Of a stretch of DNA of 50,845 nucleotides, positions 1 to 50,845 are shown one piece after another. Each line of letters opens with the position of its first letter. Within the stretch, counting starts at the first letter, position 1. The position numbers and the translations under genes were made by a program. The notes beneath the pieces are model-generated. The model worked only from the letters and a program-made list of their open reading frames with translations, was not told the DNA's origin and did not search any database. The DNA comes from a virus. The stretch spans positions 1 to 50,845 of the IMG/VR virus record IMGVR_UViG_3300030380_006591; one strand, given 5' to 3'.

Positions 1-356
1 GCAGACAAAATCTCTAACCCTGGAATGTCTTTGATGTAATCCCAAAGTTCTTTGCCGCCACGCTCCCAGCCAAGGTTTGCCCAGAGATCAACGTTGTCTT
101 CTACAAGCCGATACATAAAGTCACGAACACGGTAATTGCGAGGCAAGCTCGTCTCCTGGTCAGACCGAGCAATGTGCCACTTACTGATCTCAACATCCCA
201 GCCGCCGAGTTCCTTGGCAGCCGATCGGGCAAGTTTATGGTCAGGATGGTCTAGCTGGTCTTTCAACTCCTGAAAACGTTTGTTCATGTATTCCAGTACG
301 CCTTGCTCAAAGTTGACAAGGACGCCATCCATATCGCTAAAGACTTGGTACTTCAT
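1..356 (-). CDS. HAD-family 5'(3')-nucleotidase-like protein (partial, C-terminus off the left edge)
   Basis: The reading frame starts at the ATG at 354-356 and stays open to the left edge, giving 118 residues of a longer protein. Residues 8-12 (DMDGV) form HAD motif I, with the nucleophile Asp and general-acid Asp two apart. The stretch near residues 90-110 (DLWANLGWERGG, then LWDYI) matches small phage HAD proteins related to 5'(3')-deoxyribonucleotidases, which dephosphorylate nucleoside monophosphates. The substrate is inferred from family resemblance only. A strong Shine-Dalgarno GGAGG lies at 364-368. The gene also has a sigma-70-like promoter of its own in the 55-base gap upstream, so it is probably an early gene separate from the late structural genes before it. 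The sequence is visibly less AT-rich than the rest of the window. Confidence 0.85.
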   Translation of the reverse strand, partial: MKYQVFSDMDGVLVNFEQGVLEYMNKRFQELKDQLDHPDHKLARSAAKELGGWDVEISKWHIARSDQETSLPRNYRVRDFMYRLVEDNVDLWANLGWERGGKELWDYIKDIPGLEILS

Positions 357-375
357 AGGAGCACCTCCCTTCAAC

Positions 376-406
376 ATTATAATACCATATGTTTTTAGTG
401 GGTCAA
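376..406 (-). promoter_or_regulatory. Sigma-70-like promoter for the HAD nucleotidase gene
   Basis: Read on the minus strand, TTGACC (401-406) is followed after 16 bases by TATTAT (379-384). The overlapping TATAAT at 376-381 would give a 19-base spacer. Both boxes are close to the bacterial sigma-70 consensus and sit in the gap between the stop of the 131-residue gene (412) and the ribosome binding site of the HAD gene. This arrangement suggests transcription by unmodified host RNA polymerase early in infection. The element is predicted from sequence only. Confidence 0.6.
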
Positions 407-411
407 GAAGT

Positions 412-807
412 TTATTTCTTCTTCTTTTTTGCCTTGGCTTTTTGTATATTTGTGGCAATAGCAAAGGCGGCGTCTGTGCCCTTCTCTTTTCCGTATTGGT
501 CGATAGTGCTATCCTTTATAGATTCAGCATCATCGTTTCTGTCTTCGATTTGCTTCTTGGTAAGCTCTTCTCCCATGACGTGATCATATTCAAGATAGTT
601 CTTAATTACACCAATATAGTCAGCCACCTTAGTCATCTTACTTTGGAGCCAAGCTGGATAATTATCGCCTGGTTGGATCATTTGTAATATTTGGGAAGCA
701 TCTCGTGCCGTCTTATACATCTGACGCTTAGCCATATCGCCCTCATGGTCGTAAGAGTCAATAGCTTCTTTGATCATTTTACGGATAATATCTTGTGTTA
801 GGCGCAT
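412..807 (-). CDS. Conserved phage protein of unknown function, 131 aa
   Basis: The function is unknown. The protein is charged and mostly helical. Residues about 25-75 (MAKRQMYKTARDASQILQ, then YPAWLQSKMTKVADYIGVI, then YLEYD) resemble a short domain that I recall from many small proteins and virion-associated proteins of marine T4-like phages. The N-terminus (MRLTQDIIRKMIKEAI) has the basic amphipathic pattern also common in such proteins. The C-terminus ends in a run of lysines. The ATG has no Shine-Dalgarno; instead CTATTTATTGT abuts it directly, exactly as at the 96-residue gene near 34.4 kb. The gene follows the RuvC-like gene by 15 bases. A later start at Met11 is possible but also lacks a ribosome binding site. 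Confidence 0.7.
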   Translation of the reverse strand: MRLTQDIIRKMIKEAIDSYDHEGDMAKRQMYKTARDASQILQMIQPGDNYPAWLQSKMTKVADYIGVIKNYLEYDHVMGEELTKKQIEDRNDDAESIKDSTIDQYGKEKGTDAAFAIATNIQKAKAKKKKK

Positions 808-818
808 ACAATAAATAG
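808..818 (-). promoter_or_regulatory. AT-rich leader motif CTATTTATTGT abutting the start codon
   Basis: On the minus strand this 11-mer runs directly into the ATG of the 131-residue gene. The same 14 bases including the ATG occur before the 96-residue gene at 34374-34384. No Shine-Dalgarno is visible at either site. Read on the plus strand the core is AATAAATA, one base from the T4 late promoter TATAAATA. Its role is uncertain: late-promoter variant, leader element or chance in AT-rich DNA. Confidence 0.35.
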
Positions 819-822
819 TTTG

Positions 823-1398
823 TCAATCCATTAATGTAATCTTATCCGTCAAATATCCTTTATTATTTTCATTTTTTATAAGGAATTCTCCGGCTCTAGC
901 TATGACTACAGCATCAGCCCTATCATCAGTTCCCTTCTTATAATTCTTTCCACCACGAGCCATCTCAAACGTAAAAGCTGTTTTCTCTTTGTCTTTTACT
1001 GCCTCGATGACCATCTTCTTCCTTTGCGGCCCTTTTGTTCCTCGTGGGAAAGATAAGCCATAAAGAGTGCGGGCTGTATTCACGTTAATAAAAGTAGGAG
1101 CTTCACCAAAAGTATCAAAACAAAGCCAGGAGACAATTCCGTTAAACTTGGCTAGTTTTATGATAGTGTCGGCTCTGGACTTACCTGGGAAGAACTTCTT
1201 GAGGGCTGTCTCTATGAAGACCTTCTCGATTTTATGTTTTGTCTTTAGTTCCCATAAAAGTGAGCCGACCACTTCAGCCTTCTCAAATAAGGATTCCTGT
1301 TTAGAAATGTCCCAGTGGTTGCTGACTATTAGTTTACCCTCATTGTTAATGAGAGCAACTCCAATAATGGTGGTAGATATGTCTAGTCCTAGTATCAT
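823..1398 (-). CDS. RuvC-like Holliday junction resolvase
   Basis: This is predicted to be a RNase-H-fold endonuclease that cuts four-way DNA junctions during late replication or packaging, the role T4 gives to endonuclease VII (gp49). The acidic residues expected of the RuvC family are in place: Asp6 in GLDIST at the end of the first strand, Glu63 in FIET, and the cluster Asp158/Asp159/Asp162 in TDDRADA near the C-terminus. The length (191 aa) fits RuvC proteins. RuvC-like resolvases replacing gp49 are, from memory, common in marine T4-like phages. The gene lies 13 bases after the last structural gene. A poxvirus or mitochondrial-type resolvase would be a related alternative within the same fold. 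Confidence 0.85.
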   Translation of the reverse strand: MILGLDISTTIIGVALINNEGKLIVSNHWDISKQESLFEKAEVVGSLLWELKTKHKIEKVFIETALKKFFPGKSRADTIIKLAKFNGIVSWLCFDTFGEAPTFINVNTARTLYGLSFPRGTKGPQRKKMVIEAVKDKEKTAFTFEMARGGKNYKKGTDDRADAVVIARAGEFLIKNENNKGYLTDKITLMD

Positions 1399-1411
1399 CT
1401 AGGATATTGTA

Positions 1412-2587
1412 CTACATATCTAATTTTAATTTAAACGTATAATTGTCTGCTTCTTTTTTCTGTACAGGATTGGCCAGTTTTGCGACGCCAATCAAGTTCT
1501 TATTATCATCAAAAATTCCAATTTCAGTTATGTATGTCTGTTTCTGAAATTCATCCTCATAATTACAATACTGACTATGGATTGTATTTTTAATTGTTGT
1601 ATCCTCTGGTTCTACATATCCTGCCTCACTAATAGACGTTCTACTTCTCCAGTCAGATGCTGACGATGAAATCCAAGTAGGGTTCAATGAATTATTTAAA
1701 TCGCCAGGCTGGGCTGTGGCAAACATAGTTGTTGTTGGGACTTTTTGAGTACCTTCAAAACTAACCGAAAAAAGACTTGCTGATGCTAATCCTGACGTGT
1801 ATGCTCCAAAATGTTGCCAACTAGAATTGACAGTGCTTGCTCCAGGAATATATTTGTCTTTGTTTGAACTTATATTGGCAGATGATGTCAAAAGGAGAAA
1901 TCCTTCGTTGTATAACACAACACCAACAGTTGAGCCGCTAAGTGTACCCATCTTTGAAATTAGTTCCCCGTTTTGACGGGAATCTGTTGCCTCATCGATC
2001 AGAGTACCAGTAAAGTAAAATTTTAAATTGACTGTGCCTTTTTTAATATTTTCACCAAACATTATAGAAGGTATCTGTAGCATATTAACAATACCCGAAA
2101 CATAACTGCCTGTAAAAGCATACGAATTGCTCAAGAACCTGTGGTAGTTCATTGTATTTTTTAAAGAAATTAATTCTTTACGGGCTGCAACATATGCATT
2201 TTTTTGTGCGTCAGTTCCATTTGGGAATGGCGATGCTAAAGCAGCAAAGGCTTTCCTGGTAATTGAAGAAGTTAAAACATATGATCCAGTTATAGTCTGA
2301 ATTGAACGATTCAATGATCGGTATTGTTCTCTTGTCAGGTTGTTGGTTCGAAAAATTAGACCACTGTCTCGTGCCACAAAAGGATGAATCAAGCCTTGCG
2401 TGGTGCCGTTGCGATCCACGTTATATTCATAAAGGTTAACTGTCCCCGTTGTGATATTGTGCCCCAAGTGATCGCCAGCATTATTAAGATAAGCCGATCC
2501 ACTATACATCACGAAGTCAAACTTTGGACGGGTCACCATACGGTTCTGTAATATATCGTCGGGACCAAAAGAATGCAGGTAAGGCAT
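1412..2587 (-). CDS. Tail/baseplate appendage protein, paralogue of the upstream 358-aa protein
   Basis: Probable virion structural protein of 391 residues. It is rich in Ser, Thr, Asn and Gly with predicted beta structure, as expected for appendage proteins. Its last ~45 residues (TYITEIGIFDDNKNLIGVAK, then a PVQK turn and alternating hydrophobic KLKLDM ending) align by eye with the end of the 358-residue neighbour (SYVTSVGLYSEDNALLAVAK, then PIRK and RVRLDY). The two genes therefore look like an old tandem duplication. It starts at an ATG with a strong AGGGAGGT ribosome binding site and is the last gene of the structural series, followed by the RuvC-like gene. The exact role (fibre, decoration or wedge peripheral protein) cannot be told. 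Confidence 0.75.
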   Translation of the reverse strand: MPYLHSFGPDDILQNRMVTRPKFDFVMYSGSAYLNNAGDHLGHNITTGTVNLYEYNVDRNGTTQGLIHPFVARDSGLIFRTNNLTREQYRSLNRSIQTITGSYVLTSSITRKAFAALASPFPNGTDAQKNAYVAARKELISLKNTMNYHRFLSNSYAFTGSYVSGIVNMLQIPSIMFGENIKKGTVNLKFYFTGTLIDEATDSRQNGELISKMGTLSGSTVGVVLYNEGFLLLTSSANISSNKDKYIPGASTVNSSWQHFGAYTSGLASASLFSVSFEGTQKVPTTTMFATAQPGDLNNSLNPTWISSSASDWRSRTSISEAGYVEPEDTTIKNTIHSQYCNYEDEFQKQTYITEIGIFDDNKNLIGVAKLANPVQKKEADNYTFKLKLDM

Positions 2588-2600
2588 TTTTACCTCCCTA

Positions 2601-3677
2601 CTAGTAGTCTAGTCTTACCCGTAGTGTGTATTCTTCGGCTGGCGACTTTCTGATTGGCTCGCTTACCTTAGCGACAGCCAATAGAGCGTTGTCTTCACTA
2701 TAAAGACCAACTGAAGTTACATAGGATACTGGATTGTCCGTAGTTAAAGTTTTAACTCTTATCTGGCTAGAACTTAAATAAGTTGGATTACTACTGTAAT
2801 TAAACTCACTATTATTAGCCCTACAGAAATAAATTGACGAGTTAAGTTCTGTAGTGTTGTTAAAACTTATATTTTGAATTCGATGCCTTAAAGCATCCGC
2901 CGACCCACTGATTGAACCTGTAACTAGAAGTCGATCTACATTTAGACCTGCTGCGTCCATAGCACAATTTTCTACGAAGTCAGATTTAAATACAGATGAA
3001 GTTACTACCGCAATACCAGCTTGATAGAAAATTAATCCACAAGGTCTATTATTTGCACGTCCTGAACCATGACTGCTTGTTGCAAACAAAATGTTAAACT
3101 CACCAGCAGGAGAATTAGTTTTTGCATTTGGACCATTAATATCATAAACATTCATTGTTTTTCTGAACGCATGCTGGAAAGAAGAACTAACCCCAAGGGT
3201 CATTGTAAAGCCATTAGCTTGTTTTTGAATTTCATCCTTGGTCAAAAGCCTAGCAAAGTTCACTACAAAAACTTCGTTCATTCTAGTTGGACCAGCAGCA
3301 GCACTGAAGTTACCACTAACATCTAATTTATTAATGCTACCAGTTGTATCATAGCCAGCCAACATTTGAGATAATTCGCCATAGACATCATTCTTTTTAT
3401 TTTTTAGCGTCATCCCAATAGCTTTTGATCCAACCAAGGCAGTATCAGAGGCAAAACCAGCGGTTAGATCAATAATATGATTGGCGGAAGAACTCAGGAA
3501 AGGGTAGTCATAGACGCTCTGGAACATTCCGTGACTATAATTTTTTATGTTTGTTCCCGCTGGGAATCCCCCATAAGTTCCCGATAAAATAGTACCTGTA
3601 ATAGGGATGGCTTCATGAAGCTTTGTTTGTGCCCTTGTTACATCATTATTATTTAGTGCTTTAAAACTGGTTGTCAT
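2601..3677 (-). CDS. Tail/baseplate appendage protein, 358 aa, paralogue of the 391-aa protein
   Basis: Probable virion structural protein. It has the Ser/Thr/Asn-rich beta-type composition of its neighbours and shares its C-terminal ~45 residues with the following 391-residue protein (common pattern: Y-x-T-x-x-G-(I/L)-(F/Y)-x-x-(D/E)-(D/N)-x-x-L-(I/L)-(G/A)-V-A-K). I recall similar proteins with an LTAGFAS-like motif (residues ~71-77 here) in marine T4-like phages, annotated only as structural. Start ATG is preceded by AGGA. It lies 10 bases downstream of the 347-residue gene, in the same presumed late transcript. Confidence 0.75.
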   Translation of the reverse strand: MTTSFKALNNNDVTRAQTKLHEAIPITGTILSGTYGGFPAGTNIKNYSHGMFQSVYDYPFLSSSANHIIDLTAGFASDTALVGSKAIGMTLKNKKNDVYGELSQMLAGYDTTGSINKLDVSGNFSAAAGPTRMNEVFVVNFARLLTKDEIQKQANGFTMTLGVSSSFQHAFRKTMNVYDINGPNAKTNSPAGEFNILFATSSHGSGRANNRPCGLIFYQAGIAVVTSSVFKSDFVENCAMDAAGLNVDRLLVTGSISGSADALRHRIQNISFNNTTELNSSIYFCRANNSEFNYSSNPTYLSSSQIRVKTLTTDNPVSYVTSVGLYSEDNALLAVAKVSEPIRKSPAEEYTLRVRLDY

Positions 3678-3687
3678 ATCTTATATC

Positions 3688-4731
3688 CTACGAAGTATAT
3701 TTTAATAGTTTTAGAGGTACTTCAACACGAAAACCTGTGTTAAATCCTGTTATTCTAATCACTGTGTTAATGAATGAAAAACTCAATGGGGTTGCGCCAA
3801 CTGTAATTGTAGTTGTGCCACCAAGCCTAGTGAACAAATCCTGACTGTTCTGGAGGTTTAACGATGACCTTAAACCAAAGACTAAACGAGACCCTAATCT
3901 ACCAGTAGTATTAGTTGGTCCAATAGCCGAGTTCTGGCTTCGGGTTCCGTTCCCATCAGTTACGATATCATAAGTTGGCTCGGCAGAGCCGCCTCTTCCA
4001 TTATTTTGTCTAGCAAAATAAGGAGCATCAGTTCCAAGAGCAAAGTAATATGTAGCGATGCTATCATCATCTATAAATGATGGCTGTGCCACAGAAAGAT
4101 CAGATGGTGTAGTCACGCCAATTAGTCGGCTGTCAGCTTCAACTAAATAAGCAGACTCAAACAAATCCTGCTCTTGTTGGGTGCCACCAAAGTTTCCTCG
4201 ATTATTATTACTAGCCAAATAACCTAAAGATAGATTTGCAGTGTCTAACCCTTGATCAAAAATTAATCGAGATTGGTCAGCGGTTGCGCCGGCTTGAGCA
4301 AGTCGATAGCCACCTGAAGCAGCAGCATTAGCACTGGCACTCAAAATATTTGTGGTTGTATTTTGATCCACTGAAACATAATAACCACCCAAAGGTGCAG
4401 TGCCACCTGTTGCAGTCGGACCCAAGGTCGAATTTAATTTAATAACTGGGAGATACAACAAGCTGCTATCGGTGTATGTTAATAGTTTGTTTCTAAGTGA
4501 GGTTGTGTTATTTGTGAACGCTTCAAAGACTGGCAATTGTAGAATACGAGTGTCTTCATATCCAGAGCCACTAGCAGGAGTCTTATCATAAAGTTGGTAA
4601 TCTATCTCATCATCACCAAGGGCGAACTTTGTAATCCTGAAACTACCATCCCCTAGAGCTAGTCTGCGACGTCCTTCGTCAGTCAAGACAGCATCAAGTA
4701 TGATATCACCACTATTATCTAAAAAAGCCAT
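3688..4731 (-). CDS. Phage structural protein with conserved N-terminal LTxxGR domain, 347 aa
   Basis: A probable tail or baseplate-peripheral protein. The N-terminus, with LTDEGRRRLALGDGSFRITK followed by FALGDDEIDY (residues ~16-45), is a pattern I recall as highly conserved in marine T4-like phage structural proteins. The 306-residue protein near 12 kb has a related start (LTPYGRQQFASGTL, then FYAFYDKSIIYD), so the two may share an N-terminal docking domain with different C-termini. The rest is beta-rich and Asn/Gly/Thr-rich. The ATG has a GAGG ribosome binding site. The 74-base gap upstream, the largest in the window, carries an inverted repeat and an AT-rich motif, so this gene may have its own control. 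Confidence 0.78.
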   Translation of the reverse strand: MAFLDNSGDIILDAVLTDEGRRRLALGDGSFRITKFALGDDEIDYQLYDKTPASGSGYEDTRILQLPVFEAFTNNTTSLRNKLLTYTDSSLLYLPVIKLNSTLGPTATGGTAPLGGYYVSVDQNTTTNILSASANAAASGGYRLAQAGATADQSRLIFDQGLDTANLSLGYLASNNNRGNFGGTQQEQDLFESAYLVEADSRLIGVTTPSDLSVAQPSFIDDDSIATYYFALGTDAPYFARQNNGRGGSAEPTYDIVTDGNGTRSQNSAIGPTNTTGRLGSRLVFGLRSSLNLQNSQDLFTRLGGTTTITVGATPLSFSFINTVIRITGFNTGFRVEVPLKLLKYTS

Positions 4732-4745
4732 AACGTTTCCTCTTA

Positions 4746-4786
4746 ACGAACTATTCTGTAATATAAGTTCCTAATAAATAGTTCGT
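4746..4786 (-). promoter_or_regulatory. Inverted repeat with AATAAATA motif upstream of the 347-aa gene
   Basis: Arms ACGAACTATT (4746-4755) and AATAGTTCGT (4777-4786) are perfectly complementary over 10 bases around a 21-base loop. The loop end and right arm hold AATAAATA (4773-4780), read on the minus strand as TATTTATT. No U-tract follows on the transcribed side, so a simple intrinsic terminator is unlikely. A regulatory RNA hairpin, processing site or promoter-associated operator are the alternatives. It occupies the longest intergenic gap of the window. Confidence 0.45.
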
Positions 4787-4805
4787 ATTATTCAATTTTG
4801 TTTTT

Positions 4806-7800
4806 TTATGTTCCTTCGCTTATCGGGGAACCATCAACACGAACAACAAAATTTAACTTAACATCAAATTTTCTCCCTGTGTCTTTAGATGTTAATCGAA
4901 TTATGTATCCCTGTTCCTCGATCGATTTACCCAGTGAAACACCTAAGCTTCTCTCAGTACTAAAACCACCATTTTCTGTATCCACGTAGGGAAGAGTTTG
5001 AATATTAGAAGCATCAATTTGCAGAAACTGAGTTAGGTTTTTTTGTGGCTTCTGGTCGCCTGTTCCATTAGGCAGAACAGTGTCTACCTCTGGTATCAAC
5101 AAACCTTTATCAAACAACAACCTAACTCGATATATTATGCTTGGGTTTGATGGATTACCATGAAAATCTTCGATCACACAAGTATAATAATAATTGACGT
5201 TTGGTTCAATCGTGTCTCTAAAATCATATGATGGAACCTGCTGGACATCTGGAAATTGCTCAAAGTCTATGGTTTTATCTGTAAACTTTCTGACTAGGAC
5301 ATCAGAATTCGTCTCAGGATTAAAAGACTTATATAAGTCGTTATAGTTCTGCACAGTTAAATTAATTGAGGTAGTTCTATAGACTATGATATTTCTTAGC
5401 TCTGATATCCCTTCGTTTTTGTACTCAAGTTTGTTTGGCGGTAGTGCCCTATTTGTGTATTTGTCTTGGTATTGTTTTAACTCTGTAATCTTAGCTGCCA
5501 AGTCTCCAATACTGACGATTTCTCTAGCATTGGCACCTGTGTTGTTTCCTGTTTCTAAATTGACACTCAATTTTATTTGATCTTTGATGCCGACCATAGG
5601 AAAAACATCTAGAACTGGTGCTGTGGGTGGACGGTCCATAACTTTTGCGGATGGATAAGATATTGACCCTTGCCCACCTATATCGCCGCCAATCAAGTAA
5701 GACGCCTCATCTTCAGGGAGAAGATTAAATATATTCTGCGTATTAAAAGACTCATCATAAATTGGGATCTCAGTAATGACAGCATCTCGAACTTCCTGGA
5801 CATAAGCGTTAAAAGTTATGTTTGGAATAGGAATAACTTCTTGTCGTTCCCGGCCTGGTCTTTGCTCTTGACTAGCTCCAATTTCTTGTATTTTTTCTTG
5901 AGCATTACTGGAAAGTCCAAGATAATTTTCCATCACCCATAAAGGAAGATCAGGGCTTACAACTCTGAATTTATATTTTGTGCCGTAGATTATCCTGTAT
6001 TCGGACAAACTGTATTTATATTCTACACCATACTTTACTTGCGAATCTCTGTAAGTTAGGACTTTCTGCCCTCGACCGTTACCAATATAAAAATCCTGAA
6101 TTGTGTTATCTGGTAGAGTCTTCCTTATTCTATACCCTAAACATTCGCTTTTTGAATCCCGTGAAGAAACAATAGATCCATAACTACGTCGTGAATTTGT
6201 ATTTCCGATACCACCTAATCCTAGTGCATAAGCAAGGAGTGACCGGGGGATGTTTTCTGTAGTCGTATTCAAGATGAGAGAACTAAATTCTGGGAATCTT
6301 GAAAATCTTCTAAACGCTGCTGCAAGAGAGAACTCCTTTAATTGTACGGTGGCATATGGACTTTCTTTTTCCTCTATGCCATTATTTCGATTTGTAAGAT
6401 ACTGTGTAGAATAAAGGTTTAATCTTGTAGGAGCATCGTCACCTTGTTGTTTAATATTTTCAAAAATAATACTACCTGCATCAGTTAGTCTTTCAGAATT
6501 TTCCCCCGTCACCAGGTCTATTGAATTACCAATTTCATCTCTAGTAAATTCAACACCTATGTTCATTGGCGAAGACCCTACATCAAGACCAACTTCGTTA
6601 ATCTGTGTAGAATCAATAATTACTGAACTGTTTCTGGTCACTATGTTTTTTATGACCTGATTATCCAAGTCTACATTTTTAACCGCAGTGCCATAAGAAT
6701 TGTAATAAAAATCGTCATAAATACCCAATAATGCTTCGTCTTTTACATTATTTGATAATCCTAAAATAATTCTAAACTCTTGATATTTTCGCTCTTCCTC
6801 AGCAGAAAGTGGTCCAGAGGTTGCCCTTTTCAGTGCCAACGACTTAAAATAATGCCTTGTGTAAGTATTGGGTAGTAAATTTTCTACAAAATTTTCATTT
6901 ACTACTTCTTGTTCATACTCTTGAGATAAATACGAGTAATCACTTGTTAATGCTGCACGATAGGGCTCGCCAACAGAAATTTCTTCTAGATAGTCGTAAG
7001 ACTGTTTCGTAGATACATAAGGGGTGTCAATCTCCACATAATGATGTCGTTGGTCATAATTATTGTTAGCAAGTATAGCATCTCTAAGTATAGATTCAGG
7101 CACTATCTTTGCTACTTCTGTAAACATAAAGTATTGGGCCAGTTTCTTTATCTGTGATGTTTCGCCCTCAATTAATATGAGAGCGTCAATAAAAGCCAAC
7201 AAAAGAGGCATAGCTACCTCTGGAACTTGTCCGGACTGGACTGCTCCGCTTAGTAGCACATATTTTCCGGCAAACCAATTTCCAAAGGTTAGATCATCTC
7301 GGTTGACGCTAAATAAAAACTGAGCATTCCTCAGTGTCTCAACAAAGGATCTAAAAGTTCTATTGACAATTACATTACCATTTACATTTCTAATTGAATA
7401 TTGAGACAATTCTGTAAATATATCTGTCCCTTCGGTGTATGCCTCTTTAAGTCCGTACTGTGCAGTGGTCAGTAGGGCTTCAAGCATATCTGCTGGAAAA
7501 CTCGTATATCTTTCTCCCCGATCGCCGATCGCTTTTTCTACAAAGATAAATTGATTGTTATCTTGTTCAAACTGTAAAAATCTCTCTGAATCATCTGCGA
7601 GGGCAGCATTTACAAAGTCTGTTAAGTTTGTTATGTTTGGTGCAATTTGTTCGCCATTGTCGTTAATGCCTGATAGGTTCCATTGAACATGAGCTTCTCC
7701 CCCGTTCAGTCCAGCGTCACGAGTTGGCGATACATAAAGACGGCGATCTGTTACGATTGGATTTGATATTTTAGTCCCATAAACATCGCCAAATTTAGCT

Positions 7801-7874
7801 TTGGAAAAATACCAGCGTGATATTGGATCTAGATTATTTTTACTTAAAATTATTTTTCTTCTTTTGCCCGACAT
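4806..7874 (-). CDS. Large baseplate/tail structural protein, 1022 aa
   Basis: I do not recognise a named T4 homologue. The size is close to T4 gp7 (about 1030 aa), but I see no motif that proves it. The sequence is rich in Asn, Tyr, Ser and acidic residues without signal peptide or membrane segments. Near the C-terminus (about residues 905-945), a YYYTCVIEDFHGNPSNPSI stretch is typical of a fibronectin-III-like beta sandwich, and similar patterns occur in phage tail proteins. A proline-rich linker with DRPPTAPVLDVFP lies near residue 745. The gene follows the 1128-residue gene by three bases, suggesting co-translation and a shared complex. An appendage or wedge-scaffold role is inferred only from position. 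Confidence 0.7.
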   Translation of the reverse strand: MSGKRRKIILSKNNLDPISRWYFSKAKFGDVYGTKISNPIVTDRRLYVSPTRDAGLNGGEAHVQWNLSGINDNGEQIAPNITNLTDFVNAALADDSERFLQFEQDNNQFIFVEKAIGDRGERYTSFPADMLEALLTTAQYGLKEAYTEGTDIFTELSQYSIRNVNGNVIVNRTFRSFVETLRNAQFLFSVNRDDLTFGNWFAGKYVLLSGAVQSGQVPEVAMPLLLAFIDALILIEGETSQIKKLAQYFMFTEVAKIVPESILRDAILANNNYDQRHHYVEIDTPYVSTKQSYDYLEEISVGEPYRAALTSDYSYLSQEYEQEVVNENFVENLLPNTYTRHYFKSLALKRATSGPLSAEEERKYQEFRIILGLSNNVKDEALLGIYDDFYYNSYGTAVKNVDLDNQVIKNIVTRNSSVIIDSTQINEVGLDVGSSPMNIGVEFTRDEIGNSIDLVTGENSERLTDAGSIIFENIKQQGDDAPTRLNLYSTQYLTNRNNGIEEKESPYATVQLKEFSLAAAFRRFSRFPEFSSLILNTTTENIPRSLLAYALGLGGIGNTNSRRSYGSIVSSRDSKSECLGYRIRKTLPDNTIQDFYIGNGRGQKVLTYRDSQVKYGVEYKYSLSEYRIIYGTKYKFRVVSPDLPLWVMENYLGLSSNAQEKIQEIGASQEQRPGRERQEVIPIPNITFNAYVQEVRDAVITEIPIYDESFNTQNIFNLLPEDEASYLIGGDIGGQGSISYPSAKVMDRPPTAPVLDVFPMVGIKDQIKLSVNLETGNNTGANAREIVSIGDLAAKITELKQYQDKYTNRALPPNKLEYKNEGISELRNIIVYRTTSINLTVQNYNDLYKSFNPETNSDVLVRKFTDKTIDFEQFPDVQQVPSYDFRDTIEPNVNYYYTCVIEDFHGNPSNPSIIYRVRLLFDKGLLIPEVDTVLPNGTGDQKPQKNLTQFLQIDASNIQTLPYVDTENGGFSTERSLGVSLGKSIEEQGYIIRLTSKDTGRKFDVKLNFVVRVDGSPISEGT

Positions 7875-7877
7875 TTA

Positions 7878-10800
7878 TTAATACCCCGCAACAAACGATG
7901 ACTGTGGTGCAGCCGAAGTTTGTTCATTTACTGCATCGCTCTCTTCGTCTTGTTCTTGAACAACTTCGGAAGTTCCACTTTGTATATAGAAGTATTCATT
8001 ATAAGTTGGTAAATTCAAAGCTCTTTTTGGTTGAAAATATTCTACGATGTCTCTAAGTTGATCAGTCGATAATTCCTGTCCCGCTAATAGCTGTATATAA
8101 TCCTCACTCGATAAAAAACGAACCCTGCACAAAATAGAACCACCTTGGTCTAAAAGATTTTGTGCAGTAGCAGAGCTCAATGTATTCCACACTGGTAGTT
8201 TAAGTTTGTTGTTTAACAACTCTGTATTATTATCTGTTTGTTTTAGAGAACTAAAACCATCAAGATATTCGACAACTGCTACTTGTCGGTAATTCATCCA
8301 AAATGCCAAAAACTTAGAATAGTTTTTCATCGGATCAGTAGTTTGAGGGTAGGGAGGAATATTCTCGCTATCGTCGAAGAAGCTTACAAGATCTCCAACT
8401 GTATCCCCATTGTCTGAATCTTTAATCTTGGGGCGGCAGGCATCAAACGGCTGACTTCCATCTCCGCCGCCCAGAGCGGTTTCGCTATTAGTTGTAGAAA
8501 AAACCAACATACTTTTTAATTGATTTGGCATCTGACTGATAAGGCTACTTTCTATAACTTGTGCGACATTATTTTGCGTTATGTTAAGCGTTTGCCGTAA
8601 AGCGGTCAAAGAATTAAATAAGGTATTGCCTTTCGTACTAAAGTTCTTAATTCGACTATCCAAAGTTAATTCACCTAATAAAACGAAAGGTAGTTTAATT
8701 GAGCGGTCCTTCCTGTCCTCTGCACGAAATTTAACATCAATATCTCCTTTGTCTCGTTCAGAATTTTGATTTTTTATCTTCAAATCCACCTGATCAAGAT
8801 AAGTTTTTGTAGTGCTATTTTGCGTATTTTCACCGCCAATAACACTTTGAATCAAAGGAGGTCCACTATTTTGACCGCAATTCTCCTTGTCCCGTAAATT
8901 ATAAATTGTTGTCTTAATATCATCATTAACAATTTTTGGAGCAGTAAACTGTGGAACTATAACTTCATTAATGTGGACTCCAAACCTTTGCTGTAAAAGC
9001 GTTCGAGCCGAAGAATAGATTTTATTGTTGGTATTTTGATCGTTTGATTTTGCTGTTAACGTTGGGTATTGCATCCCAATACCCTCAGATTTATGTTCTA
9101 TATCTATTATGTCAGTAAAAAGTTGACCATAGCGATCAAAGTCATATTCGACTGCTGTAGAATTGCCACCTGCATAAGTTGTTTGATCTATAGTTGATCG
9201 ACCCGGTGTTCTGATTGTCTTGGCTGTCAAGTACGCATAGGACGAATCCTCAAAACTACCTACAGGTCTAGCAATAGAATTTCCTGCCCCTGAACTAAAA
9301 TACTTTTTAAACTCGTCGAATCGACGTGAGTTGTATCCGTCAAGTGAAATACTGTTTAAAATCTCATTCGGGTTATCAGAAGAGAAAACATAATCTAATC
9401 CGAATCCAATATTTTTTCCTCTTTCATATGTTGGTGAAAAGGTGTGTTCCACGGTTGAAAAATTTACCCTCGTAGATCGACTTCTATTGTTGGCAAAACC
9501 AGTTACCACTGGGTTCTCTATTCTCCCGAAAGGATCTTGTGGATAAAATTTCTCTAACTTGGAATGTATAAAATGTATGCCAAGATCAATTATGTTCTCT
9601 AGGTCTTTAATAATTTGTAAATCAACACGACCGCCGTTTATCTCAAACTGATTTTGATAATATTGTTCCAACTCTATTGCTTGACCGGATGGACTTAACG
9701 CTCCTATAAAGATATCATAAGTTTTTACCGTTTCAAATATCTTTTCAGATACGTTAATATTTTCTCCATCAATGGGTGCTATAATAGATTTTACATCTAC
9801 TAATAGTTTTCCCGTGTTGGGATCTGTGATTGAGTCATTACCTATTAAATAATCATATATTAACTTGGTCGATCTTTTCAAGCCATACATTGAATTTGCT
9901 AATCTTCGCATCATCTCAGGAGAGTTATCTATTATAGTACATTCAGCAATATATTGATAAGTTCCATTTTTTTGATAATTGACGTCTTGAGAAGTGCCAA
10001 AGTTATCATACCCTTCATAAAAGCAGATTCGAGATGTCTCAGGGAGACCCAATAAATTTACGTTAGCTTTTTCTATTTTTCCAACTAAAACTTTTGGAAA
10101 CTCCTTGTTCGGTCCTTTGACAACATTTTTTCCTATGGTCGCAAGATCATTACTTGCTAAATATCCAGAGGTCCTAACATATTGTCTATACACTTCTACT
10201 GAAATTATCGATGATAGTTTGCGTGGGGATAGATCACTGCCTCCCGAAATTAAAATCTCTGCAAGTTCATTATTTTTATACACAAATGGAAACAAGCCAT
10301 TCTTTGCTAAATACGCTTGGACATCAAAGGCAAAGATAAACCTATTGTTTTCTTTAGCATCTCGGGTGAGCCATAGATCAGAAAAATAGTTTTCTTTTTT
10401 CAAGATTTTATTTATTTCATAATTTTTACTTTTCTGAAAAGTTGTAAAAAGTTCCTCTGCTTTGTCTGCGATATTTGTATATTTCTTAACCGCAATATCA
10501 CTTGGTAATTCTTCAATTATCCTTAATTTGTCTCTATCTACATTTTCCTCAACTTTTTGTTGCCCCATCCCAACAAAAGGGTTTTCTTCTGAAACTGAAA
10601 TAAAAGTAGTTTTTCTCCCTAAAGGAGTAACAGATGAAATAATTGTGGTTCCCGTATTGATAGTAAAATTATCTTCAGGATCGTCTTTTAATATATTTGG
10701 TATATCAGTATCGTAAGCAAAAGCATAAAGAGATAACTGCTCTATGTCTTCCATTGTTTCTGGAAGGTTTATTCTTATCAAGTCCAAAAGTGCTATCTGG

Positions 10801-11264
10801 TTTTTTCTGTTTGCTATAATTTCATCGATGGCGACATCATAAATAATAATATCTTTAGCTACTGATGAGCCTTCACCTAAGCGAGATATTCGATGAGGAG
10901 TCACAAGACTAAGAGCTTCTAAATCAGTGGATACAGGAGAAAATGGACTAGAAGAATTTAAATATTGTCCTATCTTATTTGTCTGTTGTCTTAAAAAGAT
11001 ATTATATTCCGTACTTGTTACGTTCTCAAGGTCAAGATTATTATACTCATTGTATCGCTGAGAAATGTAATCCATAACCCGTGATGCTTGTTCTGACACG
11101 GTAAACACCATTCTTAAATTTACTTTTTCTAAATTAACACTTTGACGTGGTAAATGAACGTTAGAAGATACTATCAAGCTGTTGATAGTTTTATCGGTGT
11201 TTGTATTCTTCTTTTTTTCAAGGACAATAGAATCAATGCGAATGTCTGATATTAATTTAGTCAT
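7878..11264 (-). CDS. Large baseplate/tail structural protein, 1128 aa
   Basis: Unrecognised structural protein. It has no obvious catalytic motif, signal peptide or membrane segment. The first ~130 residues look like alternating beta strands and helices (SDIRIDSIVL; VFTVSEQASRVMDYISQRY), the middle is acidic and Asn-rich, and the C-terminus is an acidic, Gln/Ser-rich tail. Its ATG has no clear Shine-Dalgarno and lies 6 bases after the stop of the 306-residue gene, so translation may depend on coupling. Position between gp6-side genes and appendage genes suggests a wedge or wedge-peripheral protein. Confidence 0.7.
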   Translation of the reverse strand: MTKLISDIRIDSIVLEKKKNTNTDKTINSLIVSSNVHLPRQSVNLEKVNLRMVFTVSEQASRVMDYISQRYNEYNNLDLENVTSTEYNIFLRQQTNKIGQYLNSSSPFSPVSTDLEALSLVTPHRISRLGEGSSVAKDIIIYDVAIDEIIANRKNQIALLDLIRINLPETMEDIEQLSLYAFAYDTDIPNILKDDPEDNFTINTGTTIISSVTPLGRKTTFISVSEENPFVGMGQQKVEENVDRDKLRIIEELPSDIAVKKYTNIADKAEELFTTFQKSKNYEINKILKKENYFSDLWLTRDAKENNRFIFAFDVQAYLAKNGLFPFVYKNNELAEILISGGSDLSPRKLSSIISVEVYRQYVRTSGYLASNDLATIGKNVVKGPNKEFPKVLVGKIEKANVNLLGLPETSRICFYEGYDNFGTSQDVNYQKNGTYQYIAECTIIDNSPEMMRRLANSMYGLKRSTKLIYDYLIGNDSITDPNTGKLLVDVKSIIAPIDGENINVSEKIFETVKTYDIFIGALSPSGQAIELEQYYQNQFEINGGRVDLQIIKDLENIIDLGIHFIHSKLEKFYPQDPFGRIENPVVTGFANNRSRSTRVNFSTVEHTFSPTYERGKNIGFGLDYVFSSDNPNEILNSISLDGYNSRRFDEFKKYFSSGAGNSIARPVGSFEDSSYAYLTAKTIRTPGRSTIDQTTYAGGNSTAVEYDFDRYGQLFTDIIDIEHKSEGIGMQYPTLTAKSNDQNTNNKIYSSARTLLQQRFGVHINEVIVPQFTAPKIVNDDIKTTIYNLRDKENCGQNSGPPLIQSVIGGENTQNSTTKTYLDQVDLKIKNQNSERDKGDIDVKFRAEDRKDRSIKLPFVLLGELTLDSRIKNFSTKGNTLFNSLTALRQTLNITQNNVAQVIESSLISQMPNQLKSMLVFSTTNSETALGGGDGSQPFDACRPKIKDSDNGDTVGDLVSFFDDSENIPPYPQTTDPMKNYSKFLAFWMNYRQVAVVEYLDGFSSLKQTDNNTELLNNKLKLPVWNTLSSATAQNLLDQGGSILCRVRFLSSEDYIQLLAGQELSTDQLRDIVEYFQPKRALNLPTYNEYFYIQSGTSEVVQEQDEESDAVNEQTSAAPQSSFVAGY

Positions 11265-11269
11265 AATTG

Positions 11270-12190
11270 TTACCCGTCGTTTGCCCCATTTAAATCAAAA
11301 CCTGATGCGTCTGTTAATTCACAAGGATCAATCGGATTTCTATCAATCGTTTTGCTATACAACGTTGAATTAGTTGGCAAAGATACTCCTATAATCTCGT
11401 TATCGACAGAAATGTCTAGAAAAAATTCAACATAACTATCATTCAATGTTGGGAAAGCGTTGCCTATCTGGTCTTCGGTTCCCTGAATCCTATCCGCCAA
11501 TGTGTATGGATCTAATTGATCTGATAATATATTCGCCTTGTTTGATTTATCATTTATAAATCCTAATGATTTATGAAGCCCATCTGTACCTGAAACATAG
11601 ACCTCTATATCAAAATTCCCATTTCCCTTAAAAACAGTGTTAAGTTCTTGTACATCTATAACAAATTTATCACTACCAATAAGTGTTAAAATCGTTTCCT
11701 CTGAATCAGGGATGCTCAAACTTTCATAATTAATGTTGAGCGTTGCACTCATTTGAGGTATGGTATTATCTGCATTATAATTTGCACCAGGATGAAAACC
11801 AACATCACTTATATCTATAACGTTTATTTTCCAAGATGGGTTATGAGCAGAATTTGGATCACTATTCCCTAGCATTCGATAAAATGGAGCATTCCAAGCG
11901 TTGTCTTGAGAAAAATCATCTCTATTCCTTGCCGAAGCCAATGAAAAGACTGACCCAGGGGTAGATGTAAATCTTGTTGTGGGCTTTATTCTGGGGGTTT
12001 CATTCGCAATTCTGTTTGTTACTTGGTTCTGGGTCTCTGTTATATTAGCGTAAGACCCATCATAGATAATTGATTTGTCGTAAAAGGCATAAAAAGCTGG
12101 TGATAAAGTTCCACTGGCGAACTGTTGTCTGCCATACGGCGTAAGTTCAATATTTATCACTTCTTCTTTTTGATCAAAAAAACGAACCAT
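11270..12190 (-). CDS. Phage structural protein, LTxxGR N-terminal family, 306 aa
   Basis: Probable structural protein. Residues 1-50 (MVRFFDQKEEVINIELTPYG, then RQQFASGTLSP, FYAFYDKSIIYDG) and the following YANITETQNQVTNRI are patterns I recall from a conserved family in marine T4-like phages. The N-terminus resembles that of the 347-residue protein (L-T-x-x-G-R, then an aromatic-rich strand and D-x-x-I-x-Y). This suggests a common fold that attaches to the baseplate or tail. The C-terminus is acidic and ends shortly after a short Cys-containing stretch (DPCELTDA). GAGGGT upstream of the ATG is a plausible ribosome binding site. Confidence 0.75.
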   Translation of the reverse strand: MVRFFDQKEEVINIELTPYGRQQFASGTLSPAFYAFYDKSIIYDGSYANITETQNQVTNRIANETPRIKPTTRFTSTPGSVFSLASARNRDDFSQDNAWNAPFYRMLGNSDPNSAHNPSWKINVIDISDVGFHPGANYNADNTIPQMSATLNINYESLSIPDSEETILTLIGSDKFVIDVQELNTVFKGNGNFDIEVYVSGTDGLHKSLGFINDKSNKANILSDQLDPYTLADRIQGTEDQIGNAFPTLNDSYVEFFLDISVDNEIIGVSLPTNSTLYSKTIDRNPIDPCELTDASGFDLNGANDG

Positions 12191-12213
12191 ATCTTAAATA
12201 CCCTCAAACATTA

Positions 12214-15200
12214 TTATTTGTTACCCGCTTTTTCATCAATAACAGCTTGTGTTAGTTTTGCCTCAACTTCTTCATATTCTTTATCAAGGTCAGGACGGAA
12301 ACCAACCTTAGAGTCAATTTTAATAGCTTCAATTAATGAACAGTAATCATAAGGCCAATTAAATGTTGGATTATCCAAAGAGTGTTTTGAGATGTATGCA
12401 TTTTTAGCAAAGTCATCCCTATCGCCTAAGATCCTCTCTACTTGATCACTGGGGAGTCCCTGAAGAGTTAAGAACTCTTTAGAGTTATCGTAACCGAGCG
12501 CATTTGGTCCATCTACCTCTTGGATAATCATCTCACCATAAGTTGATATACCTTTTTGCTTAACCTTGAACACAAGCCATTTGATTTCTGGGAAGAACCC
12601 TTGCTTACAGGCTTTCTCTGCTATGTCTAAAAGGTCATATCGTGGTATACCGTCTCTGACTGCTCCCACATTGATTTGTTCCTTAAGTACCTCTGGAAAC
12701 TGTTGTGGTGTTTCTTCTACATTTGTCCCCGGCATATAATGATCTATGGCAGAAAAACTAAAATTCATTTTTCGTGATAGGTCCGGCATAATTCCTTGCC
12801 AGATATCAGCAAGATCCTGCTTTGTCAAAGTAGCACGATGCTCCATTAAATATATGACAGGTATTTGAGTTATATCCTCCCCTGCCATTATTTCGTCGTA
12901 TTCATCTCCGCCAAAAGGATTAATAGTTCTTGGAATAGAAGGATAACCCTTTGGAACCAAACCAATTAACTTTTGAGCTAAGGCTGGTGGGAATGAGTAC
13001 TTTGTAAAGTTCTTTCGGAACTCTTTTATTTTTGGTCCCAACTCTGATGGGTTACACTGTAATGTTATCAGCTTGGTCTCCCCGTTTTCATCTAGATAAA
13101 ATGGCAACGCTACAACACCCTCAGATATTGAATTTTCTCCATCCTCTGCTAGTTCACCTAGTCTTTTAGCCTTTGTAGGGTCAAATCCTTTTCGAATGAT
13201 TTCCTCGCTATCAAACCCACACAGATCAGCTAAAGAATCTACAGACCTGTTGGAATCAACAACAAACTTAGGTATCTTCTTAACGTAATTATAACTTCCT
13301 GTACCTATAGCAGTAACATTTGCTACCAAATCATACTCTTCGTCGGCTCCGGTTGGTATATCTTTTATATACATATATACCCCCTCGCCTTCGTTGGGTG
13401 AGGAGCCGTACTGATGCCACATACCCTGAGTTGAACTGGTAAATTCAGAAGCATTAACTGAAGAGGAGAAGTTATATCCAATGGTTGTAGCTGCCGGGAT
13501 GATTGGGGTTGCCGCTGCTCCGCCAGCAAATGGTCCTCCAACGGTCATAGTTGATGGGCTGATCGGTCCTCCCACAATATTCCTAATGACGCTTCCATTT
13601 ATTGCTGTTCCAATAACACTACAAGTAAGATCTAATCTTGCAGGAGTAGTGCTTTTAAAAGGAACTGCATCAACGTCTAAGTCGCCGTTGGCGAGCGCAA
13701 GATCAATGCCGCCAGCGATTTGAGTGGCGGCGTTTCCGTTGTCACCTACTAGCGACGATGAGAATGCTATTAGATATGTATTTGCATCAACTCTTGCGTG
13801 ACTTTCTTCTGCACCACCTAAGAGAAACTCAACAGCTTTAGTGCTTCCTGTGATGGCAAATGATTCCAATGAGTCTGCTGCGGTCAACAGAGCGTCATAA
13901 TCAACTATAGAAATAGATGCAGTAGCTGCCGTTCCCGAGGTAGCTGGAATTTCTGGTGTTCTTATTATGTTTGGAAAGTCAAGAATTGGACTTTCCCATT
14001 TTGACATAATTGTCCATTTGTTAGGATCTGATGATTTATATGAAGACGCCGCCGAAGTTGCAAACTCATTTCCTATATTAATTGAGGCGTCTATATCCAT
14101 TCTGTTTAGCCACGCCCTATTCCACAAATAAGCTGGTGTTGTCGTTGTCGTGAGTGTATTTCCGTAAGAGTCAACAAATGATCCTGAAGTTGCATCATAA
14201 TAACTTCCGCTTTCGTTTAAGAAATCAATGAAAACTTCGCCTCGATCGTTATCCAAAATTTCATTTAGAGTATATTCTTTCTTGTCCCCAGTTGGCATAA
14301 AAGTGATTCGAGCTAATGATGGTCCATAATAATACGGCGGGGCGAAAGGTGCGTATTCACCTCGGTGTTTAGGCCAATTAGAGCCTGAAGGTGTCCAAGA
14401 ACCTGAAGCTGCGACAACTTCCCAAGGCTTATAAATATAGCTTGTATTTGTAGAAGGTCCAAACGCAGCAGGGTTACTATACATATTAAATTGATCCGTC
14501 TTCATCAGACCAATTTCCATCATATATGCTTTTTTAGGATCGACGGCTACTGTTCGAGCCGCTGTAGTGACTTCTTGAGACCCTTTAGAGGGATTACCAA
14601 ACTGAGAGACAAATTTAGTCATCTTTCCAGGAGAACCAAACTTATTGTTTTTAGTTTTTAAGAAAAACTGTGGTACGTTTGCTATAAAGTTTGACACTGC
14701 CTTTTTATATAAATTATTTGAGTCAATTGCGCCCTCTGAAAACGAAGCTGTGACTTTAAGATGTAAAAAGGCGTTAATGTCTGACATCACTGTTGCTTGT
14801 GAACCGGTTAAGGTTTCCAGATCCGCACTTAAGTAATCTTCGGGCGACAGAATTGATTCAAAAGGTAACCTATCAGCCCAGTATAAAGCATTTACATCAG
14901 GACTAGACCAATCAAAATTATTTGAATTTCTTCGACTGTTTCCTGGTATCACACCGTTAGATGCAGCGCCGCCTGTTATATTACCATATAGGGATCCAAA
15001 AAGTGGATGACCAATTTTATATTGTGGCAGTAGTGGATCTGCTAGGATCGCTTGCTGTGTTCCAAACCCCCCAGAGTTTCGGTTGACTCTGCGGATAGGA
15101 TAGTCTACAGCGATCCCCGATTTAATTGAATTATACATAATACCAGGCGCAAAATATGGTCTGAGTAATGTTCTCCACTGGCTTCGTTCGCCGGCGTCCG

Positions 15201-18200
15201 ACCCCGTAAATAAAGCATAAGGAGCATAAGACTGTGAGAATAAAGTTGATATTTCTAATGTTCTGTTAACTGGATAGAAGCCATTATATGGTAAAAGTTT
15301 TATGATGGCGTCGGAACTGATTTCTAAATGTCGTGGATAGTTGTTAAAAATAAAGTTTATATCACCCTTATCATATGACATAAAGTCAGACAAAAATTCC
15401 ATATTGTCTGTAGTCGCATACCTAGTGTAAAAGTTTGTATTTGTGCCATCAAAGTTGGTCGTATTTGCACCCGTAATCTCAAGTGACGACGAAATAGCAG
15501 TAAATACAGAACGATTAGTTTTAAATTGAGATATATGCTCACTTACACGATACTCAGGAATAATAGTGTGCGCCTTTGCTTTTAACCTAAGATCTTGAGC
15601 CCATTCTTCATAACTATTATAAAATGGATATTCTCTAGGAGCGAGAAGACCTTTACTTTCGCCATCAACATATAGTCGCTCAGAGCCAGCGGTCCAAGGC
15701 GGTCTAGAAAAAGGTCCCCCTGGAATACGAGGCTCAACAGAAGCAGACCCAAAATTTGGTTTGCTAGCTGATCCCAGATTTCCAGTTACAAAAGCTAAAC
15801 TATAAACATATTGAGAAGAAACAATGTCTGACAGAGTATATGTGCTAAGACTACTTGTATTGTATATTGGATTGCCATCTGTCATGCGATCCTCTACTGT
15901 TCCAAAATTAGTCATCATAAGTTCACCACAAGCAGTAGTAGATTGATCAGCCAAAATTACAGGTGCAGAAAATGTTCCTGTGTTAAAAGTTGCTCCAGCG
16001 TAAGTGTGAGATAAGTCAGACCACAGATAAGAATCCATTGGCCACATAGAGGCAGTACCTGGAGCGGATGCTGCGGCAATCTGTGTTGATGGATTTCTCG
16101 GATTGTATGGAAGTTGATCTCTTCGTCGAACCACATATCCTTGGGATGTAGTGAATGGTGCAACTAGTCTTGGTACTTGTCGATTGTCTCTTTTCTCTAT
16201 TGACGGAAGATAAAACAAAACATCAAAGTTATTATAAAAAGTTGTCACAGTATCAATAAAAGCGTCACTTCTCCAATATGAGTTTTGAAATGCTAGACGA
16301 GCACGACTACCAGAAGTATAAGTATTAATCTCTCTTGGGAAGATGGTCTCACTGTAAGCAAACATTTTTATCATATTAATGCCATTTACAGAGGCATTTG
16401 TATCGCTATTTTTCTGTTCCCGTAAAACTTCGTATGGTCGCTTGGTCTTATTGAAAGCAAACTTAACATCTCCTTTAAGTTGCTTGTTAAGTTCACGGTT
16501 TGCAAAACCCATCAAAGAATTACCGTAACTGTATTCTAGCCCAAGAGTTATTTTATTTTCCGTAGTATCAGAAGGTGACCCTATAAAAGTCTCTATTTGG
16601 TGTGTTAAGGGTTTATATTTAGAAGTTATTGGCGGCTCAGTAATTTGCTGCGAATAAAAAGTTGTTATTGTATTGCCCGCTTGATCTGTTGTGGTTTTAG
16701 AGTTTGTTGATGCGGCATTATTAACTGCATCATTACTGAATATTGTTTGAGGCAACAAATCATAGGTGTTGGTTTTTCTTAAATTACGAGCAGCATTTTT
16801 ATATTGTGCTCCCAATTGCGCCCACGGTGCGCTATATGGTGTGCCATAATCAGTCCAAACATAATGCACTAGACCATCCGAAGCTGTATATGCAGACCTG
16901 CCAAAAGGTGTAGATAGGGCTGCTTTTGTTAGGAAAATATGTTCTGGATATTTAGACCCAGATAAAACATAGTTGCTGTATGTATTAGTATTGGAACCCG
17001 ACAAAGAGAAAAACCACTGAGTGCTGTCTCCTGCCGGGATTGGTCTATTGAAAAAGTAAGTGTCAAAAAGATTTCCTGTTACAAATGTGTTATTAGAGGA
17101 GACTATACGCTGTGTCTCATTTCTTTGCACCTTATAAACTGCTGCTATAGTAGTGCTAGTGCCAGATTCAAAACCCCCAAACAAGGTATGAGTCCCAAGC
17201 TTTTTCAGATAAGGCATACGCACTGCCAAGTTTCTAAAAGGCAGTGCAGAATTGGGTGAAAATTGATCAGAGGCTACGTCTCTAAATTGCTGCTTGGAAG
17301 TCTGTTTGCCGCCAGGAGCACTGAACCGATTAACGAAAATGGTGTCATTAGTTCTACGTGATGCTATTTGACGAGGCGCTGGGTAATCTGCTGAACCTAT
17401 AAGTCCTGCTGCTCTTCTGGCTGGAGTTGTGATGAATGCACTTGGAGCACTGTAGTTATAATTGGCAGTATTAAATGCCAGGTCCATATTAGTTGCTGCA
17501 CGGTTAGCAGTCTGAACTACTTCATAGTTTTTGACATAATTGCCAACTATTCTAACACTATCAGAAGTAAATAATGTTTTTATGTTACCAATATTTACTG
17601 GTGCTTTAGGTCCAAGACCTCTTAAATATTTACCTTGAGGGTTGCCAACAGTTGGTTCATTCATGGTCCTTGTTATTACAGACCCGCCAGCAAAAGTAGG
17701 AGTGGGTGTCACAAGACCACTTGCAACCGCATTGCCGGCAAAAGCTGTGCCATTATCTCTGACTCCCGCAAAAGTACCAGTGATCAATACTTGATTACTG
17801 CCCAAACCCACACCAGATCCTATTACCGCACCTAAAGGTAAACTATCTCCTGAGGCAGCAGCATTCAGACTTGCTACTATCGCTTCAGCAGCACCATCAG
17901 CATCAAGTGCGTCGGCAATACCGATCACTGTTTTTGTAGAGGACGCCCTAACAACACCAGCATTGAATTGAGCCGAATAAGAAACGCCCCCAAGAGTCAA
18001 AGTTAGAATCTTGCCATTTAGATCAGCGAAGGGGTCTGCACCATTATCTACTGTTAGAGTTGCTGTAGCTGCACTGGCGGGGCTTAATATAATGTTAAAA
18101 GATTCTTGCCGTTCGGTAGTTCTTAGTGGGGCATTATGTCTAGATAAAATACCGCCGACAAACCTTTCGGTGAAAGGCCCCTGTGCAGGAACTTCACCCT

Positions 18201-18798
18201 GGTAGGACTGAATTTTGTCATCGTGCAAGTTAGCGAAATCTACATTACCAAAACCATTTGCAGCTAGAGTCGCCTGATATCCATCTGTCACACTTGAACT
18301 AAATAAACTAAATGGTACGACTTCTTCACTGTTATATGTTTTTCCATCTATGGTTACACCAAAAGACACTCTTTTTTTGGTATTTGGATATATTTCATTT
18401 CTGATATCTATTTCTTGATCAAAAGCTGTGAATGTCTTATCACCTAGGTGATATTTCTTATTCAGTGGTTGATTGCTGCCGCCTCGAATTGGGTTATCGA
18501 TTTCAGCATCTAGATTATAAATTCTTCTCCTATCGGTCTCCCTTTGAACTTCTCTTTTGACTGATTGTCTAGTGTAGAGAACATCTCCAGATGATGATAG
18601 GGGAGCAATATACCTTAATGCTTGTTCTTTCCACCATATGGCATTATTTGCCTGATTAAGTGGAATAGGTGCGTGATTAAAAGACCAACCATAAGATCCC
18701 TGAAGATTTAGTCTTGCTTTACTTCTCTGATTGGAGCCGCCTATAATCCTTTTTGAGGGCTTAGGAGGAGCAGAATTTATAATAATTTTATTAGCCAT
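12214..18798 (-). CDS. Giant structural protein, 2194 aa, with two copies of a Gly/Ala-rich inserted domain
   Basis: This is the largest protein in the window, presumably a baseplate-anchored appendage or wedge protein. Most of it is Asn/Ser/Thr/Tyr-rich beta-type sequence. Two stretches differ: residues about 240-373 and about 1626-1763 are Ala/Gly/Val-rich, have related strand and helix order (a Gly-rich hairpin, an AIVASLNAA or IAGGIDLALAN helix, then TGTFAGVRDNG or CSVIGTAINGS, ending FAGG), and are encoded by visibly more GC-rich DNA. They look like a mobile domain inserted twice. The last ~350 residues are a different, more globular and charged region, possibly the part that docks in the virion. 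No enzymatic motif was seen. Confidence 0.75.
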   Translation of the reverse strand: MANKIIINSAPPKPSKRIIGGSNQRSKARLNLQGSYGWSFNHAPIPLNQANNAIWWKEQALRYIAPLSSSGDVLYTRQSVKREVQRETDRRRIYNLDAEIDNPIRGGSNQPLNKKYHLGDKTFTAFDQEIDIRNEIYPNTKKRVSFGVTIDGKTYNSEEVVPFSLFSSSVTDGYQATLAANGFGNVDFANLHDDKIQSYQGEVPAQGPFTERFVGGILSRHNAPLRTTERQESFNIILSPASAATATLTVDNGADPFADLNGKILTLTLGGVSYSAQFNAGVVRASSTKTVIGIADALDADGAAEAIVASLNAAASGDSLPLGAVIGSGVGLGSNQVLITGTFAGVRDNGTAFAGNAVASGLVTPTPTFAGGSVITRTMNEPTVGNPQGKYLRGLGPKAPVNIGNIKTLFTSDSVRIVGNYVKNYEVVQTANRAATNMDLAFNTANYNYSAPSAFITTPARRAAGLIGSADYPAPRQIASRRTNDTIFVNRFSAPGGKQTSKQQFRDVASDQFSPNSALPFRNLAVRMPYLKKLGTHTLFGGFESGTSTTIAAVYKVQRNETQRIVSSNNTFVTGNLFDTYFFNRPIPAGDSTQWFFSLSGSNTNTYSNYVLSGSKYPEHIFLTKAALSTPFGRSAYTASDGLVHYVWTDYGTPYSAPWAQLGAQYKNAARNLRKTNTYDLLPQTIFSNDAVNNAASTNSKTTTDQAGNTITTFYSQQITEPPITSKYKPLTHQIETFIGSPSDTTENKITLGLEYSYGNSLMGFANRELNKQLKGDVKFAFNKTKRPYEVLREQKNSDTNASVNGINMIKMFAYSETIFPREINTYTSGSRARLAFQNSYWRSDAFIDTVTTFYNNFDVLFYLPSIEKRDNRQVPRLVAPFTTSQGYVVRRRDQLPYNPRNPSTQIAAASAPGTASMWPMDSYLWSDLSHTYAGATFNTGTFSAPVILADQSTTACGELMMTNFGTVEDRMTDGNPIYNTSSLSTYTLSDIVSSQYVYSLAFVTGNLGSASKPNFGSASVEPRIPGGPFSRPPWTAGSERLYVDGESKGLLAPREYPFYNSYEEWAQDLRLKAKAHTIIPEYRVSEHISQFKTNRSVFTAISSSLEITGANTTNFDGTNTNFYTRYATTDNMEFLSDFMSYDKGDINFIFNNYPRHLEISSDAIIKLLPYNGFYPVNRTLEISTLFSQSYAPYALFTGSDAGERSQWRTLLRPYFAPGIMYNSIKSGIAVDYPIRRVNRNSGGFGTQQAILADPLLPQYKIGHPLFGSLYGNITGGAASNGVIPGNSRRNSNNFDWSSPDVNALYWADRLPFESILSPEDYLSADLETLTGSQATVMSDINAFLHLKVTASFSEGAIDSNNLYKKAVSNFIANVPQFFLKTKNNKFGSPGKMTKFVSQFGNPSKGSQEVTTAARTVAVDPKKAYMMEIGLMKTDQFNMYSNPAAFGPSTNTSYIYKPWEVVAASGSWTPSGSNWPKHRGEYAPFAPPYYYGPSLARITFMPTGDKKEYTLNEILDNDRGEVFIDFLNESGSYYDATSGSFVDSYGNTLTTTTTPAYLWNRAWLNRMDIDASINIGNEFATSAASSYKSSDPNKWTIMSKWESPILDFPNIIRTPEIPATSGTAATASISIVDYDALLTAADSLESFAITGSTKAVEFLLGGAEESHARVDANTYLIAFSSSLVGDNGNAATQIAGGIDLALANGDLDVDAVPFKSTTPARLDLTCSVIGTAINGSVIRNIVGGPISPSTMTVGGPFAGGAAATPIIPAATTIGYNFSSSVNASEFTSSTQGMWHQYGSSPNEGEGVYMYIKDIPTGADEEYDLVANVTAIGTGSYNYVKKIPKFVVDSNRSVDSLADLCGFDSEEIIRKGFDPTKAKRLGELAEDGENSISEGVVALPFYLDENGETKLITLQCNPSELGPKIKEFRKNFTKYSFPPALAQKLIGLVPKGYPSIPRTINPFGGDEYDEIMAGEDITQIPVIYLMEHRATLTKQDLADIWQGIMPDLSRKMNFSFSAIDHYMPGTNVEETPQQFPEVLKEQINVGAVRDGIPRYDLLDIAEKACKQGFFPEIKWLVFKVKQKGISTYGEMIIQEVDGPNALGYDNSKEFLTLQGLPSDQVERILGDRDDFAKNAYISKHSLDNPTFNWPYDYCSLIEAIKIDSKVGFRPDLDKEYEEVEAKLTQAVIDEKAGNK
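13510..13930 (-). repeat. Second copy of the Gly/Ala-rich domain inside the 2194-aa gene
   Basis: Approximate limits. The encoded segment begins ATASISIVDYDALL and ends GGPFAGGAA. It is more GC-rich than the flanks. It parallels the copy at 17680-18081 in strand/helix order and in its FAGG ending, although residue identity is low by eye. Confidence 0.45.
17680..18081 (-). repeat. First copy of the Gly/Ala-rich domain inside the 2194-aa gene
   Basis: This encodes residues about 240-373, from ASAATATLTVDNGADPF to TPTPTFAGGS. The local base composition is more GC-rich than the neighbouring coding sequence, which suggests the domain was acquired as a unit. Confidence 0.45.
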
Positions 18799-18824
18799 TT
18801 AGTAACTAGTTCCTTGTCCAATAA

Positions 18825-21800
18825 CTATCCGTAATTCGGCTCTGGTCCGCCAGGGTTGATGTTATCAATTTCATCAAAATTTTGATCAGGGTCAAATCCT
18901 CGTGCCCAACCTTCAAGTCTGCCAGCTTGAATCTGCTCTGGTTCTTGAAATTGATCACCTCCCAAATCACCCGGATTGGGATTAGCTGGGCGGCGGCGAG
19001 GATTGCTAACAACATCACTTGGATCACCTTCAACGCCAATCTCTGTATTATTTCCGTTTATATCACCAGTTATTTCATTTGTTCCGGATAGAGATCCAGG
19101 TGGTTTAAGCAAGGGCGCTCGGTGCTGAATTTTGTTTCTCTCTAAAGCATGACTTTCGACCAAGTTTCTAACATTTGAAGCGTACCGAGCAGAAGCCGGC
19201 ATAAGTTGATCCAACATCTCAGTCATAGCTGCATCTAACCACTTATAATAGTCAAGATATTTTTGCAGGTCTGGTATATCGTTTCGAACTTTGCGGAAAA
19301 ATATTTCACGTAACTTTTCCATATGCTTGTAATTCATCCGATATTTGTTAACTGGCTCGCCAATAAGATTATTAAATTCTTTAATCGAGGCGAACAAATG
19401 TAACATACGATTTGAGATACTTCGATACATACTTTTTTCTATAGCAAAATAAGTACTTGAAGGTTTTTTAAATGTTCCAAACACTTCATCGTCAACCGAC
19501 AGAACTTTTACCATCTCGTTAGAGTCGATATATTCAGGTGGCAGCAATTTGTCAGCATAAACATATTGTTTTCTAACTGGAGTAGAACTTGCTGTAAAGA
19601 AATCTCCCCGTCCGGTATGCTGTCGAAGGTTGATTGGACTAAAAACAGAACCCTGATACGATGCTTCATATCCTGTCCCAACTGAACCCGATGATGCATC
19701 TTGAACTATAAAACGACCACTAGTATCAGAGCCAGTAACTTCAGCAAACTCCCAATTTAATGCCAAAGTCTGTATACTTGGTATATAAACTCCTGCGCTG
19801 GCTGTCTGAAACAAATATGCATTCCTAGAAGGGTGCAATGAGCCGTGAGTGTCTACTTGTTTGGCCTGCAAATCTACAACCGCAGGAGAAATAAAATCGG
19901 TCCAGTATCTAGTACTAGATGCACGAACATCAGTCGATATCAATGTGCTGCCTGTAAAGTTAGTTTTATGAGCACCAATATATATTCTCTTAGCTGAATT
20001 TACTATAGCAGATCCCGATGCATAAGTCAAGTCTGTAGTCACATTAAAATATTTTTCTTTTTTGCCTGTATTAAAATTAACTCCATACAAGCGGAGTTCG
20101 TATCCGGAATTTGCAACAGTTGACCCTAAGACACCGTTAGAGAATGGATATTTTTTTGGTTTTAAGGTAAGAGATAAATTCCACCTTTCATTGTCATAAA
20201 CGTTTCTAAAAATACTTGAGCTAAGCAACGTATTTCCAGCCCGATCTTTTACAAGAAAAAATGCATCCCTAACCTTGAAATCAGGAGATATTACCTCAGC
20301 AAATTCTCCTGGGCTCTTTACAGCATACACTTGGAGTCCATAATCATTTGCGGCTGGCTTCCAAGTCAAATCTGTTGATGTTTGAGTTGCGATATTAGGA
20401 GTATGGAAACCATAAAGTGATGAACTTATTACCTGCGGAACCGAATAAGATAGAGTGTCTTGCTCGTCCTTGTTTGGAAATACAAATTCACTTTGAAGAG
20501 AGAATGCATATTCAGACAATTGATTAGAGCCAGTGATTAAACCTACAGAATTAGAATTAGAAGAATCATAGTATTGATATACAACTGCATCATCATCTGA
20601 CTGATTCAGTAATCCTGTAAAATCTACATATTTTTTTGTACTGACTGAACTTAGGTAACTACTTGTTAATTCAAAATCTCTATCGTCTGAGTATGTATTA
20701 AACGCTAATATTTCTTCACCAACACCCAAGCAGCGTATAAAATTTCTAATTGCCTTCTGGTTGCCTTTAGATTTTAGTATAAAAGTCAAGTTATTATAAA
20801 TGTTTTTATAGATTGAATTTTTAATATCCACTAACTGTTGATCAAAGTTTATCTGTTCGTCTCTTTGGAAAAACTGAGATAAAATATCAGCATTCTCAAA
20901 TAATTCTGGTGTTCGGATTCCGTAATTTTCTATTAGTCGATCATTATAAGGAAACTCGTCAATTGAATCTGATAAAGACCCACTAACATATTGATTATAC
21001 TTTAGTTCTCTTAAAGAAGTCAGTTGATTATATAGGGTATCAAAATAACTAGAAATTATTTGAGTTAGGGCTACAATCTCATTTGCGTTATTCTCTTCCT
21101 CTTCAATTATCCAATTAGGTAAATGATTTAGTAATCGAGCACTATTTATCCCATCATAGACAGAGCCACTTTGCTCATACCTTAACTTTGTCGTTAGATA
21201 ATTAGGGTTGTTTGTTCTTACAATCGGATCTCCACGCTCTGTAATTGATTCCATGGAAAGCTGATTTATAGCGGAACCTGTATTCCTTGCAATAGCTACC
21301 GCCGTACTGTAATTTACATATGTTCCATTTGAAACTCGTCCAGAATAATCTAACATTGTCTGATCTATAGATGATGTTCCTGTTATTCCTTCATTAAATT
21401 TAAAATATACACCCAAAGATACATTAGCGTCATATTTATCGCTTCCGCCTTCAACATTAGTAAACCAATGACGACCAATTTGTTCAGCATTGCGGGCTTT
21501 TTTCCAGAACCTAAATTCGTCCAGAGAAGCGGAAAGTTTTCCTGAACCTTCAGCAGTAGTTCCGAAACCCTCTGTTCCTTGACGCAGAGCCCCAATGTTT
21601 GCTATCATTGTTCCTGTAACAGCGCCAATGGCACCTGAGCCAGTTACACCGGTTTCAATACAAGTTCCATTTACAAAAAGGTCAACAGTTGGAACACTAG
21701 TAGAAGTATTGAACCTAAATGAAAAGTTTCTCCAAGTAGCATCAGAAATTGTTATTTGACCTGGTGTACTTGGAATAGCAGTTTCGGTGAACCCATTCGA

Positions 21801-22499
21801 TCCAGAACGCATCGTAACAAAAAACTGAGTTTCCGAACCTGAATGTATCGCTATACGAAGTCTTCCATAAGTGGCACTTGATGAGTTTGTTGTTGAGACG
21901 CCGTTTGTCAAATCCAAAACAGCCATCTTCCTTGAAGTGCCCGTAGTAATTAAAGCATCTTTTTTTAGGAAAAATTCAACAGTTGTTCCGTTGGTGCCAC
22001 CAAATTCTAAGTTAGATGTCCTATCTTTAGCTACATTGAATTTTGTATTTTTATGAGGTCCACCCTTTACTTGTATATAATTTACGGTTGATACCTGATC
22101 GTATAAAGATGAATTTGTTGCAGAAACAGTATATGGTTGCCCAATGGAAACAAAACCTGTTGATCGAGGATAGGTTACCTCTAGGGTATATTTTTCAAGT
22201 GGGTTAATGTTGTTATAAAAATCTGTTTTTTCAAAACCTGACCCATCATAGGGATAGTCACTGGCTATAAATTCAAAGGCGTTTTTATAATATTTTTCAG
22301 CGGATCCAAATTTTACAAATTTTTCTGGATCTGAATAGTTTATTGGAGGAAGAAAGTAATCTTGTTTTTCTGTTAGAGCCTTTAAGTGGGATTCGGATTC
22401 AATTCCACTTCCAAGAGTACCAGGCGCACTACTCTTTAAGTATTTACTTACCGTAGTGCCTTGCTTGTTGCCTTGATATAAATCTTTTAAACTGCTCAT
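18825..22499 (-). CDS. Baseplate-associated protein with LamG-like lectin domain, 1224 aa
   Basis: Large structural protein with a recognisable concanavalin/LamG-type domain at about residues 155-350. That region shows TTVEFFLKK, a WRNFSFRFN strand, VDLFVNGTC, LDEFRFWKKARNAEQI and VYFKFNEG, the usual strand order of LamG/pentraxin-like folds, which bind carbohydrates or proteins. The N-terminal 150 residues and the region after 400 are likely virion-attachment parts. The region around 1040-1150 is helical and charged (MYRSISNRMLHLFASIKEF; MEKLREIFFRKVRNDIPD; LDYYKWLDAAMTEMLDQL), and the final 80 residues are Pro/Gly/Asn-rich and acidic. The start ATG overlaps the preceding gene's stop by 4 bases (ATGA), so translation is probably coupled. 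A receptor-binding or host-surface-sensing role is inferred. Confidence 0.75.
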   Translation of the reverse strand: MSSLKDLYQGNKQGTTVSKYLKSSAPGTLGSGIESESHLKALTEKQDYFLPPINYSDPEKFVKFGSAEKYYKNAFEFIASDYPYDGSGFEKTDFYNNINPLEKYTLEVTYPRSTGFVSIGQPYTVSATNSSLYDQVSTVNYIQVKGGPHKNTKFNVAKDRTSNLEFGGTNGTTVEFFLKKDALITTGTSRKMAVLDLTNGVSTTNSSSATYGRLRIAIHSGSETQFFVTMRSGSNGFTETAIPSTPGQITISDATWRNFSFRFNTSTSVPTVDLFVNGTCIETGVTGSGAIGAVTGTMIANIGALRQGTEGFGTTAEGSGKLSASLDEFRFWKKARNAEQIGRHWFTNVEGGSDKYDANVSLGVYFKFNEGITGTSSIDQTMLDYSGRVSNGTYVNYSTAVAIARNTGSAINQLSMESITERGDPIVRTNNPNYLTTKLRYEQSGSVYDGINSARLLNHLPNWIIEEEENNANEIVALTQIISSYFDTLYNQLTSLRELKYNQYVSGSLSDSIDEFPYNDRLIENYGIRTPELFENADILSQFFQRDEQINFDQQLVDIKNSIYKNIYNNLTFILKSKGNQKAIRNFIRCLGVGEEILAFNTYSDDRDFELTSSYLSSVSTKKYVDFTGLLNQSDDDAVVYQYYDSSNSNSVGLITGSNQLSEYAFSLQSEFVFPNKDEQDTLSYSVPQVISSSLYGFHTPNIATQTSTDLTWKPAANDYGLQVYAVKSPGEFAEVISPDFKVRDAFFLVKDRAGNTLLSSSIFRNVYDNERWNLSLTLKPKKYPFSNGVLGSTVANSGYELRLYGVNFNTGKKEKYFNVTTDLTYASGSAIVNSAKRIYIGAHKTNFTGSTLISTDVRASSTRYWTDFISPAVVDLQAKQVDTHGSLHPSRNAYLFQTASAGVYIPSIQTLALNWEFAEVTGSDTSGRFIVQDASSGSVGTGYEASYQGSVFSPINLRQHTGRGDFFTASSTPVRKQYVYADKLLPPEYIDSNEMVKVLSVDDEVFGTFKKPSSTYFAIEKSMYRSISNRMLHLFASIKEFNNLIGEPVNKYRMNYKHMEKLREIFFRKVRNDIPDLQKYLDYYKWLDAAMTEMLDQLMPASARYASNVRNLVESHALERNKIQHRAPLLKPPGSLSGTNEITGDINGNNTEIGVEGDPSDVVSNPRRRPANPNPGDLGGDQFQEPEQIQAGRLEGWARGFDPDQNFDEIDNINPGGPEPNYG

Positions 22500-23983
22500 A
22501 CATCATCTTCTTCTATTTTGAACTTAAACACCTCTGGTTGTTGTCTATATTCACCTTGTAAAAAATAAGCAAATTTAATGTCATACATATATCCAGGTTC
22601 TAAACAAGAAGTATCCATTTCAAAATAGTTTCCACTTACGTCATAAGATAAACGAGTGAAGTTATTGTTTGAGCTTCCAGTCCCAAAAGGAATTATTTCT
22701 AAATTATCTATTGACCTATGGATGCTAAAATAAGCATCTTCGATTATAGTTGTGTCTACAGCCGAATTAGCTACTGTAAAAATATTAGGACTCCAGTCTT
22801 TATCTCGAACATAAACACGCAGTTGTGGCTTTTGTCCTTTTTTATAACTGGCATCTAAGTTTGTTATAGTGGTTAAATATACGGTATCATATAACAAATC
22901 ACTCGTCTGAACAGGTTCTGGTTCGAAAGATCCAGTATAAAATTCTACCCTAGAAACTCCTGAACCTGTATGCCAAACATCATACATCGTGGTAAAACTA
23001 CTTGTAGAAGCAAACGATGCGGTATACACACCGGCGATAGTATTACCATTCTCAACCAATAATCCGGCGGTAATAGATGAACCTGTTGTACCTGCTGAAT
23101 TAACAACTGTTAGGGGGCTACCAGTCGGCGAGGCGCTGCCAGAATATATTTCTACGGACAATTTATTACCAGATAACCCTGGAATGTTTGACAGTTGTCC
23201 TCGAATTACGTTATATAAGAATAGTGTGTTTAAGTTATCTGCGGCAGGGGCCATACTACTGCTTATAAAAAAATTACCTCTATTATCTTTTCGTGCTGAA
23301 TCCCACCTAGCCTCCAAGGTTGGTTGATAGTGAAAAAATTCACTAGTTCTTGAGAAGAACATTTTAGTAAACAAAGAATCAGTTCCTGAAACAGACGTGT
23401 CTGGAAACTTTAATAAAAAGCCATCATTGGTTGTGCCACCAAGCCATTTATAAACTTGTTCTGAAACGTCGAGGGAAATATCTTCTAAACCAGTATCAAA
23501 TGATATACTAGATGAAGTATTAATTCCTCTATGAAAAGAGCCACCAGTTGATGCCCAGGAAACACCAGAAGAAGCAGATATCCAGTTTGAAACACCTGCA
23601 TCTGAATAATTATCCATATCCAGCCCTCTGCCCTCGTTCCAGCTTTGTGATAACATCATTAAATCTAGTGTAAAATTTTCTGGGGTTGAACTTCCGTGTG
23701 GTGCATTGTAAAGATTTAAATGAAATTTTATACTCCCCGAGTTAGTAGGAAGAGTTCCATTACCCATATCTGTCTGAATACTACTAACTGGAAATTCAAT
23801 TATAACCCTGCTCTGTTCAGCGTTTGCGGCGCTGATTGAAGCTGAAGTTTGTCCCACTATCACAAATGTCTCTAATATGTCAGCAGCACCCATATTGGAT
23901 CCGGTACCCCTTGTGATAAGGTTAGACTCAAAAGCATTGGTAATCGTATTATCTTTTGTTGCGTAATATTTTTTTATACCCAT
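22496..23983 (-). CDS. DNRLRE-like beta-sandwich structural protein, 495 aa
   Basis: Probable structural protein. The first ~240 residues have the features of DNRLRE-type beta-sandwich domains: a start describing paired strands (KKYYATKDNTITNAFE), then SRVIIEFPVSSIQTD, IKFHLNLYNA, a DLMMLSQSWNEGRG segment and SLDVSEQVYKWLGG near residues 175-190. The later part contains further beta domains. I recall proteins of this kind next to gp6 in marine T4-like phages. It follows the gp6-like gene by one base and overlaps the LamG gene by 4, so the three are probably made together. The specific place in the baseplate is not known. Confidence 0.7.
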   Translation of the reverse strand: MGIKKYYATKDNTITNAFESNLITRGTGSNMGAADILETFVIVGQTSASISAANAEQSRVIIEFPVSSIQTDMGNGTLPTNSGSIKFHLNLYNAPHGSSTPENFTLDLMMLSQSWNEGRGLDMDNYSDAGVSNWISASSGVSWASTGGSFHRGINTSSSISFDTGLEDISLDVSEQVYKWLGGTTNDGFLLKFPDTSVSGTDSLFTKMFFSRTSEFFHYQPTLEARWDSARKDNRGNFFISSSMAPAADNLNTLFLYNVIRGQLSNIPGLSGNKLSVEIYSGSASPTGSPLTVVNSAGTTGSSITAGLLVENGNTIAGVYTASFASTSSFTTMYDVWHTGSGVSRVEFYTGSFEPEPVQTSDLLYDTVYLTTITNLDASYKKGQKPQLRVYVRDKDWSPNIFTVANSAVDTTIIEDAYFSIHRSIDNLEIIPFGTGSSNNNFTRLSYDVSGNYFEMDTSCLEPGYMYDIKFAYFLQGEYRQQPEVFKFKIEEDDV

Positions 23984-23984
23984 T

Positions 23985-25781
23985 TTATACTATAACTCCT
24001 ACTACATCAGTATTAGGTAATAAAATCTCTGCTGCTGCGTCAGATGGAATTCTCAGAAACCTACCGTCATTAGAAAGATTGGAATTTACATCATACACAA
24101 CATTGCTATATGTTCCGCCAGTACGATTAAACAATTCAACATTTTTTGTGTCTGTCACCCCTGGGACATCATTCAGTACTTTAAAGATATCCGAAATATA
24201 AATTGATTCGCCAAGCCCAAACTTTATTGTTAGAAAATTATCATTTATTGCCTTGTTACATTGTTGCAACAGATCAAAACGATTAATATCAAGGTCAGCA
24301 ATCACCTCATATCTTATTCCAATGTTTATTATTTTCCCGTTAAGTATGTCAATTGTATCATTTATCATTCGATAATTATCAAGCCATACTTTAAGATTAT
24401 TTTTTAGTACGGAGTTGGAAATAGTCAAGTTTCCATTTTCATCCTCAGATAAAACAAACATATTTAGATTTCTTTTCAAAGAATTTTCATCTCTTACAAT
24501 ATTTGCTCTTTTAATTTTTCCAAATTTTGCTGGCATGCGATAAGCAAGATTAATGTAATCTTCCCTTGTTACTGCACGATTTTGAGCAGCAAATGTTCCA
24601 AACGCTCTAGTTCTTATTTCATCAGCAGTTAGCGGCTCGGTGTCTCCTAATATTGGACTTTCATTATCTACCTCAATGGAAGAAAACATTATCGATATAA
24701 CATCTTCTGACAAAGCAGATCGATCTCTGAAAAGTAAATTAGAATTAATCATACTATTAATAGATCCGACCGCAGCATTAGTTACATTAGAAGTGTTTGC
24801 TGTATAAGTAATTGTTAAAGTTGTATTTACTGGAACAACTCCGAACTTGTCTGTCTTTATTAAATTTGTTGGATCAAAAGTTGTTTCTGTTATATAAGGC
24901 TTACTATTGACATCCAACACTACGTCTGCTGGGTCGGCAACCAAATCGCCAGTCAAGTTATTTTGAGAACCATACCCAAATTGAACACTTGTTGTGTTGT
25001 CTGTGTTAAACTCTACAACATATCTTCTTGGGACAGGAGTTAACCTCATAGAAAAAGGAACTGCCTCTCTAGAACTACTATCAACATTTTCTACCTGGGT
25101 GATCACAACATCTTGAGATAAATTTTCAACTTCAAAATATTCATTCCCTTGAGAGTCTTTGATTGAAAGTATCTCTGTTATATTATTTCTATCTAAAGAT
25201 AGTTTTAAAAACCTTTGATAGTTACCAACAGTTATTTGTTCTTCAAATTGTTGACCAGATACAACTTGTCCGAATGCTTTTACAGCAAAATAAGTTGGGT
25301 TACCTGTCGATGCATCGGTTCTAGCAACAGTTATTTCGTTATTAGAGTCAGAAAAATCAACATTACTTGTCAAGGTATATGTTGCGCCATTATCACCAGA
25401 CAAGATACTACCTCGCTGAAGGATGGGGAAATAGTTTAAATCCGGGGCTCTAGAGTTTGGTGCAACAGGGACAAGCATAAAAATTGCTACCTGTCCAGTA
25501 GATTTAGCAGCACCCTGGTTCTTAAAACCAAGAGTTTCTGACAAACGAACAACATTATCATACCTAATAGCGCTATCTAGAAAGCTTTCGTTAGCCTGAA
25601 AATCGGCATAAAAAGATAACTGATCTCCGACGTAGGCAACCAAATCTAACATCAAAGCCCCGAATGAGGCTTCACTAAAATCTTTGAAAGTAGTAGGATA
25701 GTAACGCTTAGCATAATTTTCTAAGTCTTCTTTAATAGACTCAAAGTCTCTGCTAGTATAGTTTATCGGTCTTTTAGTCAT
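23985..25781 (-). CDS. gp6: Baseplate wedge protein gp6-like (baseplate J family)
   Basis: Homologue of T4 gp6, which forms the ring of dimers joining the wedges around the hub. The N-terminal pattern is characteristic: NYTSRDFESIKEDLENYAKR, then FSEASFGALMLDLVAYVGD, then LSFYADFQANESFLDSAI (residues ~7-70), followed by a VVRLSETLGFKNQGA helix. The middle contains the AFGTFAAQNRAVTREDYINL segment (about residues 398-417), which corresponds to the conserved J-domain helix-turn region, and the C-terminal part has the LDINRFDLLQQCN and GLGESIYISDIFKVLNDVPG elements. The length of 598 aa compares with 660 in T4. Location next to gp25 matches T4-like gene order. Confidence 0.92.
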   Translation of the reverse strand: MTKRPINYTSRDFESIKEDLENYAKRYYPTTFKDFSEASFGALMLDLVAYVGDQLSFYADFQANESFLDSAIRYDNVVRLSETLGFKNQGAAKSTGQVAIFMLVPVAPNSRAPDLNYFPILQRGSILSGDNGATYTLTSNVDFSDSNNEITVARTDASTGNPTYFAVKAFGQVVSGQQFEEQITVGNYQRFLKLSLDRNNITEILSIKDSQGNEYFEVENLSQDVVITQVENVDSSSREAVPFSMRLTPVPRRYVVEFNTDNTTSVQFGYGSQNNLTGDLVADPADVVLDVNSKPYITETTFDPTNLIKTDKFGVVPVNTTLTITYTANTSNVTNAAVGSINSMINSNLLFRDRSALSEDVISIMFSSIEVDNESPILGDTEPLTADEIRTRAFGTFAAQNRAVTREDYINLAYRMPAKFGKIKRANIVRDENSLKRNLNMFVLSEDENGNLTISNSVLKNNLKVWLDNYRMINDTIDILNGKIINIGIRYEVIADLDINRFDLLQQCNKAINDNFLTIKFGLGESIYISDIFKVLNDVPGVTDTKNVELFNRTGGTYSNVVYDVNSNLSNDGRFLRIPSDAAAEILLPNTDVVGVIV

Positions 25782-25798
25782 AATATTCTTTCCCGATA

Positions 25799-26203
25799 TT
25801 AATTAGTCATTGTCGAAGTTATTATTAACTCATCTTTTTCGTTAAAAGGCTGTATGGTATATTTTATAATAACTCTGACTTCGTTCAATTGCAAAGTTAA
25901 GTCTTCGTCACTTGTTAAAAAATCTATGTTTTCTAAAGAGATTGATGGAATATAGAATGATACCTGTTTATTGATTGTTTCTGCTATTGTTCCAAAAGTA
26001 ACAGAATTAACTCCTTCAAAAAGGAATCCATAAAGACCAACTCCAAATCCTGGAACCATTGGTCTTTCACCAGGCATCGTAAGAATAAGCATTTTTAGAT
26101 TCTGCCGAAATGTTTCTTTCAGCGTCTTATTTAATTGATAAGGTCCGTCTGTTTTATCGTAGACTAACGGTAACCTTGGTGATATGCCTTCTAACTTACT
26201 CAT
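25799..26203 (-). CDS. gp25: Baseplate wedge protein gp25-like
   Basis: Homologue of T4 gp25, the small wedge component that nucleates sheath assembly and is related to TssE of type VI secretion. The length (134 aa) is nearly identical to T4 gp25 (132). The family signature appears as LKMLILTMPGERPMVPGFGV (residues ~36-55, with the E-R-P core that binds the gp6 core), followed by GLYGFLFE and, after a helix, EVRVIIKYTI near the C-terminus. The start codon lies inside the end of the 1934-residue gene (8-base overlap). gp6 follows after 17 bases, which is the expected partner. Confidence 0.93.
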   Translation of the reverse strand: MSKLEGISPRLPLVYDKTDGPYQLNKTLKETFRQNLKMLILTMPGERPMVPGFGVGLYGFLFEGVNSVTFGTIAETINKQVSFYIPSISLENIDFLTSDEDLTLQLNEVRVIIKYTIQPFNEKDELIITSTMTN

Positions 26204-29200
26204 TTCTGTTAATTAGTGTTTCCAATATACTTTTCTCTTTCAATCTTCCCTGAAGACTTACATTGTAGTTTCTGTACAAGTTGGGCAAATATATTCTAAA
26301 AAATCTTTCCGAAAGCGATTTTACTACTCTTTCAACATATAAGTCTGGAGCGCCGCCAGGCAAAACGGGTTGCTGCGCAAACTCAAGGAGGTCAATTGAA
26401 ATATCTGTAATATCTTCTCCAGCCTGTTGACGGCGGAAACGCTCATATTGCTCACGCTCTTTTAAATTAAACGTTTCAAATATGTTCGCTAATTCATCAA
26501 AATACAAAGAAGGCATTCGATCACTTGGGAAAATTGTGTCAATACCGTTTCGACCTAAGCCTGTTCTACCCTGTATTTCTTCTGCAAGAAGTAATTCTAT
26601 TCTAAGTACAGTCTGGGCTAACTCCTCACGATCACCCCTTTGAAGATTATACCATTCCCTAGCGGTAAAAGTCCTTCCCTGTCCTGGATTTGTATATTGG
26701 GTAGAAGGATTGTAAAAAAGACCATTCAAAGTTGTCAATTTATCTGATACCTCAGTTAACAACTCTCCAGAAATGCGGGCAGCTAAGTCTTGTGGTATGG
26801 GCTCATAACCACCACCCATATCAATATCGTCTCCCACTAGAGAATCAGGAGCAAAATAATCAGGGAATATATCTAGTAACGTAGCTGGTACAGATGGTTC
26901 GTCGGGTGAAAATTTAACTGTTGAACCGTTCTTCCTTAAGAATAATAAATCTCGAAGTCTTAAAATTCTATCATCAGTTAATAAGCTGTCGCTAACCTCT
27001 TCCGTGAGGGTGCGCAACCTTTCTTCGACTTGATCAGAAGAATAGTAAGTTATTTCCTGGGTTCCATCATAATAACCAACACTCACAGGGAACCCTGCAA
27101 AAGGAGAACTAAACTTTGTTACAAGTTCGCCCTTTATTGCTGTTAGAAGATTATCATCTGCATTCGCATTTTGTACTAAAATTCTATATTGCGTATCACT
27201 ATATCTGTTTGCATACTTTATGCCACGATCAAAATAGATCATATAGGATGCTATCTGGAAAGCAATTGGAAAATAGTAAGCTCCAGTTAATAATCCTAAT
27301 TGAGTTATCTGATTACCATTATAAAATTGACCTATAATTGATTGTGCTGCTCGTGCTTGCTCTGCATCTGCGATTCCATATTCTTCAAAATTAACGTTAA
27401 ATAAAATTCTATAGAATTTAACAAGAGTGTTTTCATACCTTTGCTTAATATTGAGCGGTGATTCTGGATCAAAAACAGATCTGTTCACTGATTTATATTC
27501 AGATCTCTTAGAAATGTTCTCTAATATACCAACGTACATTGATTCTATAATATTTCTTACATTTTCCGAAGGGCTTAAATCATCAGATATCGCTGGGTTG
27601 TTTTTGAATTTACTGTCTTCTAGGTCTTGCGGAAAAACAAGCTTAACATACTGAATTGATTCATACAAGGGTCCAATCATTTCTTTTGCAGTTAATTCAT
27701 CTGTTATCTTTTTGTGGAGATAATCTGTAATTAATTTTACTGTGCCTACACTATTCCAACAAGGATATATACGAGCTAGAGGCATAATATTCATAAAAAA
27801 TGAAATCATCCTAGTTTGCAAAACTTGAATAGCTGATTCCGCTCGAAGGGTGTCCTCCGCTGTTACACATATATCATCTGTTCTTTCCAGAGGTAGTTTT
27901 GCAACAGCCGAGACATAACGTGGCATGCGTCTTCTTCCGGTGTCATTAATAACAGCAGTGTTAATCTGGGTGTCTATTCTTTCTCTGTAATTTTGCATAC
28001 TTGTAAGATCCTCATCTCTATCGAGTGATCTCTGGGACACCTGGTTTGGTGTTGGATTTTCAACTGGTAGTCCTATAGAAAAGTTTGAATAAAGCTTAAA
28101 CATTCCTCCAGAATACAAAGGAGGTAATAGTGTATCATTTATAAACAACTTATAATTATCATCAACACGATAAGTGAAATCACCTATTTGTAAATTGTTA
28201 AAAATTCTATAATCTACAGATTGAAAATCACCGTTTTCTGTTATGGTTTGTGTATTTGACGATACAGATCTTTCGTTATGTATTAAACCAGCAGGGTTAT
28301 AGTATGCAACGGTTGGTGTTTGCCGATCAGCATTCCAATACACTATTCGTATATCTCCTTTAGATGAATTCGAACAGTAAAGATTTGACGCTCCAGCATA
28401 CCCAACATAAGGGGGAAAAGAATCTTGTTGCCTTAAATATCCATATGTAGCAAGTGATATTTTATAAAGTTGTGTCTTTTCCCTAGTTTCCGGGAAGCCA
28501 CGGTCGGTAAGTGGTTGGTACACTCGTCTTAAACTGTCTGATCCCAACAAAGCAGTTCCTTGGATTTGTTCATTATTTAATATTTTTTTCAGCGGAGATG
28601 GTGCATTAACTATTGAATAATACGCAGTTCCAAACTCATCCCACGGCTTTGTGACGGGGGTTCGATATTGAGGGAGAGGTAATTTATCTCGATAACTTAC
28701 CCAAGTAAAACCATAAACATTGTCAGACGTCCAGCCATTTTTCCTTCCGCCTAAGTAGCCATCTATGACGACTTCACCATCATCATCAACTCTAGAAGCT
28801 ACTGCTGTACTTTGTCCATGTCCGGCAGGAGTCATAAAAAATACATCTCCGTTCGAAGATCTATAAAGCTGATTTATACTATACTCTCTTAGTTTAGTTC
28901 CAAGTTGGTAATATATTTCCGTTCCTAGCTTAGAGTTGTATACATTGTAGTCATAATTTTGAAGCCTTTTTTGTTCTTTCCCAAAAAGATCAGAGAATAG
29001 TTCTGCTAACGATTCAGCTATAGAGTTACTGATCTTTGCTATAAATTCCAGCAAATCATCATACCAAGTCATTGTTGGTAATGAATCTATCAATCTCTCA
29101 ATTTTAAATTTAATGTTGGCTAAGTCTCTTAACCAGTTGCATAGATTATTGATTTTATTAATTTTATCGCTGACTATATCTGTATATTGAGCTTCTATTT

Positions 29201-32000
29201 CCGGTATATCAAAATTTAGCTCTAAAGGATTAGTATAACTTTCTCTTTGGTCACAATATGCCTCAAGAGGAGAGCGAAATGGCAAATCACCAAACCTACC
29301 TTGATTTTCTATTGCATCACCCAAGAGGACAAAGAAATCAATTATTTTGTTGTTTGAAAAATTTAAACTATTATAATCATTAGGGTCCATAGTTAAGAGA
29401 TCGGGTGTCCCTGGGTTTGAGAAAGGAGATATATAATTCACAACGTGATTACTAGACACAGTTTCAAATATATGACTAATCAGTTCATTGTCAGCATCCC
29501 CGTCCAGGAGTTGTTGCAATTCAACTGGAGTTGACATTTCTGAAACATCCTCTAATAGATTTTGTAATTGTTCTAGTGTTGCCGGGGATGTTTCTCCCTC
29601 ATTGTCAATATTAAAAAGATTTGCTAATCGAGCGATTTCTACTAAATCTACCTCTTCGACAAAATTTCTCAGATCAGTAAAACCAAAATCCTGTTTTTTA
29701 AATGAATTTCTTAAACCACTGGCTGGTCCTTTATTACCTTCAGGCCCACAACCAAGCAAGGCACTAACAACATCTTTTGCAACACCTGCTATGATAGACT
29801 TTATAAAATTTTGAAGTATAGTCTCAATGGCTTTTTGATACACTTTAGATTGTTTTGGTTTGAGTCCAATCATTTTTCTTTTCTTAAACTCTATTTTTAT
29901 TGGTTGATCCAAAGTTTCTCTAATCAAAGAATTAACAACCGGTGGGGCACCGATTGGATCTAAAAAATTATCCTCAATAAAATCACCTAAAACATCCAAA
30001 GAGCAAAATATTTGCTGATTGATAGCACGCTCAATATCTTGTATTGCACGAGTAGGATTGTCAGCATATCTGGCTGCATCAGAAATTCTTCTTTTAGTTG
30101 TTTCATCTTCTATAACTTCTTGTCGCAGTAAAATAATAGTTTCTCGTATCAATGATCTAATTTTTGTTTTACCTGTGGCAGCTTGCCAAAACCTTAAAGC
30201 ATATTTGGCTGCCTTTGCTTGCCCTGTGTCACAGTCAATACTACTCAATGTTGAAGCCATTCGATAACTCAAGGGTCTATTTGAAAATAGTCTTTCATAC
30301 TCAGACGGATCTACCCTGGAAAGCTCTGAAAGTTTTGTAAACAAGTTCTTTCTTTTTAGCCTCAGCCTTTCATTCTGTTCTCTTGTGTTATTTGCACGCT
30401 TCGCCCTAATAGCATCAATTCTTGATGGCGGGTAAGAATACTTTGACAAAAAATCTAAAGCAGGCTCTCTTGTTGTTGGCGTTGTATTTTGTACTTCTGT
30501 GTATATCTGATAACTATTTTTCAGAAAAGAAAAACTAGTGGGCGTTAAAAGAGAAAAAGCATTAGCAATTCTAGCTCGTTCTTCATTGATATTAAGATAG
30601 GTTGTATTACCAGTTCCCTGATAATAGAAACTTCCGTTAATACAAATATGATCTAATAAATAATCCTTGGTAAAGAACATCTGGACAAAATCATCATCCT
30701 CTAGGGATATTTTATTATACCCATAAAACAAAGACAACAAATCGAAGAATGATTCAAGACGGTCTACTTCCCTAGCAAGATTAATTCCATTAAGAACCTG
30801 TGGCGTAAAACCATCATCTAAAAGCTTTTCATTATATTCTCCCAACACACTTCGAACAGAAAACATATATCTCAACATATCTTCGACCTGGAAAGTAACA
30901 CTTCTCGTGGACTTGTTCTGGTCACCGATTATCCTCTTTGCCTTTTGTAGAGTAGATAATTCATACTCCTCATATGATGGCCTATTGTTGGCTTCTGTGG
31001 AGTCTGGGAGATTATTAATATCGTTTGAATCTATCTGCAAACAATATATCCATCGAGATCCTGGTCGAAGATCTCTGTAGGATAATAAGACAAAATTGTC
31101 AGGAGCACCATATTTTGATAATAAATTTTGAAAATTTGCTTCTGAATTTTTTCCTGTGAGCTTTAATATTTCACGGATACTCGTCTCTACTGCATCATTA
31201 TACCTTCCTCTTTGACTTTCTGAAAATCTGGTAAACCAAGTTATTCTAGCGGTGGATCGCTCTTCTGTTCTCAAAAAATTATATGCATAAGCGGCAGGTT
31301 CAGTGCGACCAGTTCGCTTGACGTAGTAGAATTTTAAATCAACTGGATTGTAGTATACACGATCATTATCTTCCCCAGGGAGTCCATTTTTTCTCCAGTC
31401 GTATAGGTCTACATTAGAATCAGAACTTATATATGTTGTTACGCTTGGGCTCAAGTTCAGCAGATCAATGCCAACATTATCGCTGTACTGGATATCTGGC
31501 AACCCTAGTGCATTTCTTAATTGATTTTTGTATTGCTTGGAGTGGGCGGAAGGAACTGCAATCAAATTTGCTATATCTTGATTAAGGTCTGGTCTATCGT
31601 TATCGTTTCTGTATTCTTCTTTATATGTCAACTCGGAAGTATTAGAAGAGTACTTCTCTAAAGAACCATTCTCTCTCAATTGTTCAACCACGCTTTGTAA
31701 AGCAGCTATAGAGTCGGTATCGCTGATTTCTTCTGCATTATTATTCACTACTCTGCCATTTTGAGGGTAAAGCGCAAAATATGCAAGCATATCATCTATA
31801 GTGATTGTCCTATCACGATCTACTAATTCTTTGCCGATTTTGGGAAATTCATAAAAGAATAGATAGCTCTCGTGAATGGCATCGATAACAAACTTATTAG
31901 ACTCATTTTCATAGTCGTAACCCAAACCTCGCCTAGAATCTGTATCAACAGTCTCAGCGTATGGATTTATTATTCTTCGTTGTCTGTCTGTTAGAGCCAT
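26196..32000 (-). CDS. Giant baseplate protein, 1934 aa, between hub/spike and gp25
   Basis: I do not recognise a named family. It lies between the spike-like gene and gp25, where T4-like phages keep hub and wedge genes, and it overlaps gp25 by 8 bases. The protein is rich in Arg, Asn, Tyr and acidic residues with many predicted helices (for example RNALGLPDI, SARSVLGEYNEKLLDDG-like regions, and a helical stretch about residues 690-735 with KAIETILQNFIKSIIAGVAK). A hydrophobic helix there could pack in the virion rather than cross a membrane. No peptidase or lysozyme motif was seen. Such a length would allow it to act as a tape-like or wedge scaffold, but that is conjecture. Confidence 0.7.
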   Translation of the reverse strand: MALTDRQRRIINPYAETVDTDSRRGLGYDYENESNKFVIDAIHESYLFFYEFPKIGKELVDRDRTITIDDMLAYFALYPQNGRVVNNNAEEISDTDSIAALQSVVEQLRENGSLEKYSSNTSELTYKEEYRNDNDRPDLNQDIANLIAVPSAHSKQYKNQLRNALGLPDIQYSDNVGIDLLNLSPSVTTYISSDSNVDLYDWRKNGLPGEDNDRVYYNPVDLKFYYVKRTGRTEPAAYAYNFLRTEERSTARITWFTRFSESQRGRYNDAVETSIREILKLTGKNSEANFQNLLSKYGAPDNFVLLSYRDLRPGSRWIYCLQIDSNDINNLPDSTEANNRPSYEEYELSTLQKAKRIIGDQNKSTRSVTFQVEDMLRYMFSVRSVLGEYNEKLLDDGFTPQVLNGINLAREVDRLESFFDLLSLFYGYNKISLEDDDFVQMFFTKDYLLDHICINGSFYYQGTGNTTYLNINEERARIANAFSLLTPTSFSFLKNSYQIYTEVQNTTPTTREPALDFLSKYSYPPSRIDAIRAKRANNTREQNERLRLKRKNLFTKLSELSRVDPSEYERLFSNRPLSYRMASTLSSIDCDTGQAKAAKYALRFWQAATGKTKIRSLIRETIILLRQEVIEDETTKRRISDAARYADNPTRAIQDIERAINQQIFCSLDVLGDFIEDNFLDPIGAPPVVNSLIRETLDQPIKIEFKKRKMIGLKPKQSKVYQKAIETILQNFIKSIIAGVAKDVVSALLGCGPEGNKGPASGLRNSFKKQDFGFTDLRNFVEEVDLVEIARLANLFNIDNEGETSPATLEQLQNLLEDVSEMSTPVELQQLLDGDADNELISHIFETVSSNHVVNYISPFSNPGTPDLLTMDPNDYNSLNFSNNKIIDFFVLLGDAIENQGRFGDLPFRSPLEAYCDQRESYTNPLELNFDIPEIEAQYTDIVSDKINKINNLCNWLRDLANIKFKIERLIDSLPTMTWYDDLLEFIAKISNSIAESLAELFSDLFGKEQKRLQNYDYNVYNSKLGTEIYYQLGTKLREYSINQLYRSSNGDVFFMTPAGHGQSTAVASRVDDDGEVVIDGYLGGRKNGWTSDNVYGFTWVSYRDKLPLPQYRTPVTKPWDEFGTAYYSIVNAPSPLKKILNNEQIQGTALLGSDSLRRVYQPLTDRGFPETREKTQLYKISLATYGYLRQQDSFPPYVGYAGASNLYCSNSSKGDIRIVYWNADRQTPTVAYYNPAGLIHNERSVSSNTQTITENGDFQSVDYRIFNNLQIGDFTYRVDDNYKLFINDTLLPPLYSGGMFKLYSNFSIGLPVENPTPNQVSQRSLDRDEDLTSMQNYRERIDTQINTAVINDTGRRRMPRYVSAVAKLPLERTDDICVTAEDTLRAESAIQVLQTRMISFFMNIMPLARIYPCWNSVGTVKLITDYLHKKITDELTAKEMIGPLYESIQYVKLVFPQDLEDSKFKNNPAISDDLSPSENVRNIIESMYVGILENISKRSEYKSVNRSVFDPESPLNIKQRYENTLVKFYRILFNVNFEEYGIADAEQARAAQSIIGQFYNGNQITQLGLLTGAYYFPIAFQIASYMIYFDRGIKYANRYSDTQYRILVQNANADDNLLTAIKGELVTKFSSPFAGFPVSVGYYDGTQEITYYSSDQVEERLRTLTEEVSDSLLTDDRILRLRDLLFLRKNGSTVKFSPDEPSVPATLLDIFPDYFAPDSLVGDDIDMGGGYEPIPQDLAARISGELLTEVSDKLTTLNGLFYNPSTQYTNPGQGRTFTAREWYNLQRGDREELAQTVLRIELLLAEEIQGRTGLGRNGIDTIFPSDRMPSLYFDELANIFETFNLKEREQYERFRRQQAGEDITDISIDLLEFAQQPVLPGGAPDLYVERVVKSLSERFFRIYLPNLYRNYNVSLQGRLKEKSILETLINRNE

Positions 32001-32010
32001 ACCTGCTTAC

Positions 32011-32919
32011 CTAGTTTACATTATTAAATTTACTACGAAAATTGTACTTTGCAAACGGATTGATCTTACTATAGTTCATTTTATGAAAAGCAAAGTTTAA
32101 CTCTTGCGATTGTAAATTTCCAAGTGATAGAGCACACCTTGATAAGATTGTCCCTGCGGCAGGGGCTGCCGGAGGAAGGAAACCCGTAATAATTCCAGCC
32201 ATTCCTGTTATCGATTCAACCGCTGTCGCAACTTCCCCATGCAAGTCATTAATCAATTCCAAAATATTGTCCAAAACCTCTGCAAGATCATCACCTTTTA
32301 CCATTGGCTGTAGATCAGTATCATTATTTCCAGCAATTAAATCAATGCCTTGTACATTATCTCCAATGAACATACCCGCAGACCCATTATAAGAATCGGT
32401 GCTTGTTACTAACTTTATACCTTCTCTGCCAATGATTCGCACAGAATCAGCTTTTATGGCGATTGCTGATCGGTTTGTCAGATTGCCAACTTTTCCTTTT
32501 GCTAATCCAAAATATTCTTTAGAATCAATATCTGCCCTCTGGGAAATATATATACGAGCAGAGTCAAGCTCGGTGCTTTTATTTGTTAATACTTTACCAC
32601 CATCATTATCAACTTCTCGTGCAAGAATACCAGACAATCCAGCGATTATATCAATACACCCCACATTAGTGTTGGCTGATGCGCCCTTACCGCTTAACTC
32701 GCTTCCAGGGCGATCACGACCTTGAATAATAATCGTGTTATGTTTGCCTTGAATAATGTTCTCAGACTCTTTAATATTATAGCTTGGGTTTGGACCCAAA
32801 ATATCTGATTGAAAATAGCCTGAATATTCTTCTGCTTCAAGTTTTGGTGAGTTCTCTTTTAGTTCTTCTTTACCATTTGAAAGGAGCGCATCTGTTATTG
32901 TTTTTCCTAAAAGTGACAT
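32011..32919 (-). CDS. Spike-like protein resembling the C-terminal part of gp5, 302 aa
   Basis: The frame could extend upstream to 33024, but those codons overlap the M23 hub gene. The ATG at 32917-32919 has AGGGG about 8 bases upstream and gives a natural N-terminus (MSLLGKTITDALL). Residues about 45-200 show short alternating strands typical of the spike/beta-helix material after gp5-type hubs: ENIIQGKHNTIIIQGRD, GCIDIIAGL, DSARIYISQRAD, SAIAIKADSVRIIGREGIKL. The C-terminal ~100 residues contain a helical segment and a Pro/Ala-rich linker (LPPAAPAAGTIL). It starts one base after the stop of the M23 hub gene. I infer that it is the tail spike that T4 makes as gp5C by cleavage of gp5. Confidence 0.75.
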   Translation of the reverse strand: MSLLGKTITDALLSNGKEELKENSPKLEAEEYSGYFQSDILGPNPSYNIKESENIIQGKHNTIIIQGRDRPGSELSGKGASANTNVGCIDIIAGLSGILAREVDNDGGKVLTNKSTELDSARIYISQRADIDSKEYFGLAKGKVGNLTNRSAIAIKADSVRIIGREGIKLVTSTDSYNGSAGMFIGDNVQGIDLIAGNNDTDLQPMVKGDDLAEVLDNILELINDLHGEVATAVESITGMAGIITGFLPPAAPAAGTILSRCALSLGNLQSQELNFAFHKMNYSKINPFAKYNFRSKFNNVN

Positions 32920-32920
32920 A

Positions 32921-34081
32921 TCAAGACCCCTGCTTCTGGTAAAAATTTTGATTGATAAAAAATGCCATTGGATCTTTTTTATCGCCAGCAGAAAATGGGG
33001 TGGTAGAATTAGTAACGTATTCAAAGTGCAAGTGAGGTCCGCTGCTTATCCCTGAATTAGCCGAGAAACCTATTGGTTGTCCTCTTTTTACTTTTTGTCC
33101 ATTCTTAACAACTGGATATCTTAAATGATTCTGAAGGTGAGCGTATAAGGTGAAGAAAGGTTTTGGTATTCCTCCTTCTTTTGTACTATAAGTTGTATGT
33201 TTTATAAATATATAATACCCGTAGCCCTTAGTCGGTCCACCCTTATTAGTTCGTAGAGTAACAACGCCATCCAAAGCAGCGAAGATAACTTCTCCAATAG
33301 GCGCAGTAAAATCTACACCGTAGTGCGGTTCTGTCCTTTTTTTAACAGGATGAAATCTCTCTAAATCAAAAGGAGATGAGACATTTATATTTCTAACCGG
33401 GGGTGCTGGTAAAAATTGTTTCTCGCCAGAAGCTAGCGGTGTCGGTGGTAACCCTACTGGCTCCACTTCTCCGAGGCGAAAAACCTTTTCACAAGGGTCT
33501 GGTAATTGTTTCTCTTCTTCTGGCAGCAATGATCGACAAGCATCTCCTATATCAATATCCCACTTGCCAGTAAGGTGCCCCTCGATACTTATAACTTTAC
33601 CTGTTTCCATATGACTAGAAAATTGGGCCCGAGGATTATTAAACTGAACTGTCACTATATCACCAGGCTTTAACATTGGAGCGCCGGTTCCATACACATA
33701 TTTAACCATAGGATAAAAACCTATAACAGGGTCATTTGATCTTTTTGCTTCTGGTATCCAATAATGTCGTGTATCACTTAAAACCATTACTCTGATCATT
33801 TGATACTCAACTCCTGCTTCCTCATTTTTAACCGTCTCATAGAAAGACTTTATGTTATCGTCTGTTCTTAAGACCAAAGCATGAACAAGGGTTAAGTTCA
33901 AAGCCCTGTCAGGAGTATTAACTTTTCTAATTAAACCCTTCAGGGTTCCCATCGGAGTTGAACGATCTAAATCCCACGCATTGGCGGCTAGATCAGTGCC
34001 AGTAGACATTTCATTTTTAAGAAGCTGACGAACCTTATCGTCAAATACTGTTGGTTTAGCCGTTTTTTTAGGAGTGGTCAT
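32921..34081 (-). CDS. gp5: Baseplate hub protein: gp5-like OB domain fused to M23 zinc metallopeptidase
   Basis: Tail-associated cell-wall enzyme, 386 aa. Residues ~90-175 form a gp5/VgrG-type OB region (YQMIRVMVLSD; VKYVYGTGAPMLKPGDIVTV; GKVISIEG). A Pro-rich linker leads to an M23 peptidase at ~235-375 with all zinc/catalytic residues: His253 and Asp257 (HYGVD), His315 (LYAHL), His350 and His352 (GPHLHFEY). M23 enzymes cut peptide cross-links of peptidoglycan, whereas T4 gp5 carries a glycan-cutting lysozyme. The ATG has an AGGAGG ribosome binding site at 34087-34093. The spike-like protein follows after one base. It should act in the periplasm during genome injection. Confidence in M23 is very high, in gp5 equivalence high. 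Confidence 0.93.
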   Translation of the reverse strand: MTTPKKTAKPTVFDDKVRQLLKNEMSTGTDLAANAWDLDRSTPMGTLKGLIRKVNTPDRALNLTLVHALVLRTDDNIKSFYETVKNEEAGVEYQMIRVMVLSDTRHYWIPEAKRSNDPVIGFYPMVKYVYGTGAPMLKPGDIVTVQFNNPRAQFSSHMETGKVISIEGHLTGKWDIDIGDACRSLLPEEEKQLPDPCEKVFRLGEVEPVGLPPTPLASGEKQFLPAPPVRNINVSSPFDLERFHPVKKRTEPHYGVDFTAPIGEVIFAALDGVVTLRTNKGGPTKGYGYYIFIKHTTYSTKEGGIPKPFFTLYAHLQNHLRYPVVKNGQKVKRGQPIGFSANSGISSGPHLHFEYVTNSTTPFSAGDKKDPMAFFINQNFYQKQGS

Positions 34082-34082
34082 T

Positions 34083-34373
34083 CTAGTCCTCCTTTAATAT
34101 ATCAAACAACTGGTTCTTATCATCGTCTGTAAGACCTGCTTGATTAGAGGACTGATCTTTCTTATAAACTAATGTGGCTAATTTTACCAATTGCTCGTTG
34201 CTTCTTTGTAATGTTTCAACAAATTTAGCAGCGGTGGCACCAGAATCAGAGTACCTTTCTTTTGATACATTTAAATACTCCTTAAGATTATCTAGAAGTA
34301 TCTCTGTTTCTTGTCTGTCCTTGTTTATATTTTCAAGGGCCTGTTCAATTAGCGAGTTTAGATCTTTTTTCAT
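34083..34373 (-). CDS. Small helical protein of unknown function, 96 aa
   Basis: Function unknown. The sequence is charged and predicted almost wholly alpha-helical with coiled-coil-like spacing (SLIEQALENINKDRQETEIL; KFVETLQRSNEQLVKLATLV). It has no Cys, signal peptide or membrane segment. It sits between gp55 and the hub gene, so it is the first gene of the structural series. It could be a small assembly factor or the counterpart of a T4 baseplate helper, but nothing proves this. Its only Met is the first residue; the ATG lacks a Shine-Dalgarno and is abutted by CTATTTATTGT. Confidence 0.7.
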   Translation of the reverse strand: MKKDLNSLIEQALENINKDRQETEILLDNLKEYLNVSKERYSDSGATAAKFVETLQRSNEQLVKLATLVYKKDQSSNQAGLTDDDKNQLFDILKED

Positions 34374-34384
34374 ACAATAAATAG
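34374..34384 (-). promoter_or_regulatory. AT-rich leader motif CTATTTATTGT at the regulatory/structural boundary
   Basis: Identical, including the ATG, to 808-818. It lies in the 15-base gap between the late sigma factor gene and the first gene of the structural series, where a late promoter would be expected. However, a T4-type start site would fall at or inside the start codon, which argues against a simple late promoter. Confidence 0.35.
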
Positions 34385-34388
34385 GATG

Positions 34389-35078
34389 CTAGCTAATTTC
34401 TCCGTCATTCCATTTTTTCTTAAAAGTTCTATATCTTTCCCGCATTTTATTGAGAGCACTAACGATTTGTTTGGTATTGAGACCCGTTATCTCTCTCATA
34501 TATAAATAGACAGCTTTTTTATTGAAGATTTCAATTTGCTCTATGTTTTCCATTAGGGTAACTACAGCATCTAATACTTTTTGTTCATTGGGTTTTAATT
34601 TTAATTTTTGCCAGCTATTAATCTCGGTTAAAAGAGAATGCCAGAACTGCTTATCTTCAATCTCGTTTAAAAAACTAGCGTCCGAACCTGTAGATATAGC
34701 TTCTACTTCTCGGACCATTTCATCATAATTTACTTCACGACGGTTTTTCTTAGTTTGTTTCTTTGCTTTGTGAGTAAACCAATTCTTAGTCACAACAGAG
34801 AAATATGAAAACGCTTTTTTCCCCTGAGAAGGGTCGAACTTTCCTAGGATAGTGGTGAGCCAAATTTTGCAATCATCTTTGTGATATTCAACATTTTCAA
34901 GAGAGGTAAATTTATAAGTATAAACTATCTTGTCCACTAATTCATCGAAAGCAGGCTGTATATGTTGAATATAAAGTTCTGATCTTTTGGATAAACTTTC
35001 CGTATTACAATAGTCAACTATGGCTTTCTCAGTTATCTCCGTAAAGTAATAATTGTTTTTCTTCTTTTTTCTAGGCAT
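34389..35078 (-). CDS. gp55: Late-transcription sigma factor, gp55-like
   Basis: Homologue of T4 gp55, the divergent sigma factor that directs host RNA polymerase to late promoters of TATAAATA type. Residues ~35-118 correspond to the sigma region-2-like core: LYIQHIQPAFDELVDKIVYT, then FDPSQGKKAFSYFSVVTKNW (81-100), then a basic KAKKQTKKNRREVNYDE segment. The aromatic-rich FSYFSVV element matches marine gp55 relatives as I remember them. At 229 aa it is longer than T4 gp55 (about 185). The extra C-terminal part (about 160-215) has a helix-turn-helix look (LKPNEQKVLDAVVTLM; LYMREITGLNTKQIVSALNK). It lies directly before the structural genes it probably activates, and its start overlaps the preceding gene by 8 bases. 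Confidence 0.88.
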   Translation of the reverse strand: MPRKKKKNNYYFTEITEKAIVDYCNTESLSKRSELYIQHIQPAFDELVDKIVYTYKFTSLENVEYHKDDCKIWLTTILGKFDPSQGKKAFSYFSVVTKNWFTHKAKKQTKKNRREVNYDEMVREVEAISTGSDASFLNEIEDKQFWHSLLTEINSWQKLKLKPNEQKVLDAVVTLMENIEQIEIFNKKAVYLYMREITGLNTKQIVSALNKMRERYRTFKKKWNDGEIS

Positions 35079-35376
35079 TAGTGTTCTCTAGTTCTGTTTC
35101 TGTAAGCTCCTGGTTTGCTGCTATATAAAGCTGTATCTCATCGGCTAACTTACTCGTGTGTTCCAATAAAGCTTCTAGAGTGGCATCACCGTAGAAAATA
35201 TCTCTACCATATACATCTGATAAATGGTTTTCGTATTCAGCCACTGATTTAAATATATCTCGGGCTTCTTCATTAGTCATCTCAAGATAGTTAATGAGCT
35301 TTCGTGTATACCAAACAAAAACAATATTAATAATCGCTGAGGATGCTAATAAAACTGATAGTAGTATAGTTGTCAT
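35071..35376 (-). CDS. Small membrane-anchored protein beside gp55, 101 aa
   Basis: One N-terminal hydrophobic segment (residues ~3-22, ILLSVLLASSAIINIVFVWY) is followed by a basic stretch (TRKLINYLE) and an acidic helical domain with VYGRDIFYGDATLEALLEHT (about 55-75). This is consistent with a type-I-like or N-in single-pass inner-membrane protein whose soluble domain lies in the cytoplasm. I recall relatives with the same FYGDxTLxxLxEH motif next to gp55 in marine T4-like phages; their function is unknown. It overlaps gp55 by 8 bases and the zinc-ribbon gene by 4 (ATGA), which points to tight co-expression. Confidence 0.78.
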   Translation of the reverse strand: MTTILLSVLLASSAIINIVFVWYTRKLINYLEMTNEEARDIFKSVAEYENHLSDVYGRDIFYGDATLEALLEHTSKLADEIQLYIAANQELTETELENTNA

Positions 35377-35636
35377 TTTTGTTTGTGAATTCTCTTCTTT
35401 TGTTTATTTTTATACTCTTCTAAAGTTTTTTTACTTTCTTCGATCGCTTTGTTAACTTCAGTCCCTGTTTTTTCTTTATCGGTTGTAATCTTCTTTGTTA
35501 CATGTAATACAGTTGATAAATTTTTCCGTATGTCTTTAGAATTACACAACGGACACTCTACATCTTTTTCTTTATACGAATGTCGGATATTAACCTGTTT
35601 GTCACACCCGAGACAATCATAAAGGTATAAAGGCAT
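35373..35636 (-). CDS. FmdB-like zinc-ribbon protein, 87 aa
   Basis: The N-terminal half is a small zinc ribbon of FmdB/putative regulatory type: MPLYLYDCLGC with Cys8 and Cys11, then ECPLC with Cys28 and Cys31. The second half is a charged, Lys/Glu-rich helix ending in a strongly basic tail (KNKQKKRIHKQK), suited to nucleic acid or RNA polymerase contact. FmdB-type proteins are proposed transcriptional regulators, and the position directly in the gp55 cassette fits a role in transcription, though this is inference. Start ATG overlaps the stop of the 57-residue gene (TAATG). Confidence 0.82.
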   Translation of the reverse strand: MPLYLYDCLGCDKQVNIRHSYKEKDVECPLCNSKDIRKNLSTVLHVTKKITTDKEKTGTEVNKAIEESKKTLEEYKNKQKKRIHKQK

Positions 35637-35809
35637 TATTCAGTTTCAAAAACTTGAGTCTTTACAGTTGGTGGGTTTATTACTACAACTTCACCATTTT
35701 CAACTTCCAAGTTCCAGTCAGCTAACATCTCTGTTATATCTGTTTGTTCTGCCAAACACTTTTGAAGTGTCATCAATAGTGCTCCTACAGCTTGATTTGA
35801 AAACTTCAT
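35636..35809 (-). CDS. Small conserved phage protein, 57 aa
   Basis: A short frame that fills what would otherwise be a 170-base gap. It begins MKFSNQAVGALLMTLQKCLA, continues with QTDITEMLADWNLEVEN, and ends VVVINPPTVKTQVFETE. A good AGGAG ribosome binding site lies 6-7 bases before the ATG at 35807-35809. Its start overlaps the stop of the SIS-HAD gene and its stop overlaps the start of the zinc-ribbon gene, both in TAATG arrangements, typical of translational coupling. I recall a similar small protein with an LMMTLQKC-like helix next to the same cassette in marine T4-like phages. Function unknown. Confidence 0.8.
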   Translation of the reverse strand: MKFSNQAVGALLMTLQKCLAEQTDITEMLADWNLEVENGEVVVINPPTVKTQVFETE

Positions 35810-36801
35810 TATTCTTCTCCTTTCATATTGTTAACCTGAGTGATGACATTATCCCAGCCGCCTGTAAATGGAACCGCTTTATCGTCAATATAGGCAAAAG
35901 CTCTTGGTTTTTCAGCAGTAACCTTTGACACATATTGTGCCATATCATGCTTTTTAAGCCATTCCCAGACTAGTTCAGAACCAGTTCTTCCATTTACCAA
36001 GCCTCGATCTGGTTTTGCTTTACAGGTATAAACAATGACTGTATGATCTCTAGATAGTTTTTGTAGTGCCTCCTTAGCACCCTCAACTGGATCATCGTAG
36101 ATTGTGCCGTCGTGATATCCCTTTGAACACTTATGGATTACCCCATCAAAATCAATACCAATATTTACCTGTTCATCTGGATAACTATGTTTTCTGACAC
36201 TTGGACCTTTCCAATTGATTTTTTCTAAATCGTCAGGAGAGTTTTTGCCGATTGGAGGACACTCCTTTCCTGAACCGTGAGTTAATTGATATTGCAATAA
36301 CAAAGTTAAAACTTCTGCTGTGTGGTAATACTCGGCTCCAAGGACTACTTGAGCTAATCCTTTAATTTCTTCTTCAATAGGATTAGACGTCACCAAAGCT
36401 GTCCTTAGTCCATTATCCGAAGCCCATTGAAGTGCTTTGATTACATCTTTTGATTTCCCAGACGAAGAGATCCCATATACTAGAGACTTTTTCATTTGAG
36501 ATTTAGTTTTAGTACAAGTTCTTTGTTGCAACCAAGCAACCATCCATTGATCAAAACTTGTATCGTTGATCAAGGAAGTTGCTACTACACAACTCCCAGG
36601 ACACATAGCGTTCTTTGTCCCATTGGATAGTCTTGTCATATCTACAGCGGTGTGATCAGCAACACCCATGTTTCCACCGTGCCCAAGAACATAAATGTCA
36701 TCACATTCATTATAATATTCTTGTAGCTGTCTCCACTCTTTTGAGCTTATAGTTTCGTAAAATTTGCTCTCTAGATTTTCAATGTCAAGTGCTGAACTCA
36801 T
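35809..36801 (-). CDS. Fusion: GmhA-like SIS sugar-phosphate isomerase + HAD phosphatase, 330 aa
   Basis: Residues ~15-190 form a SIS domain like GmhA (sedoheptulose-7-phosphate isomerase): LGHGGNMGVADHTAVDMTR (about 39-57) matches the GNGGS phosphate loop, and GISSSGKSKDVIKALQWA (about 109-126) the S/T-x-S/T-G-x-S motif. Residues ~213-330 form a small HAD hydrolase: IGIDFDGVI with nucleophile Asp and general-acid Asp, VIVYTCKA, and AYIDDKA. HAD proteins of this type dephosphorylate sugar phosphates. Isomerase and phosphatase are successive functions in heptose-nucleotide pathways, usually as separate GmhA and GmhB. It starts at an ATG with AGGGA and closes the glycan cluster. Substrates are inferred; 'phosphosugar isomerase, unspecified' is a safe reading. 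Confidence 0.85.
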   Translation of the reverse strand: MSSALDIENLESKFYETISSKEWRQLQEYYNECDDIYVLGHGGNMGVADHTAVDMTRLSNGTKNAMCPGSCVVATSLINDTSFDQWMVAWLQQRTCTKTKSQMKKSLVYGISSSGKSKDVIKALQWASDNGLRTALVTSNPIEEEIKGLAQVVLGAEYYHTAEVLTLLLQYQLTHGSGKECPPIGKNSPDDLEKINWKGPSVRKHSYPDEQVNIGIDFDGVIHKCSKGYHDGTIYDDPVEGAKEALQKLSRDHTVIVYTCKAKPDRGLVNGRTGSELVWEWLKKHDMAQYVSKVTAEKPRAFAYIDDKAVPFTGGWDNVITQVNNMKGEE

Positions 36802-37480
36802 TTATCCCTAGCTCCTTATAAAATTCTAAAAGTCCGGTTGTGTCCATCCCTAATGCTATAATACCATAATCTGAATATTTCTTTAGATATTTTTTAACTT
36901 CTGTTGGAATATGGACTGCCATCTTTTCTTTTGGTATTAATTTTTCCATTTTCTTAATTGCATCTAGATACAAGTTTGAACTAAAATCTCCTGGCACTCC
37001 AAGACTAGCGGACAAGTCATAAGGTCCGATCATATAATAGTCAAAATTATAACTCATTATCTCCTCTAAATTATTTACGCCATCAATAGTTTCAATCTGA
37101 GCTACAATAGAAGGTGGTTCTGATACTAAAGGTAATAATCCCCATTTATTAGCCCTAGTTAAACCAAGCCCTCTGCGTCCGCCGTGTTTTGGGAATTTGC
37201 AAGAGTTCATTATCTTGTTACACTGCCGTGCATTTTCAACGGTAGAGAAAATTAAACCTGTTGCTCCTGCATCCAAACACATCCTAATACTTGATTTGGT
37301 CGGAACCATCAATCTAACAAAACATTTCCTATTTAATGAAGTTATAGTCTGAATACAATTATAGATTGTTTCATTGTTGTAGGATGCGTGCTCTGTATCT
37401 ATAACAACACCATCAACACCAGTGTGGCATAAAAGTTCTGATACAACTGGTGATGGTATTTGTTGCCAAGCTAATTTCAT
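36785..37480 (-). CDS. HpcH/HpaI-family aldolase, 231 aa
   Basis: Class II pyruvate aldolase family, which joins or splits 2-keto-3-deoxy acids using a divalent metal. The signature residues are present: VIDTEH (Asp28, Glu30, His31), Arg56 in FVRLMVP, metal ligands Glu130 (AQIE) and Asp155 (GPYDLSASLG). I chose the ATG at 37478-37480; the longer frame begins at TTG 37501 inside the methyltransferase gene and adds seven residues. AGGA lies about 12 bases upstream. The gene ends 17 bases inside the SIS-HAD gene. In this context it may make an ulosonic-type sugar acid from pyruvate and a sugar aldehyde; a catabolic role seems less likely. Confidence 0.87.
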   Translation of the reverse strand: MKLAWQQIPSPVVSELLCHTGVDGVVIDTEHASYNNETIYNCIQTITSLNRKCFVRLMVPTKSSIRMCLDAGATGLIFSTVENARQCNKIMNSCKFPKHGGRRGLGLTRANKWGLLPLVSEPPSIVAQIETIDGVNNLEEIMSYNFDYYMIGPYDLSASLGVPGDFSSNLYLDAIKKMEKLIPKEKMAVHIPTEVKKYLKKYSDYGIIALGMDTTGLLEFYKELGINEFST

Positions 37481-37484
37481 TGTA

Positions 37485-38180
37485 TTATACTTTCCTGACA
37501 AATGCGCTCGGTGCGATATAATTTAGGTTTTCTACTTGTACGTTTTTGTCTTTAAAAAATTTGTCTACACCTTGCGATTCTGACCAGTGATGAAAAGCAT
37601 ATTCATCGAACACTACAATACCACCCTTAGACACCCTATCCCAAGCAGCCTCAAGAACGTCGTATGTTGGTTGTGCTAGATCAAGATCCAAATAGAGAAG
37701 AGATATTTTTAACCCAGGCTTATTTGAAATATATTCTGGCATTGTTTTAGAAATATCACCTGCAATTAACTCATAGTCGTAATCTTGAAATCCTGCCTCT
37801 TGAATAACATTTTCAAGATAATTTTGATAGTTATGATCGTGACTAAAGTTTCTTTTTTCAAAGAGTGTGGACATTGCTAATTTGTCTTGTGATGATAAAC
37901 TATCAATTAGACTATCTGTATCAAAAAAATCAAATCCTAAAACTTTCTTTCCAGAATTTGGATTAAGGTATTTTTTTAATTTAAGAAAAGTTAAAATACC
38001 TGTTCCCTTAAAAACACCACATTCAACAATATCGCCAGGAATATCTTTAACCTTGTTCATTAGAAGTGTTCGAGCTAAAAGCTTCCCAAACACTTTTGTG
38101 TCATCACTCAATATAAACCCGTTAAAACTGTCAAAAAGAGATTGACTAGTTTTTATTATTTCTAAATCTTTTATTTCCAT
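37485..38180 (-). CDS. TylF/MycF-type O-methyltransferase, 231 aa
   Basis: SAM-dependent methyltransferase of the macrocin O-methyltransferase (TylF) family, which methylates sugar hydroxyls. Motif I appears as GDIVECGVFKGTG (about 49-61), the later core as LLYLDLDLAQPTYDVLEAAW (about 171-190) with the metal/catalytic acidic residues, followed by KGGIVVFDEYAFHHW. It is complete in length. Its start overlaps the stop of the GDPD-like gene (TAATG) and no good Shine-Dalgarno is visible, so translation is probably coupled. It likely decorates a phage-made or phage-modified sugar. Confidence 0.85.
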   Translation of the reverse strand: MEIKDLEIIKTSQSLFDSFNGFILSDDTKVFGKLLARTLLMNKVKDIPGDIVECGVFKGTGILTFLKLKKYLNPNSGKKVLGFDFFDTDSLIDSLSSQDKLAMSTLFEKRNFSHDHNYQNYLENVIQEAGFQDYDYELIAGDISKTMPEYISNKPGLKISLLYLDLDLAQPTYDVLEAAWDRVSKGGIVVFDEYAFHHWSESQGVDKFFKDKNVQVENLNYIAPSAFVRKV

Positions 38181-38608
38181 TACTTAAAATTTCCAACAAA
38201 ATCAGAACAAACACCTTCAAGATTAGAATTGTCTGGTATCTTTTGATTATTATTCAACACTAGTATGCCACCATCTAGAGGTTCTTTATTGGGGTATATC
38301 CATATTTTTCCTCTAGATGTTAAAGCATAATCATCTCTCTCGTGCCAAAAACAGTGTATTTTTGAATTTTTGAGCATTGCACTAAAAGCTTGTGAATTTT
38401 TGGCGTGACACCAGAGACCTGCTTTTTCTAAAAAACTTTCAGAAACTTTATACTCAGGATCATCATGACCAAGATAATAATTCCCTAATATGCTCCAAAC
38501 GTCTATTTCAACATCATAACCTTTAGACAGAGCCTCTTCAATATATTGCGGCATATTCTCTCTATCTGTTCTTCCTTTGATATTACCACGATGAGCTATT
38601 AACTTCAT
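38180..38608 (-). CDS. Short GDPD-like (glycerophosphodiesterase fold) protein, 142 aa
   Basis: The N-terminus IAHRGNIKG with His6-Arg7, followed by Glu34 and Asp36 in DVEIDVW and His53 in YYLGHDDPEYKV, copies the active-site start of glycerophosphodiester phosphodiesterases (HR...E.D...H). At 142 residues it is much shorter than a standard GDPD (about 240), so part of the TIM barrel is missing or reorganised. Related short proteins exist in capsule and phage glycan clusters as far as I recall, with unproven activity. It overlaps the methyltransferase by one base and lies one base after the HAD-nucleotidyltransferase gene. Hydrolysis or transfer of a glycerophosphate substituent is possible. 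Confidence 0.75.
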   Translation of the reverse strand: MKLIAHRGNIKGRTDRENMPQYIEEALSKGYDVEIDVWSILGNYYLGHDDPEYKVSESFLEKAGLWCHAKNSQAFSAMLKNSKIHCFWHERDDYALTSRGKIWIYPNKEPLDGGILVLNNNQKIPDNSNLEGVCSDFVGNFK

Positions 38609-38609
38609 A

Positions 38610-39983
38610 TCAACCCTTATAATTTCTCAAATAAGTGTCTAAATCTTCTGGTGTTCCTATGCCCCACATTTTTTTAGCTGGGAAGATTTTTATCTTTTTA
38701 TCGTCTCCAATGGCCTCATTGAATACGGGACAAACATAGAATTCATTGTTAACCCTAATATCCTTTTCGATCATCTGTTCGGCATACTTAACATAGTCAG
38801 AACCCTGTTTCCAGTAATAAATCCCAGTAGTCGCAATGTTGCTAATTGGTTTCTTTTCTGCCACTTCTGCTACATACCCATCAGGACCTAACTTGGCAAA
38901 ACTCCACTTTGGGTGAGTAGCTTCAAAAGTTAACATACCACCATCGATATTATCTGCCATCATAGAATACATAAACTCATTACTATCCCACTCTAGAAAC
39001 TGGTCTGAATTTGCATAGAGCAAAGGTTCATCATTATTAATGAATTCTTTTGCTAACAGTGTTGTACAAGCAGCACCCTCTGTTAGTCCATCTGTATAAA
39101 TAACCTCACACCCTGGAGAGATCAATTGTAAAAGATGTTTTATGTTGTATCTTTCTTCATGTTCCTTGCGGACCACAAAAATATGCTGCGCATCTATATT
39201 CAAGTTTTCAACAACAAGTTGAATCATTGGCTTTCCGTTAACTTCAATTAAAGGTTTTGGAAAAGCGTAGCCAGCCTTTTGAAAGCGAGAACCTTCGCCA
39301 GCCATTGGAATAAGAACCTTCATATCTCCTCCTTGCCATTTTGGTCTAGACAAAGTTCTAGGACGATTCTTTTCAATAAATCCAAAAACCTTTTCTTTTG
39401 TTACATCTTCACTATTCATTACACCGCATACGTGAGCCCCAGCACGCTGTGCTGCTTCACGTCCAATATGTGAATCTTCAATTATTACAGTTTCTTGAGG
39501 TCCGACTTCCGCCTTCACCATACATTTAAGATAAATTTCTGGATTTGGCTTAGGGTTTCTTACATCCTGATTAGAGTAGAAAAAATCAACATACTCCATA
39601 AATCCTTTGCGCAACAAAACCATCTTTATGGTTTCTCTGATAGAATTTGAAGCAACCGCAATTTTAAGACCCTCTTGTTTAAGGTCTCTCAATAAATTAC
39701 AGATTCTTTCGTCTCGACCATATTCATTTGATATTATATTGATTGTATGTTTTTGTTTGTTTTTCCATACAGAATGGTGACTCTCCAGAGGGAGCCCCTT
39801 CATCTCTGTAAGCATCTTTAATTTCTTACTGGTTGGTAGTCCATCGAATGTTGATAGGTGTTCTTCTCTTTCAACAATATACTTTGGATCTACCTCTTTT
39901 AGAGAGCGGTTTAGAGCTTCATAGTGAAGTTCCCTAGCATCTACTAATACGCCATCCAAGTCAAAAACTACTAATTTAATCAC
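38610..39983 (-). CDS. Fusion: HAD phosphatase/phosphomutase + sugar nucleotidyltransferase, 457 aa
   Basis: Residues 1-215 are a HAD hydrolase of the beta-phosphoglucomutase/phosphatase type: VFDLDGVLVDA (nucleophile Asp8, acid Asp10), VASNS, and KPNPEIYL with VIIEDSHIG. Residues 221-457 are a nucleotidyltransferase: MKVLIPMAGEGSRF, FPKPLIEVNGKPM, ANSDQF and the late WGIGTPEDLD, which couples sugar-1-phosphate to an NTP. The start is GTG at 39983, overlapping the GT2 stop by 4 bases. An internal in-frame ATG at 39323 has a strong AAGGAGG site, so a separate 237-residue nucleotidyltransferase is probably also made. Base and sugar specificity are unknown; GDP-heptose (HddC-like) or UTP use are possible. 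Confidence 0.87.
   Translation of the reverse strand: MIKLVVFDLDGVLVDARELHYEALNRSLKEVDPKYIVEREEHLSTFDGLPTSKKLKMLTEMKGLPLESHHSVWKNKQKHTINIISNEYGRDERICNLLRDLKQEGLKIAVASNSIRETIKMVLLRKGFMEYVDFFYSNQDVRNPKPNPEIYLKCMVKAEVGPQETVIIEDSHIGREAAQRAGAHVCGVMNSEDVTKEKVFGFIEKNRPRTLSRPKWQGGDMKVLIPMAGEGSRFQKAGYAFPKPLIEVNGKPMIQLVVENLNIDAQHIFVVRKEHEERYNIKHLLQLISPGCEVIYTDGLTEGAACTTLLAKEFINNDEPLLYANSDQFLEWDSNEFMYSMMADNIDGGMLTFEATHPKWSFAKLGPDGYVAEVAEKKPISNIATTGIYYWKQGSDYVKYAEQMIEKDIRVNNEFYVCPVFNEAIGDDKKIKIFPAKKMWGIGTPEDLDTYLRNYKG
39321..39334 (-). promoter_or_regulatory. Internal ribosome binding site and start for the nucleotidyltransferase half
   Basis: On the minus strand AAGGAGGAGATATG: the Shine-Dalgarno core GGAGG (39328-39332) lies 4 bases before the in-frame ATG (39321-39323), exactly at the border between the HAD and nucleotidyltransferase domains. 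It is stronger than the initiation region of the full-length frame. Confidence 0.65.
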
Positions 39984-40909
39984 TTCCTAAACCTTTCATT
40001 ATCTTTAAATGGGTGCTTGTCAATATCTTCACATTTGTTGAGGTCAAGCCAAAAATCACCCTCTCTCCAGCCAACATAGTTTTGTTCCTCAAGTGTTTCA
40101 ACATCTTTTTCAAAATAATAATATTGTACGAAGTTCGGAACTGTTGGTAGATTTGGTGGGTTATCAACAAAATCTTGAGACCATCTCGTTAACCACCCAG
40201 TATAAGCGGGCTGTGTTTTCCAGGTGTCTTTCCATTTCCAATACAAAATTTGTGATGTATGATACCAACCTTCTCTCGATATATTATTCGATTTCTCTTT
40301 TCTCCACTCAGGTTCACCACCTTGATATTCTGATGTATCTAGTGGTAGTGCATCTTGACTGTTTAATAGTCTGCCATGGATCCTATCATTTATTAAGGAC
40401 TTTTCTTTGTTTAAAATTAGAGCCCTAATATAATAGTCAGCTTCTTTATTTGCTGGTGTTATAAAACGCTCATCCCATAATCCTATTCTTTTTACCGCTT
40501 CTGGTCTATAGCTAATAATATTATCGCCCAATTGCCCTGTAATAAAAGTGTATTTCTTGTGCATCTTTAAAAGATTTGTTGCCCACTTTGGATCTAATAC
40601 AATATCGTTCTGCATTGTCACAACAATTTTTGCCTCCGGGTTATTCAAATCTTTAAACCCATGCACAAGTGCTTGATTCCAGTTTCTTGCTAAGTTACCT
40701 GTATCCCAATCAGGTCTGGCGTTGTTGTGAATTACATTTACCTTGTTTCGAAATCTTTCCTCTAGAAAAAAATCACTGTGATTGTTGATAACATTTACTT
40801 CTGTATCAGAAACAAGCGAAAAATCTGTCTTATTAAATAAGGTATCCAAGGTTTTGTTTAGTATATCTTGCCTTCTATACGTTACAATATAAATCTTGAT
40901 ATTTTTCAT
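39980..40909 (-). CDS. GT2-like (GT-A fold) glycosyltransferase, 309 aa
   Basis: The N-terminus KIYIVTYRRQDILNKTLDTL is the standard family-2 start. NVINNHSD follows at the nucleotide-sugar position, and MQNDIVLDPKW (about 99-109) supplies the DxD-like metal site in the form N-D-x-V. The second half contains the acceptor-side region (GLWDERFITPANKEADYYI), typical of GT2 enzymes, and ends in a Trp/Tyr-rich tail. It starts at ATG 40909, overlapping the cytidylyltransferase stop by 4 bases. No membrane segment is seen, so it is probably cytoplasmic. Donor and acceptor unknown; a protein- or virion-glycosylating enzyme is possible. Confidence 0.82.
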   Translation of the reverse strand: MKNIKIYIVTYRRQDILNKTLDTLFNKTDFSLVSDTEVNVINNHSDFFLEERFRNKVNVIHNNARPDWDTGNLARNWNQALVHGFKDLNNPEAKIVVTMQNDIVLDPKWATNLLKMHKKYTFITGQLGDNIISYRPEAVKRIGLWDERFITPANKEADYYIRALILNKEKSLINDRIHGRLLNSQDALPLDTSEYQGGEPEWRKEKSNNISREGWYHTSQILYWKWKDTWKTQPAYTGWLTRWSQDFVDNPPNLPTVPNFVQYYYFEKDVETLEEQNYVGWREGDFWLDLNKCEDIDKHPFKDNERFRK

Positions 40910-41571
40910 TTTCTGTTTACCTTATCAAACAAAGCCTCAGCAACCATGAAATCAAACTCAGTATCAACATCTACTGATTCTATATCATCCAACATAAGCG
41001 GATAAAATTTATTCCCAAGAATATTTTTATTTTGTATCATTAATTCTCTGGGCAATATGTTTGCCGCAAAATTCAAAGCATACACATCAGGCAAGTCCTG
41101 AGATCTTGGATGATTTTTAGGATCATAATTCATAGCTGCATTATCAAGCCACAGATATTCTCTAATATAATTGGCTGTGACCACTGAATCATACTCTTCT
41201 ATCTCTTTGTATAAGTCAATACACTCTTGAACTGACTCATCTTTTATAAGTGGACTCGTTACTGGTGTCCATAATATATCCTTACAATCTAAAGAGGAAG
41301 CTAAGTGAACATATACATCCCCCATAGGAACTGTATCACTAGCATAAAATGGGTCTCTTCTCATAGTAGTTGCACCAAGAGAGTTTGCCAACTCTAACAT
41401 ACCCTCATCATCAGATGTTACAACTATGTTATTAATACCACTTAATCTTGTTGCTTGTTCTATTTTCATTTGGAGCATGTTGGAACTTCCGAATGGTCTT
41501 ATATTTTTTCCTGGTACACGTTTAGATCCACCTCTTACTGCAATTAAGACAGTAATATCAGTATCTCTCAT
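40906..41571 (-). CDS. CMP-sialic-acid-synthetase-like cytidylyltransferase (NeuA/PtmB type)
   Basis: Predicted to activate an ulosonic acid (sialic, legionaminic, pseudaminic or Kdo-like) with CTP. The family signature VRGGSKRVPGKNIRPFG is at residues 12-28; VVTSDDEGMLELANSLGA and later TPVTSPLIKDESV and the C-terminal DDIESVDVDTEFDF (metal-binding Asp cluster) complete the pattern. Length 221 aa is normal. A GGAGG ribosome binding site precedes the ATG. It overlaps the SDR gene, an arrangement reminiscent of ptmA-ptmB in Campylobacter legionaminic acid synthesis. No NeuB-type synthase is present in the window, so the sugar acid must come from the host, from genes outside, or from the HpcH/HpaI aldolase. 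Confidence 0.88.
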   Translation of the reverse strand: MRDTDITVLIAVRGGSKRVPGKNIRPFGSSNMLQMKIEQATRLSGINNIVVTSDDEGMLELANSLGATTMRRDPFYASDTVPMGDVYVHLASSLDCKDILWTPVTSPLIKDESVQECIDLYKEIEEYDSVVTANYIREYLWLDNAAMNYDPKNHPRSQDLPDVYALNFAANILPRELMIQNKNILGNKFYPLMLDDIESVDVDTEFDFMVAEALFDKVNRK

Positions 41572-42281
41572 AGCTGACCTCCGTTTACATCAATTGCTGC
41601 TCCTGCAATATATGAAGCAGCCGAAGAACATAAAAACAATATTGGTAAAGCCTGTTCTTTTGTAGTTGCAATTCTTCTAACAGGTATACTATGTTCTAAT
41701 TTTTCTATTTGCTCTGTAGTCATAGATTCTTGCAACATCTCTGTCATTGTCTGTGAGGGACAAACACAATTCACAAGAATATTGTGTTTTGAGACTTCAT
41801 TCGACAACTGCTTAGTCAAGCCAATTATGCCATATTTACTAGACGTATAATGAACACCACTTACAATACTTTTATTTCTTCCTGCGATTGATGAAACATT
41901 TACAATCCTGCCAAAGTTTTTTTGTTTCATTATCTGAACTGCTAATTTAGAAGTATAATAAAATGATTTAAGATTAGTGCTCATCACTCTATCCCATTCA
42001 TCACTATCAATATCTTCTATAGGACAACACAAGTTGGTTCCAGCAACATTGATTAAAAAATCTAGTGTTTTAATTGAATCAAAAGCTAGTTTTATACTTA
42101 ATTGATTTCTTAAATTACACCCTATATGATGACAACCATCTATCTTCGGATCTGTTCGTGATAAACAATAGACAACTGCGCCCGAATCTATAAATCTTTT
42201 AACAACCTCAAGTCCAATACCTTTACTTCCACCTGTAACTACAACTGTCTTGCCTGTGAAATCAAAAAATATATCAATCAT
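41568..42281 (-). CDS. Short-chain dehydrogenase/reductase (SDR), 237 aa
   Basis: Classical SDR. Using the ATG at 42281, TGGSKGIG (NAD(P) binding) is at residues 16-23, NVAG near 79-82, a catalytic Ser in NVSSIAG, and the Tyr-Lys pair in YTSSK (about 145-149). The C-terminus has the usual SSAASYIAGAAIDVNGG. Upstream in-frame ATGs at 42287 and 42302 exist; the 42281 start was chosen because it gives the normal SDR N-terminus and overlaps the cupin's stop. It precedes the cytidylyltransferase with a 4-base overlap, so it probably oxidises or reduces a precursor of the CMP-activated sugar. Confidence 0.88.
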   Translation of the reverse strand: MIDIFFDFTGKTVVVTGGSKGIGLEVVKRFIDSGAVVYCLSRTDPKIDGCHHIGCNLRNQLSIKLAFDSIKTLDFLINVAGTNLCCPIEDIDSDEWDRVMSTNLKSFYYTSKLAVQIMKQKNFGRIVNVSSIAGRNKSIVSGVHYTSSKYGIIGLTKQLSNEVSKHNILVNCVCPSQTMTEMLQESMTTEQIEKLEHSIPVRRIATTKEQALPILFLCSSAASYIAGAAIDVNGGQL

Positions 42282-42699
42282 CTTCATATACGTGATCCAC
42301 ATCCGGCCTGGTTATCGCATACCTTACCCCTGGTTTATCTCCCACACACTTTATGTGATGCCAGACGCCGCAAGGAACTACAATAATATCATTCGTAGTA
42401 ACAGTCCTTGTTCCTATGCCGTCTATCCACCACTCCCAAGTTCCATCTAAAATAACCCAGTTCTCATCGGCGTCATGATGATAATGTTTTCTATTGCCTT
42501 CGCCAGGTTGTTGTTGTATAACAACTCCTCCAAAGAGTTCATTATAAGCAATTCGTACAGCCCAAGACCCCATGCCAAGATCTTTTCTTAATTCTTCTAA
42601 ATTTACAGTAGAACAATTTTCATACTTAACCAATTCTGAGACTGGAACTCCGTCATCTTCTAAAACTCTATTTAAATTTGAATCTGATTTTCTGGTCAT
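42274..42699 (-). CDS. Cupin-domain protein, 141 aa
   Basis: Single-domain cupin with a complete metal motif: His72, His74 and Glu79 in HYHHDADENWVILDG, Gly86, and His114 in the second motif (VPCGVWHHIKCVG). Small cupins of this kind in sugar clusters include epimerases, isomerases and sugar-binding regulators; the specific reaction cannot be assigned. The N-terminal ~45 residues are an extra charged extension. Start ATG overlaps the stop of the sialyltransferase-like gene (TAATG). Confidence 0.82.
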   Translation of the reverse strand: MTRKSDSNLNRVLEDDGVPVSELVKYENCSTVNLEELRKDLGMGSWAVRIAYNELFGGVVIQQQPGEGNRKHYHHDADENWVILDGTWEWWIDGIGTRTVTTNDIIVVPCGVWHHIKCVGDKPGVRYAITRPDVDHVYEDD

Positions 42700-44642
42700 T
42701 ATCTGGTGTCCTTTTTAAATTTTGGCAAATTTGAAAACCTATTAATCCTATCACAAACTGTTTTAGAATTTAATTTTTCCACAACAATTGGGTCAAAAAA
42801 CAGCCTTGGATCCCTCATAAGGACATTTTTACAATGCATCATCTGAGAAACCTGGTCATGAAGTAACTTGTCTGGACCCAAAGGGGTCCCTTCTGAACCA
42901 TATGTTTTTATATATTCCGAATTATACTTCTCTTCATTTGTTTGAGGTAGTCCCGTATTATAAAAATCCATTCCATATACACGTAATTCCTTCAGAGAGT
43001 ATCTTAAAAGAAAATTAATAGATCCATAACCAGAGTTGAAATTGGCTGTAAACGTCGTATAATTTCCAGTAGAAAATCTTTCAAGATGCTGCTTCGCATA
43101 AACTTGCCAATAAAGCCCCCAGCGATCCCAAGTCCCATCGCTTCTTTTAAGATTCACAAGAGGAATATTTAATTCTTGAAAAATATTACCATACACTTCA
43201 TCCGTAAAGAACCATCCTTTTTTCCACTCAAGCCCGCCAACAGCCACCTCATTATTGTTTGGTGCTGAAACTGAGTCGTTACAAATAATGAATTTTGGTC
43301 TATCTTTTGGTGATAAGCTTTTTATATGGCTTACAAGTGGGTTGCCGTAATTAGGATTCAAGCAACTTTGTATTATGTCTGAGCGTTTTCCAAAGTCTTG
43401 CTCCGAATATATGTTGTGCTGAATTCTAACAACCACGTCGCAAGAATCTATTTCTTGTCCTCTGCCTTGACCTCTTAAATATGGAGAAGGCCCCACTAAA
43501 GCAACTGTCTTGTCTTTTAAAAATTTCTCCAAGTCACTATCCATAACAGAATTCCTGTGAAAGACTGATTCATTGTCCTCCAGGTTTTGATATATACGGA
43601 GGCACTCATTTATTGAGATTTTTTTATCACTCAATCTTTCGTTGACATCTTTCACAATACCAGGCCACGGGTCTAGCGGGGTAACAAAATCATCAAATTT
43701 TAACTCTCGTAGGCAAGACTTTACCACCTCGATGGATTCCTTGCTGATGGGTTTAAATTTTTCCGCCAATGATAGATTGCAGTTTAAAAACTGATCGTGA
43801 TTTAAGTCAAAGAATTTTGATATTTTTTGCTCATCATAATAATCTACATCGTATGAGTTTTTTATAACCTCAAAATTCTTTTGCCGAAACAACGAAACAA
43901 AAAACTCTTTGATACTCAATGAATTGTAATTCAGGTTATAATCTACATCTTTTATCTGTAGTAAGCCTCTTTTCTTAAACGCTGGAAGTATATCCTTAAA
44001 CATTTGATTCATCTTGTATGTTGTATAGGCTCCATCGCTATTGTATATTTGGTCTGCTGTGCTGTCATTAGGTGTATTATGATGAACCATTTTGTGACTA
44101 CAAACAACATTTCTTAAAAAAGGTATTTCCTGAATGTTGAACATATGACAGGCATCAGTGTCTGTGCGATATTTTGTATATAAGGGAAAGAACCATTTCA
44201 TTAAACTTTTGTGAACAATTTTAATGCCATTATGAGTAAATGGTATACAAGAATAATCTCTGCTAGTTAAGAAATTTTGATCCTGTACTAAAGGGCTATC
44301 AATTCCTGTACCCGGATAATAAGTTAAAACGGCTGGATTTAGTTCCAAATCTTCTAATATTTGCTCATAGGGATCTAAGTTAAACCTTGGCTCAAGAACA
44401 AGATCATGATCAAGAAACATATAATAATCATATTTCTTAGGAACAAGCTCTGCCATGATATTTCTTGTCTCAGACCAGACAGTGCCAGGGCAAAACTTTA
44501 GAGACTTTTGATTTTCTTTTTCGTAGGTAACAAAATAAAGGTCTGACTGTTCTCTATCTTCAAACAACTTACAATGAACAGCATTTGGCTCACTAGGAGT
44601 CACCTGTAAAATACAAAAACGTTTATTTTTGCTTTTCCCCAC
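42699..44642 (-). CDS. Two-domain glycosyltransferase: GT-A domain + GT29-like sialyltransferase domain, about 647 aa
   Basis: The N-terminal ~230 residues look like a GT-A transferase with a DxD motif (YMFLDHDLVLEP). The C-terminal ~270 residues resemble GT29 sialyltransferases: a sialylmotif-L-like VALVGPSPYLRGQGRGQEID with SCDVVVRIQ, a KRSDIIQSCL segment, a sialylmotif-S-like NSGYGSINFLLRYSLKELRV followed by YGMDF, and a His near the end (HDQVSQ) where the family's VS motif His lies. A central linker of ~130 residues joins them. The frame can be extended to TTG 44669; I prefer GTG 44640-44642, after the preceding gene's stop with AGGGA upstream. A bifunctional glycan-building enzyme using a CMP-sugar fits the cytidylyltransferase nearby. 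Confidence 0.75.
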   Translation of the reverse strand: MGKSKNKRFCILQVTPSEPNAVHCKLFEDREQSDLYFVTYEKENQKSLKFCPGTVWSETRNIMAELVPKKYDYYMFLDHDLVLEPRFNLDPYEQILEDLELNPAVLTYYPGTGIDSPLVQDQNFLTSRDYSCIPFTHNGIKIVHKSLMKWFFPLYTKYRTDTDACHMFNIQEIPFLRNVVCSHKMVHHNTPNDSTADQIYNSDGAYTTYKMNQMFKDILPAFKKRGLLQIKDVDYNLNYNSLSIKEFFVSLFRQKNFEVIKNSYDVDYYDEQKISKFFDLNHDQFLNCNLSLAEKFKPISKESIEVVKSCLRELKFDDFVTPLDPWPGIVKDVNERLSDKKISINECLRIYQNLEDNESVFHRNSVMDSDLEKFLKDKTVALVGPSPYLRGQGRGQEIDSCDVVVRIQHNIYSEQDFGKRSDIIQSCLNPNYGNPLVSHIKSLSPKDRPKFIICNDSVSAPNNNEVAVGGLEWKKGWFFTDEVYGNIFQELNIPLVNLKRSDGTWDRWGLYWQVYAKQHLERFSTGNYTTFTANFNSGYGSINFLLRYSLKELRVYGMDFYNTGLPQTNEEKYNSEYIKTYGSEGTPLGPDKLLHDQVSQMMHCKNVLMRDPRLFFDPIVVEKLNSKTVCDRINRFSNLPKFKKDTR

Positions 44643-44643
44643 C

Positions 44644-45615
44644 CTAGAGTTCCCTATCCCATCGATCAATCATTTCTTCCAGCATTGATTCAAATGTATA
44701 TTCAGGTTTCCAGCCCAAGATTTCCTGTGCTTTAGATGGATCACCTTTTAAATATTTGAGTTCCTCTGGTCTCATAAATTTTGGATTTTGTATTACATAA
44801 TCTTCGTAATTTAATCCTATTTTTTCAAAAACAATTCTACACAAATCCCTAACAGAATGCGTTTCGCCAGTAGCAACAATAAACTCATCTGCAACTGAAT
44901 GGTTTATGATTTGATGCATTGCTCTAACATAATCTTTTGAGTGTCCCCAATCTCTGTATGAATCCATATTACCTAGTTCAAGGTTTTGTTGTAAGCCTTT
45001 CTTAATTGAAACAGCACCTTTTACCACCTTGTTTGTTACAAAGTTCGAACCACGGCGTGGAGACTCGTGATTAAATAGAATACCATTACAAGCATGAAGG
45101 TTATAAGCATTTCTATAGTGTCGAACTAAATTATAACCCATCACCTTAGCGCACCCATAAGGACTGACCGGGTTCATTGGAGTGGTCAGCCGTTGCACAC
45201 CATCTTCATCTACTGAATTTCCAAACATCTCTGATGATGATGCTTGGTAAAATTTAGCGTTCGGAACTGTATTTCTATAAATCTCCAACATATGAAGAAC
45301 ACCAAGGGCGTTAGTTTTGATCGTAAAAGATGGCATATCAAAACTAATACGAACGTGACTCATAGCACCCAAATTATAAATTTCATCAGGCTGAATCTCT
45401 GACATTAACCTCTGTAAGGAAGGATAATCTAAAAGATCGCCATAGTGAGTATTAATTTTATCACTAACATCACTCTGCCCCAGACGATAATTTTGATTTT
45501 CAGCTACTGAGTGTCTTCTTACTACTCCGTGGACTTCGTATCCTTTTTCTAATAACAACTCAGCTAAATAACTGCCGTCTTGACCATTCAATCCCGTAAT
45601 AAATGCTTTCTTCAT
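44644..45615 (-). CDS. gmd: GDP-mannose 4,6-dehydratase family protein, 323 aa
   Basis: Extended SDR that converts GDP-mannose to GDP-4-keto-6-deoxymannose. GLNGQDGSYLAELL (about 8-21) is the NAD(P) motif of this family, ASSSEMFG holds the catalytic Ser/Glu, YGCAK holds Tyr153 and Lys157, and NHESPRRGSNFVTNKV (182-197) is diagnostic for Gmd-type enzymes. Length is close to bacterial Gmd, though slightly short. A GDP-heptose 4,6-dehydratase (DmhA/WcbK type) is a close relative and cannot be excluded, given the GmhA-like SIS domain in the same cluster. Its start overlaps the stop of the mini-DegT gene by 4 bases. Confidence 0.92.
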   Translation of the reverse strand: MKKAFITGLNGQDGSYLAELLLEKGYEVHGVVRRHSVAENQNYRLGQSDVSDKINTHYGDLLDYPSLQRLMSEIQPDEIYNLGAMSHVRISFDMPSFTIKTNALGVLHMLEIYRNTVPNAKFYQASSSEMFGNSVDEDGVQRLTTPMNPVSPYGCAKVMGYNLVRHYRNAYNLHACNGILFNHESPRRGSNFVTNKVVKGAVSIKKGLQQNLELGNMDSYRDWGHSKDYVRAMHQIINHSVADEFIVATGETHSVRDLCRIVFEKIGLNYEDYVIQNPKFMRPEELKYLKGDPSKAQEILGWKPEYTFESMLEEMIDRWDREL

Positions 45616-46208
45616 TTAAAAATCTCCATCTTAGTTAAGTCAGGCCAGTCGTTCAAACTCCAAGATTTAGGCTTTTTTTCAATAGCCTCTGGTAGTTTTT
45701 TTAATCCAAGCGCTGCTGTCTCTGGTGTCATATAATAATGGTACCCCATCACATTAATATTTTGAGTTCCCCAAGGTATATGAGGCTCCCTTCCATCATA
45801 CGACATTTTCTTTAAATGTTTAGCTGCCTCCTCGTTATCCGTTAAAATAATACCACCTCTTCCTAGACTTAAGTGTTTTTTGAATTGAAAACTTACACAC
45901 ATAAATGTTCCGGGAACATAACTATCTTTTTCCCATAGGACAGCAGCATCTACCACTTTATCAGTCAGGTAGTAAAATTTTTTCCACTCACAATCTTTCC
46001 ATTCTAGATCAATATTTAACTTGTTTGATAGAAAAGGCACTGAAATATAAGTGTGATGGGGTACTGAAATCTTATTTGCGTTAGTGTATATTAGACACAA
46101 CTCTAAAGCGTGTGTACAACAGTCAACCGCTACCGCATATTTAGAACCAAAAAAATTACTTATATTGTTCTCGAACTCTTCAACAATATGAAAATCCCAC
46201 TTACTCAA
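45612..46208 (-). CDS. Compact DegT/DnrJ/EryC1/StrS aminotransferase, 198 aa
   Basis: PLP-dependent sugar aminotransferase family, but about half the normal length (370-400). The recognisable core is present: FENNISNFFGSKYAVAVDCC (typical substrate/PLP entry region), SVPHHTYISV, an Asp in DKVVDAAVLW for the PLP pyridine, the internal aldimine Lys111 in SFQFKKHLSLGRGG, and MTPETAALGLKKL. The sequence ends ~25 residues later, so the C-terminal domain is absent and the middle appears shortened. The start is TTG, supported by AGGAG ~7 bases upstream. With Gmd it could form a GDP-perosamine-type aminosugar, but activity of so small a protein is unproven. Confidence 0.8.
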   Translation of the reverse strand: MSKWDFHIVEEFENNISNFFGSKYAVAVDCCTHALELCLIYTNANKISVPHHTYISVPFLSNKLNIDLEWKDCEWKKFYYLTDKVVDAAVLWEKDSYVPGTFMCVSFQFKKHLSLGRGGIILTDNEEAAKHLKKMSYDGREPHIPWGTQNINVMGYHYYMTPETAALGLKKLPEAIEKKPKSWSLNDWPDLTKMEIFK

Positions 46209-46209
46209 T

Positions 46210-46623
46210 TCATTCTCCTATGTAAGTTTTATCTTTCTTTACGCCGTAGTATGGTCCATTTTTAAATTCATATAAAATTGTATCATCATCTAATATCTTC
46301 AATGAATGTCCGCCTCGATATATAACAACACAATCTCCATCGCTTATTTCAAGCGAACACAATAAAGAATCATCTAAATCATAAAAAGTTCCCTCAACCT
46401 TACCATCCAAAATAACCCAAGCTTCTTGAGTTGTAGTGGCAACTTTATTGCAGGGCAAGTGTTTATGAGCTTTAAAAAAATCTTCTGCTTTTGTTATTTT
46501 TACCCCAGCCTGTAAAAACTCTTCGTCTGGTGTTATATTTTGTCTAGAGTTTGTAATCTCATTTTTTCTTATTAGGGATAAAATAATTTTTTCAGGGTCA
46601 ACTTTAGAATAAATATTTAACAT
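46210..46623 (-). CDS. Cupin-like (WxcM/WbuC-type) protein, 137 aa
   Basis: Cupin fold with HKH (His53, His55), Glu67 in TTQEAWVILDG, and His106 in RGGHSLKIL. The pattern KVEGTFYDLDDSLLCSLEI followed by ISDGDCVVIYRGGHS and EFKNGPYYG is, from memory, that of small cupins widespread in O-antigen and capsule clusters. Function is unassigned; sugar isomerase or regulator are possible. The start ATG lies within the end of the methyltransferase gene (7-base overlap). Confidence 0.75.
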   Translation of the reverse strand: MLNIYSKVDPEKIILSLIRKNEITNSRQNITPDEEFLQAGVKITKAEDFFKAHKHLPCNKVATTTQEAWVILDGKVEGTFYDLDDSLLCSLEISDGDCVVIYRGGHSLKILDDDTILYEFKNGPYYGVKKDKTYIGE

Positions 46624-47180
46624 TTTCTACACCATATATTAAGCATCATTGGTACACCATTTTCATCTCCATGGGGAACATAAGCAGCCGAATAATCATC
46701 ATACCCCTCTGGTAAGAATTCTTTCCAGTTATACCTTTGATAATCTTTGAAACCATTGCTTTCTAAAACCTTCTTCAAATATTTGAAGTCATAAGCATTC
46801 TTTTTGTACATACTTTTATTTTGTCCTTCGGGCGTCGTATAATCCCATTTACCAAAAATAGGTCCTAGAACCCCAAGGTGTTCTAAATCTGCATTGCTGC
46901 TCAGATATACCTCAACTTGTCTTTCAAAATCAATCACTGATATTCTTAATATACCATCTTTTTTTAAAACACGATGCCATTCACAGAGAGCAGTATTTAT
47001 CTCATCTCGATCAAAGTATGGAATAACACCACAGGTATATATTTCATCAACTGAATTGTCTTGTATCATTGGCAAGTTATCAATAGATGTGCAATAATCT
47101 ATATGCGGGTGGGCATCGACATCAATGTGGACGTACCCTGGTAGGTTTCTTTTTCCGCAACCTAGGTGAAGTTTTAACAT
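46617..47180 (-). CDS. SAM-dependent methyltransferase, 187 aa
   Basis: Class I methyltransferase in the small glycan-cluster form: LKLHLGCGKRNLPGYVHIDVD (motif I, about 2-22), then LPMIQDNSVDEIYTCGVIPY, EWHRVLKKDGILRISVIDFE (post-motif strand 5). The C-terminus is well conserved in length. I chose the ATG at 47178-47180 over the GTG at 47189, because the latter lies inside the stop region of the upstream cupin. Possible substrates are sugar or polysaccharide hydroxyl, amino or phosphate groups; which one cannot be told. Confidence 0.83.
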   Translation of the reverse strand: MLKLHLGCGKRNLPGYVHIDVDAHPHIDYCTSIDNLPMIQDNSVDEIYTCGVIPYFDRDEINTALCEWHRVLKKDGILRISVIDFERQVEVYLSSNADLEHLGVLGPIFGKWDYTTPEGQNKSMYKKNAYDFKYLKKVLESNGFKDYQRYNWKEFLPEGYDDYSAAYVPHGDENGVPMMLNIWCRKC

Positions 47181-47181
47181 A

Positions 47182-47589
47182 TTATTCACCGATTATACTT
47201 TCGGACAATCTATAAGTGTCATCTTCATAATCTTTTCCCCCTCTTAACCCTTCTGTAAATACTACAAATTCATTATCTTCAACTATCTTTAATGCGTGGA
47301 TTTCATCTGGAGGTGTTGTTATAAAGTCTCCTGCTTCCAAAAGAACAAAACTTGCAGGATCATCAGAATTAAGTGGCTTATGCCAGTATTCTAATGATCC
47401 TTTTGTAATTAGCATATGTTGAGTTGTATATTTGTGATAATGGTTTCCTCTGATTGCACCTTTTGCCGATTGTATTACAGCAACGTGCTCTATCTTATCT
47501 TTATAAAATATGTCAACAATTTTACCCCTGTCGTCAACGTGTTTTTCTAGGGGTGGCTGTGGATTATTCCAGATGTTTTTCTTTTCCAT
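47182..47589 (-). CDS. RmlC-like cupin (sugar epimerase/ketoisomerase type), 135 aa
   Basis: Cupin with DDRGKIVDIFY (about 19-29), the RmlC-like AIRGNHYHKYTTQHMLITKG stretch (His50, His52), and PPDEIHAL (His98). This N-terminal pattern matches dTDP-sugar 3,5-epimerase/3,4-ketoisomerase-like cupins, including WxcM-type proteins. It lies next to C-methyltransferase and near Gmd, which make and modify keto-sugars, so epimerising a 4-keto sugar is a plausible job. The ATG has an AGGAG ribosome binding site. Confidence 0.82.
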   Translation of the reverse strand: MEKKNIWNNPQPPLEKHVDDRGKIVDIFYKDKIEHVAVIQSAKGAIRGNHYHKYTTQHMLITKGSLEYWHKPLNSDDPASFVLLEAGDFITTPPDEIHALKIVEDNEFVVFTEGLRGGKDYEDDTYRLSESIIGE

Positions 47590-47597
47590 GGTCTCTC

Positions 47598-48818
47598 CTA
47601 TTTGTAAAAACTTATATATTCTATATTAGGATTAATTTCTCTGATCTTATTTTTTATAGGCTCTGATAAATTCCAAGATAATATTAGTCCACAGACTTTA
47701 TCAACTGTTGCAAAAACTTCGTCACCACATATTTCTATATCTGATAGTGGTGTTGTTTTGCCCTGTTTATACTTTGAAGTATCTGTTACAAAATCAATCA
47801 ACGAATTGTTTAAATTCAAAAAGTTTAACAACGTATTTCCTTTTGCGGCTGCTCCAATTGCGATTATATTATACCCTTTTTTCTTGTATCTTATAATTTT
47901 AGATACAAAATCTATCTTCCTCTTTAATAAATGTTTATTTAAAACTTCATAGGTCTTTTTTTCAAATAAGTAAGACTCTTTTTTGATTTGTTTTGTTATA
48001 TCTTTATAATGTGAAATTTTTTCGTTTAGGTTCTTTTTTGCAATTACACGCAAGGAACCACCGTGATAATCAACAACTTCAATATTTACTATTTCAAATT
48101 TACACTTTTCCAATAAGTTCTTCAAGGAAGTGATCGTATAATATGTGACGTGTTCATGGTATATTTGATCTATTTTTTTTGAATCTATTGTTGATTTCCA
48201 ATAAGGAACTTCAAAAACATAGTGACCACCGTTTTTCAGTAGTGTATTTACACCCATAGTAAAAGATATAGGGTCATCTGAATGATTATATACATTATTT
48301 GCTATAACTAAGTCGGATGGTCCTACTTTTTCAACTATCCTATCAGACTCCTCTTGGTTAAAAACACAGTTTTCAGTAAATATGCCAGCCTCATTGGCAA
48401 TATCACACATAGCCCTTGATGCATCAATTCCATATACTTTATTGTTTAATTTATTCTTAAACTGACTGAGAAGATAGCCATCATTGGATCCAATTTCATA
48501 TATTATTGACTCTTTACTTAACGATAATTTGTGACTAATTAACTCACAATATTCTTCCCAGTGACTTCTAGATGTTAAAGAATTTGACGATGTATAAGAG
48601 TAATCAAAAAGATTATATCTCTCAGTAGCATCAGTCGCTGCCTCAGTTTGAATTAATTTACACTCCTCACACATAACACAAGAAAGGTTATATACAGGCA
48701 ATGGCATAGACTTGTGTTTTTTATCAATAAAAGTATCTGCATAAGGATGCATACCAAGATCAATTATCTTAGTTAGTTTTGTGGATCTACAAGTTAAGCA
48801 AGTTTTTCTTCTAGTCAT
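47598..48818 (-). CDS. Sugar C-methyltransferase (NovU/TylCIII type, three modules), 406 aa
   Basis: Three-part deoxysugar C-methyltransferase. The N-terminus is a zinc-binding module with Cys7, Cys10 and Cys47, Cys50, Cys53 (CxxC and CxxCxxC). The middle holds the SAM fold (IIYEIGSNDGYLL, about 104-116; LVIANNVYNHSDDP; YVFEVPYW) and the IYHEHVTYYT active-site stretch. The C-terminal module (about 300-406) has the IGAAAKGNTLLNFL pattern of the family's last domain. Such enzymes methylate carbon 3 of 4-keto-deoxysugars, giving branched sugars. Its start overlaps the GT42-like gene by 4 bases. An AT-rich, T-tract-rich coding sequence marks the cluster. Confidence 0.88.
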   Translation of the reverse strand: MTRRKTCLTCRSTKLTKIIDLGMHPYADTFIDKKHKSMPLPVYNLSCVMCEECKLIQTEAATDATERYNLFDYSYTSSNSLTSRSHWEEYCELISHKLSLSKESIIYEIGSNDGYLLSQFKNKLNNKVYGIDASRAMCDIANEAGIFTENCVFNQEESDRIVEKVGPSDLVIANNVYNHSDDPISFTMGVNTLLKNGGHYVFEVPYWKSTIDSKKIDQIYHEHVTYYTITSLKNLLEKCKFEIVNIEVVDYHGGSLRVIAKKNLNEKISHYKDITKQIKKESYLFEKKTYEVLNKHLLKRKIDFVSKIIRYKKKGYNIIAIGAAAKGNTLLNFLNLNNSLIDFVTDTSKYKQGKTTPLSDIEICGDEVFATVDKVCGLILSWNLSEPIKNKIREINPNIEYISFYK

Positions 48819-49507
48819 TTTAAAGCATCCTGTAATGAAATCTTTCTAAAACATTTTAAGTTTGATATAGGGCTACAGTTTATCACTTCTATATCAGCGT
48901 GTGCAGCCCTATACGCAAACATATTCCAAGTTGGCATATGAAATTTAATACCATCAGGAATATTATATTGATCACCTTTTTGTTGATAGTCATCAAACCA
49001 ATAGTTCGGGTTCTTATCTGGTGTTTTATCCATAATCAGTCCGGGTCCGTCTTTTTTACTGCCGTCAACAAATTCAACATAGTTACAGTCTACACCCAAA
49101 AGGATAATTTTTTTATACCCCATACAAACAGCCGCCGAACAAGCGTTAGCACCACTATTACCATTATCGTGAAACTGAGTAAAACAATCTTCTGAATGGT
49201 TCATCTTGTTGGTGCTACCATACGGTAGCATATTTACAAATTGGAAATTATCTTTGTCACTTAAGTTCCTTATATAAAAGCTCTTTTTAAATTTGCCTGA
49301 ATCGATAAGATCAATGAAGCTTTGTTGGTGATTATCTGTTACACGATAATCAAAGCAGCCGTGATAGGTAGGCCACCAGTCTAAACGAGGATAGGCTCGA
49401 TAGGCAGAATTTAATCCAAATGTGTCAATACCATCTAGCATAGAAAAATCAACATCCTTAAGGGATGGACCATTTCCCATAATAACTATCGTTTCACTCT
49501 TAGTCAT
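48815..49507 (-). CDS. GT42/DUF115-like Rossmann protein (possible sialyltransferase), 230 aa
   Basis: ETIVIMGNGPSLKDVDFSML followed by DGIDTFGLNSAYRAYP is the nucleotide-binding start shared by Campylobacter GT42 sialyltransferases (Cst-II type) and DUF115/Maf-like proteins. The GNSGANACSAAVCMGYKKI stretch with ILLGVDCNY (about residues 115-142) matches the second conserved element of the same superfamily. A late His (KFHMPTW) could be catalytic. Given the CMP-sugar synthetase and the GT29-like domain in the cluster, a CMP-ulosonic-acid transferase is attractive, but DUF115 proteins without this activity are an equal alternative. No membrane anchor is present. Confidence 0.68.
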   Translation of the reverse strand: MTKSETIVIMGNGPSLKDVDFSMLDGIDTFGLNSAYRAYPRLDWWPTYHGCFDYRVTDNHQQSFIDLIDSGKFKKSFYIRNLSDKDNFQFVNMLPYGSTNKMNHSEDCFTQFHDNGNSGANACSAAVCMGYKKIILLGVDCNYVEFVDGSKKDGPGLIMDKTPDKNPNYWFDDYQQKGDQYNIPDGIKFHMPTWNMFAYRAAHADIEVINCSPISNLKCFRKISLQDALK

Positions 49508-50351
49508 AAAAACTCCAAAATGTAGAACACCTTGTGTTCATATGTTCTCGACAAGATTCAGCACTATTAGCCCAAGATTCATATCTATGTTGGACGTTTT
49601 CATTTAATATGGTCTCACACCCTAGCATTTGTGCTTCCATAACAAGCCTAGGGCAAGTATCTGCACCATCAGGTAAAAATATAAGACCCTTTGAAGTAGA
49701 CAGCTTTATTAGTAATTCGTGATAAGGCAAACCAGCAACTACTTCTGCCTCTAACGAGTTATCTTGCGCATACTTGACACATTTTTCATAACCCTTAATC
49801 CAAGAGTTTGTTCTAACAATAAGATATTTGTCGTTTTTTTTATTGTCTCTTATCGAGTCAATAAATCTTAAATCACCCTTTGAAAAAACAGAATTTAAAG
49901 TTTCTGTATTTTCTTCTTTGATTGTCTTAACCTTCTGTAAGAAGATATTCTTTTGCGCATCGCTCATAAACCAGATTTTTTTTGCATACCCATAAAAGGC
50001 TAAATTTATCTTGTTCTCTTTTATGTCTGCACAATCACACTCCTGACCTGTTTGAATTCTGTGAAGATCCAAAGATCTGAATTTACAGAATTTGTAGTCG
50101 TACTCGACTATAGAATAATTTACATTTTTAATCAAATGAAGTTTTAACCTGTAATCAAGCGAAACAAAATTTAATACAACCCAGTGAGCTTCTTTATATT
50201 GATTGATTACAGAGCTTGTAAGCTCAGCACATCTTATCTTTATTATGTTTTTATTATTGGGTCTCCCTTGAATAATAGCCTCCGAGGTAAGCTCCGCTCC
50301 ACCAACATAATCTTCAGCAAAAGCATCAGCTAAGAATATCATAAGACTCAT
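49500..50351 (-). CDS. GT4-like glycosyltransferase, 283 aa
   Basis: Short GT-B type transferase. MSLMIFLADAFAEDYVGGAE is a GT4 N-terminal start (the GGAE motif), and LSTSKGLIFLPDGADTCPRL followed by VMEAQMLGCETILNENV (about 213-249) is the C-terminal donor-binding signature, with Asp replacing the usual ExxxxxxxE acidic pattern in part. At 283 aa it is shorter than typical GT4 enzymes (350-400). The start overlaps the preceding gene by ATGA and the end overlaps the next by 8 bases. Donor and acceptor unknown. Confidence 0.78.
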   Translation of the reverse strand: MSLMIFLADAFAEDYVGGAELTSEAIIQGRPNNKNIIKIRCAELTSSVINQYKEAHWVVLNFVSLDYRLKLHLIKNVNYSIVEYDYKFCKFRSLDLHRIQTGQECDCADIKENKINLAFYGYAKKIWFMSDAQKNIFLQKVKTIKEENTETLNSVFSKGDLRFIDSIRDNKKNDKYLIVRTNSWIKGYEKCVKYAQDNSLEAEVVAGLPYHELLIKLSTSKGLIFLPDGADTCPRLVMEAQMLGCETILNENVQHRYESWANSAESCREHMNTRCSTFWSFYD

Positions 50352-50845
50352 ATTAAATCATCCAAAAGTGAATCCACTTCATCCTCATATTCTTGAACTG
50401 TTTTTAAATACGGAGAAAGTTCTTCGTTATTGAAATCCTTATACATCCCCTTAATAACTTTTAGATTGTTTTTTTCTCTAAGATAATTTGAAAGATTTTT
50501 AGAATCTTCTAGGAACGATTCTTTATTCCTTCGGATAAAATTAAGAGACTTCTTAAAGGAGTCTTCTTTTGGATAAGCCCAAATACAAGACTCAGTAATT
50601 AAACCAGGCATCAAATGTTGTTGTTCTACAGGTTTTAAATCATAAGCTACTTTGATAAAGTGGCTTTTAAGCTTAGTATTTCCTGCCCTGTTTTTACTGG
50701 GGGCTCTAAGAAAATCCAAATGGCCAGACCAGTTTGTTGCTATAATTGGAATACCGTTACAAGCTGCTCTAAAGATAGGTATACCAAAGCCTTCGCCATG
50801 TGTGGCTGTAACATAACAGTCAATATAATCTGGATTATATAATGA
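50348..50845 (-). CDS. GT4-like glycosyltransferase (partial; N-terminus beyond the right edge)
   Basis: The frame is open to the right edge, so only the C-terminal 165 residues are visible. The apparent start near 50719 is a TTG within the gene, not the true start. Just inside the edge the protein reads YVTATHGEGFGIPIFRAACN followed by GIPIIATNWSGHLDFL, a clear GT4 donor-site signature (the E-G-F-G-x-P motif). A helical C-terminal region rich in Lys/Glu/Asn follows. It shows that the glycan cluster continues outside the window. Confidence 0.85.
   Translation of the reverse strand, partial: SLYNPDYIDCYVTATHGEGFGIPIFRAACNGIPIIATNWSGHLDFLRAPSKNRAGNTKLKSHFIKVAYDLKPVEQQHLMPGLITESCIWAYPKEDSFKKSLNFIRRNKESFLEDSKNLSNYLREKNNLKVIKGMYKDFNNEELSPYLKTVQEYEDEVDSLLDDLI

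Follow-up and report, generated by a model that had tools for sequence, protein, structure and literature searches.

GT29 is usually treated as a eukaryotic family of sialyltransferases, and its fold is a modified GT-A fold without a DxD motif. The locus described here raises the question of whether a phage protein contains a GT29-like domain joined to a second transferase, and what such a protein might make. The window that we analyzed is a stretch of 50,845 nucleotides that forms part of a 64,762-base IMG/VR virus record (IMGVR_UViG_3300030380_006591). Its baseplate wedge gene marks the source virus as a tailed phage, which is probably contractile-tailed. An earlier note on this DNA reported an open reading frame at 42699-44642 with a GT-A transferase fused to a GT29-like sialyltransferase domain. 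This frame exists. Position 44642 is an in-frame GTG start (647 amino acids), and a longer form of 656 amino acids runs from a TTG start at 44669. All features of this gene and its neighbors are given in window coordinates and lie on the minus strand.

Gene neighborhood

The start of the two-domain ORF (42699-44669) overlaps the upstream gene for a GDP-mannose 4,6-dehydratase-like protein (GMD; 44644-45615) by a few bases, an arrangement that is typical of operon genes. Both lie within a long minus-strand series of glycan genes. The first part of this run encodes a glycosyltransferase, a CST-I-like protein, methyltransferases, cupins, a DegT-like aminotransferase, GMD and the fused ORF. It continues with a cupin (42274-42699), an SDR oxidoreductase (41568-42302), a CMP-sugar synthetase of the CTP_transf_3 type (NeuA/PseF/KdsB-like; 40906-41571), a GT2 protein, a HAD-nucleotidyltransferase, a methyltransferase, an HpaI/HpcH-type pyruvate (2-keto-3-deoxy sugar) aldolase (36785-37501) and a SIS-HAD protein.

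Three other members of this run deserve mention. The SIS (GmhA-like) plus HAD protein at 35809-36801 and the HAD plus nucleotidyltransferase protein at 38610-39983, taken with the GMD-like gene, resemble a GDP-heptose or 6-deoxyheptose route. The DegT-like aminotransferase (45612-46208) is compact at 198 amino acids, with a segment from the interior of the Pfam model missing, and a similar size is kept in related contigs. In three relatives (L004, L006 and L032), sugar-nucleotide dehydrogenase-like and epimerase genes are found upstream of the fused gene instead of GMD, so that swapping extends to the sugar module on the upstream side.

A family of fused proteins

Full-length fused relatives, mostly 46-65% identical, occur in 17 further IMG/VR contigs recovered by scans of uncultured-virus records, a count that includes one contig identical to the window and some mutual near-duplicates. 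The two domains are separate adjacent ORFs in L010, and they are again separate adjacent genes in the same gene order in a more distant 193-kb record (G014; locus L134). Two other loci (L011 and L012) encode the N-terminal domain alone, without a GT29-like domain. The pairing, whether adjacent or fused, is therefore stable, although its parts can exist apart. Divergence between the window and L002 is 0.53-0.65 at third codon positions and 0.15-0.27 at second positions, which points to purifying selection on both halves. The linker between the domains (residues 291-365; 43575-43799) is poorly conserved, with 24-58% identity between relatives, one close pair excepted. Judged from these comparisons, it is a fast-evolving segment between two constrained domains.

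Searches of sequenced phages, plasmids and bacterial species genomes gave no relatives of the fused ORF; the genome scans relied on a small number of conserved peptides, which distant relatives would escape. The contigs of the family may themselves be fragments. A Pfam Csx12/Cas9 match (residues 233-366) is below its cut-off and falls in the linker and the C-terminal edge of the N-terminal domain. We take it to be a chance match, as we do small PHROGs matches in the same regions.

The C-terminal domain

The GT29 homology proposed for the C-terminal half (residues 366-656; 42702-43574) is borne out by profile, profile-profile and fold comparisons, which identify it as a distant but clear relative of GT29, divergent and not a close copy. 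The Pfam GT29 profile (PF00777) matches residues 385-433 with a borderline score (21.2-23.2 bits; cut-off 23). The same profile scores above its cut-off in six to seven other family records, is borderline for a split gene in G008, falls below the cut-off in G001 and finds no match in any of 14 control genomes. An hhalign comparison with small classic phage GT29 proteins spans the L to S motifs (probability 98.5, E = 3e-15). When a profile of the family is searched against all PDB sequences, each of its eight hits is a GT29 enzyme (best E = 4e-10); a search with the single ORF sequence gives chance matches only.

Structure prediction, which the earlier note had proposed as a check, leads to the same assignment. 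The AlphaFold model of the C-terminal domain, built from a deeper alignment of this domain, is confident (pLDDT 85, pTM 0.86), and GT29 folds are its best matches. At E <= 0.001 the model has 28 fold matches in the PDB, 26 of them to GT29 enzymes and two to the GT42 enzyme CstII. Foldseek TM-scores are moderate (0.33-0.48), as would be expected for a divergent GT29 member rather than a close copy. CstII is predicted to share a similar fold with this domain, but the PDB search with the family profile yields no GT42 sequence, the GT42 profile (CST-I, PF06002) does not match the fused ORF and the phage L motif is of the GT29 type.

Sialylmotifs and predicted catalytic residues

The L- and S-motif-like stretches and final histidine that had been noticed in the sequence can be assigned to specific residues. 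The PF00777 match and alignments place a sialylmotif L-like stretch, KTVALVGPSPYLRGQGRGQEIDSCDVVVRIQ, at residues 387-417 (43419-43511). Its pattern VG...L.....G..ID..D.V.R(I) is conserved in the family, with changes from GN to GP and from RIN to RIQ. The S-like stretch, NFNSGYGSINFLLRYSLKELRVYGMDF, occupies residues 543-569 (42963-43043), and hhalign aligns the family to classic GT29 members here over the pattern xxSG...LL....keL.v.G.dF. A VS-like motif, LHDQVSQ (42843-42863), contains the late histidine, H604 (42858-42860). The VS histidine is the catalytic base of known GT29 enzymes (PMC10225777), and H604 is the predicted base for this reason.

In viral relatives with 46-65% identity, these three stretches are largely invariant. 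A set of 28 divergent phage sequences shows no change at the key Gly, Ile-Asp, Asp and Arg, the S-motif Gly or the VS His, a conservation far beyond chance; H604 in particular, the residue singled out for checking, is found in 28 of 28. The VS His is also present in 14 classic phage GT29s, which retain the VS Glu as well. In all members of the fused family, this Glu of the classic HxxxxE motif is a Gln (HxxxxQ). The disulfide cysteines of the L and S motifs in vertebrate enzymes are absent from the family alignment and from the classic phage GT29s, and a clear counterpart of sialylmotif III is not seen in the alignment.

Compared with characterized GT29 sialyltransferases (PF00777; ST6Gal1, ST3Gal1, ST8SiaIII and ST6GalNAc2), the phage protein is therefore alike in its L/S core, VS His, predicted fold and CMP-sugar context. 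It differs in having HxxxxQ rather than HxxxxE, VGP..RIQ in place of VGN..RxN and no L/S cysteines, and in being encoded by a phage and fused to an N-terminal domain.

The N-terminal domain

The N-terminal domain (residues ~16-290; 43800-44624) is a plausible GT-A-type nucleotide-sugar transferase. It has a D-x-D motif (D87-H-D89; 44403-44411) that comes after a Tyr-rich strand and is invariant in 11 sequences, and it remains so when the distant G014 homologue is added. GT-A enzymes such as hyaluronan synthase and chondroitin polymerase are among the weaker fold hits of the full-length AlphaFold model, which has low confidence (pLDDT 60). The DxD and the weak fold hits make the GT-A assignment of the earlier note plausible and no more; no match of this domain to any GT family is found with Pfam, PDB-sequence or hhalign/profile searches. 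Homology to the neighboring GT2_39 or GT49 products was considered and was not seen in comparison.

The lack of a Pfam, PDB-sequence or hhalign match to any GT raises an alternative in which the C-terminal domain does transfer a sugar from CMP and the N-terminal domain serves to bind the acceptor or as a scaffold, so that the protein is monofunctional. The N-terminal part of the full-length model, which is only partly confident, is compatible with such a role. We consider this explanation rather unlikely, because it leaves unaccounted for the invariance of the DxD after its Tyr-rich strand, the several GT-A enzymes that the full-length model retrieves as weak fold hits and the occurrence of the N-terminal domain alone or as a separate gene. 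It also fits poorly with other phage GT29-like domains, which are fused to recognized GT2, GT10, GT11 and GT25 domains.

Linkage to CMP-sugar synthetases

The CMP-sugar synthetase noticed three genes downstream is indeed the third gene after the fused ORF, behind the cupin and SDR genes. A synthetase gene is present in 12 of 12 records when the fused family and its N-terminal-only relatives are counted together, and in 24 of 36 records of other phage GT29-like genes. In the larger GT29-like class, it lies within 3.1 kb in 18 of 22 records, often as the very next gene, and it occurs in 5 of 14 records of small classic phage GT29s. No CMP-sugar synthetase is found in 30 random viral contigs (drawn by random 16-mer), although the exact ratio (18/22 versus 0/30) should not be over-read, since the 22 include near-duplicates, the motifs were already known when the classes were drawn and the random contigs have a shorter average length. 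The link between GT29-like genes, including the fused ORF, and CMP-sugar synthetases is strong.

Variation within the operon connects the C-terminal domain more closely to the CMP-sugar. A swappable module lies between the fused gene and GT2. In type A, as in the window, it consists of cupin, SDR and synthetase genes; in type B (L004-L008), it consists of a synthetase fused to a homologue of the cupin, a class-III aminotransferase and a second synthetase. Clades of the C-terminal domain match the module type, with identities of 61% within type A, 75% within type B and 52% between them. The corresponding split is weak for the N-terminal domain (57/66/56) and absent or hardly visible for GMD (84/79/82), GT2 (79/79/75), HAD-NTP, DegT and the CST-I-like protein. 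By this pattern, the C-terminal domain is linked to the CMP-sugar more closely than other parts of the operon are. One exception is L019, in which a type-A-like C-terminal domain accompanies another synthetase. L011 and L012 have a synthetase without a GT29-like domain, so we dropped the idea that the enzyme serves only this domain.

The donor sugar

NeuB is found neither in the record of the window nor in 11 relatives (12 records in all), and we have rejected it as the source of the sugar in this phage. The HpaI-type aldolase, in contrast, is present in 12 of 12 family records, including the N-terminal-only L011 and L012, and is a candidate source of a ulosonic acid. Together, these observations suggest that Neu5Ac may not be the donor and that an unusual ulosonic acid may take its place; synthesis of a ulosonate without NeuB is a fair hypothesis. 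Since L011 and L012 also have the aldolase, its product may go to a different transferase, for example the CST-I-like one. Elsewhere among phage GT29-like records, NeuB scores above its cut-off in six, and an HpaI-type aldolase adjoins the synthetase in three (G012, G023 and G031). No record has both, and G014 has the cassette with neither. Among phages that have both a GT29-like gene and a CMP-sugar synthetase, aldolase and NeuB seem to be alternatives to one another. A self-contained route that bypasses NeuB, in which the aldolase would form a 2-keto-3-deoxy acid, the NeuA-like enzyme would convert this acid to a CMP-sugar and the fused GT29-like domain would attach it, is a tentative proposal to which we give limited credence.

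GT29 homology need not mean sialic acid, since one plant member of the family transfers Kdo from CMP-Kdo (PMC11288761). This enzyme, RCKT1/MGP2, uses a non-sialic ulosonate donor and is a model for the proposed phage donor (PMC11288761), although it is a eukaryotic plant Golgi protein with no phage operon context. The plant precedent bears on a narrower version of the two-step reading that fixes the donor: the protein could be a true sialyltransferase for which the phage synthetase activates Neu5Ac or another nonulosonic acid derived from the host. GT29 homology, the NeuA/PseF-like synthetase and the NeuB genes of six other phage GT29-like records would suit this version, but it is doubtful in view of NeuB in 0 of 12 family records, the HpaI-type aldolase that is present instead and the Kdo-transferring plant enzyme. 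Of the name "sialyltransferase", then, the GT29 homology holds and the sialyl donor does not follow.

A second possible user of the CMP-sugar is encoded at 48815-49507 (CSTI48). This protein is MptE-like/CST-I-like (PHROG alpha-2,3-sialyltransferase) with a weak PF06002 match, and its profile comparison with the GT29-like domain is not significant. In G014, a CST-I-like protein is fused behind GT7/GT2-like domains (L134:17938-19824).

Proposed function

We think it reasonably probable that the fused protein is a two-step glycan-building enzyme of the phage that combines GT29-like ulosonate transfer with addition of a second sugar by its N-terminal domain. From the homology and gene context described above, we infer the catalysis, the donor, the acceptor and the N-terminal activity as follows. 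The product of the synthetase three genes downstream would be the donor, a CMP-linked 3-deoxy-2-ulosonic acid that may be Kdo-like or nonulosonic-acid-like. The C-terminal domain would transfer the ulosonic acid with inversion, and H604 would act as the general base. Its N-terminal partner, probably a DxD-dependent transferase, could add a neighboring sugar, perhaps a GDP-deoxyhexose for which the adjacent GMD is a candidate pathway; this step is suggested by the DxD, the position of the domain and analogy with other phage GT fusions. A surface glycan thus probably receives an unusual acidic sugar from the fused enzyme. The two steps together would yield an acidic disaccharide unit, carried either by the virion or by LPS or capsule on the host surface; on the host, this modification could, for example, block superinfection.

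Several observations count against the two-step reading. The VS Gln, the missing L/S cysteines and the moderate TM-scores do so for the C-terminal domain, and the lack of a known family does so for the N-terminal domain, as does the low pLDDT of the full-length model. In addition, L011 and L012 have the synthetase with the N-terminal domain only, CSTI48 could use the same CMP-sugar, the G014 cassette occurs without aldolase or NeuB and the contigs are possibly fragments. A reading in which the GT29-like domain has lost its catalytic activity or has been turned to binding carbohydrate, with the CMP-sugar used by the GT42/CST-I-like CSTI48, would agree with the Gln in place of the VS Glu and with CSTI48 in nearly all loci (including two that have a synthetase without a GT29-like domain), but it is improbable given the VS His and L/S core that are invariant over 28 divergent sequences, the purifying selection and a C-terminal clade that co-varies with the CMP-sugar module when CSTI48 does not.

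GT29-like proteins in other phages

The earlier statement that GT29 has few viral members does not apply to uncultured phages. A degenerate-codon scan of viral contigs for the L motif finds 51 loci, 50 of which have GT29-like reading frames. Annotated GT29s were already present in giant viruses, a poxvirus, herpesviruses and an uncultured phage, as a viral fold search shows, and coccolithoviruses also have a GT29 (PMC5371807). Three GT29-like queries give few, weak matches in 50,697 sequenced phage records.

The scan alignment forms a gradient. At one end are small classic proteins (VGN..RIN, PSTG, HxxxxE), followed by larger forms (VGP/VCP..RIN, N(S/T)G, often HxxxxQ) and then the fused family (VGP..RIQ, NFNSGYG, HDQxSQ). 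The small classic proteins (about 190-220 amino acids; L034:6849-7511, L073 and L054) are homologous to the fused family from the L to the S motif, but they are shorter and retain HxxxxE and PSTG, and a synthetase is less regular in their records (5/14). The example at L034:6849-7511 is a second GT29 in the 157-kb virus (G008) that has the split version of the fused protein, and a search for its close relatives returned only itself.

Fusions of several transferases that end in GT29 recur in uncultured phages. As in the fused ORF, the GT29-like domain follows another domain in L051 (GT25::GT29), L068 and L080 (GT2::GT11::GT10::GT29), and L068 and L080 likewise have a CMP-sugar synthetase next door. 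Their N-terminal domains are different, and their GT29-like parts are about 23-30% identical to that of the fused ORF. A 492-amino-acid protein of an uncultured Caudovirales phage (BFVD A0A6J5NLG3, 'Glycosyl transferase family 29') is possibly another such fusion.

What is new here is that the GT29-like part belongs to a divergent branch, that the N-terminal domain fits no classified family and that the CMP-sugar module co-varies; we found no study of such cassettes in the open-access literature on phage GT29 and phage nonulosonic acid. The phage branch of GT29 is large, uncharacterized, mostly synthetase-linked and repeatedly fused to other transferases, and the findings suggest that phages decorate glycans of the host or the virion with ulosonic acids. 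Since the GT29-like domain and the CMP-sugar module are exchanged together, a comparison of type-A and type-B members offers a test of donor specificity, and the phage proteins are probably soluble candidates for GT29 biochemistry. A proteobacterial origin has been proposed for GT29 (PMC10225777), and the phage branch raises the question of whether phages helped to spread the family. The longest fusion (L080:6276-9530, minus strand) joins GT2, GT11, GT10 and GT29-like domains in one chain of 1,085 amino acids, and the GT25 fusion (L051:1-1170, minus strand) is cut by the end of its contig.
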